A DNA stretch of 54,014 nt, taken from Methanobrevibacter sp. (GTDB taxonomy: Archaea > Methanobacteriota > Methanobacteria > Methanobacteriales > Methanobacteriaceae). Below the pieces are notes generated by a model. The model made no database searches. It was not told the DNA's origin and was given only the letters and a program-made list of their open reading frames with translations. Positions 1-54,014 of this stretch are shown piece after piece. Where the stretch lies: the NCBI RefSeq assembly GCF_017940815.1, contig NZ_JAGAXX010000062.1, positions 1-54,014 on the forward strand, read 5' to 3'. The position numbers were made by a program, and so were the translations under genes. Numbering within the stretch: position 1 is the first letter of the stretch; the number at the start of each line of letters is the position of its first letter.

Positions 1-12
1 AGGTGATTTAAA

Positions 13-168
13 ATGTGCTCTAGCGGAGGGCCAATGGCCGATATTGATTTGAAAAAATTGAAAACTAAAAAATACCATTGTAAAGACTGTGGAAATTCCT
101 TTAAAGGACTTGGAAAAAAAGTTGTTTGTCCATCTTGTCAAAGCGACAACGTGGAAATTGCAGAGTAA
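13..168 (+). CDS. Small zinc-ribbon protein (51 aa)
   Basis: A 51-residue protein starting at an ATG preceded by a good SD (AGGTGAT at positions 1-7). The body carries one zinc ribbon: CKDCG at about residues 23-27 and CPSC at about 39-42, a four-cysteine site that should bind one zinc. The rest is lysine-rich and there is no membrane segment. Small proteins of this kind are common in methanogens and may bind nucleic acid or partner proteins, but nothing here fixes the role. The next gene starts 37 bp downstream on the same strand, so the two may be cotranscribed. The reading frame is certain; the function is not known. Confidence 0.75.
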   Translation: MCSSGGPMADIDLKKLKTKKYHCKDCGNSFKGLGKKVVCPSCQSDNVEIAE

Positions 169-205
169 ATCTATTTTACTCTCTTTTTTTATTTTTTGTG
201 ATACC

Positions 206-658
206 ATGGATATCAATTTTAAAAATGACGAAATACTGTTTCTTGAAGGCGAAACCGGGATCGTTGGCGTCATAAAAGTTGCATATGAAAACAAGATGCT
301 TTTCATTGCGACACAGGACAACGAGGAGATAGTCCAGTTTTTAGAATCTGACGATATTATAGCCGTATCCAATTTCAAAAAAGACAAGCGTGCAATAAGG
401 TCCCAAGCATATCTCAGTCGTGAAGAATCCTCCCCAATAGTGATTTTAAACAAGGATCATCCATCAACAAAACGTTTGGAAACTGTTTTATCCATCGGAG
501 ACCAAGTAAACCTAAACTGCAACATAACTCCGGGAACCCATCCCGAACAGAACGTATTATGTTCTTGCGACAGCTTATCTGGACTAGAAATAATCAAAAC
601 ACCTACAGGCGTTAGATTAAATAAGGAAATTGAAAACTATTCCATTGAAGAATTTTAG
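206..658 (+). CDS. Conserved hypothetical protein, soluble, 150 aa
   Basis: I do not recognise this protein. The frame is open upstream to position 89, but that part overlaps the zinc-ribbon gene. The ATG at 206, preceded by GTGAT, gives a 150-residue product (MDINFKNDE...) and is the better start. It is predicted to be soluble, mixed alpha/beta and acidic, with two cysteines close together (CSCD, about residues 118-121). No signal peptide or membrane segment is visible. It lies between a zinc-ribbon protein and a DUF116 protein with spacings of 37 and 9 bp, so an operon of the three is likely. Confidence 0.7.
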   Translation: MDINFKNDEILFLEGETGIVGVIKVAYENKMLFIATQDNEEIVQFLESDDIIAVSNFKKDKRAIRSQAYLSREESSPIVILNKDHPSTKRLETVLSIGDQVNLNCNITPGTHPEQNVLCSCDSLSGLEIIKTPTGVRLNKEIENYSIEEF

Positions 659-667
659 GCTAAGACA

Positions 668-1309
668 ATGATATTCATAGATTCTTTTTACATGTTTTTG
701 GGCCAGCTAGTGGTGTTTGTGGCCATACTGATTGTGATATTATTCATTGTAGTGCTGATTTTAGGTTATTTGATAGCCCGTAAAAACAAGATAAAGTTCC
801 CGAGATTCCTATTGTACATTGTCGACTTATTGTATTCTCCTTTTAAGACAATAGCTCATTTTTTAAAACTTGACGACCATCTGATTGACGACATTGCAAT
901 AAAGGTGAGAGATGACCTCAATAAAGAGCGTTTCAGACAAATTCCCGCTGAAAAGACATTAATCTTCTTGCCTCACTGCTTAAGGCATAAGGATTGTCCA
1001 GCACCACTTCAAAAGGAGGGTTTGAACTGCAGCGAATGCGGATTATGCTCAATAGGGGCAATCAAGAAAAAGTCAGAGCATCTAGGCTACAAATTATATA
1101 TTGTCCCAGGGTCAAGCTTCGTTAAAAAAATAGTCATGGAAAACAAGTTCCAGGCAGTTCTTGGCGTGGCATGTCATGAGGACCTGAATCAGATGATGAT
1201 GTTACTGTCCGACTTTTGCCCTCAAGGAGTATTGCTTGAAAAAACAGGCTGTTTTGAAACAAAAGTGAATGTTAAAAAGGTATTTGAAAAAATTGATTCA
1301 AAATACTAG
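668..1309 (+). CDS. DUF116 family cysteine-rich membrane protein
   Basis: A 213-residue protein with one strongly hydrophobic N-terminal segment (about residues 10-37), a short basic linker and a soluble C-terminal domain. That domain has the DUF116 pattern: the PHCLRHKDCPAP stretch (about residues 102-113), then NCSECGLCSIG (about 119-130), and later a conserved Cys/His in GVACHEDL. The cysteine cluster suggests a metal or Fe-S site, which is inference. DUF116 proteins are widespread in methanogens and some anaerobic bacteria and have no established function that I can name. It starts 9 bp after the preceding gene and probably ends the operon, since about 300 bp of AT-rich DNA follow. Confidence 0.8.
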   Translation: MIFIDSFYMFLGQLVVFVAILIVILFIVVLILGYLIARKNKIKFPRFLLYIVDLLYSPFKTIAHFLKLDDHLIDDIAIKVRDDLNKERFRQIPAEKTLIFLPHCLRHKDCPAPLQKEGLNCSECGLCSIGAIKKKSEHLGYKLYIVPGSSFVKKIVMENKFQAVLGVACHEDLNQMMMLLSDFCPQGVLLEKTGCFETKVNVKKVFEKIDSKY

Positions 1310-1450
1310 CCTAACCTAATATAATCTTTTTGAGATATTTTTCTTACTATAGTGAACGCTATCACCAAAAACATATGATGTGAGACCAACACTTCAATTG
1401 TCGCAAAAATAAGATGCATCCTTCAAAATTTATCATTGATAATTTTAAAT

Positions 1451-1605
1451 TAAACTAAACCCTCCAATGTATAATATATTCACCATTATATTAATCTTTA
1501 AATATTTTTCTAAACTAAAATCCTCAAATGTACAAAATATTAACCTATAATATAAATATTTAAATATTTTTTGAACGATATATAGTAGTGGAGGTAAATA
1601 AAACA
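1451..1605 (+). promoter_or_regulatory. Promoter and leader of the giant adhesin gene, with an imperfect 60-bp tandem duplication
   Basis: Two imperfect tandem copies of about 60 bp: 1451-1510 and 1511-1571. Each begins TAAACTAAA and ends in an AAATATTTTT block, with CCTCCAATGTA matched by TCCTCAAATGTA inside. The second copy carries the clearest TATA element (TATAAATA, 1551-1558). Transcription would then start near 1580, just ahead of the SD GGAGGT at 1590-1595. The DNA from 1310 to 1450 is AT-rich and shows no gene; it includes a T-rich stretch at about 1326-1345 that could end the upstream operon. Confidence 0.5.
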
Positions 1606-1639
1606 ATGCGATTTAAAAAAATTTTTCATTATCATATGT

Positions 1640-4600
1640 TTGATAATGGTTCTGTTTACTGTCGCAAGCGTTAATGCTGGCGATGTAAGTAAGGATATTG
1701 TTGCTAGTGTTGATGCCAGCGATGTAAGTAAGGATATTGTTGCTAGTGTTGATGCCAGCGATGTAAGTAAGGATATTGTTGCTAGTGTTGATGCTGACGA
1801 TGTAAGTGATGATGTTGTTGTTGCAAGCGATGATACACAAAATGAAAACATTAGTGTTTCAGATAATGAAAACATACTGACAGATCAACCAACTACACTG
1901 ACACAATTACAAAATGGACTTAATTCCGCCGGACCTACATATGAACTGTCCTCGGATTATTCTTATAATTCTGAAACTGACAGTGCCCTGATAGACGGTA
2001 TAAAAATTACCAAGTCAATAACCATAAATGGAAATGGGCATAAAGTAGATGGCGGGGGTAAAATGAGAATTTTCCAGGTCACTAATGGTGCAACTGTCAC
2101 ATTTAATAATATGACATTTGTAAATGGATGGACTCCCAAATACGGATGTGGTGGTGCTATCTGGAATAATGGGGCAAAAAAGGTCACTGCAATAAACTGT
2201 AATTTTACTAAGAATACTGCATACAATGGTGGAGCACTCTTTAATGTAACTGCAGAAAAATGTACTTTTGTTAACAATATTGCTGCTAATGAGGGTGGTG
2301 CAATCCATTCTGGTTCTGCTGTAAATTGTTCATTTGCCAATAATAATGCTGGATATTATGGTGGCGCAATTTATGGGGGTTCCGCTCAAAACTGCTCCTT
2401 CATCAACAATAGAGCAACACGCGGTGGGGCAATCTATTATATTAATAGTGCTGATTCAATTGTGGGCTGTTCTTTTGTTAATGGTAGTGCGAATTTTGGC
2501 GGTGCAATCCTCTTTATGTATAAAGGTGCAGTTATAAATTCTTCCTTTATAAATCAAAGAGCAAATTTTGATGGTGGTGCCATTTACTTTGAAACTGAAG
2601 GTGATGCAGTTCCCGATTGTTTCGCTCAAAACTGCTTCTTTAGCTATAATGCTGCAATCAGAGAGGGTGGGGCAAATTATAAGATTTACTCCCGAAACTG
2701 CACATTTATCAACAATGGAGCAGATAAAGGTGGGGCAAATTATATGGGTTTCGCTCAAAACTGCACATTTATCAACAATAAAGCAAATTACGGTGCTGCA
2801 ATGCAATATGGTTCCGCTCAAAACTGCTCCTTTATCAATAATTCTGCAACCGGATATGGTGGTGCAATGCATTCTGTTTCTGCGGTGAACTGTTCTTTTA
2901 TTAATAATACAGGATACAGCGGAGGTGCAATGCGTGATGGTTCCGCTCAAAACTGTTCTTTTATTAATAATAAAGCGTATGAAGGTGGAGCAATGTGTGG
3001 TGGTTCCGCTCAAAATTGTTCTTTTGTCAATAATAAAGTAGATAAAATAGGAAGCGCAATGTATCAAGGTTCTGCTAAAAACTGTTCTTTTGTCAATAAC
3101 GATGCAATTCAAACAAAAATTGAATTTTATAATGTTAATGACGTGGCATATACTGGTGAAAGCATATTGTTCACTGGTTTGCCTGAATGTAGGATCATAG
3201 TTACCGCTACTGATAAAAACGGCAACTCAAAAACATTCACATGCACTGATAAAGGATGGCAAGTGAAAAATCTAGACGCAGGCAAATATACCGTCAAATT
3301 CACCATTAGTAGTGACAAAGTCAATGGTGAGCTTAACACACAGATAGAAGTTAAAATTAAATCAATCCAGAATTTGGAAACATTAATCAAAAACACTCAA
3401 AATGATACAATTATCCTGAATAATGATTACTATTGTTCTAACAAAGGCAACTTGGAAGATGGAATCATAATCGATAAATCTGTTACAATTGATGGACAAG
3501 GCTATAGAATAAATGCTAATAATCAAATGAGGATTTTCCAGGTAACCAACAATGCCGTTGTCACATTTAAAAATATAATATTTGAAAACGGATATACTGC
3601 TACAAACGGATTTGGTGGTGCCGTATGGAATAATGGGGCAAAAAACGTTACCGCAATAAACTGTACATTTAAAAGCAATAGTGCATACAATGGTGGAGCA
3701 ATTTCCAATGTAGCCGCTGAAAACTGTACATTTGAAAAAAATACTGCAACATATGGTGGAGCAATGTATCAAGGTTCTGCTGAAAATTGTAAATTTGTCA
3801 ATAATGCCGCATCAGAGTACGGTGGGGCAATCAGACATGGTTACGCATTTAACTGTTCTTTTGTAAATAATACTGCAAAGTATGGTGGTGCAATGGCAAA
3901 TGGTTCCGCTGTCACCTGCTCTTTTGTAAATAATGCTGCAACAGCTCGTAAGGTTAGCGGTGCAATTGAAGAGGGATCTGCTGTGAACTGTTCTTTTGTC
4001 AACAATAATGTGTATAACACAAATATTCAATTTTATAATAATGTTAATGATGTAGTATTTCCAGGCGATACAGTATTGTTCTACGGTTTACCGGAATGTA
4101 ATCTTACAGTAACCGCCAGGGACAAAAATGGAGTTGAAAAAACATTCACCTGCACAGATAAGGGATGGAAAATAGAAGGCCTTAACCTGGGAAATTATAC
4201 TGTCAAATTCAGCACATATTACGAATATAATAAAGCAGAACTGGAAAGTAAAATTCAACTGGGATATTTCCTTGATTTGGATGTGAATATCGACAGTATT
4301 TTTGAAGGTCAAAATGCAACAGTTAAAATTAATGCCAATGACAATTTCACAGACAATGTTACATTATCCGTTAACGGAAAAGACCACACTGTTGAAGTAA
4401 TAAATGGTGTTGGCAACTGCAGCATTTCCGGATTACCTACAGGCAATCATACCGCAACTGTCAGCTTTAAAGGCAGCAATAAATTTAATGCAACTGAAAA
4501 AACAGTCAAATTCGAAGTCAAACCTAAATATAATATTGGTTTAAACGTTAATGTCGAGGACATTAATGAAGGCAATATGGCAACTGTAAACATTACATTC

Positions 4601-7222
4601 GATGTCGAATTTGACGGTACTGTTAAAATATCAATAAGCGGAACTGACATTCAAAACGAAACCTTCAGCATAATTGAAGGCGAAGGCAGTTTCATTGCTA
4701 TGGATTTAGCTGCAGGAAATTATAATGTAACTGTCAGCTTTGACGGAAACGTTTCATTCAATGCTGAGACAAAATCAGCTGAATTCAAAGTTAAAAAAGA
4801 AGCGGAAAAACCTGATCTTGATTTAACCGTTTCAGTTGAAGACATTTTTGCAGGTCAGAATGCAACCGTAAAGGTCAAAACAAATAATGCCTTCAACGGC
4901 AAACTCACATTAATCATAAACGGCATTGTTAATGATAATATAAACATAAATAACGGTGAAGGTTCATATACTGTTGAAAACTTGCCAATTGGCAATTACA
5001 CTGCATATGTTGGTTTTAACGGTGACAATACCTTTGATTCCGCTGCAAAAGCAGGTTCGTTTGAAGTCAAACCTAAAAATGACCTTGATTTAAACATCAA
5101 TGTTTCTGACATATTTGAAGGACAAGATGCAGTTGTTAATATTACTTCAAACAACACTTTCACAGGCAACGTCACATTATCCGTTAACGGTACTGATTAC
5201 ACTGTTAAAGTAATTAATGGTGTTGGCAACTACACCATTTCAGGGTTACCTGCGGGCAATCATACCGCAACTGTCAGCATTAAAGGCAATGACAAATTTA
5301 GCCCAACTGAAAAAACAGCCAAATTTGAAGTCAAAGCTAAATACAACCTTAATCTAAATGTCAATGCTTCTGACATATTTGAAGGACAAGATGCAGTTGT
5401 TAATATCACCACTGATAACAATTTCACAGGCGAGGTCATTTTATCCATAAACAGCCGCAATATTACAGTCAATGTTGTTAAGGGTGTTGGAAATTATGCC
5501 ATTCAAGACTTGTCTGCCGATAATTATACTGCAACTGTCAGCTTTAAAGGCAATTACAAATTCAACCCAACTCAAAAATCAGTGAAATTCGAAGTCAAAC
5601 CTAAATATAATATTGGTTTAAACGTTAATGTCGAGGACATTAATGAAGGCAACATGGCAACTGTAACAGTTACCACCAATGACGCATTTGACGGTACGGT
5701 TAAAATCTCAATAAACGGAACTGAAATCCAAAACGAAACCATAGAGATAATTGAAGGCAAAGGCAGTTTCATTGCTATGGATTTACGTGCAGAAAATTAC
5801 ACAGTAACTGTCCGTTTTGACGGAACCACTGAATTCAATGCCGAAACAAAATCAACAGAATTCAAAGTTAAAAAAGAAGCGGATAAAACCGATTTAAACT
5901 TAACCATTTCAGTTGAAGACATTTATGTTGGACAGTATGCATGCGTAAACGTGACCACAGATGACTCATTCATAGGAGACCTTATAATAGTTATAAACAG
6001 CATTGTTAATGATAATGTATTTGTACTATTCGGTGAAGGCGAATACTATATTGAAGACCTACCTGTCGGAAATTATGTTGCATATATTGGTTTTAACGGC
6101 GATGAGACATTTGAGTCCACTGCAAAATCTGTTGCATTTGAAGTCAAACCTAAACAGGATCCTAATTTAGTTGTTAGTGTTGAGGACATTTATGAAGGTC
6201 AAAATGCCACTGTTAAAATCACTGCAGATAAGGAATTCACAGGCAATGTTAGCATATTCATAAATTGGGAAAATGTCCTTGTAAGTGTGATTAACGGTGC
6301 AGGCAGTCATATCATTTCCGGTTTAAGCATAGGCAATTATACTGCAGATGTTAACTTTGATGGAAATTACAAATTTAACTTCACTGAAAAATCAGTTGAA
6401 TTTGAAGTCAAACCTAAAGCAGAGCCTCCAGCAATTGACGTCAATGTTCCTGCAGATGCTGAAACACCTGAATTTACCATCAAACTTCCAAGTGATGCAA
6501 CAGGCACATTAACAGTCACCGTCAACGGCAAAACCTACACAGCCAATTTGGTAAATGGATCAGCAACAATAACTGTTCCGGGCCTTGCAGACGGCACATA
6601 TAATGCTGTTATCAGCTATTCAGGTGATGCAAAATACCCTGCAGTCACTAAAAACTCTACTTTAACCGTGAAAAACCCTGTTTATAAAATAATAAACAAT
6701 AAGGACGTCGCAATGCTTTATACTTCTAAATCACCGTATAAAGTTCTTGTAACTAAAAACGGCAAGGCAGTTGGAGCGGGTGAAGCCGTTGCCATAAAAT
6801 TCAACGGTAAAACCTATACTGTAAAAACCGATAAGAACGGTTATGCAACATTGAAATTGCCTAATGTAAAACCTAAAAAAGCCAAATATGTCATTACAGC
6901 AACATACAAAGGTATTACAGTTAAAAACACAGTGAAAGTCAACAGCATTATCAAAGCTGCTAACAAAAAGGTTAAAAAATCCAAAAAGGTTACCAAAGTA
7001 AAAATTACCTTGAAAAAAGTAAACGGCAAATACCTCAAATCAAAAACACTCAAAATCAAATTCAAGGGCAAAACCTACAAGGCAAAAACCAACAAAAAAG
7101 GAAAAGCAAAATGGAAAGTCAAAAAATCCATGCTCAAAAAACTCAAAGTTGGCAAAAAATACAAATACAAAGTAACCTACGGAAAAGATGTTGTAACCAA
7201 AAAATTAACCATTAAAAAATAG
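1640..7222 (+). CDS. Giant adhesin-like surface protein (beta-helix + Ig-like repeats, 1860 aa)
   Basis: An exported surface protein of the Methanobrevibacter adhesin-like type. In order: remnant signal peptide; three 13-residue repeats (about 15-53); a beta-helix block with many NCSFxNN...GGA repeats, each ending in Gly-Gly-Ala (about 130-500); a short domain with CTDKGW; a second, shorter copy of beta-helix plus CTDKGW domain (about 575-860); eight homologous Ig-like domains of about 90 residues (xxEGQNATV ... YTATVSF) plus a ninth divergent one; and a very lysine-rich C-terminus of about 190 residues that could hold the protein to the anionic wall (inference). Start problem: the SD GGAGGT and ATG at 1606 are one base out of frame with the body. 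In the body frame only TTG 1640 or ATG 1646 is available, and both lack the basic n-region of a signal peptide. The gene may be phase-variable, frameshifted, or affected by a sequencing error. Confidence 0.85.
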   Translation: MIMVLFTVASVNAGDVSKDIVASVDASDVSKDIVASVDASDVSKDIVASVDADDVSDDVVVASDDTQNENISVSDNENILTDQPTTLTQLQNGLNSAGPTYELSSDYSYNSETDSALIDGIKITKSITINGNGHKVDGGGKMRIFQVTNGATVTFNNMTFVNGWTPKYGCGGAIWNNGAKKVTAINCNFTKNTAYNGGALFNVTAEKCTFVNNIAANEGGAIHSGSAVNCSFANNNAGYYGGAIYGGSAQNCSFINNRATRGGAIYYINSADSIVGCSFVNGSANFGGAILFMYKGAVINSSFINQRANFDGGAIYFETEGDAVPDCFAQNCFFSYNAAIREGGANYKIYSRNCTFINNGADKGGANYMGFAQNCTFINNKANYGAAMQYGSAQNCSFINNSATGYGGAMHSVSAVNCSFINNTGYSGGAMRDGSAQNCSFINNKAYEGGAMCGGSAQNCSFVNNKVDKIGSAMYQGSAKNCSFVNNDAIQTKIEFYNVNDVAYTGESILFTGLPECRIIVTATDKNGNSKTFTCTDKGWQVKNLDAGKYTVKFTISSDKVNGELNTQIEVKIKSIQNLETLIKNTQNDTIILNNDYYCSNKGNLEDGIIIDKSVTIDGQGYRINANNQMRIFQVTNNAVVTFKNIIFENGYTATNGFGGAVWNNGAKNVTAINCTFKSNSAYNGGAISNVAAENCTFEKNTATYGGAMYQGSAENCKFVNNAASEYGGAIRHGYAFNCSFVNNTAKYGGAMANGSAVTCSFVNNAATARKVSGAIEEGSAVNCSFVNNNVYNTNIQFYNNVNDVVFPGDTVLFYGLPECNLTVTARDKNGVEKTFTCTDKGWKIEGLNLGNYTVKFSTYYEYNKAELESKIQLGYFLDLDVNIDSIFEGQNATVKINANDNFTDNVTLSVNGKDHTVEVINGVGNCSISGLPTGNHTATVSFKGSNKFNATEKTVKFEVKPKYNIGLNVNVEDINEGNMATVNITFDVEFDGTVKISISGTDIQNETFSIIEGEGSFIAMDLAAGNYNVTVSFDGNVSFNAETKSAEFKVKKEAEKPDLDLTVSVEDIFAGQNATVKVKTNNAFNGKLTLIINGIVNDNININNGEGSYTVENLPIGNYTAYVGFNGDNTFDSAAKAGSFEVKPKNDLDLNINVSDIFEGQDAVVNITSNNTFTGNVTLSVNGTDYTVKVINGVGNYTISGLPAGNHTATVSIKGNDKFSPTEKTAKFEVKAKYNLNLNVNASDIFEGQDAVVNITTDNNFTGEVILSINSRNITVNVVKGVGNYAIQDLSADNYTATVSFKGNYKFNPTQKSVKFEVKPKYNIGLNVNVEDINEGNMATVTVTTNDAFDGTVKISINGTEIQNETIEIIEGKGSFIAMDLRAENYTVTVRFDGTTEFNAETKSTEFKVKKEADKTDLNLTISVEDIYVGQYACVNVTTDDSFIGDLIIVINSIVNDNVFVLFGEGEYYIEDLPVGNYVAYIGFNGDETFESTAKSVAFEVKPKQDPNLVVSVEDIYEGQNATVKITADKEFTGNVSIFINWENVLVSVINGAGSHIISGLSIGNYTADVNFDGNYKFNFTEKSVEFEVKPKAEPPAIDVNVPADAETPEFTIKLPSDATGTLTVTVNGKTYTANLVNGSATITVPGLADGTYNAVISYSGDAKYPAVTKNSTLTVKNPVYKIINNKDVAMLYTSKSPYKVLVTKNGKAVGAGEAVAIKFNGKTYTVKTDKNGYATLKLPNVKPKKAKYVITATYKGITVKNTVKVNSIIKAANKKVKKSKKVTKVKITLKKVNGKYLKSKTLKIKFKGKTYKAKTNKKGKAKWKVKKSMLKKLKVGKKYKYKVTYGKDVVTKKLTIKK
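1682..1798 (+). repeat. Three tandem 39-bp repeats in the adhesin N-terminus
   Basis: Units 1682-1720, 1721-1759 and 1760-1798 each encode DVSKDIVASVDAS or a close variant. The first two are identical and the third differs only at its end (GCTGAC for GCCAGC). A fourth, decayed unit follows. The unit length is a multiple of three, so changes in copy number would keep the frame and alter the length of the stalk just after the signal peptide. Confidence 0.85.
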
Positions 7223-7250
7223 GGATTACCAAAATCCCTATAACTTTTTT
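7221..7250 (+). terminator. Hairpin terminator after the adhesin gene
   Basis: A perfect 7-bp stem, AGGGATT (7221-7227) and AATCCCT (7233-7239), with a 5-base loop and a T-run from 7245. The stem begins inside the TAG stop codon. Confidence 0.6.
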
Positions 7251-7617
7251 ATTATTATAGCTTTAAAAAACCTCATTTTCTCGAACTCACAATGTTATAG
7301 ACTAAATTTTTGAGTCCTGTTTCTAAATATAAACTAACAATGCAAAGTTACCATATTTCATTACTTCAATATATTGGGCAACAAGCATTAACTATCAAAT
7401 TTATACACTGTCAAAATTATAAAAAAGGTATGCCTTTAATTCAACATGAAAGTTATGACCCCCTTTTAAAACAAGAATAATTTAAAAAAATAGAGTGCAA
7501 TATCCATACCATGGGCACAGAAATCGTCGCTTTAATCCTACATCTTATTAATCCTAAGACATAAAATCAGTGAACTAAAAAAAATAGAATGAATAATATT
7601 TTGATTTAGATTTAATA
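7251..7617. other. Intergenic stretch without a recognisable gene
   Basis: About 370 bp between two convergent genes. I see no reading frame with an SD and no tRNA-like structure. A weak hairpin (AAAGG-TATG-CCTTT) lies at about 7425-7438. The stretch may hold termination signals for the minus-strand gene that ends at 7618. Confidence 0.4.
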
Positions 7618-7821
7618 CTAATCAAAATATTCCATGAATTCCTGAGATTCAGGTGTTTCACTGAATTCCTTAATGAAATCGTTCAAATCATTAATGAATT
7701 CTTCTTTTCGCTCATCCAAATCTTCAATTTGGGAATAATCTTTCTTAACGGAAATTGTCATTACAATATCATCAGTTTCAAGAGTGATTTCAGGATATAA
7801 TAAATTATCTAAATCATCCAT
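7618..7821 (-). CDS. Small acidic protein downstream of hmgA (67 aa)
   Basis: A 67-residue, very acidic protein rich in Asp and Glu, with no cysteines and no membrane segment; its C-terminal half looks helical. The frame is open further upstream inside hmgA, but the ATG at 7821 lies one base after the hmgA stop and is preceded by GAGGAT in the end of hmgA, so it is the likely start. This tight spacing implies cotranscription and probably translational coupling with hmgA. I do not recognise the family. Confidence 0.65.
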   Translation of the reverse strand: MDDLDNLLYPEITLETDDIVMTISVKKDYSQIEDLDERKEEFINDLNDFIKEFSETPESQEFMEYFD

Positions 7822-7822
7822 T

Positions 7823-9025
7823 TTATCCTCTTCCAAGTTCCTGGTGAGCTCTTGCAAGGTGTCCTGCAGCCAATGCACCTACAAGTGACAATTCACCTGC
7901 TAAAACGGTTGAAGCAACAATTTCTGCGTATTCCTTAGCGTGATTTGAGCCAGCAACACCCAATATGCTCAATCCTTCCTGAGCAACTTCAAGACTTGTT
8001 CCTCCACCTACGGTTGCAACCGGCAGGTCTGGCAAGTTCACTGAGAAATACAAATCTCCGTTTCTGTTTTCCGCTGTTGTGATACCAAGGGATCCTTCAA
8101 CGACATGTGCAGCATCCTGGCCAGTTGCCAAGAATATTGCAGCGACCATGTTTGCATAATGAGCATTGTATGCCATTGCTCCACTTGCAGCAGATCCAAT
8201 TAGGTTTTTGGCGGTGTTTACCTCAACGATTGCGTCAGCTGTGGTTTTGAGTTTCTTTTCAACAATCTCTTCAGGTATCAATATTTCTGCAACCACGCTT
8301 TTTCCTCTTCCTTCAACAATATTGATTGCAGCAGGTTTCTTGTCTACACAAACGTTACCGCTCAATGCAATATGGGTTGCAGTGGTTTCACTAGCCAACT
8401 TATCAAGGATTTTTTCAGAAGCTATTGTCACCATGTTCATTCCCATACTGTCTCCGGTTGAGAATACAAATCTTGGATATACATAGCTTCCAACAATAAG
8501 GATAGGATCAATTTTGATTAACTTACCATGTGAAGTTGTGCTTTCAGCGAGTTCCTTTAACTCATCGAAATTATCAATAAACCATTGTCTGATTTTTAAG
8601 GCGTCAACTGCATTTTCACATTTGATTGCAGGCGCTCTTGTCATGCAGTCTGAAATTACTCTTGCATTTGCCCCTCCGGATGCTGTTATAGTTGATGCAC
8701 CACGATTTATTGATGCAACAAGCGCTCCTTCAGAGGTTGCAAGGGGAACGAAGACTTCCCTTTGACAGTATTCACCGTTTATTTTTAACGGTCCTGCAAT
8801 TCCCATCGGCAGTTGCAATACTCCAATGGAGTTTTCAATGTTTCTTGCAGAGGCCCTTTCCATGTCCAGAGTGTAATTTGAGATATTAGATAAATCCAAA
8901 TCATATTTCTGTTCCAAAAATTCCCTTCTAATATCTGTAGCTTCCTTTGCAGAAACTTCCTTATCTACCTGATAAAGCTTCATTTCACCTTTTAACAATT
9001 TATCAATAATTTCCTGATTTGACAT
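7823..9025 (-). CDS. hmgA: 3-hydroxy-3-methylglutaryl-CoA reductase (NADPH), class I
   Basis: Reduces HMG-CoA to mevalonate with NADPH, the committed step for archaeal isoprenoid lipids. The 400-residue length fits archaeal class I enzymes. Catalytic residues are in place: Glu99 (TSEGALVAS), Lys in CVDKKPAA (about 229), Asp304 (TGQDAAHVVEG) and the C-terminal His394 (RAHQELGRG). DSMGMNM (192-198) and VATVGGGT (about 336-343) are the usual CoA/NADPH-binding motifs. There is no membrane domain, as in other archaea. The start ATG directly abuts the sucD stop codon, so sucD and hmgA are almost certainly cotranscribed. Confidence 0.96.
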   Translation of the reverse strand: MSNQEIIDKLLKGEMKLYQVDKEVSAKEATDIRREFLEQKYDLDLSNISNYTLDMERASARNIENSIGVLQLPMGIAGPLKINGEYCQREVFVPLATSEGALVASINRGASTITASGGANARVISDCMTRAPAIKCENAVDALKIRQWFIDNFDELKELAESTTSHGKLIKIDPILIVGSYVYPRFVFSTGDSMGMNMVTIASEKILDKLASETTATHIALSGNVCVDKKPAAINIVEGRGKSVVAEILIPEEIVEKKLKTTADAIVEVNTAKNLIGSAASGAMAYNAHYANMVAAIFLATGQDAAHVVEGSLGITTAENRNGDLYFSVNLPDLPVATVGGGTSLEVAQEGLSILGVAGSNHAKEYAEIVASTVLAGELSLVGALAAGHLARAHQELGRG

Positions 9026-9889
9026 CTACATTACCTTTTTGAGTAAATTTACAATTTCAGATGGTTTTTTAGCTACTTCAACACCAGCTTCATTTAATGC
9101 TTTGGTCTTACTTGCAACGGTACCTGAACTACCTTGAATGATAGCTCCTGCGTGACCCATTCTTTTGCCCGGTGGTGCGGTTCTTCCTGCAATGTATGAT
9201 ACGACAGGTTTTGACATTTCCTCAGCGATGTATTTACCTGCTCTTTCTTCTGCAGTTCCTCCAATTTCACCGATTAAGACAACCGCATCGGTGTCATCGT
9301 CTTTCTCGAATCTTTTTAATATGTCAACGTAATTGTCCCCGGTTACTGGGTCTCCACCAATACCAACTGCAGTACTTTGACCTATTCCTGCATTGGTTAA
9401 CTCGCTTGCAATCTCATATGTCAATGTACCACTTCTTGAGATTACACCAACATTTCCTTCTGAAAAGATATGTGTTGGCATGATACCTAATTTACCGACT
9501 CCCGGTGAGATGATTCCCGGAGTGTTAGGTCCTATGATTGTGGTGTCCATCTCTTTTGCGTATGCCATGATTTTCATACTGTCATGTACAGGAATATGTT
9601 CTGATATGATAACAACCAAGTCCAAGTGTCTGATTGCTTCAAAAGCAGCATCCTTTGCAAATCTTGCAGGTACAAATATAATTGAAGCGTTAATGTCCAC
9701 TTCTTCAACAGCTTCTTCCATGGAATTGAAGATTGGTATTTGGTCTAAAAACTTCTGACCTCCTTTTCCAGGGGTAAGTCCTGCAACAATATTAGTATTG
9801 TATTTTAACATCTGTTCTGTGTGGAAGGAACCTTGCTTACCTGTGATTCCTTGAACTATACATTTTGTATCTTCATTTAATAAAATCAT
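9026..9889 (-). CDS. sucD: Succinate-CoA ligase (ADP/GDP-forming), alpha subunit
   Basis: The alpha subunit of succinyl-CoA synthetase, which carries the phospho-histidine. At 287 residues it has the family's usual length. The N-terminal CoA-binding Rossmann domain shows [15 protein letters not shown] (about 14-28), and the phosphorylated His is in [12 protein letters not shown] (about 245-256). In methanogens with an incomplete reductive TCA branch the enzyme makes succinyl-CoA on the way to 2-oxoglutarate. The beta subunit (sucC) is not in this window. Good SD (AGGAGGT) before the ATG. The upstream gene ends 11 bp before this start, so it likely belongs to the same transcript. Confidence 0.93.
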
Positions 9890-9900
9890 AATTAACCTCC

Positions 9901-10626
9901 TTATCTCAATATCCTAGTCTTATTTTCAAATGGAACAGCCAAATCTATTACATTTCCATTCATAAAAGCAGTGGCTGAAAATATCACACTGCCTGGCAAT
10001 ACATTACAAGTTGTTCCTCTTTTAACCAAATAAACATTCTTATTTCCAAGTGCAGCTCCAATCATAGCACCTGCCACCACTCCAACAGATTCTATATTTT
10101 CAATAGTAGCAACTACCACAGGATCATCGGTTTCTGGTGATACATATCCCACACCAGGAATCTCTCTTGTCTTTGGCTCGATGAAATCTGACACATCAGT
10201 GCAGTTAGCCATTCCGCGTGCAGCCTCAATTGCAGAGTTAGCAACATCCGCCACAAACGGTTCTCCCCCATATGTATCAAAGCCTAAAACAATAGCGTCA
10301 GGATACCTGTCAGGCCTTATGCTTGCTTGAGCATATGAAATTCCCTCTCCGGCATCTTCAGGATTATCGGAAATTCCAGACAGATCTCCAAAGTTTTCTG
10401 CACTCATCTTTAAAACATTAACAATACCTTCATTGACCTTTTCAAGCAAGTCATCCTCCACAAATGCGCTGATAACAACATCATCACCAGTTACATTTGT
10501 CAATGCTACACTTCTTGCTCCCAAATCTTTTACTGTATGAAGGTTTTTCTCAATAGTTTCTACTAGCTTAGAACTGCAGGATACATCATTTTTTGATATA
10601 TCTGCACCTATAGCCGTAATTTTCAA
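9901..10626 (-). CDS. Conserved hypothetical protein, 241 aa, TTG start
   Basis: I do not recognise the family. The frame can begin at a TTG at 10647, but an SD (AGGTG, 10638-10634) lies 5 bases before a second TTG at 10626. That TTG gives a natural N-terminus, [10 protein letters not shown], and I take it as the start. The protein is soluble, alanine/valine-rich and alpha/beta; there are Gly-rich stretches ([26 protein letters not shown]) that could bind a cofactor or phosphate. Four cysteines are scattered, without a metal motif. It heads the minus-strand cluster with sucD and hmgA, and its promoter lies in the region shared with aroD. Confidence 0.75.
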
Positions 10627-10756
10627 ATTAACACCTTGTATAATCAATTGATAAAATAAATAAAATATTAAATTTTATTGGTATATATTATGTTTTTTAA
10701 TTTATATAAAGGTTTTAAGAAAATTTATTTAATAATGACAATTATATTATATATTA
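10627..10756. promoter_or_regulatory. Divergent promoter region between the 9901 gene and aroD
   Basis: For aroD, a TATA element TTTATATAAA lies at 10701-10710, which puts the start of transcription near 10733 and leaves a leader of about 24 nt without a clear SD. On the minus strand an A/T box (TAATATATACC, about 10689-10679) can serve the gene that starts at 10626. Confidence 0.4.
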
Positions 10757-11434
10757 ATGTATTCCCAAACCAAAATTGCAATTCCTATTTTTCAGGAAAA
10801 TTGCAAAGATGTAGTCACAGTAGCAAAAGATTGTATCGAAAAAGGTGCAGACGTATTGGAGTTTAGGATAGATGCACTTAAAAATCCGGATATCAATGAA
10901 ATCAAGGATACAATCAATGAAATCAATTTCCCAATGATTGCTACAAATAGAATCAGCTCAGAGGGAGGATCATTTAAAGGAAGCGAAGAGGAAAGATTCA
11001 ACATCCTCTACGAATGCTGCGACCTGGTTGATTATGTCGACATTGAGCTTCAATCAAGTGATGAGTACATTAACAAGATTCATGACACCGGCGTCAAGAC
11101 CATTGTCTCCTACCATGACTTTGAGAAAACTCCTGATTTGAATGAAATAATGTATATTGTTGAAAAGGAACAGGAATTGGGAGACATCGCCAAAGTTGCT
11201 TTCATGCCACAGGATCTGGAAGACACATTGACCATTCTTGCAGTGCTGTCCCACTGTGAAGACACAATTGCAATTTCAATGGGAGATTTGGGAAGCTATA
11301 CCCGAGTGATGGCATCTAAATTCGACTCACCAATCACATTTGCGGCAGGAACTGATGTTACTGCACCTGGGCAAATTGATATCGAAACAATGAAAGCATT
11401 GCTAAATATGGACTTGAACATCATGGATGAGTGA
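10757..11434 (+). CDS. aroD: 3-dehydroquinate dehydratase, type I
   Basis: Third step of the shikimate pathway: syn-dehydration of 3-dehydroquinate through a Schiff base. It is 225 residues long and a TIM barrel. The catalytic His is in SYHDFEKTP (about 114-122) and the Schiff-base Lys in IAKVAFMPQ (about 144-152). EFRIDAL (about 34-40) near the N-terminus is the usual Glu-x-Arg substrate motif, and SMGDLGSYTR (about 174-183) is also typical. No SD precedes the ATG, so translation may need a short or near-absent leader. aroA of the same pathway is in this window at 37887-39209 but not linked. The stop overlaps the region used by the next gene. Confidence 0.93.
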   Translation: MYSQTKIAIPIFQENCKDVVTVAKDCIEKGADVLEFRIDALKNPDINEIKDTINEINFPMIATNRISSEGGSFKGSEEERFNILYECCDLVDYVDIELQSSDEYINKIHDTGVKTIVSYHDFEKTPDLNEIMYIVEKEQELGDIAKVAFMPQDLEDTLTILAVLSHCEDTIAISMGDLGSYTRVMASKFDSPITFAAGTDVTAPGQIDIETMKALLNMDLNIMDE

Positions 11435-11439
11435 TTTTA

Positions 11440-12042
11440 ATGGCTAAAAAATTAATTTTAGCTTTAATTGTACTTATTTTTATATTATTTTTTGCTTTTT
11501 TGATGATTAACAACAATACCGTTAACGTTTATACCGACGGCAAAAATATTAGCGTTGAGACTCGCAGTTTAAACAATATTGATTTTAATTCATTAAACCA
11601 TGAAATCTGCGACTACACTTCACGTGTCATGAACGACACCACCACAAATGCCAGCGGCCTTCATGATGGAATTGAAAACATTTGCATCAGATATGGCATG
11701 AACAACCCTACAATCAATATCAATTCAAGTCTGGGACCCAATCAAATACCCGTTGTTATTAATGTTGACGGAACATCAATGCTTCCAACATTGCAGGATG
11801 GACAGACAGTTCTCATGAACAAGACCCACGACATTCATGTCGGAGACATTGTCGTTGCGGACTCTGAGGAATATGGTGGCATCATCAAAAGGGTTGACCA
11901 GATTAACGGAAATGACATTCACCTAATAAGCGACAACAAAAACATTTCCTATGAATACATAAATGGTGTTCTATATGAGGTTAAAGGTGTAACCACTTGG
12001 GTTGACATTTCAGATATTGGTGGCGTTGTCATTGACTATTAA
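11440..12042 (+). CDS. Signal-peptidase-I-like (S26) membrane protein
   Basis: A 200-residue protein with an N-terminal membrane anchor (about residues 5-25), an extracytoplasmic region of about 85 residues with several Asn-x-Thr/Ser sites, and an S26/S24-type peptidase fold. The nucleophile would be the Ser of DGTSMLPTLQDG and the general base the Lys of GGIIKRVDQ. This Ser/Lys pair resembles bacterial enzymes, whereas typical archaeal signal peptidases use His at the second position. It may process exported proteins, but a non-signal-peptidase role is possible. A GTG at 11431 is in frame; I chose ATG 11440 because AGTGAT lies 4-5 bases upstream. It overlaps or touches the end of aroD. Confidence 0.8.
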   Translation: MAKKLILALIVLIFILFFAFLMINNNTVNVYTDGKNISVETRSLNNIDFNSLNHEICDYTSRVMNDTTTNASGLHDGIENICIRYGMNNPTININSSLGPNQIPVVINVDGTSMLPTLQDGQTVLMNKTHDIHVGDIVVADSEEYGGIIKRVDQINGNDIHLISDNKNISYEYINGVLYEVKGVTTWVDISDIGGVVIDY

Positions 12043-12052
12043 GAAGGGAGAT

Positions 12053-12090
12053 ATGGGAAATAATTTCTTATTTCCCCATGAAAGTTTTTT
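12053..12090 (+). terminator. Hairpin terminator between convergent genes
   Basis: ATGGGAAATAA (12053-12063) pairs with TTATTTCCCCAT (12068-12079), with one bulged base and a 4-base loop, followed by AAAGTTTTTT. The T-run is on the plus side, so it serves the signal-peptidase-like gene. Confidence 0.6.
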
Positions 12091-12106
12091 ATAATTGGTT
12101 TTTTAT

Positions 12107-12445
12107 CTATACTGCCTTATCACCATCCTCTCCGGTTCTTATCCTAATTACGTTATCAACGGGTTGTATGAATATTTTTCCGTCACCGATGTTACCTGTA
12201 TGAGCTCCTTTTATTATTGCATCAGTGATTAAGTCTAATCCCTCATCCTTGACTACAACCTCAACACGGGTTTTTGGAATGAGGTCTATACAGTAGCTTG
12301 ATCCCCTATAGGATTCTCTTATCCCCTGTTGGCTGCCTCTTCCTTTAACTTCAGACACAGTCATTCCTTCACAGCCGACTTCGACTAAAGCCTTTTTAAC
12401 ATCATCAAATTTTTCCTGCCTTACAATGGCTATTACACGTTTCAT
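12107..12445 (-). CDS. glnK: P-II family nitrogen regulator
   Basis: A P-II signal protein that binds ATP, ADP and 2-oxoglutarate and blocks the ammonium channel when nitrogen is plentiful. Length 112 residues, as usual. N-terminus MKRVIAIVRQEKFDDVKKAL; the T-loop (about 37-55) contains the tyrosine of SYRGSSY; the B-loop TGNIGDGKIF (about 83-92) binds nucleotide phosphates; the C-loop arginines RIRTGE follow. It starts 8 bp after the amt stop, the standard amt-glnK arrangement, so it is coregulated with amt and probably binds Amt directly. Confidence 0.93.
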   Translation of the reverse strand: MKRVIAIVRQEKFDDVKKALVEVGCEGMTVSEVKGRGSQQGIRESYRGSSYCIDLIPKTRVEVVVKDEGLDLITDAIIKGAHTGNIGDGKIFIQPVDNVIRIRTGEDGDKAV

Positions 12446-12453
12446 AATATCAC

Positions 12454-13671
12454 CTATGAATTAAAGTTATATGCGGATTCCCTGTGAAGGTTGCTGTCAA
12501 GTCCTCCAACCTCTTCACTCTCTTCCACTCTTATACCGTTCATGGCTTTATCCAATACTTTAGCCAATACGTAACTTATTACAAATGAATATATTATTGT
12601 TGCAATTACACTTATTATCTGAATTCCAACCTGGCCAGGATTGCCATAGAATAATCCGGCAACTCCTCCGATTGATGGAACCGCAAATATACCAGTTGCT
12701 ATTGCTCCCCATACTCCTGACATTCCATGGATACCCCATACATCCAAGGCATCGTCGTATCCAAGTTTTGGTTTTAGGTAATTGATTGCAAAGTATGAAA
12801 TGATTGGAGCGACTGCACCTATTATAATTGCACCAGGAACATCTACAAACCCTGCTGCAGGAGTGATTCCAACCAAACCTGCAACTGCACCGGAAATTGC
12901 ACCAAGCACTGTTGGTTTTCCAACCATGAATGTATCTATTATTGTCCATACAATCAATCCGACTGCTGCAGCAACATTTGACACGATAATTGCATTTGCC
13001 GCAAGTCCATCAGCAGCCAAACCAGATCCTCCATTGAATCCCATCCATCCAAACCAAAGGAGCGCAGCCCCAAGAACTGCATAACCTAGGTTGTGAGGAA
13101 TCAGTGAGGTATCTTTCCTTTTTCCCAAGACCAATGCAACCGCCAGAGCAGATATACCTGAATTGATGTGAACTACTGCACCTCCCGCAAAGTCAAGTGC
13201 ACCCATCTGCATCAGCCATCCTCCTCCCCATACCCAGTGGGCGATAGGGACATATACGAGGCATGCCCATAATGGAACGAATATTACCCAAGCTCTTGTT
13301 CTCATCCTTCCAACTAATGCACCAGACATGATCGCACAGGTCAGACCTGCAAACGCACACTGGAACATTACAAACAATAAAGTTGGAATTGTACCGTTCA
13401 AATCATCCAGTCCAATTCCTTGAAGGAAGAAATTGGTTGGGGAACCTATCAATCCATTGATATCTGTTCCGAATGCAAACTGATAACCGAATATTACCCA
13501 AATTACACTGATTATTGAAAATGCAATGAAAGTTAGAAATATTGTATTTAATAAGTTTTTACGTTTTGATAATCCTCCATAAAAAAATGCCACCGCAGGA
13601 ATACTCATTATAAGCACTAGCAATGTGCAAACAAGTACCCATGCTGTGTCACCAGCACTAAACATAACCAT
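12454..13671 (-). CDS. amt: Ammonium transporter
   Basis: An Amt/MEP/Rh channel in the cytoplasmic membrane. It is 405 residues long with about 11 hydrophobic segments. The two pore histidines are in [12 protein letters not shown] and [13 protein letters not shown]; the family stretch [13 protein letters not shown] is also present, and the N-terminus [14 protein letters not shown] is typical. The C-terminal tail ([12 protein letters not shown]) is the usual docking site for P-II. The gene is followed after 8 bp by glnK and preceded by two palindromes of the nitrogen-regulator type, so it should be switched on under nitrogen limitation. Confidence 0.95.
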
Positions 13672-13710
13672 TTTATCTTGTCTCTTTGAATTTTTAAATT
13701 GTAATAATAT

Positions 13711-13762
13711 CTTCCGAAGAGTCGGAAGTAATATGTCGGAAGTATACTTCCGATATATAATG
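13711..13762 (-). promoter_or_regulatory. amt-glnK promoter with two NrpR-type operators
   Basis: An 18-base perfect palindrome TCGGAAGTATACTTCCGA (13736-13753) contains GGAA-N6-TTCC, the operator form known for the methanogen nitrogen repressor NrpR. A second inverted repeat, CTTCCGA-AGAG-TCGGAAG (13711-13728), lies 7 bases further toward amt and has the half-sites in the opposite order. On the minus strand a TATA element (ATTATATATC, 13762-13753) sits directly before the first operator, so a bound repressor would cover the transcription start. Assignment to NrpR is inference from the motif. Confidence 0.75.
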
Positions 13763-13932
13763 ATAGAACAACATCACATATAAAGTTTTTGTAAGATTGA
13801 CTAAAAAAATCCAAAAATAATTTTAAAAATACTTTAAAATTCGATTTTTAAAGTAACAAATAAATAATAGCTTTTAAAAAAATAATAATAGTATAGTTTA
13901 ATTTAATAAATCAAATAAAAATAAGTGGTATT

Positions 13933-14253
13933 ATGAGAGGGGCAGTAAAAGCAAATTTAATTGTATTTCTAATAGTTGCAGTCGCTGCATTTTGCATTAG
14001 CGCTGCAGTTGCTAGTTTGACAATTCATGAGGACAATGACTCATACAAATTGTTATCACTTGAAGATGATTCATTCGAACCTAATTATGTATACAAAGTC
14101 CCTACAATAACCCCTAAGAATACCACAAATACAACAAATTCAACTAACACTACAAATATAACTTATACAAACGATACAACAGATGATTGGGACAATTCGT
14201 ACGACTATGATAATTGGGAAACAACATACGGTAGATATGATTATGAGGACTGA
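13933..14253 (+). CDS. Small exported or membrane-anchored Asn/Thr-rich protein
   Basis: A 106-residue protein with an N-terminal hydrophobic segment (about residues 8-29) after a basic n-region, followed by a low-complexity outer part. Residues about 62-80 are rich in Asn-Thr-Thr and Asn-Ser-Thr, candidate N-glycosylation sites, and the C-terminus is acidic and rich in Trp and Tyr (DWDNSYDYDNWE). It has no recognisable domain. SD-like GTGGT lies before the ATG. It is followed after 4 bp by the HD hydrolase gene, so it heads a probable operon. The role is unknown; it could be a surface-exposed accessory protein. Confidence 0.7.
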   Translation: MRGAVKANLIVFLIVAVAAFCISAAVASLTIHEDNDSYKLLSLEDDSFEPNYVYKVPTITPKNTTNTTNSTNTTNITYTNDTTDDWDNSYDYDNWETTYGRYDYED

Positions 14254-14257
14254 TAAC

Positions 14258-15484
14258 ATGAGCGGTAAAAAAAAGTTTATCAGAGACAGTGTCTATGGAG
14301 ATATTCGCCTAACTGAATTTGAAGTAAAAATAATGGACATGCCACAGTTCCAACGTTTAAGGAGAATAAAGCAATTAGGACTGATAAGCCTAATATATCC
14401 TGGAGCAACACACACCAGATTCGAACATTGTGTCGGAACAATGAATCTCGGGTCAAAACTATCCGAAGAGTTGGAATTGGGCAACGATGAGATTGAACTG
14501 ATCAGGGCATCTGCACTCCTGCACGATATCGGCCATGGCCCGTTTTCCCACGTATCCGAGGGAGTCCTATCAGTACCTCATGAGGAATTAACCAAATATG
14601 TAGTGACAAAAACCTCAATGAGAGATTTGCTTGAGGAAAAATTTGACGTGAATGCAATTGTAGACATCGTGAATGGAAAAGGTCACCTGGGCCCAATTGT
14701 TTCAGGAGAGCTTGACGTTGACAGAATGGATTATCTTTTAAGAGACTCCCACAATACCGGAGTATCCTATGGAATAATCGATTATGAGAGAATCATTTCC
14801 AATTTGTCATTGCAAGACGGATTGGTATTGGACATCAAGGGTGTTCAAGCAGCCGAAGGGGCATTGGTGTCAAGATACTTCATGTACCCAAGCGTTTACC
14901 AACATCACACCACAAGAATTGTCAATACAATGTTCAGGCGTGCCCTAAAAAAAATTATTGATAATGGAACAATTAACGAGAATGACATTTACAAATACGA
15001 CGATACCGACATAATTTCAATATTCCGACACTGCGACAATGAATATGCAAACGACATAATGTCCAGGCTCGACAATAGAATCGTGCCAAAAAGGGTCAAG
15101 ACAATCAGGCTAGACAACTTTAAGACACCTGAAAAAATGTATAAGATCAAAGCGGATGAGCTTAGAAAAGCTGAAGAGGAAATTGCAGAAGATTACGGCC
15201 TTGACAAGGATTATGTATTCATAAATATCGCAGAATATCCTCGTTTTGATGAAATGAAAACTCAAGTTAATGTAGATGAAAAACTCTACCCATTAACAGA
15301 AATATCAAACATCATAGGAGCATTGAGTAAGGCAAGATTCAATATTCCTGACATTAGCGTTTACGTTCCTGAAGAGGAAAAATCAAAATTTGACAAACTT
15401 AAACTTGAAAATTACCTGGATTTACCTGAAATAGATCGGGAAAAATTCCACGGCATCCATTATGACCAAATCAAACTATTCTAG
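14258..15484 (+). CDS. HD-domain phosphohydrolase (dNTPase-like)
   Basis: 408 residues, a metal-dependent HD-superfamily hydrolase. Metal-binding residues are visible as the His of HTRFEHCVGTMNLG (about 50-63), the HD pair in ALLHDIGHGPFSH (about 87-99) and the Asp of DVDRMDYLLRDSHNTGV (about 148-164). This is the layout of the dGTPase/SAMHD1-related branch, which removes triphosphate from dNTPs, but the real substrate cannot be read from the sequence. The frame is open upstream; I chose ATG 14258 because the longer version would overlap the previous gene. The next gene, ubiX, is 9 bp away. Confidence 0.85.
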   Translation: MSGKKKFIRDSVYGDIRLTEFEVKIMDMPQFQRLRRIKQLGLISLIYPGATHTRFEHCVGTMNLGSKLSEELELGNDEIELIRASALLHDIGHGPFSHVSEGVLSVPHEELTKYVVTKTSMRDLLEEKFDVNAIVDIVNGKGHLGPIVSGELDVDRMDYLLRDSHNTGVSYGIIDYERIISNLSLQDGLVLDIKGVQAAEGALVSRYFMYPSVYQHHTTRIVNTMFRRALKKIIDNGTINENDIYKYDDTDIISIFRHCDNEYANDIMSRLDNRIVPKRVKTIRLDNFKTPEKMYKIKADELRKAEEEIAEDYGLDKDYVFINIAEYPRFDEMKTQVNVDEKLYPLTEISNIIGALSKARFNIPDISVYVPEEEKSKFDKLKLENYLDLPEIDREKFHGIHYDQIKLF

Positions 15485-15493
15485 GAGAAAAAT

Positions 15494-16042
15494 ATGATAG
15501 TAGTAGCAATTACAGGTGCAAGCGGAGTGATATATGGAATAAGACTCCTTGAAGCACTGAAAGAATTAAAAATTGAAAATAGTTTAGTCATAAGCGACAC
15601 CGCAAAGATTGTTATAGAATCAGAAACCGATTACAATGTTGAGGACGTGATTGAACTAGCAGACACTTACTACAATTTCAACGATTTGACAGCTTCCATA
15701 AACAGTGGATCATTTAAGGCCGAAGGATTGGTCATCGCACCATGCTCCATGAAGACATTATCCTCAATAGCCAATGGATACGGTGCAAATACAATTACCC
15801 GAGTGGCGGACGTGAGTTTAAAAGAAAGAAGACCTACCGTCATCGTTCCTCGTGAAACTCCACTCAGAAGCATTCATTTACAAAACATGCTAACATTATC
15901 ACAAGAAGGGGCTATAATTTTACCTGCAATGCCCGGTTTTTATTCAACACATGACACCGTTGATGACCAAATCAATTTCATTGTGGGAAAAATCCTAGAC
16001 TCATTAAATATTGAAAATAACTTATTTAAAAGGTGGGAGTAA
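15494..16042 (+). CDS. ubiX: UbiX family flavin prenyltransferase
   Basis: Attaches a prenyl group to FMN to make the prenylated flavin cofactor of UbiD-type decarboxylases. At 182 residues it has the family's usual size. Motifs: ITGASGVIYGIRLLEAL at the N-terminus (flavin-binding), LVISDTAKIV, APCSMKTLSSIANG (about 77-90) and the RETPLRSIHLQNML stretch (about 118-131), all characteristic. The SD lies in the 9-bp gap after the HD gene, and the stop codon abuts the start of cbiT. Its UbiD partner is not in the window. Confidence 0.92.
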   Translation: MIVVAITGASGVIYGIRLLEALKELKIENSLVISDTAKIVIESETDYNVEDVIELADTYYNFNDLTASINSGSFKAEGLVIAPCSMKTLSSIANGYGANTITRVADVSLKERRPTVIVPRETPLRSIHLQNMLTLSQEGAIILPAMPGFYSTHDTVDDQINFIVGKILDSLNIENNLFKRWE

Positions 16043-16606
16043 ATGTTAGAAGATAGGGATTTCATTAAATCCTGTGACGTTCCAGGACCTACTAAAGAAG
16101 CCATAAGGGCTATATTATTATACAAATCAGAAGTGACATCCGCCGACAAGGTGGTTGACTGCGGATGTGGAACTGGTGGAATAACCTGTGAGTTTTCACA
16201 GAGGGCTCATGAAGTGATTTCCATCGACACAAACCCTGAAGCAATTGAAGTGACTTCAAGAAATCTTAAGAAATTCGGACTTGGAGACAATGTCACATTA
16301 ATCAACGACGATGGGGCTGAAGCTCTAAAAGATATTGACGACATTGACATTGCCATTGTAGGAGGCAGTGGCAAGCAGCTTGAAAATATCCTGGACATTG
16401 TTGATGAAAAATTAAATTCAAAAGGTAGAATCCTAATTACCGCAATATTGGTTGACACTAAGGTTGAAGCTGTCAATAAGCTTAAGGATTTAGGTTACAA
16501 TCCTAAGTTGATGGAAATTAATGTTTCAAACGGCAGAATCCTTGACCGTGGAGTTTTAATGATTAGTGAAAATCCAATAGCTATTATTACCGCTAAAAAA
16601 CGATGA
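16043..16606 (+). CDS. cbiT: Cobalt-precorrin-6B C15-methyltransferase / decarboxylase (CbiT)
   Basis: A SAM-dependent methyltransferase of anaerobic corrin-ring synthesis, acting at C15 with loss of the C12 acetate carboxyl. Length 187 residues. It starts LEDRDFIKSCDVPGPTKEAIR, as CbiT does, and has the SAM motif VVDCGCGTGGITCEF (about 37-51), the acidic residue at the end of strand 2 (SIDTNPEA) and IAIVGGSGKQLE (about 94-105). Methanogens need corrinoids for the tetrahydromethanopterin methyltransferase (Mtr). It abuts ubiX and has a strong SD (GGTGGGAG) inside the end of that gene. No other cobalamin gene is nearby. Confidence 0.9.
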   Translation: MLEDRDFIKSCDVPGPTKEAIRAILLYKSEVTSADKVVDCGCGTGGITCEFSQRAHEVISIDTNPEAIEVTSRNLKKFGLGDNVTLINDDGAEALKDIDDIDIAIVGGSGKQLENILDIVDEKLNSKGRILITAILVDTKVEAVNKLKDLGYNPKLMEINVSNGRILDRGVLMISENPIAIITAKKR

Positions 16607-16625
16607 ATATATGGAGATTATAAAT

Positions 16626-17387
16626 ATGGACACACATAAAAGATGGAAAATTAAATTTTCCATATTGATGGTTATTTTAATAATTATTATTTATGGATCC
16701 AATTACCTCGTATTAGGTGATGCAGAACATATCATATCCTACATCTGGACCCACTTAGGTTTCATTCCGGTAGATATACTTGTTGTTGCATTCCTGCTTG
16801 ACGAGATTATTGAAAGAAAAGAAAAAGAAGCAATGCTTGAAAAATTGGACATGCTCATGAGCACATTCTTTTCCGAAGTTGGAAACGAGTTGATTACCCA
16901 ATTAAGCACAGTGAACAAATACAAAGCAAGCACTGAAAACTTGAAATCCATCAAAAATTGGGACCAAAAAGACTTTGAAAACAAGTTGGCTGAACTTAAA
17001 GGTACTTCCATTGACTTTCAGGCAGACATCACTCCTGAAGAACGTGAAGAGTTCCTAGAAAACCTAAGGACTTTCCTTGTAAGCAAAAGGGAATTCATCA
17101 TCAATCTGATAAACAATCCTAACTTGCTTGAAAAAGAGGAATTCACCGGCCTAGTCAATGCAATTCTTCACCTCGATGAGGAACTAGAGCACAGGAAAGA
17201 TTTGGCATTAGTCAGCGATGCTGACTTTGGCCATTTGAACGGAGATATGCAAAGAGTATACGACAAGTTGGTTCATGAATGGGTTTACTACTTGAAATAT
17301 CTGCATAAGCATTACCCTTACATGATTGCATTAATCATTCGTACCAACCCGTTCGATGAGGATGCAGACGTATACGTCAAAGATTAA
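16626..17387 (+). CDS. Uncharacterised membrane protein with a cytoplasmic helical domain (253 aa)
   Basis: Two hydrophobic segments near the N-terminus (about residues 10-30 and 45-60) are followed by a charged, mostly helical domain of about 190 residues starting ERKEKEAMLEKLDML, with coiled-coil character. There is no catalytic motif or cysteine cluster. The frame is open from 16611, but GGAG at 16613-16616 points to ATG 16626, nine bases downstream. The gene sits 19 bp after cbiT and 17 bp before the mobA-like gene. I do not recognise the family; the layout suggests a membrane scaffold or sensor. Confidence 0.7.
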   Translation: MDTHKRWKIKFSILMVILIIIIYGSNYLVLGDAEHIISYIWTHLGFIPVDILVVAFLLDEIIERKEKEAMLEKLDMLMSTFFSEVGNELITQLSTVNKYKASTENLKSIKNWDQKDFENKLAELKGTSIDFQADITPEEREEFLENLRTFLVSKREFIINLINNPNLLEKEEFTGLVNAILHLDEELEHRKDLALVSDADFGHLNGDMQRVYDKLVHEWVYYLKYLHKHYPYMIALIIRTNPFDEDADVYVKD

Positions 17388-17404
17388 ACTTGGAGAGATT
17401 TAAT

Positions 17405-18037
17405 ATGAGTAATGAAATTGAAAAAAGTAGTGAAAATATTAAATCTTGCATCGTTTTATGTGGAGGGCAGAGTAGGAGAATGGGTCAGGATAAAGGATCC
17501 ATGATTATTCAAGACAAACCTATGATTAAACATGTCCTTTCTACATTAAATGATGAAATAAATGAGGTTGTAATCGTTTTAAATGACAAGGAAAGGATTG
17601 GCAAATATTCCCAATTCATAAATCCTAAAGATTACACATACAATCTCACATTTGTCGAGGACAAGATAAAAAATAAAGGACCATTGCCAGGAATAATGAC
17701 AGGACTAGAACAGATCAACAGCAACTATGCATTGATATTACCTTGTGATAGCCCATATGTTTCTAAAAGTTATATACATGCTATTTTTAAAGAAATTGAT
17801 GATGAATACCAAGCTATTGTTCCATATCATGATGATGAAAACATGCTAAAAACATCAGAGCCACTCCACTCAATCTACAATAAAAACATAATATCCACAA
17901 TAGAGGATTTATTGGGAGAGGACACATTACACATCAAGGGAATGATAGAAAAAGTCAATGCAAAATTTGTTCTGATTGATAATAAAAAAATAGAAAAAAA
18001 AGAATTTAGAAATCTTAATCGTCCAACAGACATTTAA
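17405..18037 (+). CDS. mobA: MobA-like molybdenum cofactor guanylyltransferase
   Basis: A nucleotidyltransferase of the MobA type, which joins GMP to molybdopterin for molybdenum or tungsten enzymes such as formylmethanofuran and formate dehydrogenases. 210 residues. The GTP-binding signature LCGGQSRRMGQDKG is at about 19-32, GPLPGIMTGLEQI follows at about 93-105, and LPCDSPYVS (about 112-120) holds the metal-binding Asp. SD GGAGAG lies before ATG 17405; an in-frame TTG at 17390 overlaps that SD and is less likely. The stop overlaps the stop of convergent rrp42 by 4 bp. Confidence 0.85.
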   Translation: MSNEIEKSSENIKSCIVLCGGQSRRMGQDKGSMIIQDKPMIKHVLSTLNDEINEVVIVLNDKERIGKYSQFINPKDYTYNLTFVEDKIKNKGPLPGIMTGLEQINSNYALILPCDSPYVSKSYIHAIFKEIDDEYQAIVPYHDDENMLKTSEPLHSIYNKNIISTIEDLLGEDTLHIKGMIEKVNAKFVLIDNKKIEKKEFRNLNRPTDI

Positions 18038-18819
18038 AGATGTTCTATTAACTCTTTTGTTTTTGTTACTGCCATATTGACAGCGAAAAGAATATCGTCT
18101 TTAGTCAATGGTTGTTTTCCACCTTTTTGCATGGAACAGATGTGACCGTCTTTTGTAACACCAACATTCAAACGAGCACTAGCAACTTTTTCTTCAGTTA
18201 ATGATGGGTCAATAATCATCTTATCACCAATTTTAACAAAAGTACATAATGCTAACTCATTGTTAATAGGCAAATCGAAGGTTTCATCTTCACTAAGGAC
18301 AACTTCTTCGTCAACGATAGTTGCAACAGGCAATTTAGTGGTTTTCAAAGCAGCCATAACAGCTAATTCACAAGCATCGAAAAGGTTTCCACAGTTGTCA
18401 ATAATGTGTAAGTCAATGAACAACATCCAGACGTGTTTTCCTTCTTCAACACATAATTTGTCTAATTCCACTAATTCACTTTCACGGATACCTCTGTCAA
18501 CTACACGTGCAAGTTCTATTGAATCGTCACTAGGTGGTCCTGGTTCAAAATTAGGATCAGCCATTGGTAACATTTCACAATTGGTCATTAGAACTCCTAA
18601 GTCAGGAGTGTCTGGGAATGGGCTTCCAAGTTGTGGTTTAATACCTACAATAACTTGAGTTCCACCGAGTTTAACACGAGCGGAACCTTCAGCTTTAGAA
18701 ATAACATTAGTTTCAATAGAAATATCCCTATATTCGTCAAGTGCCCTGCCGTCTTCTCTTTTATCATTTTTGACAAGGTTTGTAATACTTCTTCTTGTAA
18801 TTTCTGGTACTATCTCCAT
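18034..18819 (-). CDS. rrp42: Archaeal exosome subunit Rrp42
   Basis: The non-catalytic RNase PH-type subunit that forms the hexameric ring of the archaeal exosome together with Rrp41. 261 residues. It has the typical start VPEITRRSITNLVKNDKR, DGRALDEYRDI, the GSARVKLGGTQVIVG strand, and DLHIIDNCGNLFDACELAVMA. It lacks the catalytic EGQAD-type motif seen in Rrp41, as expected. The frame is open to a GTG at 18831, but GGGTGG just before ATG 18819 supports the shorter start. It is the last gene of the exosome operon and overlaps the mobA-like gene tail to tail. Confidence 0.93.
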   Translation of the reverse strand: MEIVPEITRRSITNLVKNDKREDGRALDEYRDISIETNVISKAEGSARVKLGGTQVIVGIKPQLGSPFPDTPDLGVLMTNCEMLPMADPNFEPGPPSDDSIELARVVDRGIRESELVELDKLCVEEGKHVWMLFIDLHIIDNCGNLFDACELAVMAALKTTKLPVATIVDEEVVLSEDETFDLPINNELALCTFVKIGDKMIIDPSLTEEKVASARLNVGVTKDGHICSMQKGGKQPLTKDDILFAVNMAVTKTKELIEHL

Positions 18820-18831
18820 ATTTCCACCCAC

Positions 18832-19524
18832 TTATTCTATAGCATATTTTTTCATTAAAGCTTCTTTTTGGATTTCGTTTACTTTACGACATCCTTCCAT
18901 AGCTAAGTCGATTGCTTTTGCAAATTCCTCTTCAGTCAAGTCACCGTCACTTTGTAATAATGTGATTTCACCGGTTCTTGGCATCATAGCTATTGGAACA
19001 TCAGCTTGACCTTCTTTATCTTCTTTTTCAGATAAATCAAGGACGATTTCATCATAAACTTTACCTGCAGCACAACCTACTACAATATCTTTCATAGGCA
19101 CTCCTGCATCCACTAATGCAACGGAAGCTGCGGTGATTCCTGCACAACGGGTTCCACCTTCCGCTTCTATTACTTCTATATAAATATCAATCATTGAACG
19201 AGGATAATTCTCTAACATTAATGCTGGCCTTAAAGCATCAGCAGTGATTTTTGAAATTTCAGAAGATCTTCTGTCAGGACCTGGTCTTTTCCTGTCATCT
19301 ACTGAAAATGGAGCCATGTTGTATCTGCATCTGATAACACCAGTATTTGGCTCGAGTAATCTTCTAATATAGGATTCTCTAGGACCGTAGACAGCCACTA
19401 AAATTTTATTTCCACCAACTTCCAAGTAAGCAGAACCGTCTGCACGTTCGAGAACACCTGCTTCAATTTTAATAGGACGTAATTCATCAAATTTCCTACC
19501 ATCATCTCTTATTAAATCTGACAT
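18832..19524 (-). CDS. rrp41: Archaeal exosome catalytic subunit Rrp41
   Basis: The phosphorolytic RNase PH subunit that degrades or tails RNA from the 3' end in the exosome core. 230 residues, the usual size. It has [14 protein letters not shown], the RNA-binding region with CRYNMAPFS and [10 protein letters not shown] (about 75-95), and the active-site stretch [15 protein letters not shown] (about 176-190) with the metal/phosphate-coordinating Asp residues. The end of the frame lies 12 bp before the rrp42 start. Rrp4, Rrp41 and Rrp42 together form one machine, encoded here in the standard order. Confidence 0.95.
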
Positions 19525-19547
19525 ATTTCAACCTCACACTCTTGAAA

Positions 19548-20459
19548 TCATTTATTATTCAATATAAAAGAATTATTGGAGTTATCACTTAAAGATAATG
19601 AACCATCTTTACTTTTGTTTTTTCTTTTGAATTCTTCTATAACTTCACCAATATCTGGTTTATCTTTTTTCTCTTTTTTCTCTTGAGCTTCTCTTTCTTC
19701 TTGTTCTAATTCTTCTTTGAAGTCTTGAAGTTTAGGTTTTTCCAAAACAAATTCTTCTTCAGCTTCTTCAACTTCTTCAGGTGGTAATTCACCATCAATA
19801 GCTAAGTATAATTTGTTTTTGATTTTATTTGTTAAACCAGAAGTATGAGCTTCCTCTTCAATTAAGTGAATAACTTCACGGGTAAGTTGTTCCATGTCCT
19901 CGTCTCCTTTAACCCAGACAAGACCATTTTGACCAACAACGATTTTACAATTGGTTTTGTCCTTAATCATGTTGATCATTGAACCTTTTTTACCGATTAG
20001 TCTAGGAACTTTGGTTGGAGCAATATCTACAATGATTCCTCCTTTGAATTTACCCATTCCTCTTCCTTTTAATCCGAGTTTCGCCTTCTTGATTTCATCA
20101 ACGTCGACAACTCTTAAAAATAGCACGTCCCCAACATCATACACTTTGTTGAGTTCTTTTTTCTCACGACCAAAAACTTCAAAAGCAGGTAAAATTCCAG
20201 AATAAGGTGAGTTAATGTCAACGTCCCACATGGAGAATCTGACATCGTTGATTTTACCTATTACAACATCTCCTTTTTTAGGCACATATTTACTTTTGAG
20301 AGGAATTACTCTAAGTTTTTTATTCCTTAAAGAAACACGTCCCATTAAAGAAGAGCAAACTTTACCGTTCTCTTTGAAGGTACCTCTTCCTGAATAGTAT
20401 TCGTCATCAGCCAATATTTGACCTGGAATAACTAAATCTTTATTTTCCACATATATCAT
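19548..20459 (-). CDS. rrp4: Exosome RNA-binding cap subunit Rrp4
   Basis: 303 residues: an N-terminal domain ([10 protein letters not shown]...), an S1 domain ([20 protein letters not shown] onward, about 64-140) and a KH domain ([20 protein letters not shown], about 143-162, with the GxxG loop IGKKGS). Rrp4 caps the exosome ring and feeds RNA in. After about residue 225 there is a long charged extension, first acidic then lysine/glutamate-rich, ending in an Asn/Ser tail; this is longer than the core family needs and is probably disordered. The ATG lies 27 bp after the sbds stop. Confidence 0.95.
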
Positions 20460-20486
20460 AATAATCCCATACGCATGAAAATTTAA

Positions 20487-21188
20487 TTATTTAATAGTCC
20501 TAGTTTCTGCTTCTCCACCTGAAATCTCCGCCATTTTAGCAGCGAAGGAATTCTGAAGACCACCAGGCATTTCAATAATACCTATCCATGAACCATCTTG
20601 TTGCCATTCTTCATTGACTATTTCTCCAAATCCATGAATGACATTATAAGCGCTTCCTGCTGCGGAACCTGGAAGTCTTACAGCAACTTTCACTCTTTCA
20701 AACCTGATTGGAATTAAAGGTTTGATAGCTTTTAGGGCTGATTGGACTTGTTGGTCTACTGAAGTAAATGGATCGAATTTGACTTTTGCCTCATCACATG
20801 CATTTTCAATTCTTTGGGCAGGATGAGGAAGTCCATTTTGAGGATTTATTGCTTCGGTAGCAATTTTATTGATAACCAATTTTCTTTTATCCTCTTGCAT
20901 TTTCCTTTTTTGGTCAGCAGTTAGTTGAACAGTTCCCTTTTCAAGTATTATTTTAGAAACTTCTATAGGATCAGTAGTTTCAAAAATTTTATTCATAGCT
21001 TCTTCAGAAGCCTTATCTCCTTTTTTGGAGTCTTTAAAAATTTCTTCAACAGCTAAAAGATCCTCGATGGCAACGTCAGGACCATCAGGATTACGAAAAT
21101 CTGCTGCTAAATCAGGGTCAACCAATATCTCGAAGTGTTCACCCATATATTCGTATTTAGCAATAATAGCTTCATCAACATTTACCAT
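20487..21188 (-). CDS. SBDS / Sdo1 ribosome maturation factor
   Basis: The archaeal homologue of Shwachman-Bodian-Diamond syndrome protein, involved in 50S subunit maturation. 233 residues with the three usual domains: N-terminal FYSH domain ([23 protein letters not shown]...), a central helical domain, and a C-terminal ferredoxin-like domain ([24 protein letters not shown]...). SD AGGAG is 8 bases before ATG 21188; a TTG directly before it is not needed. It lies between psmA and rrp4, the conserved archaeal order that links ribosome maturation with RNA and protein degradation. Confidence 0.94.
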
Positions 21189-21224
21189 CAAAACATCTCC
21201 TAACTAATTAATTAAGAATAATAA

Positions 21225-22019
21225 TTATTCTTCATCTTCTGAATCTTCTTCAGATTCAGCTTCAGTTTCTTCAACTTCTTCTTCCTCTTCTTCTTCAACT
21301 GCAAGTACAGCATCAATGTATTCTTGTACTTTGTCTTGAGGAAGTTTTACGTATTTTTCATCTTCCATTTTAATAACTGCAATTTCAACATTGTTAGATG
21401 TGGTGTCATGGTCAGTTGCCTCATTGATAGCAGTCAATGCCAATTCAATTGCACCATCTAATGTTAAGTCATCTTCGTATTTTTCTTCGAATATTTCCAT
21501 TGCAGCAGATCTTCCTGAACCGATAGCAGTTGCTTTATATTCAATTAAAGCTCCACTTGGGTCAGTCTCGAATAATTTGCATTTACCGTCATATACTCCA
21601 CCAATGATTAAAGCTGAACCGAATGGTCTTACTCCACCATTTTGGGTGTATAACTGTAACATGTCACATAATTTTTTAGATAAACTATCTACACGAATTG
21701 GTTCAGAATAGGTTATCTTATTGATTTGTGCTTCAACTCTTGCTCTTTCAACTAAAGCTCTTGCATCTGCAACAAGACCTGAAGTAGCTGCACCAATATG
21801 CTCATCTATTTTGAATATTTTTTCGATAGATGATGCTTCAACTAATTTAGAAGTGGTTCTTTTATCTACAGCTAAAACAATACCTTCTGAACTTTTTACA
21901 CCGATAGATGTAGTTCCTCTTTTAACAGCTTCTCTTGCATATTCTACTTGGAAAAGTCTTCCATCTGGGCTAAAGACAGTAATAGCCCTATCGTATCCAG
22001 CACTTTGTAAAGGTTGCAT
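21225..22019 (-). CDS. psmA: 20S proteasome alpha subunit
   Basis: Forms the outer rings of the archaeal 20S proteasome and docks the PAN ATPase. 264 residues. The alpha-subunit signature [20 protein letters not shown] (about 8-27) gates the pore; [23 protein letters not shown] follows, with the docking lysine expected near residue 66. The C-terminus beyond about residue 235 is a strongly acidic tail of Glu, Asp and Ser, longer than the core fold needs. It leads the exosome operon and has its own upstream gap of about 200 bp, so a promoter is likely there. Confidence 0.95.
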
Positions 22020-22107
22020 ATTAATACCTCATATTTTTTATAAATATTAAATTTAATTCGACTACATAAAAAAATAAAACCAAATCTCCATGAAAAGGCA
22101 AATTTTT

Positions 22108-22141
22108 AATTTTAATTACTGCAGTGCAGAAAATTAAAATT
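22108..22141. promoter_or_regulatory. Inverted repeat between rnp2 and psmA
   Basis: AATTTTAATT (22108-22117) pairs with AATTAAAATT (22132-22141); an inner CTGCA (22119-22123) pairs with TGCAG (22125-22129). The T-run that follows is on the plus side, where no gene ends, so it is not a clear terminator for rnp2. It may be an operator for psmA or a termination/processing site in the superoperon. Confidence 0.4.
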
Positions 22142-22228
22142 GTTTTTTATTCTTTTTCCATAAATCCAATTGATATTTATAATAATATTTATTTATAAAG
22201 TTTTCTATTTTAAAGTTACAAAAAGTAA

Positions 22229-22585
22229 TTAAATGTATTTTTGTGATGCTTTAATGGTACCTGACAATGCAATGGTTGACATTGCAAGACTCTTGCCATT
22301 GTGCCTTGTTGCAAGTGCTATGGATGACCTGACCTCACTTACAAAATCTCTTTGACATCTCACGATTGCCTTATAATGATAATAGTCATCACATCTATCA
22401 ATCTCATAGAATTTCATGACCCACAAATTAAAATTAGATGTTTCACATTCGCCCTTGAAACGAATACAGGCGTCCCAAATAATACTTACCAATTCATCCT
22501 TGTCAATTTGGGAAGCGATTTTAATATCAACTGTTAAGTAACGGTTGTTTTTCCTAAGTGTAGGCGGCAAAACTTTAAGCTTCAT
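22229..22585 (-). CDS. rnp2: RNase P protein component 2 (Pop5 homologue)
   Basis: A protein subunit of archaeal RNase P, which removes 5' leaders from pre-tRNA. 118 residues, beginning KLKVLPPTLRKNNRYL, as Pop5 homologues do; LVSIIWDACIRFKGE and the ending region RSSIALATRHNGKSLA also fit. It pairs with Rnp3. Two adjacent ATG codons exist (22588 and 22585); AGGAGG ends 7 bases before the second, which I prefer. The gene overlaps the 3' end of rnp3 by 11 bp, so the two partners are translationally coupled. Confidence 0.92.
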   Translation of the reverse strand: MKLKVLPPTLRKNNRYLTVDIKIASQIDKDELVSIIWDACIRFKGECETSNFNLWVMKFYEIDRCDDYYHYKAIVRCQRDFVSEVRSSIALATRHNGKSLAMSTIALSGTIKASQKYI

Positions 22586-23285
22586 CATCAACCCTCCTAA
22601 CACCCTTTAAAATAAGATCTTGACGATTTTCATTAAACTTTAAAATTTCCTCAGAAGTTTTAAATGACTTATCTATCTCATCAGCGGTCAAGCCAGTCTG
22701 TGTAAAAACATTGATGAAGTCATGAACAGTCTTAATATCGAAAACGGATTCTGCCCTTGAGGATAAAATCAATGGAAAATCAAATTTTCTATACAAGAGG
22801 TATAAGTCCCTGAAATTAGAAATCACCTTTGCCCTTGGAGCCAGGTATGTCCTTAAAATATCCTTGAAGCATATCTCGATTGCGACATTATTCCTCACGG
22901 CCTCTTTTGCAAGAACATGATTCATGCCTGAATCAAACCTGTTGAGATATGGCCTTGACAGCACATCAATCTTGATGTTTTCCAAAACGGCACGATTAAC
23001 CTTCAAGTCCCCGCCGACAACGCTTATGCATGAAGCCCGGGACCTGAAATTATTGGCATGTTTTCTAATTTCATTAATGTTTGTTGATTTAATTTCAAGA
23101 GTATAATCAAAATCAATGATATCATCCAAGGAATCTTTTAGATTATCCCTTAACTTTAAAGCCTCTTTAAATTCGTTTTGATTATATGAAAAATTAATAT
23201 GCTCCCATCCATAATCAGAAGCCTGAATAGCTAGTTTAATATTATTTTCCAAGCTACTCCCCTTAATATTTAAATCAAAAAACAT
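22575..23285 (-). CDS. rnp3: RNase P protein component 3 (Rpp30 homologue)
   Basis: The Rpp30-type subunit of archaeal RNase P, a TIM-barrel-like protein that works with Pop5 (Rnp2). 236 residues. Recognisable stretches are the start FFDLNIKGSSLENNIKLAIQ, the SVVGGDLKVNRAVLE region (about 88-102), DVLSRPYLNRFDSGMNHVLAKEA-type segment (about 107-130) and ILSSRAESVFDIKTVHD (about 173-189). The gene is first in the minus-strand series that continues with rnp2 and psmA. Divergence is absent; the upstream gap to 23339 holds the terminator of the preceding gene. Confidence 0.92.
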   Translation of the reverse strand: MFFDLNIKGSSLENNIKLAIQASDYGWEHINFSYNQNEFKEALKLRDNLKDSLDDIIDFDYTLEIKSTNINEIRKHANNFRSRASCISVVGGDLKVNRAVLENIKIDVLSRPYLNRFDSGMNHVLAKEAVRNNVAIEICFKDILRTYLAPRAKVISNFRDLYLLYRKFDFPLILSSRAESVFDIKTVHDFINVFTQTGLTADEIDKSFKTSEEILKFNENRQDLILKGVRRVDDEA

Positions 23286-23324
23286 AGTAATTAATTTATA
23301 ATTTATATCTTAATAATGTTATCT

Positions 23325-23356
23325 AAAAAAAATAAAAAAGTGATTAAAAAATCACT
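23325..23356 (-). terminator. Terminator of the membrane zinc-ribbon gene
   Basis: AGTGATT (23339-23345) pairs with AATCACT (23350-23356), loop of 4. On the minus strand the stem, which overlaps the stop codon at 23355, is followed by a run of T (A-tract 23325-23338). Confidence 0.65.
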
Positions 23357-23993
23357 ATTGATATCTATAGAATTCAACTTCCCAACTTACAGTTTCATAA
23401 TAATCGATTGTAAATGTCTCTTCAGAACTTGAAGTGTAAGTGAATGAGTCGGATCTTGTTTCAACTGCGCTTTTAGAACCCCAGTCTACTCCGCCGGACT
23501 CTCCATTAGAGCCGCTTACGTACAAATGGTTTGTTGCATAGTTCTTAATAGGATATGCGGACAATTTCACCATGATTTTACCTTCAGGAACACTGATTGT
23601 TTTTGAACCGGATCCTGAACCGGAATAGCTTCCAATGGATTCCCAAGACTTTTTGTCCACAACCTCAGTGTTCTTCTTAGATGAGGATTCGGTTGTAGTT
23701 TTTTCAGAACTGCCTTGATCACTAGAATCATCTACTGACTGTGTCTCTTGAGAAGCAGTACTCTGTGAAGCATCATCACTTTGAACTGAACCAAAACCGT
23801 TATTCATTGCAAAAAATCCAATAGTACCTGCCAAAATAATTATTACTGCAATTAAAGCAATGATAACATATTTTGAATTGATACCTGAACCTGCAGAAGT
23901 TGATTCAGTATCCTGTACAGTTAATGAATTTCCACATTTAGTACAAAACTTTGCTTTGTCTTTATTTTCAAAACCACATTTACTACATTTCAT
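23355..23993 (-). CDS. Zinc-ribbon membrane protein with an extracellular beta domain
   Basis: 212 residues in three parts. A cytoplasmic zinc ribbon (CSKCGFENKDKAKFCTKCG, residues 3-21); one membrane helix (about 43-65, VIIALIAVIIILAGTIGFFA); then a Ser/Thr/Gln-rich linker (about 75-115) and a C-terminal beta-rich domain outside the cell. This topology recalls bacterial and archaeal zinc-ribbon membrane proteins that sense or anchor surface material, but I cannot name a function. ATG 23993 is preferred over an upstream in-frame TTG. It is monocistronic: a terminator overlaps its stop, and its promoter region is shared with the winged-helix gene starting at 24126. Confidence 0.8.
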   Translation of the reverse strand: MKCSKCGFENKDKAKFCTKCGNSLTVQDTESTSAGSGINSKYVIIALIAVIIILAGTIGFFAMNNGFGSVQSDDASQSTASQETQSVDDSSDQGSSEKTTTESSSKKNTEVVDKKSWESIGSYSGSGSGSKTISVPEGKIMVKLSAYPIKNYATNHLYVSGSNGESGGVDWGSKSAVETRSDSFTYTSSSEETFTIDYYETVSWEVEFYRYQ

Positions 23994-24086
23994 ATGAATC
24001 AATAATATTATTTTTAATGTATCTAATATAATAATTTAATGATACACATATAGATTTAAGAAGTGTTTAAAGTAATTATACGATGT

Positions 24087-24102
24087 TATAAAATATTTTA
24101 TA
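24087..24102. promoter_or_regulatory. 16-base AT palindrome in the divergent promoter region
   Basis: TATAAAATATTTTATA is a perfect palindrome 24 bases before the winged-helix gene at 24126. It can serve as TATA element in either direction and could be the regulator's own binding site (inference). The divergent zinc-ribbon membrane gene starts at 23993. Confidence 0.35.
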
Positions 24103-24125
24103 GTATAAAAAATAAATAATTCATC

Positions 24126-24413
24126 ATGGTAAAAGAAAGTGATGAGCTTTTGAAATTAACTTCATATGTTCAAATCTCAAAATACCGAGAAAAGACATTA
24201 AAATCCATTGGAGACGAAGTTAAAATACCAACTAACATCGCAAAAGACAGTGGGATTAGGACCAATCACATTTCAAAAGTTCTAAGCGAATTAAAAAGCA
24301 AAGAAATAGTTGAATGCATTAATGAAGAAGCTCGTAAAGGAAGATTATACAGATTGACTGATACTGGTAAAGATGTATTAGAAACTATTAAAGCAAAAGA
24401 AGAAAAAGAATAA
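24126..24413 (+). CDS. Small winged-helix transcriptional regulator
   Basis: 95 residues, a single winged helix-turn-helix. After an N-terminal helix, IPTNIAKDSGIRTNHISKVLSEL (about 38-60) is the HTH with its recognition helix, and the wing follows as GRLYRLTDTGKDVL. It has no ligand-binding domain. A paralogue with the same plan lies at 45543-45803 (shared IxTxHISKVLxELK and LYRLTxxGxD-type positions). It is divergent from the membrane zinc-ribbon gene and convergent with the HExxH gene; its stop directly abuts that gene's stop. It may control its neighbours, which is inference from position. Confidence 0.85.
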   Translation: MVKESDELLKLTSYVQISKYREKTLKSIGDEVKIPTNIAKDSGIRTNHISKVLSELKSKEIVECINEEARKGRLYRLTDTGKDVLETIKAKEEKE

Positions 24414-25394
24414 TTAACCTAATTCTATACCTTCTTTAATACTTTCTAACTCTTCTATAGCTTCTCTATTACTTGAAACTTCTTTTAGAACATCATATAA
24501 CATATTTATTATCAAACTATTTTTCAAAGAAATTGAATAGCAGTTATCGGTTTCCAATAAAATTGATTGATTTGTGGGAGGGGCCATGTCCTTTCTGTAT
24601 TGCAATTTGATTTCATTTCTTAATCTGTCATCAATGTACTTTTCCAAATAAACAATGATTTCATTTGCAAAGGAATTTCCCAATTTTATTAGTGTGTCAA
24701 GGGTCTTTTCGTCAAAACCTGAATTTTCAACCAAACTGTTAAAAGATCCATAATTCTGATAGCCAAAAGGTATGAATCGTCCCTCTACAGTATGGGCGCA
24801 GTATTCAGCCATGATTTCAAATTCCATAATCTTCAGGAAATACCAAACGAAACTTTGAATGGTTGATGATGGCCTTACCTTGAAAATGCTGCATAATAAT
24901 GTTTCAATAATGTTAAATAAAAAGTAATGAGCCAATTCATGAATTATAGTTGAAATTTGAACTGAATCCTCTAACCTGTCATCATAAAAAATGCAGTTTC
25001 CTAAAAAGATAAATCCTCTTTCATATCCTCTGGATTTAGGTTTGCATTCAGTGAAAACGCTTGCAAGATTCATAACTTTATCTTTAGTTGACTTTCCCCA
25101 AACATCAACATAATCCGCCTTAATGAAAATATCAGACAGCAGGTTGTCATATTCTTCATCGCTGATTTCAGCATTCGCCAACAAGTTTTGATTATACTCA
25201 TCAAACAATATGTCAAAATCATCAATATGAATTGGATTAAGCTGGTTTTTGCACTTAATGCAATGAGTTGCTAAATCATCATTGCGTTCACCGCAAACAG
25301 GACAAATATGTTCCGGGAGCAGTTTATTGCCGCAATGAGTGCAATAATTATTTTCATTGAAATTGAGTGTTCCGCAAATATCACAAACTATCAA
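24414..25394 (-). CDS. Putative HExxH metallopeptidase with N-terminal zinc ribbons
   Basis: 326 residues. The N-terminus has three CxxC-type half sites and more: CDICG..CTHCG (about 4-22) and CPVCG..CIKCK (about 31-49), two zinc ribbons. The main domain contains IIHELAHYFL (about 149-158), a zincin HExxH motif, and further on MEFEIMAEYCAHTVEGRF (about 190-207), where an Glu could be the third ligand. No signal peptide or membrane helix is clear, so it should act in the cytoplasm. The substrate is unknown. It starts at TTG 25394 with GGTG five bases upstream; 8 bp separate it from the seven-zinc-ribbon gene. Confidence 0.8.
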   Translation of the reverse strand: MIVCDICGTLNFNENNYCTHCGNKLLPEHICPVCGERNDDLATHCIKCKNQLNPIHIDDFDILFDEYNQNLLANAEISDEEYDNLLSDIFIKADYVDVWGKSTKDKVMNLASVFTECKPKSRGYERGFIFLGNCIFYDDRLEDSVQISTIIHELAHYFLFNIIETLLCSIFKVRPSSTIQSFVWYFLKIMEFEIMAEYCAHTVEGRFIPFGYQNYGSFNSLVENSGFDEKTLDTLIKLGNSFANEIIVYLEKYIDDRLRNEIKLQYRKDMAPPTNQSILLETDNCYSISLKNSLIINMLYDVLKEVSSNREAIEELESIKEGIELG

Positions 25395-25402
25395 CCTGAC
25401 AC

Positions 25403-26296
25403 CTACCTAAGCATGCTTTTAAGACTTTTTACTGTTGAATTAATCGAATTTTTACGTGAAATTCTCCTTTTAATGTTTTTACCGCAGTTCGGACAATATT
25501 CATTATCCCAATCAAGAATTTCACCACAACTGCAAACAATCCGGGTTTTAATACTGCGATTAGGATTTAAAGGCCTATCGCAATGCTCACAAAATCTAAA
25601 ATGAGAAGGATTGCTATGGCCACAGATACAGACAATCTTCTTATCTTCCTTTTTTAGGTTAACACCACAATTTATACAAAAATCAGAGGTAACATCATTT
25701 AGAGCTGAACAAGTGCAAAGTATCTTAATATCATCCAAAGCACCGTAATTCCTCAAGGGCAATCCGCAATTACGGCAAAATTGTGAGAATTTCTCATTTT
25801 CATCACCACAAAAACAGAATATAGAATCCCTAAATTCCAGATTAAAATTACTGTAATTATCATTGGAGTTAATTGAATCTTCCTTCAATTGCTTTCCACA
25901 CATTTCACAATAGACATTCTCTTTTGAATTAATGGCCCCGCATTCACACAAAATGGTATCCATTGAAAACTTGGGTTTGGAATTTCTCTTCAATAATTTA
26001 GATAGTTTGCTTTCAGACCGTTTTGCCCCACACATATCACAGAAATCATTATCAATGTCATTTAAATAGCCACAGGAGCAAATTTCATATTTGAAGTTAT
26101 TTTTGGTGTTGATATATGGTGAAAAGTCTATTTCAAAATTGAAAAACCCGATATTGTGGATTGGAGGTGTTAAAACATTGACTTTTTCATTTGAATCAAA
26201 ACCTGTTTTACACCCACATCCCTTACAATAGGGTTCGTTTGGAAGTATTCTATGTCCACAATTTTTACAGTAATTACCAGGACGCATTTTCATCAT
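25403..26296 (-). CDS. Protein with seven tandem zinc ribbons
   Basis: 297 residues that consist almost entirely of zinc ribbons. I count seven CxCG/CxxC...CxxCG units: at about residues 10-28, 73-91, 117-135, 160-178, 193-211, 222-240 and 254-272. Each has two pairs of cysteines about 12 residues apart; in the sixth the final Gly is replaced (CEHCD). There is no catalytic motif or membrane segment, and the C-terminus is basic (KRRISRKNSINSTVKSLKSML). The likely role is binding of proteins or nucleic acid, unproven. Its ATGA start overlaps the stop of the DHH gene by 4 bp. Confidence 0.8.
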   Translation of the reverse strand: MMKMRPGNYCKNCGHRILPNEPYCKGCGCKTGFDSNEKVNVLTPPIHNIGFFNFEIDFSPYINTKNNFKYEICSCGYLNDIDNDFCDMCGAKRSESKLSKLLKRNSKPKFSMDTILCECGAINSKENVYCEMCGKQLKEDSINSNDNYSNFNLEFRDSIFCFCGDENEKFSQFCRNCGLPLRNYGALDDIKILCTCSALNDVTSDFCINCGVNLKKEDKKIVCICGHSNPSHFRFCEHCDRPLNPNRSIKTRIVCSCGEILDWDNEYCPNCGKNIKRRISRKNSINSTVKSLKSMLR

Positions 26297-28554
26297 TGTT
26301 TGGATAAAGATTGAATTTCTTCCACAACCTTATATAAAACTTCTTCGCCTAATCCTTCGATGTATTTTATAGATCCGGCACATTCATGGCCTCCACCATC
26401 AATACCTGCTTGTGGAACCCTTTCAATCATTTTTGAAACTATTTCATTAACATTAAATCCATATTGTTCATTTACCGCATCAGTTGCCCTGAATACCCCA
26501 AAGTCTGGACCATGTCCTAATGTGACAATTGGTTTGTCTTCTCCCAATTCCTTAATTACATGGTCATGGACAAAACCGCATGTTTTTCCAGGTGCTGGGA
26601 ATGTAAACTTATGTGCAAATTTCTCTACATCAAGTAAATTGAAGTAAATTCCATTTTCAAGCTGTGTCCTTTTGATATTAGGAAGAGCAGCCCTAAGTTG
26701 AGTGTCAATCCTCTTTTGATATTCATTATATAAAGCTTCAATCATCTTTTTGTGTTTATCAAGATTGCCAACCGCCAAAATGGTATCCATTATTCCTCTA
26801 CCATTCATGAATCTTAAGAAATAAGCTTCAAAGTCAACACATTCAGCTATCTTAGCCAAATGCTCTTCAGTAAATCCTTTTTGAGCGGCTAATTTTAAGT
26901 ATTGGTATACTTCACCGCTTTCCGCACGGTCACCTAATGCAGCCACAGCAGGCAAGTGTTGAACTAACCTTTTAACATCTGGATTTATGATATGTGCCAC
27001 TTCTGTAGCAAGTGCTCCTGCTGTCAATTGTGAGTCTCCCCCAACAAGATACGGATTTACATGACAGTCAACGTATTCATCCACAGCCACAGTGGCTCCA
27101 TAAATTTCTCCGTCACGTTCGTCTTTTGTAATCAAGTCCCCTGGAGAGTGGTGGTCGATTACAACAACCTCAATATCATAGATTTTCGCTTGCATCAATG
27201 CCACAATATCCTCTTCGGTTGAACCGTTGTCCAACAGTACTATCAGAGGTAATTTCTGACCATGCCTTTCCTGATCCTCTAAAGCAAATGACAAGTCCTT
27301 AACCACATCTTCAAGCTCATAGAATGGAGCCTTACTAGGCGATCTTTTGAAATAATAGTATTCAGCATCATTACTTGGATTTTCCTTTTGTATCAATGGG
27401 ACAATAGCCTTTTCCATCGCAACTCCTGAACATATTCCATCCGCATCGTTATGATGTCTTAACAAAATTGTCCTTCCATCAAGTATTGCCCTTCTTATTC
27501 TTCTAGCTGCCTCATACATCTTAGGTTTAAGTCTGTTTAAAACATCACTTTTAACCAAGAATTCAACATCTTCCGGTTGAGCTTTCCTATTTAATGCATC
27601 ATCAATTAATTTATGTAATTGTTTAGTACTTTCTTCATCAAGTTTTACCATTGAAGATGACTCGATTTGAGTTTTTCCACCATGTTCATTAACTTCACCA
27701 ATCACCTGAACCGCATCATCCAACTCGATTTCAGGATAAGACCTCTCTCCAGCCTTGTCAAATGCAGCAATTTCAGTAGTACCGCTTTCATCACTAATGA
27801 TAAATATTGTTGGACCGGAAGTCTGCTGGATTTGCTGTACTTGCCCATCAATCCTGACGATTTTTCCTTTTTTCTCTTCAAGTTGACCGATGAGAGTTCT
27901 TGGAATGGATTTGGTCAATCTCTTAAGATTATAAGAATCAACATAAGCCGGTGCAAAATCAATCTTGCCTTCCCTTGACTTGATGGCTGTGATGAATACG
28001 ACAATCTCATCACCCACATTATATTCGGAGACATCTCCTCTCATAAGTCCCCAAACGTTATTGTTCAAGGAAACGAAAGCCCCATACCTTTCAACTCTTG
28101 TGATTTTACCCTTGTATAATTTGTCCCTGTCAATATCTTTCATGTTACAAATTGAATCAAGAACGTAAACATCCCTTTTGGCATTTCTGCGAGCTTCATA
28201 CTCATCATGCTTAGCCTTTTCAGCTTTTCTTTTCTCACCGCACTCATGGCAGATGTCATATTTCTCATCGAGCAGTTTTCCACAGTCTCTACAGACATTA
28301 ACCTGACCTGTTCCATGACAGTAAGGACATTCCTCATAAACTTCAACCTGTCCTTTTCCGTTACAAACTTCACATGGAATGTCTTCATCTCCTCCGAGGT
28401 CAAATTTTGCTCTTGCATTATTGTTTATTCCTTTGAAATGACTTCCCACATCAAAGGCATCGTCTTCAAAACCTGTTCCGCCACATGCATCACATTCCTT
28501 ATAATCCACTACAACGGAACCTATTCCCTTACATTTTGGACATTTAGTTTTCAT
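26293..28554 (-). CDS. DHH-family phosphoesterase with DnaJ-type zinc finger, S1 and OB domains
   Basis: 753 residues, a RecJ-like phosphodiesterase of archaeal type. In order: four DnaJ-like CxxCxGxG units (CPKCKGIG, CDACGGTG, CEVCNGKG, CPYCHGTG; residues 5-86), a zinc ribbon (CRDCG..CHECG, about 89-108), an S1 domain (about 140-205), an OB fold (about 225-300), the DHH core with HHNDADGIC (about 363-371), DNGSTEED and VIDHHSPGD, and a DHHA1 domain with GIDGGGHECAG. The metal-binding Asp/His set is complete. Such proteins act on RNA or single-stranded DNA; the exact substrate is not evident. It is the second gene of a four-gene operon. Confidence 0.88.
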   Translation of the reverse strand: MKTKCPKCKGIGSVVVDYKECDACGGTGFEDDAFDVGSHFKGINNNARAKFDLGGDEDIPCEVCNGKGQVEVYEECPYCHGTGQVNVCRDCGKLLDEKYDICHECGEKRKAEKAKHDEYEARRNAKRDVYVLDSICNMKDIDRDKLYKGKITRVERYGAFVSLNNNVWGLMRGDVSEYNVGDEIVVFITAIKSREGKIDFAPAYVDSYNLKRLTKSIPRTLIGQLEEKKGKIVRIDGQVQQIQQTSGPTIFIISDESGTTEIAAFDKAGERSYPEIELDDAVQVIGEVNEHGGKTQIESSSMVKLDEESTKQLHKLIDDALNRKAQPEDVEFLVKSDVLNRLKPKMYEAARRIRRAILDGRTILLRHHNDADGICSGVAMEKAIVPLIQKENPSNDAEYYYFKRSPSKAPFYELEDVVKDLSFALEDQERHGQKLPLIVLLDNGSTEEDIVALMQAKIYDIEVVVIDHHSPGDLITKDERDGEIYGATVAVDEYVDCHVNPYLVGGDSQLTAGALATEVAHIINPDVKRLVQHLPAVAALGDRAESGEVYQYLKLAAQKGFTEEHLAKIAECVDFEAYFLRFMNGRGIMDTILAVGNLDKHKKMIEALYNEYQKRIDTQLRAALPNIKRTQLENGIYFNLLDVEKFAHKFTFPAPGKTCGFVHDHVIKELGEDKPIVTLGHGPDFGVFRATDAVNEQYGFNVNEIVSKMIERVPQAGIDGGGHECAGSIKYIEGLGEEVLYKVVEEIQSLSKQ

Positions 28555-28568
28555 TTAAAACCTCACGT

Positions 28569-29069
28569 TTAATTAAATAATTCTGAATTATTTTGAACAA
28601 TCTCATTTCTTTGATTTTGATATGTCAATGATTCATAAATGTAATCATTGGCCTCAGATCCATAATTTGAACCTGTGTAATTATAATAATTCCTCAAATA
28701 ATAAATTGATTCTTTCAAATCATCAACAGCTTTTAATTTCAATTCTAATTCTTTTATGGTTGTGTCAATGTAATCCTTATGAACATCATTCAAATCCTTG
28801 CTAAACTTCTCTTTAATCTCAAGTAACTTATTCAAACTACTGTTGTAATTATCTCCAGCTGAAATCGCCTTTTGACTTGATTCTTCATAATTTTTATTAT
28901 TCAATAATTCAACGGATTCATTGTAATCTTTATCACCCTGAACTATACTATCACTAATTGATGGCATGGACTGGTTAATATTATCCATTGAACTATCAAT
29001 AAAGACAATAGCAGTGGATATAAAAACTAAAACTACAATAAAAATTATTAATTTTATATAACTAGACAC
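28569..29069 (-). CDS. Membrane-anchored helical protein (166 aa), GTG start
   Basis: One N-terminal membrane segment (about residues 5-25) and a mostly helical outer part with many Asn and Ser, rich in Glu/Lys heptad-like stretches (SSLNKLLEIKEKFSKDLNDV). I see no known domain or motif. The only early start is GTG 29069, with no SD, so the N-terminus is uncertain. The DHH gene begins 14 bp downstream, so the two are probably cotranscribed; the upstream DNA to 29170 is AT-rich and includes the terminator T-run of the superoxide reductase gene. Confidence 0.6.
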   Translation of the reverse strand: MSSYIKLIIFIVVLVFISTAIVFIDSSMDNINQSMPSISDSIVQGDKDYNESVELLNNKNYEESSQKAISAGDNYNSSLNKLLEIKEKFSKDLNDVHKDYIDTTIKELELKLKAVDDLKESIYYLRNYYNYTGSNYGSEANDYIYESLTYQNQRNEIVQNNSELFN

Positions 29070-29170
29070 GTATTAAATTATATAAAAAGATGTTATTAAA
29101 ATTTGTTATATTGAAAAATTTAAAAGATTTAAAGAAAAAAATAAGAAAGTTTAAAAAGTTAATTTTAAAC

Positions 29171-29536
29171 TTATTCGCTGGACCAAAGTCCGTGTAAGTT
29201 ACAAAATGCTAATACTTTAACATCATCAGTTGAGTTAACTGTGAAGGTTGCTTCTGCAACATCTCCAGGAGCGAAGCATTTTGCGTATTGTTCATTACCT
29301 GCTTCAACAACTAAGAATTGAATGTAGTGGTCGTCATCCATTGGGTGTGCTGCTTCACCGACTTTAACGGTTACTTTGTCACCATCGATTTCAACTACAG
29401 GTTTGTGTTTTGGAGATTTTTCTCCTTCAGTTTGTACTGGTATTTTGAGCATGTGAGCGTCACATGCGTCGCCGTCATCTTCAACTAAAACTTGGATAAT
29501 ACTTCCACAGTCGTCACATTTTAATATTTTTGCCAT
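29171..29536 (-). CDS. Superoxide reductase (desulfoferrodoxin family)
   Basis: Reduces superoxide to peroxide in anaerobes. 121 residues. Centre II is complete: His of PKHKPVVEIDG, both His of HPMDDDHYIQF and the Cys/His of CNLHGLW; the Lys expected beside the first His is present. Centre I is degenerate: CDDCG (residues 6-10) is followed by a single Cys in DACDAH where desulfoferrodoxin has Cys-Cys, so the rubredoxin-like iron site is probably absent. SD AGGAG lies 9 bases before ATG 29536; an ATG at 29545 overlaps the SD and was rejected. Confidence 0.85.
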   Translation of the reverse strand: MAKILKCDDCGSIIQVLVEDDGDACDAHMLKIPVQTEGEKSPKHKPVVEIDGDKVTVKVGEAAHPMDDDHYIQFLVVEAGNEQYAKCFAPGDVAEATFTVNSTDDVKVLAFCNLHGLWSSE

Positions 29537-29590
29537 ATAAAACATCTCCTAAATAGATTAAAGATATTTTATTATTCAAAGTATTTATTA

Positions 29591-29962
29591 TTATTGATTG
29601 TTTTCCTTATAGTTTTCAATGGCAGCCTGAAGACCATCTGCAGCAAGGTTTGAACAGTGCATTTTTATTGGTGGAAGACCATCCAATTCTTCCGCAACAT
29701 CATTACGGGAGATTTGCAATGCTTCCTCAACGGTTTTTCCAACAGCAATTTCGGTAATCATACTGCTTGTTGCAATCGCTGCACCGCAACCGAATGTCTG
29801 GAAGGAAATGTCCTGAATTACATTGTCCTCCACTTTTATGTAAATAGTCATCAAGTCTCCGCAGGTTGGGTTTCCCACGGTTCCAACTCCGTTAGCGTCT
29901 TCCATCACTCTACAGTTTCTTGGGTTTGCAAAGTGGTCCATAACTTTTTCTGAATAATCCAT
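29591..29962 (-). CDS. IscU/NifU-type Fe-S cluster scaffold
   Basis: 123 residues, the N-terminal NifU (IscU) fold that assembles Fe-S clusters from sulfur delivered by the cysteine desulfurase. The three cluster cysteines are in GNPTCGDLM (about 32-40), FGCGAAIATSS (about 57-67) and KMHCSNLA (about 99-106). The Asp after the first Cys and the His before the third are present. It follows the nifS-like gene; the ATG lies just after that gene's stop, with AGGAAGTG in its last codons. A clear functional pair with the desulfurase. Confidence 0.92.
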   Translation of the reverse strand: MDYSEKVMDHFANPRNCRVMEDANGVGTVGNPTCGDLMTIYIKVEDNVIQDISFQTFGCGAAIATSSMITEIAVGKTVEEALQISRNDVAEELDGLPPIKMHCSNLAADGLQAAIENYKENNQ

Positions 29963-29964
29963 AA

Positions 29965-31173
29965 TTAACACTTCCTACAGGTATCATCGTGCTTTTTGCA
30001 CATAATATTATCATAATCTAATTCTTGATTCCACAATGGGGACATTTGTCTTAATCTTTTCACTGCTTCTGCAATTGTTTCCACAAATTCATCAACATCA
30101 AATGCGTCGCTTTCAGGCGCAAGAGATATTCTTAATGAACCATGAACATCAACTGGATCCAATCCTAATGCAGTTAGAACAGGAGATGCTTCGAGGGTAT
30201 TTGATGAACATGCGGAACCGGTTGAAGCCTGATATCCTTTAGCATCAAGCAATAGTATTAATGACTCTCCTTCAATAGCTTTGAAACGGAAATTAACAAG
30301 GTTTGGCAGTCTGTTATCTTTATCTCCATTCAAGTACGCTTCAGGAATTGTAGTCAATACCTTTTCAATTAGCTCATCACGAATTGAGGATAACTTTTCA
30401 TAATGTTCATCCAATTGATTTGCAGCCAATTCGCAAGCCTTTCCAAATCCAACGATTCCCGGAACATTTTCGGTTCCGGATCTTATTCCTTTCTCTTGGC
30501 CACCACCATGGATAAGTGGCACTACACGTGTTCCTTTCTTGATGTAAATTGCACCTACACCTTTTGGACCGTTAATTTTATGGGAAGATAATGAAAGAAG
30601 GTCAATGTTCTGTTTTTCAACATCCACTTCAATCTTACCGAAGCTTTGAACGGCATCTGTATGGAACTTGATGCCTTTTTCACGAGCGATTTTACCTATT
30701 TCCTCAATAGGTTGGACTGTACCGATTTCATTGTTCGCATGCATCACAGTGATTAAGATGGTTTCATCAGTGATTGCTGCTTTTAAGTCATCAATGCTGA
30801 TAATACCATTTTCATTAACTGGCAAGTAGGTTACCTTGAAATCGAGAGATTCTAAAAAGCCTAATGTGTTCTTAACAGCAGGGTGTTCGATATTTGTGGT
30901 GATAATATGCTTACCCTTTTTAGCTAATTTGAATGCAATACCCTTGATTGCAAGGTTGTCTGACTCTGATCCTCCGCTTGTGAAATAAATTTCTTCAGGT
31001 TTTGCATTGATAGCATCAGCCACTCTTTGACGAGCTAAATCCAATGCCTTTTTTGATTCACGACCTATTTTGTAAAGAGTGGAAGGATTTCCGAACTCTT
31101 GTGTGAAATAAGGTTCCATTTCCTTAAAAACTTCTTGGCTAACTTGAGTAGTTGCAGAGTTATCTAAATACAT
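29965..31173 (-). CDS. nifS: Cysteine desulfurase (NifS/IscS family)
   Basis: A PLP enzyme that takes sulfur from cysteine for Fe-S clusters. 402 residues. PLP lysine in SLSSHKINGPKGVGAIYI (about 196-213), and the active-site loop STGSACSSNTLEASPVL (about 316-332) with the persulfide Cys. The C-terminus ends in a cysteine-rich tail (CKKHDDTCRKC, last 11 residues) beyond the normal fold. Upstream lies GGAGAT before the ATG. It is in an operon with the IscU-like scaffold; the cysteine used here is made by cysE and cysK nearby. Symbol given for the family only. Confidence 0.9.
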   Translation of the reverse strand: MYLDNSATTQVSQEVFKEMEPYFTQEFGNPSTLYKIGRESKKALDLARQRVADAINAKPEEIYFTSGGSESDNLAIKGIAFKLAKKGKHIITTNIEHPAVKNTLGFLESLDFKVTYLPVNENGIISIDDLKAAITDETILITVMHANNEIGTVQPIEEIGKIAREKGIKFHTDAVQSFGKIEVDVEKQNIDLLSLSSHKINGPKGVGAIYIKKGTRVVPLIHGGGQEKGIRSGTENVPGIVGFGKACELAANQLDEHYEKLSSIRDELIEKVLTTIPEAYLNGDKDNRLPNLVNFRFKAIEGESLILLLDAKGYQASTGSACSSNTLEASPVLTALGLDPVDVHGSLRISLAPESDAFDVDEFVETIAEAVKRLRQMSPLWNQELDYDNIMCKKHDDTCRKC

Positions 31174-31237
31174 TTCATTATCTCCAAAAATTTCTTTTTT
31201 AATAAGTAAAATCTTTATTCTATAAAAATTTTAAGTG

Positions 31238-31265
31238 ATTAGATAGTAACTAGATACTATCTAAT
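31238..31265 (-). terminator. metY terminator overlapping its stop codon
   Basis: ATTAGATAGTA (31238-31248) and TACTATCTAAT (31255-31265) form an 11-bp perfect stem with a 6-base loop. On the minus strand it is followed by CACTTAAAATTTTT. The metY stop codon (31250-31252) lies in the loop. Confidence 0.65.
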
Positions 31266-32548
31266 GCTTGACTTAAATCAGCGATTAAGTCATTTACGTC
31301 CTCTAAACCGATTGAGAGTCTGATGAAGTCTGGAGTCACACCGGTTGCCTCTTGTTCTTCAGGACTCAATTGTTGGTGTGTTGTACTTGCAGGGTGGATT
31401 GCGAGACTTTTTGCATCACCGATGTTTGCAAGTATTGAGAACAATTCTAATTTTTCGATTACTTTTCTTCCAGCTTCTTCTCCCCCTTCAACACCGAATC
31501 CTAAGATTCCTGCAAAGTTGTCTTTCAAGTATTTCTTGTTGATTTCATAGGTTGGGTGAGATTCCAATCCTGGATAGTTTACCCATTTGACTTTAGGGTG
31601 GGATTCTAAGAATTTTGCCACTTTAATGGCATTTTCAGAATGTCTTTTTACACGTACGTCTAAGCTTTCCAATCCTTGGAGGAATATGAAGCTGTGTACT
31701 GGTGCTTGGGTTGCACCTAAATCTCTTAAAAGTCTTGCTCTTACTCTTACAGTGAATGCAACGTTTCCAAGACCTGGCACGTCACCGAATGCATCCCAGA
31801 ATACTAATCCATGGTAACTTGGATCTGCTTTTGTGAAGTTTGCAAATTTGCCGTTACCCCAGTTGAATTTACCTGAGTCAACGATGTATCCTCCAATTGC
31901 AGTACCGTGTCCACCAACATATTTTGTTGCGGATGCTGCAATCACGTCTGCACCGTGTTCCAATGGCCTTACAAGACCTACACCTACAGTGTTGTCCACA
32001 ATCAATGGAATATCATGTGAGTGTGCAATTTCTGCAAGTGCCTCAAAGTCAGGCACATCCAATTTTGGGTTTCCGATTGATTCAACGTAAATAGCTTTTG
32101 TCTTTTCATCAATTGCTGCTTCAAAAGCTTCCAAGTCTTGAGAGTTTACAAACTTGACTTCTCTTGCAAGATCCTTGAAAGTGTAGTTGAACAATTGGTA
32201 AGTTCCACCGTAAAGGTTGTCTGCAGAAACAATGTTGTCTCCAGGTTCGGTTACATTTAAAATTGCATATGAAATTGCCGCAAGACCACTTGATGTTGAA
32301 ATTCCTGAGTTACCGCCTTCGATAGCAGCAATTCTTGCTTCAAACACATCACTGGTAGGGTTTGTGAGTCTGGAGTAAATTTGACCAAACTCTTGAAGGG
32401 CGAATCTTCTTGCAGCCTCATCTGAGTCTTTAAATACATATGAAGTAGTTTGATAAATAGGAACCGCTTGAGCCCCTGTTACTGGGTCTGGAGTTTGTCC
32501 TGCACGTACACCTAATGTTGCTAATCCGTAATTCTTTTCATTTGTCAT
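31250..32548 (-). CDS. metY: O-acetylhomoserine sulfhydrylase (MetY), PLP-dependent
   Basis: Forms homocysteine from O-acetylhomoserine and sulfide. 432 residues, longer than the cystathionine synthase branch and typical of MetY. Recognised from GQTPDPVTGAQAVPIYQTTSY (about 17-37), the PLP lysine in SATKYVGGHGT (about 205-215) and SLAIHPASTTHQQLS (about 382-396). Genuine alternatives are other members of the Cys/Met metabolism PLP family. It is monocistronic, with two tandem TATA-operator units upstream and a terminator over the stop. It appears to belong to the sulfur regulon with cysK and cysE. Confidence 0.9.
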   Translation of the reverse strand: MTNEKNYGLATLGVRAGQTPDPVTGAQAVPIYQTTSYVFKDSDEAARRFALQEFGQIYSRLTNPTSDVFEARIAAIEGGNSGISTSSGLAAISYAILNVTEPGDNIVSADNLYGGTYQLFNYTFKDLAREVKFVNSQDLEAFEAAIDEKTKAIYVESIGNPKLDVPDFEALAEIAHSHDIPLIVDNTVGVGLVRPLEHGADVIAASATKYVGGHGTAIGGYIVDSGKFNWGNGKFANFTKADPSYHGLVFWDAFGDVPGLGNVAFTVRVRARLLRDLGATQAPVHSFIFLQGLESLDVRVKRHSENAIKVAKFLESHPKVKWVNYPGLESHPTYEINKKYLKDNFAGILGFGVEGGEEAGRKVIEKLELFSILANIGDAKSLAIHPASTTHQQLSPEEQEATGVTPDFIRLSIGLEDVNDLIADLSQALDSI

Positions 32549-32667
32549 TTTATCACCTTAATTTATTTTTGAGCACTATTGCGTGATTTAAACCAACTAT
32601 ATTTCAGGTGTGTGAATTATATCAATATAGGGTGCGTGTAAGTTTATTTTTCTTAAAATATATCACG

Positions 32668-32798
32668 TGTTATATAGTGCTATATAACAATAGTTATTTT
32701 TAATATATAAATGTTTTGGAATACCAAAACTTAAGAATATAACATTGAGATAAAACATTGTTATACATAATATAACATATGTTATTTTAATATATAAA
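32668..32798 (-). promoter_or_regulatory. metY promoter region: two TATA + ATAAC-N4-GTTAT operator units
   Basis: The 325-bp gap 32549-32873 holds no gene. On the minus strand two similar units occur: TTTATATATTA directly followed by ATAAC-ATAT-GTTAT (32798-32772), and TTTATATATTA followed by ATAAC-TATT-GTTAT (32711-32684). Further in, GTTATATAG-TG-CTATATAAC (32669-32688) is a perfect-arm palindrome (9 + 2 + 9). The 14-mer TATAAATGTTTTGG at 32706-32719 also occurs in the cysK promoter. A repressor or regulator bound here would block the transcription start. Confidence 0.65.
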
Positions 32799-32819
32799 CA
32801 TTGTTATATTTTTCAACGA

Positions 32820-32875
32820 AAAAAAAACTGAAAATATGAAAAAAAAATTAAAAAAAGAAGAGAATGGATTCTCTT
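32820..32875 (-). terminator. cysS terminator
   Basis: AAGAGAAT (32858-32865) and ATTCTCTT (32868-32875) form an 8-bp palindrome that overlaps the cysS stop codon (32874-32876). On the minus strand several T-tracts follow (A-tracts 32820-32856). Confidence 0.6.
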
Positions 32876-34223
32876 AGTCGTTTATGTCAAAACCTAATGC
32901 TTGTAGGTTATCACGGATTTTATCGGATAAGTCATATTGCTTGTTAGCTCTTAACTCAGATCTTACTTCAGAAATTAGTTCTAACAAATCATCAGAACCT
33001 GCATTAACATCTTCAGTTTCAAAGCTTACACCAAAAATATGTGCTGCATCATCCAAGAATGCCTTAATGGCAATCTTATCCTCATCAGCCAGATTATCCA
33101 ATTCATTTTTGGAATCATTGATCAATCCAAATAGTGCTGCAATAGCTTTTGGAGTGTTGAAGTCATCATCCATGCTGTCAAAGAACTCTTTGCTCCATTT
33201 AGCTAAAACCTCATAATCTGACTCGACATTTTCACATACTTCAACATCCAGCTGTTCATAGAACTTTCTGATTCTGTCCAAGCTTTTTTCGGATTGGTGA
33301 AGTGAGTCTTTTGAAAAGTCAATAGGACTTCTGTAATGGGTTGAAAGCACGAAGAATCTGAATGTTTCAGGAGCATAATCCTCAAGCAATTCACGAATAG
33401 TGATGAAATTGTTAAGGGATTTTGACATCTTTTCTCCGTTAACGTTTAAAAATCCGGTGTGCAACCAGAATTTAACCATTGGAGCTTTACCTGATACAGC
33501 TTCCATCTGGGTGATTTCAGCTTCGTGGTGAGGGAAGATCAAGTCAAGTCCTCCACCGTGCGCATCATATTGTGGTCCGAAGTAGTATTCGGTGATTGCA
33601 GTGTCCTCAATATGCCATCCAGGTCTTCCGTCTCCCCATGGGGAAGGCCAGGTCGGTTCGTCCACTCCTTCACGTTTTTTCCATAAAGCGAAGTCTTGCG
33701 GATTTTTCTTTGTGGTTTCTGCAATGTCCCTGTGGGATTCCAATTCTTCAATGTTTCTGTTGGATAATTTACCGAATTCAGGGAATTTTTCGATTTCAAA
33801 GTAAACCCCATCTTCGGTTTCATAAGCAAAACCCTTGTCAATCAATCTTTGAATTTGGTCTAAAATTTCATCAACATGATCGGTTGCTCTAGCAAATAAG
33901 TTAACACCATTCACATTTAATTTGTGCATGTCTTCAATGTATCTTTTCTCGAACTTGCGAGCTAACTGGCTTGCAGGAATTCCGCTTTCTTTTGACCTGT
34001 TGATGATCTTGTCATCAATGTCAGTGATGTTTTGGATATAGAATACTGCATATCCTTTGTATTCCAAGTATCTTTTAATTGTGTCAAAAGAGATGTATGT
34101 TCTTCCGTGACCAATGTGAGCATCGTCATAAACAGTTGGTCCGCAAACAAATAAGTTAACTCTGTTCTTATTAATAGTTACAAAGTCTTGTTTACTACGA
34201 GTTAATGTAGAATAAACGTTCAT
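32874..34223 (-). CDS. cysS: Cysteinyl-tRNA synthetase
   Basis: Class I aminoacyl-tRNA synthetase that charges tRNA-Cys with free cysteine. 449 residues. It has the zinc Cys/HIGH region CGPTVYDDAHIGHGRTY (about 28-44), HIEDTAITEYYFG and HGGGLDLIFPHHEAEITQ (about 220-237), and the KMSKS loop EKMSKSLNN (about 263-271). Its presence means cysteine is made free and charged directly; some related methanogens instead use the SepRS/SepCysS route. The tRNA-Cys gene lies 32 bp upstream on the same strand, and cysE/cysK are next. SD GAGGT before the ATG. Confidence 0.96.
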   Translation of the reverse strand: MNVYSTLTRSKQDFVTINKNRVNLFVCGPTVYDDAHIGHGRTYISFDTIKRYLEYKGYAVFYIQNITDIDDKIINRSKESGIPASQLARKFEKRYIEDMHKLNVNGVNLFARATDHVDEILDQIQRLIDKGFAYETEDGVYFEIEKFPEFGKLSNRNIEELESHRDIAETTKKNPQDFALWKKREGVDEPTWPSPWGDGRPGWHIEDTAITEYYFGPQYDAHGGGLDLIFPHHEAEITQMEAVSGKAPMVKFWLHTGFLNVNGEKMSKSLNNFITIRELLEDYAPETFRFFVLSTHYRSPIDFSKDSLHQSEKSLDRIRKFYEQLDVEVCENVESDYEVLAKWSKEFFDSMDDDFNTPKAIAALFGLINDSKNELDNLADEDKIAIKAFLDDAAHIFGVSFETEDVNAGSDDLLELISEVRSELRANKQYDLSDKIRDNLQALGFDIND

Positions 34224-34255
34224 AAAAATAACCTCGAAAAAAAGTAATTGTAAAA

Positions 34256-34327
34256 AGGCAAGTGAGGGATTTGAACCCCCGTATTATGGTCTGCAGCCAC
34301 ACACCTAAGCCACTCGGTAAACTTGCC
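34256..34327 (-). tRNA. tRNA-Cys (anticodon GCA)
   Basis: 72 nt on the minus strand. Acceptor GGCAAGT/ACTTGCC pairs fully; the D-stem is ACC/GGT; the anticodon stem TGTGG/CCATA holds the loop CTGCAGA with GCA at plus positions 34292-34294; the T-arm is GGGGG-TTCAAAT-CCCTC. The discriminator is U73, the identity base of tRNA-Cys. No CCA is encoded; a T-run follows at once and is likely the terminator. The gene lies just upstream of cysS, an arrangement that puts tRNA and synthetase in one small neighbourhood. Confidence 0.95.
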
Positions 34328-34400
34328 ATAAACATATATAGGATAATAAAATATTGGTAGTTAATAGTTTATAAAGTTTACTATTTTTTCCAATATTTTC

Positions 34401-34775
34401 CTATTCTGCCTCAGAACCTAAACAAGATTGACAGTCCTCACCAAGTTCGGATTTATCAATGTTGAGTTGTTCCAACACATCCACAGTTTTAACATTCTTG
34501 CATATTGCACAGGTTCTAGGAATCAAGTCAGCCTTGGTGGCTTCACCTTCAGCCAATTGACGAGCAAATTCATGTATTTCAGCTCTGACACTATCATCAA
34601 GCTTAATTCCACTACCCCTTTTATCGGTTATGTACTGGGATACGGCAGGTTGGGTTATATCCATAAGTTCAGAAACATCTTTCTGTTTCATTCCCAAGTT
34701 TAAAAGTTCTTTTGCTAATTCTGATCTAATTGCAGGTATTACATACCATACTACGATTTCACAAGGCGGTTTCAT
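34401..34775 (-). CDS. HTH transcriptional regulator with C-terminal cysteine pairs
   Basis: 124 residues. N-terminus PPCEIVVWYVIPAIRSELAKEL, then a Cro/C1-type HTH (KQKDVSELMDITQPAVSQYITDK, about 31-53), and a C-terminal region with CAICKNVKT (about 92-100) and DCQSCLG (about 114-120). The cysteine pairs could bind zinc or an Fe-S cluster. It resembles the COG2522-type predicted regulators of archaea. SD AGGGAT precedes the ATG. It starts 11 bp after cysE and is therefore cotranscribed with it, which makes it the best candidate to read the sulfur-promoter palindrome. That link is inference. Confidence 0.85.
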   Translation of the reverse strand: MKPPCEIVVWYVIPAIRSELAKELLNLGMKQKDVSELMDITQPAVSQYITDKRGSGIKLDDSVRAEIHEFARQLAEGEATKADLIPRTCAICKNVKTVDVLEQLNIDKSELGEDCQSCLGSEAE

Positions 34776-34786
34776 AAAAATCCCTT

Positions 34787-35494
34787 CTATTTTTTAAACA
34801 AATCCTCTAAATCTTCTTGTTCATCTCGAATATCCTCAGTCAGACAAATTTCATGCTTTTCAAATAATATTTCAAAGCGCTTGTCATTATCCTGAAGATG
34901 CTTTTCGATTGTTCTGATTGCATCAGCAACAGGGTCCGGGAGCTTATTGTGATCAAGGTCAACTTTCTCAGGACGCACACCTTTACGTCTAACTATACGT
35001 CCAGGAACTCCAACACATGTTGATTGAGGAGGAACATCTTTAAGCACTACAGCACCGGTACCAATTTTTGAATACTCACCAATAGTGATGTTTCCCATTA
35101 CCTTAGCACCAGCTCCAATAATTACTCCTCTTTCAACTGTAGGATGTCTTTTAGTTTTTTCAGTACTTGTACCTCCAAGGATTACTCCCTGGTAAATAAG
35201 TACATCATCTCCAACAATTGCAGTTTCCCCTACAACAACTCCCATTCCATGATCAATAAATACGCGTTTACCAAATGTTGCACCGGGATGAATTTCTATA
35301 CCAGTCAAAAACCTGGCCAAATTAGAATTCATACGAGCAAGCAACTTTAAGGAATGATTCCATAACCAGTGGCTCACTCTGTGAAATAATAATGCATAAA
35401 ATCCAGGATAACACAAGAAAATTTCTAATGTGGACCTTGCGGCAGGATCCTTATCTTTTATAGCTTTTATTTCACTCCTTAACCCGTTGAACAT
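34787..35494 (-). CDS. cysE: Serine O-acetyltransferase
   Basis: Transfers acetyl from acetyl-CoA to serine, the first step of cysteine synthesis. 235 residues. N-terminal helical part ([30 protein letters not shown], read in parts at about 15-44), then left-handed beta-helix hexapeptide repeats: [28 protein letters not shown] (catalytic His near 83), [27 protein letters not shown]. The family's C-terminal tail that blocks the active site or docks CysK continues to the end. ATG 35494 follows GAGGT; ATG further upstream at 35506 lacks a fitting SD. Next to cysK, upstream of the HTH gene. Confidence 0.94.
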
Positions 35495-35510
35495 TATAAA
35501 CCTCAAAAAT

Positions 35511-35541
35511 GTTATATATTAAATTATATAACATATGGTAT
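35511..35541 (-). promoter_or_regulatory. cysE promoter operator
   Basis: GTTATATA (35511-35518) and TATATAAC (35525-35532) form an inverted repeat with a 6-base spacer; it overlaps a one-mismatch copy of the sulfur palindrome, ATAAC-ATAT-GGTAT (35528-35541). A TATA-like CTATATATACC lies next to it on the minus strand. The site lies between cysK and cysE, so cysE has its own promoter. Confidence 0.55.
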
Positions 35542-35553
35542 ATATAGTTTTAC

Positions 35554-36501
35554 TTAATCAAATAGCCAATCTACAGAGAGATATCTTTCTCCATTGTCAG
35601 GTAAGATTGCTATTATTCTTTTACCCTTATTTTCTTCTTTTTTAGCTAAATCCAAAGCAGCCCAAGTAGCTGCTCCTGAGGATATACCGGAAAATATACC
35701 TTCCTCCTTAGCGAGGGCAAGTAAAGTGTTTCCAGCATCTTCATTTTCGACCGGAATAATCTCATCAATCACATCAGCATCATAGATTGAAGGCACAAAT
35801 CCTGCACCGATACCTTGGATTTTGTGAGGTCCTTTCTCACCTTTTCCAAGAGTTTGTGAATCCTTAGGTTCTACCGCAACGATTTTAACACCAGGAACTT
35901 CCTCTTTTAAGACCTTACCGATTCCAGTGATTGTTCCACCGGTTCCGACACCTGCAATGACAATGTCCACATTGCCCTCAGTGTCTCTTAAAATTTCCTG
36001 AGCGGTTGTTTCAGCATGGATTTTCACGTTAGCAGGGTTGTCAAATTGACCTAAAATTATTGAGTCAGGAGTTTCCTCATTCAATTCATTTGCCTTTGCA
36101 ATAGCTCCACCCATTCCATCAGCACCAGGGGTCAAGACCAATTCAGCACCTAAGATACTTAAGAATTTTCTTCTTTCGATGGACATGGTTTCAGGCATGG
36201 TCAATATTAACTTGTAACCTTTAGCAGCAGCTGCAAATGCAAGTCCTATACCAGTATTTCCACTGGTTGGCTCGATGATTGTAGCACCTGGCTTGAGCAA
36301 GCCTTTTTCTTCTGCATCTTCAATCATTGCAACAGCAACTCTGTCTTTTACACTACCAGTAGGGTTGAATGATTCGATTTTTACATCAACTTCTGCTTCT
36401 AAATCTTTTGTTAGGTTGTTTAATCTTACAATCGGAGTGTTTCCAATTGCATCTACAACACTATCAAGTACTCCTCTTTTCAATTTTGGAACATTTACCA
36501 T
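35554..36501 (-). CDS. cysK: Cysteine synthase (O-acetylserine sulfhydrylase A)
   Basis: PLP enzyme making cysteine from O-acetylserine and sulfide. 315 residues. IGNTPIVRLNNL (about 18-29), PLP lysine in FNPTGSVKDRVAVAMIEDAE (about 44-63), PTSGNTGIGLA (about 79-89) and the cofactor phosphate loop GVGTGGTITGIG (about 181-192) are all present. ATG preceded by AAGGAG. The upstream region carries TATA and two or more copies of the ATAAC-N4-GTTAT palindrome. cysK and cysE have separate promoters, but their operators match. Confidence 0.95.
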   Translation of the reverse strand: MVNVPKLKRGVLDSVVDAIGNTPIVRLNNLTKDLEAEVDVKIESFNPTGSVKDRVAVAMIEDAEEKGLLKPGATIIEPTSGNTGIGLAFAAAAKGYKLILTMPETMSIERRKFLSILGAELVLTPGADGMGGAIAKANELNEETPDSIILGQFDNPANVKIHAETTAQEILRDTEGNVDIVIAGVGTGGTITGIGKVLKEEVPGVKIVAVEPKDSQTLGKGEKGPHKIQGIGAGFVPSIYDADVIDEIIPVENEDAGNTLLALAKEEGIFSGISSGAATWAALDLAKKEENKGKRIIAILPDNGERYLSVDWLFD

Positions 36502-36562
36502 AATTTTTTCTCCTTAATTATTAATTGTTTTTACTGGTATATTAAAAGGGTTAATTTGAATA

Positions 36563-36627
36563 GTTATATAACATTCGTTATAATAACTATTGTTATATAA
36601 CATTGTTTTACTTTATAAATGTTTTGG
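36563..36627 (-). promoter_or_regulatory. cysK promoter with clustered ATAAC-N4-GTTAT operators
   Basis: ATAAC-ATTC-GTTAT (36568-36581) and ATAAC-TATT-GTTAT (36583-36596) are exact matches of the sulfur palindrome and lie side by side. They are flanked by GTTATATAAC (36563-36572) and TGTTATATAACA (36591-36602). On the minus strand the TATA element ATTTATAAAG (36620-36611) lies directly upstream of the operators. The 14-mer TATAAATGTTTTGG (36614-36627) is shared with the metY promoter. Confidence 0.65.
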
Positions 36628-36671
36628 TAAAACTAAAAAAAAGATAGTAGAAATTATTTTCTACATTTAAA

Positions 36672-37247
36672 TTAGGTTCTGATTGAAACAATAATAGACC
36701 TTACAACTGATATTAAACAACAGATACTGATTGCAAATGGATAACCCATAAAAGCAATTATCAAACCCACAATAAAAATCAAAAACGGAATAACAAGTGC
36801 AGTTTTTACGTCCAAAGCCCCTGACAATCCTTCTTGATTAGGATTTACATTTATCAATGATTTTGCCATCCAAAACAGTATAACATTTACAAGTATAAAA
36901 TCCAATCCAAATATTGCTTCTGCAAGTAAAGAAAATGGATTATTAGCAACAAATGTTGTCAGATATGGAAGCAATGAAACAACCAATAACAGCAATATAT
37001 TTTGCCATATAATTACCGGATTTATTCGCTCAACATGAGCATAGATCAAATGATGATACTGCCAAAGATTTGTACAAACTAAAAAACTTATCAAATAAGC
37101 AAAATAAGAAGTTTTGATTGCTAAAATAGCTTGAATAGATGCAGTAGCAGGTTGAGGTAATTCCAAAACCAAAACTGTTACAATAATTGCAATAATTGCA
37201 TCATAAAATGCTTCTAATCTATTAGTCGACAAATACCTTTCACTCAT
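36672..37247 (-). CDS. TMEM175/DUF1211-like membrane protein
   Basis: 191 residues with about six hydrophobic segments. The N-terminal signature of the family is present: NRLEAFYDAIIAIIVTVLVLEL (about 9-30), where bacterial and archaeal members have RLEAFSDG; the Phe-Ser-Asp motif is Phe-Tyr-Asp here. Family members can conduct potassium, with a hydrophobic gate rather than a selectivity-filter motif. A histidine-bearing stretch (LWQYHHLIYAHVERINP) follows the second segment. It lies between cysK and nth, with no sign of a shared operon. Function by family only. Confidence 0.75.
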   Translation of the reverse strand: MSERYLSTNRLEAFYDAIIAIIVTVLVLELPQPATASIQAILAIKTSYFAYLISFLVCTNLWQYHHLIYAHVERINPVIIWQNILLLLVVSLLPYLTTFVANNPFSLLAEAIFGLDFILVNVILFWMAKSLINVNPNQEGLSGALDVKTALVIPFLIFIVGLIIAFMGYPFAISICCLISVVRSIIVSIRT

Positions 37248-37264
37248 ATAATCTCCTCAAACAA

Positions 37265-37894
37265 TTAAACGTTTTCATAAAAATAATCGCAGATATCAGT
37301 GCATGGACAAATCTCACACTGAGGGCCTATCGGCTTGCAGATGTTCTGGCCAAACTGCACCATCAGGTCATTAAGTTTAATCCACAACTCCTCAGGAGCG
37401 ATTTTGCACAATTCAACCTCTGTGTCTTCAGGATCCTTTGTGTTAACAAGGCCCAAACGGTTTGAGATTCTGTGAACATGAGTGTCTACAGGAATTGCAG
37501 GAAGCTCAAAGGCAAAAACCATGACACAATTAGCGGTTTTACGGCCAACACCAGGAAGCTTAATCATCTCCTCAACAGTATCAGGAACCTCACCACCATA
37601 CTGGTCTATTAATATTTGTGAAACCTCCTGAATACGAGCTGCCTTAACATTATAAAAGCCAGCAGGTCTGATTAGTTCTTTAACATCATCGATTGGAGCC
37701 TCAACAACAGCATAAATGTCAGGATACTTTTCAAATAGATTATTAGTGGCCTGGTCAGTGTTCTCATCCCTTGTCCTTTGGGACAGAATTGTCCTAATCA
37801 ACACCTTATAAGGGTCATGGTCCAGGAATGTCCTGATTTGAAAAACGCTTTCCAACTCCTCGATTAACTTGATTACTCTTTCTTCCTTATTCAT
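37265..37894 (-). CDS. nth: Endonuclease III (DNA glycosylase/AP lyase)
   Basis: Base-excision repair enzyme for oxidised pyrimidines. 209 residues. HhH motif [17 protein letters not shown] (about 112-128) with the catalytic Lys (RKTAN), the catalytic Asp in [15 protein letters not shown] (about 135-149), and a C-terminal [4Fe-4S] motif with Cys spacing 6-2-5 ([17 protein letters not shown], about 186-202). The start overlaps the end of aroA by 8 bp, so the two genes are coupled even though their roles differ. Confidence 0.93.
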
Positions 37895-39209
37895 CTTCTA
37901 ACTCCAATTCAAATCCTAATTCTGCCATGCTTTCAATGAAATTAGGGAATGACACATCAAACACATCCCCATTTGTAATCATGATGTCCTGTTTCAGCCC
38001 AATAAGACTGAATGCCATTGCCAGTCTGTGGTCACCATGTGAATCGACAACACCTGAGGTTACTCCCCCAGTAATGCTCATGCCGTCCTCATGCTCTTCA
38101 AGTTTACAGCCCAATTTCTCCAATTCACGACAAGTGGTATCTATTCTGTCGGTTTCCTTAACTCTTGCATGTGCAACACCTGTGATATTAGTTGTTCCTT
38201 CAGCCATTGCAGCCAATACTGCAACCGTTATCAGCAAGTCAGGAGCATTAGACAGGTTAACGTCAATAGCCTTTAGATTTCCCTCAGAAGCAATTTCAAC
38301 ATAATCCTCACCACGGATTATTGTTGCACCCATTTTCTGCAGGATGTCCAATATGTATTTGTCCCCTTGCTTTGAATCAAAGAACAGATTCTTAATTTTA
38401 GCCTGACCACCATTTATTGCAATTAAAGCCAATAAATATGATGCTGAAGAGTAATCTCCCTCAACAGTGTAGTCACAAGCTACATAATCCTGTTTTCTGA
38501 CCTTGAACTCATCAATTCTGCAGCTTTGATGCTCCTTGTCACAGGACTCATGCTTCAAGTAATACCCCTTAAGCACATTGACTCCAAATTTCCTCATGAT
38601 ATCCAAAGTCATGTTAACGTAAGGCTTTGACTTGAATTCCGGCAACACGTATAATGTTGCACCCTTATCGGATAACGGAGAGGATATTATAATTGATGAG
38701 ATGAACTGGGAACTAACATTTCCCATGATGTTGGTTTCGCCACCGACATATCCTGGCTTGATTAAAATCGGTGCCTTGTCATTATCGTTTAATGATTCGG
38801 TTTCCACACCTAGAGGCCATAGGGCATCCATCAGCAAACCCATCGGACGGGTTTGAAGGGACTCGTCACCGGTCAATGTGACCTCATTGTCGGACAATGC
38901 TGAAACACTGGTCATCAATCTTAAGGTAGTTCCTGAGTTTGCAAGATCAATTGGAGATTGGGAAGAGTTGTGAAGCTTGCCTCCAGTTCCAATGACTTCC
39001 AAACAATCATCTTTTCTGGTAATTTTAGCACCTAAAGCTTCACAAACACGAATGGAAGCTAAAGTATCTTCTGAGTATAACATATCATATAATTTTGAGG
39101 TTCCATTAGCCAAACTGGCTAGAATTACTGCTCTGTGGGAATAACTTTTGGAAGGCGGTGCCTTTACGACCCCACCGATTTCTGAAATATTTTTTACCTT
39201 AAGAATCAT
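37887..39209 (-). CDS. aroA: 5-enolpyruvylshikimate-3-phosphate synthase
   Basis: Shikimate pathway: condenses shikimate-3-phosphate with PEP. 440 residues. Motifs: [19 protein letters not shown] (about 15-33), [17 protein letters not shown] (about 88-104) and [20 protein letters not shown] (about 349-368). Around residues 220-245 there is an insert with Cys and His ([11 protein letters not shown]) before [17 protein letters not shown] have not seen it in the standard family. The start lies at 39209 with divergent gene 39254 next to it. The 3' end overlaps nth. Confidence 0.94.
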
Positions 39210-39253
39210 GCTATCATAAATATTTTTAAATTAATTTCAATAAATACTTACCT

Positions 39254-39820
39254 ATGAAAGAATTTGACAAAATGCTGGCAGGCCTTGAATACTGCTATGA
39301 TGAAGAGGAAATATCCTTGATGAAATTGAGAGCGATTGAAAACGCAAACATATTCAATTCACTCCCAGAAGACGATTTGGACAAGCAGCATGAGGTATTG
39401 AGTGAAATTTTAGGTTCCGTCGGTGAAAAGGTATGGATTGCAAAGAGATTCTGCTTTGACTATGGGAAAAACATACATATCGGAAACAACTTCACCGCAA
39501 ACTTCAACTTGACAATACTTGACATTAACGAAGTCCACATTGGAGACAATGTGATGATCGGACCGAACACAACCATAACAACCGTCGGCCACCCATTATC
39601 CCCTAAAAAAAGGCGTGAACATTTGGGGCAGGCAAGTGAAATTAGAATAGGCAATGATGTCTGGCTTGGTGCCAACGTGACAATTCTTCCGGGAGTTACA
39701 ATTGGAGACAATGTAGTCATTGGAGCAGGCGCCGTTGTGACAAAGGACATTCCAGACAATTCCCTTGCGCTAGGTGTTCCAGCTCGTGTGGTTAAGGAAA
39801 TAGAAAATGACCTTGAGTGA
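39254..39820 (+). CDS. Maltose/galactoside O-acetyltransferase family protein
   Basis: 188 residues, a LbH acetyltransferase of the Maa/NodL/LacA type. N-terminal helical domain DKMLAGLEYCYDEEEISLMKLRA (typical maltose acetyltransferase start), then hexapeptide repeats with HIGNNFTANFNLTILD, HIGDNVMIGPNTTITTVGHPL (catalytic His), IGNDVWLGANVTILPGVTIGDN and IGAGAVVTKDIPDNSLALGVPA. It acetylates a sugar from acetyl-CoA; the acceptor cannot be read from the sequence. Divergent from aroA, with 44 bp between them; the next gene is 22 bp downstream. Confidence 0.88.
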   Translation: MKEFDKMLAGLEYCYDEEEISLMKLRAIENANIFNSLPEDDLDKQHEVLSEILGSVGEKVWIAKRFCFDYGKNIHIGNNFTANFNLTILDINEVHIGDNVMIGPNTTITTVGHPLSPKKRREHLGQASEIRIGNDVWLGANVTILPGVTIGDNVVIGAGAVVTKDIPDNSLALGVPARVVKEIENDLE

Positions 39821-39842
39821 GAATATCTCAAAATAAGATAAC

Positions 39843-40436
39843 ATGAATTCAAGAAACATTAATCTGACAATGAATCTATTGATAGTTATTTTGGAAATCA
39901 TTGGATTCATATTGGTTTTTAATGAGATGGGACTCACTTCATTGGAATATTATACCGAAGACAGCAATCTGTTGCTATTGATATCCTCTTTAATGTTTTC
40001 AATATTCCTTTTAACAAATAAGGAATTACCCTCATGGTTCAAGTCCTTAAGATATATCGCAATCGTTTCAACAACATTGACATTGATAATTGTCCTTACC
40101 GTATTGTCATGGACAACCGATTTTGGATTGTATCACCTATTATTTGGCGGGTCTATGCTATACCACCATACTCTTTGTCCAATTCTAGCAATCATATCCT
40201 TTATAATTGAAAAATATGACAATTTAAACGTGATTCATGGATTGTACTTTACAATAATATATGCCATAATCATGATTTTCTTAAATATAATAAAAGTAGT
40301 AGAAGGTCCTTACCCATTCCTATTGGTCTATAATCAGCCAGCAATCCATTCAGTAATATGGACAATAGTCATTTTAGCCATTACCTATGCAATAGCTTTA
40401 GCATTAAAAAAAGTTAATGGAAAAGTAATCATCTGA
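39843..40436 (+). CDS. Six-helix membrane protein, Pr6Pr-like
   Basis: 197 residues with six hydrophobic segments (about 8-30, 40-58, 70-90, 100-120, 135-155, 167-190) and no signal peptide. The pattern [15 protein letters not shown] near the N-terminus, [13 protein letters not shown] in the middle and the spacing of the helices match the Pr6Pr (FAR-17a/AIG1-like) family. Function unknown. It lies 22 bp after the acetyltransferase gene, so probably the same transcript. The 3' end overlaps the stop of convergent valS by 8 bp. Confidence 0.7.
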
Positions 40437-43143
40437 TTACTTCCACAATCATATCTAAGTTTTCGGATTGCAAGATATCCACTTTCTTACCGGATGCTCC
40501 AACAATCTCCTTTTTGATGTTCAACATGTCTTCAGGAACTACAATATCACCGACAGTCAATTCATGGTTTTCATCTAAAACAGCACCGATTTCATCAATA
40601 TCGGTTGATTTAAGATAACCTATGATTTTACCGGCATCGCCCTTGAATGTAGGTCCGATTTGAGACATGTCAGGCTCCACTTCAATGATTTTTTCATGAA
40701 CTTCAGGTTTTCCTGAGCTGATTTCCAAATCATTGATTTTTAAGGTTCCTTTAATGTCTGCATCGAATTGATTGAACACATCCACCAAATCATCATCGGA
40801 AGTGTAAACGTTGACTTCCGCAAGTTCAGCATTCAATGGTATTTTTGAAGCGGATTTGAATCTTCTTACTTCATCAATCAACTCAACAGTGGTTTCTCCT
40901 TTTGTTTCCATTTCTTCACTGATCAATTCGTCATACACTTCAGGCCATGAGGTGGTATGGATTGACTCGTCTGAGAAGTATTGGTAAACCTCTTCTGTGA
41001 AGAACGGTGCAATTGGAGCCATCAGTTTAAGGGATGTTTCCACAACGGTTCTCAATGTGTATTTTGCAGCCTTTCTGGATTCGTCTGAAACGTCGCTGTA
41101 TAATCTGTATTTTACAGCTTCAATGTACTCGTCACAGAAATCGTGCCAGAAGAATCTTTCGATAGATGTTATTGTATCTGCGAAGTTGTAATCTGCAAAC
41201 GCTTGGTCAACAGTCTTGTTTAAGTTGTTCAATTTGGATAATATCCATAAGTCAAGAGGTCCAAGGTTATCTTTAACTTCTTCATAGGATACTTCCTCAT
41301 CGAATATTTGCATGCTGATGAACCTGAATGCATTCCAGAATTTTCTTAAGAATCTGTATCCGTGCTTGATGTCTTTCCAGTCAAATATTACGTCAGATCC
41401 AGGAACACTGTTGGCTGCCCATGTTCTTAATGAGTCGGCACCGTATTTTTCAATGACCTCTTCAGGACCAACAACGAACTCAGGTCTTGATTTGGACATC
41501 TTGTTTCCGTCTTCACCGAATACCATACCGTTGATTACAATGTCATCGAACGGCTTCTGGTCGGTCAATGCCAAACATCTGAGTGTTGTGTAGAACGCCC
41601 ATGTACGGATGATGTCGTGTCCTTGCGGACGGATGTTTGATGGGAAATGATTTACATAATCTTCATCAGGCCATCCTGCAATTGATAAAGGTGAAATTGA
41701 TGAGTCCATCCAAGTGTCCAATACGTCTTCTTCAGGAATAAACTCTTCACAGCCACATTCACAAGCATGTTTTGGCTTGTCGACTGTTGGATCAATTGGC
41801 AAGTCTTCAACGTCAGGCAAAATCACTTTTCCACAGTCTTTACAGTACCATACTGGAATTGGAGTTGCAAATATTCTTTGTCTTGAGATACACCAGTCCC
41901 ATTCCATGGAATCCGCCCAGTTTACCATACGGGATTTCATGTGTTCCGGAACCCATTTCATCTCATCCGCTGCGGTTTTGGTCTTTTCGATTAAGTCTCT
42001 CACTGCAACAAACCATTGTTTTTTAACGAGAATCTCGATAGGAGTCTTACATCTCCAGCATTGGCCTACGTTTTGGTCAACTTGCTCTTGTTTTAACAGG
42101 TATCCTTCACTGTCCAAGTCTTCGATTGTTTGTTTTTTACAGGTTTGCAAGTCCATTCCTTCATATCTGCCTGCAGCGCTTGTCAATGTACCGGTCTCAT
42201 CGATTGCATTGATGATTTCAAGGTCATATTTTTGAACCCAACTTACGTCAGTCTTGTCCCCGAAGGTACAAATCATTACTGCACCGGTACCGAATTCAGG
42301 ATCAACCTCTTCATCTGCAATGATTTTAACTTTTTGATGTGATAAAGGAACTTCCACATATTTTCCTAAAAGATGAGTGTATCTTTCATCTTCAGGGTGA
42401 ATTACAACTGCCACACAAGCGGACATCAATTCCGGACGGGTGGTTGCAATCAATATGCCCTCATCCTTAGGGTCAGCCTGTTTGCCGGATTCTTGAGAAG
42501 ATGCGATGTCTTCATAGGAATCCTCAACGGCAGGAGGGAAGTTTACATAGTTTAAGAATGTTGTATTGTCTGAGTATTCAACCTCTGCAAAAGCAATTGC
42601 AGTCTGACAACGAGGACACCAGTTTACCGGGTGAATTCCTTGGTAAATCAATCCTTCATTATACATTTTCAAAAATGAATACTGGGTCTTTCTCATGTAT
42701 TCAGGAGTCATTGTGACGAATTCACGGCTCCAGTCCTGTGAATAACCCATTGCACGCATCTGTGATTTCATCTTTGCAATGTTGTCAGTGGTTAAGTCAA
42801 TACAATACTGTCTGAATTGTGCTCTTGACACATCATTTTTATTAATCTTATGAGTCTCCTCAACCTTTACTTCAGTTGGAAGACCGTGACAGTCCCATCC
42901 TTGGGTGAACAATACATCATGACCTTTTTGTCTTCTGTATCTTGCGTTCATATCAATGTAAACCCAATTCAATACGTGTCCCAAGTGAATGGAACCTGTT
43001 GGGTATGGTGGGGGAGTATCAATTATATATCTAGGACGAGAACCATCTCCAATGTACTTGTAGATGTCTTCATCTTCCCATTTTTGCTCCCAAACCTTTT
43101 CCTTTTTAAAGTCATAGTCTTTAGGAATTTCTTCTTTTGACAT
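40429..43143 (-). CDS. valS: Valyl-tRNA synthetase
   Basis: 904 residues, class Ia. HIGH motif in [18 protein letters not shown] (about 41-58), KMSKS in [12 protein letters not shown] (about 552-563). Zinc-ribbon cysteines occur as CPRCQTAI (about 176-183), [13 protein letters not shown] and CECGCEE (about 430-470). The editing domain lies between. It starts with [19 protein letters not shown], typical of archaeal ValRS. No other gene lies within its operon; the 5' gap to 43316 is shared with a divergent membrane gene. Confidence 0.97.
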
Positions 43144-43315
43144 ATATTTTCTCCTAGTTAATGTAAATAAAAATAATATTATTAATTATGTAATTTATTA
43201 TTTAAAAAACTAATTGAATTTCAAATATTTTGAAAATAAAAATGCTTAATAGATAAATATATTATATAATAAAATCAAATTAATAATATTATCAAAAATA
43301 GGACTGTGTATAAAA

Positions 43316-43672
43316 ATGAACTTGATATGGTTTTATGTTGCTATTGTTTTAGCTATAAGTGATGTATTGCACACCACATTAATGTGGAAAGTATTCAATA
43401 ACTTCTATATAATCTTAGGAGGTTTGATTCAGCAATCAACACACTCAACATGGCAGACATGGGTAGCGCATGAAATAATGGAGGCAGGATTCCACTTCAT
43501 TGTTGTATCAATAGTGTTTTTAAATCCGGTTATTGGGATTTTAGCAGCCCTCATTCATTTTGTAATAGATGTTACTCACACAATATTTATACGTGATATG
43601 GGTGAGTTAGAACATAGAGCTCTTCATTTTGTGATTGAATCTCTATTTTTCATGTTAATTTATGGATTTTAA
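43316..43672 (+). CDS. Histidine-rich small membrane protein (118 aa)
   Basis: Three to four hydrophobic segments (about 2-20, 28-38, 55-85, 105-117) with nine or more histidines at helix ends: VLHTTLMW, QSTHSTWQTWVAHEIMEAGFHF, ALIHFVIDVTHTIF and EHRALHFVIE. The repeats of His-x3-x4 patterns and nearby Glu/Asp suggest a metal- or heme-binding membrane protein, but this is inference; I do not recognise the family. pheT starts 22 bp downstream, so the two may be cotranscribed. No clear SD other than GGACTGTG before the ATG. Confidence 0.65.
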   Translation: MNLIWFYVAIVLAISDVLHTTLMWKVFNNFYIILGGLIQQSTHSTWQTWVAHEIMEAGFHFIVVSIVFLNPVIGILAALIHFVIDVTHTIFIRDMGELEHRALHFVIESLFFMLIYGF

Positions 43673-43694
43673 AAAAATTAAATGGAGTTATTAA

Positions 43695-45353
43695 ATGCCA
43701 GTTATAACATTCAAATACGATGATTTAAAAGATTTAGGAATAGATATGGAAAAAGATGAACTAATAGACACCTTACCAATGATGTCAAGTGATATTGAAG
43801 ACTTTGATGATGAGGAAATCAAGGTCGAATTCTTCCCAAACAGACCAGACAACTTGTCTGTTGAAGGAGTAGCCAGATCTTTTAAAGGGTTTATCGGTCA
43901 GGAAATAGGTTTGCCTGATTATCCAGTAGTACCTTCCAATGAGGAAGTTATTGTTGAGGCAGAAGTGGCTGAAATCAGACCATACATCGCTTTTGCAAAA
44001 ATTGACAATGTTGACTTTACTGGCGACAAGTTAAAATACATCATGGACTTCCAGGAAAACCTCCACTGGGTTATTGGAAGGGACAGGAAAAAAGTAGCTA
44101 TCGGTATTCACAATGCTGATGTTGTAAACGCTCCATTTAAATACATTGCAACTCCAAAAGATGCAAACGCATTTGTTCCTTTGGAAAAAGACACTGAAAT
44201 GACTCCAGAAGAAGTTTTAACTGAACATGACAAAGGAAAAGATTACGCTCATTTGATTGAAGACTTTGAAAAATATCCATTAATTTTAGATAAAGATGAT
44301 CAAGTATTGTCCATGCCACCTATCATCAACGGTGAGTTGACCAAAATCAAAGAGGACACCAAAAACATCATTGTTGATGTGACAGGTACCGATGAAAGAG
44401 CAGTGAATCAAGCATTGAACATCATATGTTCCTCATTTGCCGAAGTGGGAGGCCAAATCAAGTCAATGGAAGTTAAATATGAAGACAAGACCATCGTAAG
44501 TCCTGACTTGACTCCACAGGAAATGAACGTTCACGTTGACACCGCAAACGAATTGATTGGTGGAACCAGCCTCACCGCTGAAGACATCAAAGGATTATTG
44601 TTGAAGGCTCGTTTCAATGCTGAAGTATTGAACGACAATGAAGTCAAAGCCATCATTCCGGCTTACAGAGTAGACATATTGCATGAAGTGGACATTGTCG
44701 AAAACATTGCAGTACAGTACCACATCAATTCCGTTGAAGCTAAATTACCTGAAATCAACACTGTTGCTTATGAAAACGACTGGTTCCGCTCTGAATCAAT
44801 CATCCGTGAAGTTATGGTTGGTTTAGGATTCCAGGAAGTAATGAGCTTGATGCTTACTAGTGAAGATGCACATTACACAAAAATGAACCAAGAGGAAAAA
44901 CCTCACGTTCAAGTTGCAAAACCAATTACAATTGACAGAACAATGATTAGAACAAGCTTAATCAACAGCTTGATGGAATTCTTGGAAGACAACAAGCATG
45001 AGGACTTGCCACAAAAAATATTCGAAATAGGTGACGTCCTATACCTTGACGAATCCAAAGAAAACAAGACAGTCTCATCCAAAAAATTAGCTGCGTTAAT
45101 TTGTCACTCAACAGCTAACTTTACCGAAATCAAGTCAGTCATGACCAGCGTTTTATCCAACTTAGGATACAGCATGGAAATCTCAGACAGTGAAAACAAG
45201 ACATTCATTGAAGGTAGGGTTGCTGACGTTGAGGGAGAATCAGAAAAAGGATTTGTTAAAGGATTCTTCGGTGAGGTTTCCCCTGAAGTAATCACCAACT
45301 TTACATTAGACTATCCGGTAATTGCATTTGAAATAGAATTTATAAACAAATAA
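43695..45353 (+). CDS. pheT: Phenylalanyl-tRNA synthetase beta subunit
   Basis: 552 residues, the archaeal/eukaryotic-size beta subunit of PheRS (alpha2beta2). The start is [48 protein letters not shown] (about 50-70) and [14 protein letters not shown] follow, then the B5 region (about 275-350) and the catalytic-core-like domain ([27 protein letters not shown] in parts). It lacks the bacterial N-terminal EMAP-like extension. GGAG lies before the ATG. pheS is not in the window. Confidence 0.95.
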
Positions 45354-45360
45354 ATTCTTT

Positions 45361-45501
45361 TCAATACCACAATTTTCTCATTTGTATTTCTGTTTGAGAG
45401 TAATTGCTCAGTGTTGGCGAAGTATCATAATTATTGAAAAGCAGTATGAAAATCAACAATAATATAATTACAACTATTAAAATTATTGTCCATTTTCTCA
45501 A
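45361..45501 (-). CDS. Small single-pass membrane protein (46 aa), TTG start
   Basis: A short minus-strand frame: TTG start at 45501 with GGTG five bases upstream, the same start context as two other TTG-initiated genes in this window. The product begins MRKWTIILIVVIILLLIFIL, a basic n-region plus a hydrophobic helix, then a short polar tail ending in MRKLWY. It could be a membrane micropeptide or an unprocessed lipoprotein-like anchor. It lies 41 bp after the winged-helix gene at 45543-45803, so possibly one transcript. Likely but unproven. Confidence 0.45.
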   Translation of the reverse strand: MRKWTIILIVVIILLLIFILLFNNYDTSPTLSNYSQTEIQMRKLWY

Positions 45502-45542
45502 TTAAACACCAACCATCATAAAAATTAGTTTTTTTGTATAGC

Positions 45543-45803
45543 TTAATCTATAAGGTTAGCTATATCTTCACCTTTCGGTGTCAATCTGTAAATTCTGTTT
45601 TTGCGTTTTTCTTCATTTATGCACTCTGCAACGCCACATTCCTTAAGTTCCCTCAATACTTTTGAAATGTGATTTGACCTGATTCCAATATCCTCTGCAA
45701 GATCTGTCGGAATCTTGTTTGACTCATTTAATGACTTTACAGACTTCTCCCTATATGAAGAGCTGATAACATAACCGTAAGTTTTTAAAGTTTCATCATC
45801 CAT
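45543..45803 (-). CDS. Small winged-helix transcriptional regulator (paralogue of 24126 gene)
   Basis: 86 residues, one winged helix. IPTDLAEDIGIRSNHISKVLRELKECG holds the HTH and recognition helix (about 29-55), and IYRLTPKGEDIA the wing. Much of it lines up with the gene at 24126-24413 (REKSVKSL / REKTLKSI; NHISKVL shared exactly). ATG 45803 is preferred over a GTG at 45812. The yjbQ-like gene ends 27 bp upstream, and a 46-aa membrane protein may follow. Regulated target not known. Confidence 0.82.
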   Translation of the reverse strand: MDDETLKTYGYVISSSYREKSVKSLNESNKIPTDLAEDIGIRSNHISKVLRELKECGVAECINEEKRKNRIYRLTPKGEDIANLID

Positions 45804-45829
45804 AATAATCACATCTTATTAATATTATA

Positions 45830-46234
45830 TTATTCACCTATTATTGTTAAACTTATTGTTCGTCCATGCCTTGGCCCATCAAGTTCAATGAAAAATACTG
45901 ACTGCCAGGTGCCTAAATCCAATGTATTGTTTTTTATAGGTAAGCACTCGCTTGAAGATAAGAGAAATGATTTCAGGTGTGAGCGAGCATTGTTGTCAAT
46001 CCTGTCATGTTCATAAGAGAATTTATCATCAATCAAATTATTTAATGTGAATTCCAAGTCATTCAAAAGACCGGATTCATTTTCATTGACTACAATTGCG
46101 GAAGTGGAATGCCTTGAAAAGATTGAGACTATTCCTTCCTCAACGTCAATCATTTCATTGATTTTGGAAGTTATATCGATAATTTCAAAATTCTTGTTAG
46201 TGTTGATTTTAAAAGAATGAGTATTGATTTTCAT
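45830..46234 (-). CDS. YjbQ family protein (UPF0047)
   Basis: 134 residues, the full length of the family. Hallmarks: GIVSIFSRHSTSAIVVNENESGLLNDLE (about 34-61, with the conserved His), YEHDRIDNNARSHLKSFLLSSSE (about 74-96), and GTWQSVFFIELDGPRHGRTISLTI (about 108-131). Some members show thiamine-phosphate synthase activity in vitro, but the true role is unsettled. It is probably expressed together with the winged-helix gene downstream. Confidence 0.9.
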   Translation of the reverse strand: MKINTHSFKINTNKNFEIIDITSKINEMIDVEEGIVSIFSRHSTSAIVVNENESGLLNDLEFTLNNLIDDKFSYEHDRIDNNARSHLKSFLLSSSECLPIKNNTLDLGTWQSVFFIELDGPRHGRTISLTIIGE

Positions 46235-46281
46235 TAATTAATAATTAGTTCTTAATAGTATATAAAAAAAGAAGGGAAATG

Positions 46282-48012
46282 TTACTCATAGTCTTCCTTA
46301 CGCCAGTAACCGTAGATTAACATTCCCATAATAGAAAGTATACTTAATACTACAATACCTGAGGTATCTGTGATTTCTTTCGAAATCTTGCTTGGAGGCA
46401 CAATTTCATATGCTTTACCCTCTTCGGACACTTCACCCTCACTAGCATCACCAGCATTAACGTTACCGTTAGTCAATGCACTTTCACCGTTATCAGATGA
46501 ATCCTTAAATGTTCCAGATGCATTTGTCCCATAAACACCAGATTTATTGGAGTTTGCATAATGCGCACTGTTTGAAGTTCCATTTTCACCGTTTCCCTTG
46601 GAAACCCCATAACTTAAACCTGTTGAAACATTTGGATTGGACCCTGATAATCCGGTCTTTCCGTCTTGAGATTGTGAAGTTTGAGAATCTTTATTTTCTC
46701 CCTTATCACCGGATGCAGTTCTATATTTATATGTCACCGGCTTTCCACCAATCATGACATCAACATCATATTCCTTGTCAGGATCAAGATTGGCTTCTAT
46801 AGTGGCCTTACCATTGACAAACTTTGCAGTGTATCTGTTTCCATTAATGTTGACTGTAGTGTCAAATGTACCAAATTCCTGTACGGCCTGACCGCTAGTA
46901 TCATACATTTGAAGACTGATACCATTCTTAACGGATACAGTACCCATTTTCATAATTCCTGCAAGAAGCATTGGACAAACAAATGTATTTGAATCATCAG
47001 TAGAGTCAAACCAGTTGTCCCCTAACTTAAATACTGGCAATTCAGGATTGTTTTTAGCCTGATAACCTTCATTATGAGCTAAAACATTGTATTTCACTTC
47101 CAATCTTGAAGGATTGCCCTCTTTTGCAGTTTTAAAATCTGCACCGAATAACAGTCCGTTACCCGATTCAAAAGCACCTAATTCATAATCTGTGTTTCTG
47201 CGATTATTCGTGAATGAATTTGAATTGATTACATCATTGCTTGACTGTGAATCAATGTAAATTCCGTTTGGATTTTCATAGGCCTGATTATGCTTTATGA
47301 CGTTCCCATCAGATATGTTGAACATTGAAATTCCATTAAAGTTATTGTGGTGAACTGTATTGTTAGTTATTTTACAATAATAAATGTTGGAAGTTTCAAT
47401 TCCTGATCTCTTGTTATATGAAACATCATTTTTTGAAATAATGGAATTTTTAACATTTTTAAGTTGAATTCCATTTTCAGAGGCTCTTGAGACGTTATTG
47501 TTGGTTAATGTAATATCCTGAGCGTTTTTAACAAGAATTCCATTAACACCCCCAGTGATTGTATTATTATCGATTGTCACATTGCCTGTAGAATCAACAA
47601 TTATTCCATAATCACTATTGGATGCAATAATGGTAATTCCAGATAAAACACTGCCTGCACCATTAGATGTAAAGTAAAACCCGAAAGTATTGGTTATTCC
47701 CAAATCTTTAGCCTTAGAGCATAATTGATTTGAAGTGTGAATTTTAGAGTCAACAGCAGATACGATATTTAGTTTCTTATCAACAACCAAGGAAATGTTG
47801 TTGTAAGTACTGTCTGTAAACTCAAAGGTGTCACCATCTCCAGCACTATCAAACATTGCTTGAATGTCCTCATTTGCCAAATCAGAAGTGACCTGATAAT
47901 TTGTGCTGGCAAGTGAATCTTCAGTTTGATTTTCATCAATTGCACTAACCGCCGAGATTAGAAACAAGCCTATAAAACATATGAACAAAACATTGAGAAA
48001 TTTTTTATCCAT
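46282..48012 (-). CDS. Surface protein with beta-helix repeats and a C-terminal membrane anchor
   Basis: 576 residues. Signal peptide at 1-24 (MDKKFLNVLFICFIGLFLIS). From about 60 to 300, parallel beta-helix (PbH1) repeats such as ITLTNNNVSRASENGIQLKN, KITNNTVHHNNFNGISMFN and GNVIKHNQAYENPNGIYID. Then a beta-sandwich-like part, a Ser/Gly/Asn-rich spacer (about 440-520) and a C-terminal transmembrane segment (about 548-570) ending in YWRKEDYE. It belongs to the adhesin-like family but is fixed in the membrane, unlike the two other surface proteins here with lysine-rich tails. It is divergent from the 988-aa adhesin gene. Confidence 0.85.
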   Translation of the reverse strand: MDKKFLNVLFICFIGLFLISAVSAIDENQTEDSLASTNYQVTSDLANEDIQAMFDSAGDGDTFEFTDSTYNNISLVVDKKLNIVSAVDSKIHTSNQLCSKAKDLGITNTFGFYFTSNGAGSVLSGITIIASNSDYGIIVDSTGNVTIDNNTITGGVNGILVKNAQDITLTNNNVSRASENGIQLKNVKNSIISKNDVSYNKRSGIETSNIYYCKITNNTVHHNNFNGISMFNISDGNVIKHNQAYENPNGIYIDSQSSNDVINSNSFTNNRRNTDYELGAFESGNGLLFGADFKTAKEGNPSRLEVKYNVLAHNEGYQAKNNPELPVFKLGDNWFDSTDDSNTFVCPMLLAGIMKMGTVSVKNGISLQMYDTSGQAVQEFGTFDTTVNINGNRYTAKFVNGKATIEANLDPDKEYDVDVMIGGKPVTYKYRTASGDKGENKDSQTSQSQDGKTGLSGSNPNVSTGLSYGVSKGNGENGTSNSAHYANSNKSGVYGTNASGTFKDSSDNGESALTNGNVNAGDASEGEVSEEGKAYEIVPPSKISKEITDTSGIVVLSILSIMGMLIYGYWRKEDYE

Positions 48013-48396
48013 ATAATTACTCCCCGATATGTAATTATAATCAATTCAATTAATTTAACACCATTATTTTAATTAAAAATAAATCTATAGGAAATTAATT
48101 AACTATTGATTAAATTTTTAGTTAAAAATTCGTTATTTAACCTTAAAAAATAACGAATTAAATTAATTTATATATTGATTATATAATAACTTATTTATTT
48201 AATCTTGATATATATAGTTTATCAAAATTTTTAAAAAATAAGCATTTTAAATCCTTATTAAAGCATATTACTATTATTAACAGTGTTATGTTCTAAAATC
48301 AAGACATCATCATTTAAATATGATTAAAAATACAATATAAATTATATTGCCTATCGTATTTTATAGACAATACCATAATGAATAAGAGAGATTTAA
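48013..48396. promoter_or_regulatory. Divergent promoter region of two adhesin genes with a 12-bp inverted repeat
   Basis: 384 bp without a gene. It contains AATTCGTTATTT (48127-48138) and AAATAACGAATT (48148-48159), perfect 12-base arms separated by 9 bases. The rest is A/T-rich with possible TATA elements on both strands (for example TTTATATATTG, about 48167-48177). The repeat may be an operator used by both genes or a hairpin at the end of a leader. Confidence 0.4.
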
Positions 48397-51363
48397 ATGA
48401 CTAAAAAAGGAATAATATTAGCTACAATATTATTATTCGTTGTAATAATGAGTGCAAGTTCTGTATTTGCTGAAGAAATTACAGATGATTCACAATTACA
48501 GGAAAATGATGATGTAGCAAAAATAGAAGAAATCAACGATGATAAGTTATCATCAGAACAGACCATTGCTGCAGGTTCAACAAGCTCACAAATCCAAGAG
48601 ACAATCAATAGTATGTCCGATGGTGATACTTTAAACTTCGAGCCTGGAGAATATAGTGATATCTGCATCTACATCAACAAGAATATCACAGTAAACGGTA
48701 ATGGGGCAACTTTAATAGGATACGAAACCCCATCCAAAGAGAACACACCTGAAATAATCTGGAAACCTACTGACGAAAGCGGATATGCAATTGGAAACCT
48801 TGCAACATTATACATTGTAAAAACCACCGGAGTAACCATTAATGGATTAAAAATTGTAGGTGGAGCAAATAGTGGAGAAACTTATTCAAATGCATTAGTT
48901 TATGCAATGAATTCCAACCAGTTAACCTTTGAAAACAACATCCTTGACGGATCATCATGGGGATTGTATTTCCAATACTGTAATGATGGAATTGTTAAGC
49001 AAAACACAATCAAAAATCAAGCAGTAACAGGATTCCTAAACTTTGGATCTGCCAGAACATTAATAGAGCAAAACAAAATCATTGATGCTAAAAACCACGG
49101 TATTGATGTAAGACATGGAACAGGACCTAATGTGCAGGTAATCAACAATACAGTGATAGGTTCAAAAGAGGGAATTTACCTAATGCACTCCAAAGGACAC
49201 ACTGCAGCAAACAACACATTAATAAACTGTACAATCAGCTCAATAACATGTTATGGATCATCCAACATTAACATTAATGGAAACAAAATGCAAAAATCAA
49301 GAATCGGTATTTTATTAGGTGGAGGATACACAAACATCACTGTTGGAGAAAACACCTTTGCATTAGACAACCTGCCATACCCACCAACATTTGTCTACTA
49401 TGTTGCTGAGGCCAAAAGCGATTATCAAAGTGCCGAAAAGATTATGGGAACTTACAGTGATATGTCAACCTATTCTCCTAATTACGTTGCATACACTGGA
49501 ATTGACGCACCTAAAGACATCAGCATTGATTATGATACAATCTTAGCTAAAACAGGCACAGAATGGACAATTCCAGAAGGAACCTCAAGTGAAGACATTC
49601 AAAAAATGATTGATGGAATGAACGATGGAGACTCATTGAGCTTTGCTAAAGATGCAGTCTATAACGACATTTCCATTTACACCGACAAGAACATCAAGAT
49701 TTTTGGAAACAATGCAACATTAATAGGATACAACAACATTGACTTAAATAACGCTCCTGAAAAAGTAAGAAAATCAACTGCAGAGGGCGGCTATGCCGTT
49801 GCTTACCGTGCAGTATTGTACATATTGAACAGCACTGGAGTAGTCGTTAGTGATTTGAACATTAAAGCGCAATATCCTGGATATGACACCACTAAGGCAA
49901 CTACCACCACCGACGAATATAAAACAGCAGGAATTTATGCTACAAAAAATAACAACATGGTCATTACCGGATGCGATATCACCGGCGCATCATGGGGTAT
50001 CTTTGGAGAATACTCCTCAAACAGCATAATAAGTAAAAATAACATTCATGACATATTTACAACAGGTATAATGAACTTCGGTTCACCAAATGCAATAATT
50101 ATTGAAAATACAGTTACAAATGCAATGAACCACGGTATTGACACAAGACACGGAACCGGACCAAATGTTACAATTGCATTCAACACTATTTCCGGCGCTA
50201 AAGAAGGAATATATCTTATGCACTCAAAAGGCCACACTGTCTACAACAACACCGTTAAAGATTGTAAAATCAGTGGAATTACAGCTTATGGGTCTGGAAA
50301 TGAAGTGATATTCAACAATACAATCAGTGGAAGTAGAATAGGCATTTTACTTGGTGGAGGATATTATAATGTAACTGTAGGAACAAATGCCTACAAATTA
50401 GACTCTTTACCGTTCCCACCTACTTTTGTAACCTATATTGCAAGAGCAGACAGCAAATACCAAAGTGCAGACAATGTAGTTAGAACATATTCCGATAAGG
50501 AAACTGCAAAAATAACTACTACTGAAACAGGAATAATCTCTGCAAAGTATACTGAAAATGGATTTAATGTTACATTAACCGACATGGATGGAAAAGCAAT
50601 TGCAAAACAAACAATCACTGCTACCATTGACGGTAAAAATTTCACAGCTGTGAGTGATGATAAAGGTATTGCAACATTTAACACCGGATTAAAACCTGGA
50701 GATTATTCAGCAACATTCTCATTTGCAGGAAATGACAACTACAATGCAGCAACTACAAATGCTAATTTAAACATTGCGGATGATAGAATAGGAACTTCAT
50801 TAACTGCATCTGACAAAAATGTTTACATACAAGCAATTGCAAAAGGTAGCAAATACCAAATCACACTTAAGGATGCAAGTGGAAAAGCAATTGCTGGAAA
50901 AGAAATTGTCGTTAAGTTGAATGGAGTTACCTACAAGGCAACCACCAATGCTAACGGTATTGCAACAGTCACTCTCAAAGTGGCAAAAACCGGATCTTTA
51001 AAAGCAACCATCAGTTTTGCGGGTGATGATACATACAAGGCTGCAAGTAAAACTGCAACTGTCAAAATCACCAAGGAAGCATCCAAGTTAACCGCTAAAA
51101 AGAAAACTTTCAAGGCTAAAACAAAAACCAAAAAATATGCAGTTACCTTAAAATCCAAATCAGGTAAAGCTATTGCAAAAGCGAAAGTTAAAATTACAGT
51201 TAAAGGCAAAAGTTTTACCGCAAAAACCAATGCAAAAGGTAAAGCAACCTTTAAAATTACCAAACTAACTAAAAAAGATAAATACGCCGCTAAAGTTAAA
51301 TTTGCAGGTAATAACTACTTTAACAAAGTAACCCAAAAAGTAAAAATAACAGTTAAAAAATAG
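48397..51363 (+). CDS. Adhesin-like surface protein with duplicated beta-helix (988 aa)
   Basis: Signal peptide at 1-25 (MTKKGIILATILLFVVIMSA). Two homologous beta-helix modules of about 300 residues follow, about 60-360 and 390-695; both have IxxxGNNATLIGY-type starts, SWGxxxxY, HGIDxRHGTGPNV and IGILLGGGYxN. Then three Ig-like domains (about 700-985), of which the last is lysine-rich, as in the 1860-aa adhesin. It probably binds to the wall through the C-terminus. The SD (AAGAGAG) is 7 bases before the ATG. No frameshift is visible, unlike in the 1640 gene. Confidence 0.88.
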   Translation: MTKKGIILATILLFVVIMSASSVFAEEITDDSQLQENDDVAKIEEINDDKLSSEQTIAAGSTSSQIQETINSMSDGDTLNFEPGEYSDICIYINKNITVNGNGATLIGYETPSKENTPEIIWKPTDESGYAIGNLATLYIVKTTGVTINGLKIVGGANSGETYSNALVYAMNSNQLTFENNILDGSSWGLYFQYCNDGIVKQNTIKNQAVTGFLNFGSARTLIEQNKIIDAKNHGIDVRHGTGPNVQVINNTVIGSKEGIYLMHSKGHTAANNTLINCTISSITCYGSSNININGNKMQKSRIGILLGGGYTNITVGENTFALDNLPYPPTFVYYVAEAKSDYQSAEKIMGTYSDMSTYSPNYVAYTGIDAPKDISIDYDTILAKTGTEWTIPEGTSSEDIQKMIDGMNDGDSLSFAKDAVYNDISIYTDKNIKIFGNNATLIGYNNIDLNNAPEKVRKSTAEGGYAVAYRAVLYILNSTGVVVSDLNIKAQYPGYDTTKATTTTDEYKTAGIYATKNNNMVITGCDITGASWGIFGEYSSNSIISKNNIHDIFTTGIMNFGSPNAIIIENTVTNAMNHGIDTRHGTGPNVTIAFNTISGAKEGIYLMHSKGHTVYNNTVKDCKISGITAYGSGNEVIFNNTISGSRIGILLGGGYYNVTVGTNAYKLDSLPFPPTFVTYIARADSKYQSADNVVRTYSDKETAKITTTETGIISAKYTENGFNVTLTDMDGKAIAKQTITATIDGKNFTAVSDDKGIATFNTGLKPGDYSATFSFAGNDNYNAATTNANLNIADDRIGTSLTASDKNVYIQAIAKGSKYQITLKDASGKAIAGKEIVVKLNGVTYKATTNANGIATVTLKVAKTGSLKATISFAGDDTYKAASKTATVKITKEASKLTAKKKTFKAKTKTKKYAVTLKSKSGKAIAKAKVKITVKGKSFTAKTNAKGKATFKITKLTKKDKYAAKVKFAGNNYFNKVTQKVKITVKK

Positions 51364-51396
51364 AAGAGTTTAATTCTCTTCTCAATTTCTTTTTTT
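51362..51396 (+). terminator. Hairpin terminator after the 988-aa adhesin gene
   Basis: AGAAGAG (51362-51368) and CTCTTCT (51376-51382) with a 7-base loop, then a run of T. It overlaps the stop codon. The T/A tracts continue on the other side and may also end the minus-strand gene at 51405. Confidence 0.65.
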
Positions 51397-51404
51397 AAAA
51401 AAAA

Positions 51405-51620
51405 TTAATAATATTTGTTTCTGCGTTCAACAGCAGTATATATGATGAATAATCCAATGATTATCAACACTATCTGCGGGAATACGGCAGCGATTATTGC
51501 AGGAATCACACCTAAGTTAACAAGCAACCACAAGACACCATAGATTACGATTATGGTCCCAAACACGATTGCAATCTTATACAACAATTCCCTCATGTCT
51601 GGAATATCAAACATAGGCAT
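51405..51620 (-). CDS. Small two-helix membrane protein (71 aa)
   Basis: A 71-residue protein with two hydrophobic segments (about 14-34 and 42-62) and a short basic tail (ERRNKYY). There is no known domain. SD AGGTGAT, overlapping the rpiA stop, lies just before the ATG, and only 8 bp separate it from rpiA, so it is the last gene of the egsA operon. Function unknown. Confidence 0.7.
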   Translation of the reverse strand: MPMFDIPDMRELLYKIAIVFGTIIVIYGVLWLLVNLGVIPAIIAAVFPQIVLIIIGLFIIYTAVERRNKYY

Positions 51621-51628
51621 TTTATCAC

Positions 51629-52315
51629 CTATAATTCTTTGGTTCCATCATCTGTTCCAATAATGACCTTGTCAACCATTTGTGAGAATATTCCGTTTTC
51701 GACTACTCCAGGAATTGAATTCAAGTCTATTTCCAAATGAGCAGGAGATTCGATTTCATCAAATTTGGCGTCAATGACAAAGTTACCGTTATCTGTGATT
51801 ACAGGACCGTCCTTTCTTTGAGCCATTCTAATCTCACAGGTAGCTCCCATATCTTCTAAAGCTTTCATGACCATACGGGATGCATCAGGCAAGACTTCTA
51901 CAGGTACAGGAAATGCTCCTAATGATTCAACAACTTTGGATTCGTCAACAATGACAATGAACTGGTCTGCAGCGTAATCGACAATTTTTTCCTTGGTGTG
52001 AGCTGCTCCTCCACCTTTAATCAAATTGAATTCTGAGTCCACCTCATCGGCACCATCTACAGATAGGTCAATGTCATGCTCTTCAAGAGTGGTTATTGGA
52101 ATGTTCCATTCCTTAGCAATTAATAATGATTGGAATGAAGTTGGAATACCCATTACTTTAATTCCTTCCTCCTTGATTCTCATTCCCACCTTTTCAATGA
52201 AAAAGTGAGTGGTTGAACCTGTTCCAAGTCCTAAAACCATTCCATCTTCCACATATTCAGCAGCCTTATAACCAGCATTCTTTTTAGCAGAACTATTACT
52301 ACTAGTGTCTTTCAT
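51629..52315 (-). CDS. rpiA: Ribose-5-phosphate isomerase A
   Basis: Interconverts ribose-5-phosphate and ribulose-5-phosphate. 228 residues. [18 protein letters not shown] (about 26-43), the substrate-binding DGADEVD (about 88-94) and the catalytic-site region [13 protein letters not shown] (about 99-111) are present. N-terminus has a short Ser-rich extension ([11 protein letters not shown]). The ATG directly follows the UPF0179 stop, and the next gene begins 8 bp on. Methanogens use it in the ribulose-monophosphate-linked route for pentoses. Confidence 0.94.
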
Positions 52316-52753
52316 TTATATCACAAATCCTAAAGTAAGTTTATTAAGTTTATAACCTTTCTTGCATTCCTCTTTATGCTTTCCTGCATTGTTCAAGACA
52401 ATGCACTTGTCGTTTTCAATCAACCCTTCAGGGAAGCATAAGTCATGGAAGTCGCATTTTTCATCACAGTCTGGAGCATTAAATGTAAATGTTGATCCTT
52501 CAAAAATACTTTTTGAAGTTGTTAACAAATCTATTTGAGCCAATTCAACCTCAACAGGAATTACAGTTCCTTCCGCATGTATCGGACATTTCTGTTCGTT
52601 TTCCTTAACATCAACGACAACATATTTCCTGTTCAATTCAAGGCTTCCAACACATGATGATTTAAATCTACATTTCTCACACTCTTCAGCAGGACCAAGA
52701 AAAACAAATTCCTGACCTTCCTTCGCCAAATCCTTTCCTATCAATGTAATCAT
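52316..52753 (-). CDS. UPF0179 family cysteine-rich protein
   Basis: 145 residues, matching the archaeal UPF0179 family in length and pattern. Cysteines: EECEKCRFKSSCVG (about 23-36), EQKCPIHAEG (about 53-62), DCDEKCDFHDLCFP (about 94-107), later CIVL and EECKKG. The arrangement suggests metal or Fe-S binding. No function is established for the family. The ATG overlaps the egsA stop (TAATG), and its stop abuts rpiA: a tight four-gene operon. Confidence 0.88.
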   Translation of the reverse strand: MITLIGKDLAKEGQEFVFLGPAEECEKCRFKSSCVGSLELNRKYVVVDVKENEQKCPIHAEGTVIPVEVELAQIDLLTTSKSIFEGSTFTFNAPDCDEKCDFHDLCFPEGLIENDKCIVLNNAGKHKEECKKGYKLNKLTLGFVI

Positions 52754-53796
52754 TAAATCACCTCTGTTTTGTAAGCTAGCTCATAAGCTGCTTCTTTTGA
52801 AATTCCATTGTCTCCAAGTATGGTATATCTTTCAGGCCTGATTTTATGAGCCATGACCAATGCTTCAATAACCTCTTCATCAGAAATTCCAATTTCCTTA
52901 GCAGTGGTTGGAGCTTGCACAGCCTTAAGGGCATCCCTTATCGCCTTCCAGTCACCACCATGAAGGTACATCATGAGAATTGTTCCTATACCACATTGCT
53001 CACCATGCAATGCAGGTTTTTCTGCAATCTTGTCCAATGCATGTGAGAACAGATGCTCGGATCCGCTGGCAGGACGTGAAGAACCTGCAATGCTTATTGC
53101 CATTCCTCCACTGAACAGTGACTTCATGACAATTCTTGCGCTTGCCTCCAGATTAGGCTTTATGTTGGCAACATTATCAGTAATCAGATGAGCTGACATT
53201 ATTGACAATGCAGCAGCTGACTCGCTGATAGGTTCATGCTTTAGCCTGTGGGCCAATTCCCAATCCTTAATAGCTGTGAAGTTTGCAATCAAATCTGCGC
53301 AACCTGCCGCCAATAATCTGAATGGGGATTGTGCAAGTATTTCTGTATCCGCAATGACAGCTATCGGAGACTGCGCTTTAGCAGATGTTGAAGTATTAGG
53401 ATTTTTAATTGAAGCTAAAGGAGATACAATACCATCATGTGAAGCTGTTGTCGGCATGGAAACGAAGTAAACGCCCTGATTATGTGAAGACAATTTGGCA
53501 ACATCAATAACCTTACCTCCACCAATACCTAAAACGGTGGTGTCAGGAGTGATTAACTCTTCAACCTCAGAGATTGAATCGTAGTTAGCTTTGTCCACTT
53601 TGATAACATCATATTCAATGTTTTCCTTTTCAAGGCTTGCTATTACAGGTTTTGCACCTATATCGAATGTATGGTTTCCTGTAACGATTAAAATCTTTTT
53701 ATCCAAATGTAAAGACTTACAAATGTCCGCAGTATCCTTTATGATACCAGGATCGATGTAAACTTCACGAGGCATCTGTATTTTCCTATTGCTCAT
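52753..53796 (-). CDS. egsA: sn-Glycerol-1-phosphate dehydrogenase [NAD(P)+]
   Basis: Makes sn-glycerol-1-phosphate, the backbone of archaeal ether lipids. 347 residues, iron/zinc-dependent dehydroquinate-synthase-like fold. NAD-binding region GGGKVIDVAKLSS (about 93-105), the metal ligands probably the Asp of GCADLIANF, the His of GSEHLFSHALDKI and the His of LHGEQCGIGTIL. HMG-CoA reductase for the isoprenoid side chains is also in the window. SD AGGAGAT before the ATG; it leads the operon egsA - UPF0179 - rpiA - small membrane protein. Confidence 0.95.
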   Translation of the reverse strand: MSNRKIQMPREVYIDPGIIKDTADICKSLHLDKKILIVTGNHTFDIGAKPVIASLEKENIEYDVIKVDKANYDSISEVEELITPDTTVLGIGGGKVIDVAKLSSHNQGVYFVSMPTTASHDGIVSPLASIKNPNTSTSAKAQSPIAVIADTEILAQSPFRLLAAGCADLIANFTAIKDWELAHRLKHEPISESAAALSIMSAHLITDNVANIKPNLEASARIVMKSLFSGGMAISIAGSSRPASGSEHLFSHALDKIAEKPALHGEQCGIGTILMMYLHGGDWKAIRDALKAVQAPTTAKEIGISDEEVIEALVMAHKIRPERYTILGDNGISKEAAYELAYKTEVI

Positions 53797-53857
53797 AATA
53801 TCTCCTAAAATTAATTATACATTAATATATATGTATGAAATAATTATAAATAAGTTT

Positions 53858-54013
53858 TCAATTTGAAAAAATAGGCTCTTTCAAAAACTTGTGTGATTTT
53901 TTTCTTTTTCGTTTTTTATGTTCCAGTGATTTAATTTTAGCATGAATCTGCTTAAAAGTCCTTGTTCTATTTTCATTGTTCTTTTTATGTGTTTTGGAAA
54001 TACTTTTTGGAAG
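53858..54013 (-). CDS. 3' end of a reading frame cut by the window edge
   Basis: 51 codons and a TGA on the minus strand, open to the edge of the window. The visible part is very rich in Lys, Arg and His (KSLEHKKRKRKKSHKFLKEP, near the end), with no membrane segment or cysteine. It could be the basic C-terminus of a nucleic-acid-binding protein or of a transposase, but the sequence is too short to tell. Low confidence that it is a gene at all. Confidence 0.4.
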   Translation of the reverse strand, partial: LPKSISKTHKKNNENRTRTFKQIHAKIKSLEHKKRKRKKSHKFLKEPIFSN

Positions 54014-54014
54014 A

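Follow-up and report, generated by a model that had tools for sequence, protein, structure and literature searches.

A run of four closely spaced minus-strand genes in a Methanobrevibacter sp. genome (NCBI RefSeq assembly GCF_017940815.1) brings together a DHH protein, a protein made of seven zinc ribbons and a putative HExxH peptidase, and raises the question of whether this association is conserved, which of its parts are already known and what the products might do together. The window analysed here is the whole 54,014-nucleotide stretch of contig NZ_JAGAXX010000062.1 in which the run lies, and the genes are referred to by the labels given in Table 1.

Anatomy of the operon and its zinc sites

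The coordinates, strand and spacings given in a first-pass annotation of this DNA were all found to be exact: MEM and HAN are separated by 14 bp (28569/28554), HAN and ZR7 share a 4-bp ATGA overlap at 26293-26296, and ZR7 and the HExxH gene are 8 bp apart (25403/25394). The zinc sites over the operon number about 13, comprising 12 Cys4 sites (three in HAN, seven in ZR7 and two in the HExxH protein) and one catalytic HExxH, within the earlier estimate of eleven to thirteen, and the converging winged-helix gene and the following membrane zinc-ribbon gene reported at the same time are both present. The start codons of the HExxH gene (TTG) and of MEM (GTG) are consistent with aligned relatives.

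Table 1. Genes of the run and its immediate neighbours, with positions in the window.
Gene	Position	Strand	Description
MEM	28569..29069	-	166 aa, N-terminal membrane helix and helical domain
HAN	26293..28554	-	Hef-associated DHH nuclease of 753 aa with S1 and OB folds and, at the N-terminus, three Cys4 zinc sites
ZR7	25403..26296	-	296-297 aa, seven Cys4 zinc ribbons
HExxH protein	24414..25394	-	326 aa, two N-terminal zinc ribbons and M78-like zincin domain
Winged-helix gene, convergent	24126..24413	+	HTH_45 type; conserved neighbour
Membrane protein with one zinc ribbon	23355..24002	-	downstream neighbour only

The transcript probably starts just before 29069, where it is placed on account of the stretch, judged by eye to be T-rich, that comes after the desulfoferrodoxin gene at 29171; MEM is probably part of the same transcript. 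A promoter and terminator scan of the sigma-70 type, which is not meant for archaea, gave a number of sites not above that in shuffled sequence. That the four genes have the anatomy described and form an operon is almost certain.

The DHH protein and its membrane neighbour

Sequence comparison identifies the DHH protein as a known enzyme, the Hef-associated nuclease (HAN). It matches NCBIfam NF053577 at an E-value of 3.9e-210 over model positions 2-603 of 612, with a score of 699.4 bits that lies below the 840-bit equivalog cut-off, while other RecJ-type models score 42 bits or less; the solved chain 5yh1, deposited as an S1P family member, is matched at 2.7e-143. Pfam domains occur in the order DnaJ_CXXCXGXG, S1, OB and DHH, with the DnaJ and S1 matches below their cut-offs, and this order matches the published one of a DnaJ-type zinc finger, two OB-type folds and DHH (PMC5717133). 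The three N-terminal Cys4 sites, consisting of two DnaJ-type pairs and one ribbon, bear out the earlier description of a DHH enzyme with two or more zinc sites; the idea of a novel phosphoesterase does not survive the assignment to HAN. HAN is considered to act with Hef at stalled forks (PMC5717133), and a Hef-like frame of 775 residues with an ERCC4 domain (E-value 4e-34) and helicase motifs lies elsewhere in the same genome (G000:C80), as expected from the published co-occurrence of the two. Apart from its score, the present locus differs from HAN as described by NF053577 in the ZR7 and HExxH genes that follow. In a genus that is apparently Methanosphaera (g26, genomes G131-G150; L192, L193), the match to HAN starts only at about query residue 113-129, and the copies found lack the zinc-finger part at the N-terminus.

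MEM stands beside HAN in sampled other genera of Methanobacteriaceae, in HAN loci from which ZR7 and the HExxH gene are absent, and on these comparisons it is the ancestral neighbour of HAN across the family. Its orthologues carry a signal-like helix at the N-terminus, often with a lipobox-like SGC, and no zinc site. This ancestral adjacency, the signal-like N-terminus and the lack of a zinc site rule out MEM as a member of the zinc module. Neither HAN nor its adjacency to MEM is new, and the association that had been called unfamiliar is thereby narrowed down to the ZR7-HExxH pair behind HAN, which is new.

The seven-ribbon protein

In ZR7, the cysteines of the seven Cys4 ribbons are invariant or nearly so among 10 aligned members, two of which have a shortened first ribbon. 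The first knuckle is CxC in six of the seven ribbons, and a conserved stretch, PIHNIGFFNFxIDFSPYI, lies between ribbons 1 and 2. The protein matches Pfam DZR (PF12773) over four stretches with 69.3 bits (cut-off 27.3 bits), the seven Cys4 sets being recognised by alignment. Its likeness to DZR proteins consists in Cys4 ribbons in tandem; it differs from them in having seven ribbons, CxC knuckles, the conserved stretch and a fixed gene position. The AF2 model of ZR7 (pLDDT 44) is too low in confidence for structural use.

A probable peptidase family of divergent M78-like type

The HExxH motif, whose lack of conservation in relatives would have counted against the first-pass view, proved to be invariant in them. 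In a set of 40 sequences, made up of 31 operon copies and 9 paralogues at 28-37% identity, H152, E153 and H156 of the HELAH motif are invariant together with E197, a predicted third zinc ligand; D138, R140, L154 and R206 are further invariant residues. Against Pfam Peptidase_M78 (PF06114) the window protein scores 20.2 bits and does not reach the gathering score of 22 bits; 23 of the 40 relatives match this model at an E-value of 0.01 or better (best 1.5e-5). Alignment of the family with 34 archaeal M78 proteins by hhalign gave a probability of 81.7 and an E-value of 1.1e-5, compared to a probability of 1.2 in a control with 20 M48 proteins, so that M48 is without support as the peptidase family. 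The AF2 model (pLDDT 86.9) was compared with known structures using Foldseek, and PprI was the first PDB neighbour, with more PprI/IrrE entries in the top six, none of these hits being significant (best E-value 0.08, TM about 0.2). These sequence and model comparisons point to an M78-like zincin outside the filed Peptidase_M78 members, and it is quite probable that the protein is a zinc peptidase of this type.

The resemblance to Peptidase_M78 and COG2856 proteins (ImmA, IrrE/PprI) consists in an HExxH on a long helix, a later invariant glutamate, similarity of profile and the best, though not significant, PDB neighbours. The protein differs in its N-terminal ribbons, its sub-cut-off Pfam score, and the lack of a match to HTH or GAF domains and of an XRE partner; neither the HExxH protein nor the genes closest to it showed an XRE-type HTH. 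In IrrE, the zinc peptidase by which DdrO is cleaved, the metal is bound by His82, His86 and Glu113 (PMC5552922); the third of these ligands lies 27 residues past the second histidine, whereas the predicted distance in the HExxH protein is 41.

An HExxH and zinc ribbons beside a fork-repair nuclease are also what might be expected of an analogue of SPRTN/Wss1, in which the HExxH protein would digest proteins trapped or crosslinked on DNA, the ribbons would bind nucleic acid or protein, and the DNA would be handed to HAN. SprT-like proteases do share the combination of HExxH and zinc ribbon, but none of the 40 relatives matches the SprT domain (PF10263) at an E-value of 0.01, and SprT is likewise without support as the peptidase family. 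The nearest profile is that of M78, whose described relatives cleave specific repressors (PMC5552922, PMC2701414), and we consider a SPRTN/Wss1-like role improbable.

Besides Methanobrevibacter, other Methanobacteriaceae including Methanosphaera yielded members of the HExxH family, whose N-termini vary widely. The operon copies form one clade in the tree with support of 100/100, indicating that they have one origin within the wider Methanobacteriaceae peptidase family. A search of viral contigs found no relatives, so that a viral origin is unsupported.

Conservation of gene order across the genus

A search of the gene neighbourhoods of ZR7 showed that it lies genus-wide beside the HExxH gene and that the order is not peculiar to one genome. 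Of 67 Methanobrevibacter-like genomes, 63 have HAN and the HExxH gene about 0.9-1.5 kb apart on one strand with ZR7 between them; amongst the four exceptions, contig ends interrupt the locus in G012 and G024, and G030 and G033 have no such pair at HAN. The adjacency of HAN and the HExxH gene persists down to HExxH identities of about 43-44%. At an E-value of 1e-25, ZR7 was detected in 64 of the 67 genomes, as one gene each (split in two in G021), but not in any of 16 other Methanobacteriaceae genera; genomes without ZR7 are also without an intact HExxH orthologue. The first-pass view of a conserved zinc-rich operon thus holds as regards gene order, but not as regards its make-up, with MEM outside the zinc module and the DHH protein being the known HAN.

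Spacing between ZR7 and the HExxH gene is about -4 to 10 bp in the measured loci, excluding G098, where a run of N intervenes. An apparent fusion of the two genes in that draft genome (L184 213-2054) is an artefact of this run of N bridging them. L100 (G012:C83) and L146 show a contig that is duplicated in mirror image on either side of a central point, for which an artefact of assembly is the probable cause.

Start-stop overlaps and near-zero spacings between HAN and ZR7 are seen in most genomes. Where 410-510 bp separate them (G011, G034 and G021), the gap is not an operon break, as it is filled by a co-directional gene for a one-ribbon membrane protein, and the ZR7-HExxH spacing is near zero even there. 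This extra gene lies at about 7033-7541 of L074 (G034), at about 6851-7358 of L075 (G011), where it runs from the stop of HAN to the start of ZR7, and in the same gap of L076 (G021). Its product is small and combines a single zinc ribbon with two hydrophobic stretches, and the three genomes belong to divergent members of the genus.

When the window was compared with G018, the pN/pS values were 0.167/0.711 for the HExxH gene, 0.167/0.745 for ZR7 and 0.048/0.689 for HAN; the first two are under purifying selection and evolve faster than HAN. Since gene order and reading frames persist in 63 of the 67 genomes and pS is 0.71-0.75 against a pN of 0.17 for the two new genes in this one pairwise comparison, the operon is more than chance.

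Does the position behind HAN carry functional meaning? RNase P genes, a proteasome gene, IscS, IscU, MetY and CysS surround the operon at constant positions in most of the genus, and because the whole neighbourhood is syntenic, adjacency to HAN in one genus is weaker functional evidence than the count suggests and may mean little. ZR7 and the HExxH gene may instead be a two-gene module unrelated to HAN, placed there once in the ancestor of the genus and kept by slow change of gene order, as would also agree with the presence of HAN without the pair in the 16 other genera, its much slower evolution and the scattering of HExxH paralogues over many unrelated locations. Gene order that decays slowly within a single genus could be explanation enough for the link to HAN. 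Set against such an unrelated module are the overlaps and near-zero spacings between HAN and ZR7 in most genomes, and the extra zinc-ribbon gene that joined the same run in one group. The stronger evidence for a functional unit lies in how closely the genes are spaced, in ZR7 and the HExxH gene being present or absent together, and in the survival of the run where its surroundings changed. Zinc-ribbon genes are common in these genomes, and a ribbon-rich neighbour is therefore less special than it appears. We regard an unrelated module as a serious possibility, though one well short of even.

Possible roles of the module

The most likely explanation, which we favour only tentatively, is a regulated zinc peptidase that relies on ZR7 for activity or targeting and is made together with a fork-repair nuclease. 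A co-directional two-gene module of ZR7 and the divergent M78-like peptidase stands downstream of HAN and its ancestral neighbour. In this view ZR7 would serve the peptidase as a dedicated partner, acting as a scaffold that delivers it to its substrate or as a zinc- and redox-responsive control. The peptidase may cleave a specific regulator or a protein associated with repair upon damage to forks or thiol sites, and HAN and the peptidase would then answer the same stress, replication or oxidative. The gene run suggests a stress- or repair-linked proteolysis module in this sense; every step beyond the anatomy and the peptidase relationship is what we infer. The parts of this explanation differ in strength: a dedicated partnership of ZR7 with the peptidase is somewhat more likely than not, a functional link of the pair to HAN or DNA repair falls a little below an even chance, and regulation by zinc or redox is rather unlikely.

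Regulated proteolysis upon DNA damage is known from Deinococcus and mobile elements; to our knowledge, the archaeal regulation of such damage responses is poorly understood. For IrrE, zinc that cysteine sites release during oxidative stress has been proposed to switch the enzyme on (PMC5552922), and PprI is also activated by ssDNA (PMC10904395). By analogy, the locus might be an archaeal counterpart of the IrrE/DdrO damage response, in which the seven-ribbon protein would restrain the M78-like peptidase or feed it zinc, a regulator would be cleaved on oxidative or replication stress, and HAN would be co-made to act at stalled forks with Hef. This elaborate version is speculative and improbable.

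One candidate substrate is the product of the winged-helix gene, which adjoins the HExxH gene convergently in nearly all genomes of the genus. M78 (COG2856) genes are often found in operons with XRE genes, and the usual targets of M78 peptidases are HTH proteins encoded beside them (PMC2701414), so an ImmA-type switch could be imagined in which the peptidase cleaves this neighbour. However, the winged-helix gene stays in place in G033, where the HExxH gene is missing at the locus, and its product is far more conserved than the peptidase, is not of XRE type and has several paralogues per genome; such a switch is very unlikely. A Methanobrevibacter genome can hold up to about 13 members of the winged-helix family; the copy in the window is unusually conserved (82-99%). 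A search for defence-system membership with PADLOC gave only low-scoring matches, to the winged-helix and helical proteins of the locus.

HAN, zinc ribbons and M78 peptidases are already known. The libraries and literature searched hold no description of ZR7, of the HExxH peptidase family or of their constant position behind HAN, and the titles and abstracts listed for Methanobrevibacter together with zinc ribbon or metalloprotease contained nothing on this locus. The locus offers a testable candidate in common gut methanogens, namely an M78-like peptidase with a putative dedicated zinc-ribbon partner beside a fork-repair nuclease, and it defines a Methanobacteriaceae peptidase family unnamed in any library searched. 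Even if the link to HAN is one of synteny only, a genus-wide two-gene module remains.

Other M78-related proteins of the family

Methanobacteriaceae also contain a large M78-like zincin family with the motif EYCAHTVEGRF (L091-L099, L144-L179, L198-L203), the N-termini of which include a single ribbon, TPR-like regions and extensions up to about 1170 aa. On single-linkage clusters, a neighbour from one cluster, facing the opposite way, is shared by 20 of its loci, and 18 have a zinc-ribbon neighbour. Ordinary M78 peptidases are likewise found in Methanobacteriaceae (L204-L208, L235-L263), several of them as longer frames with an N-terminal extension, and one is present in the genome of the window (G000:C24:12828-13181).
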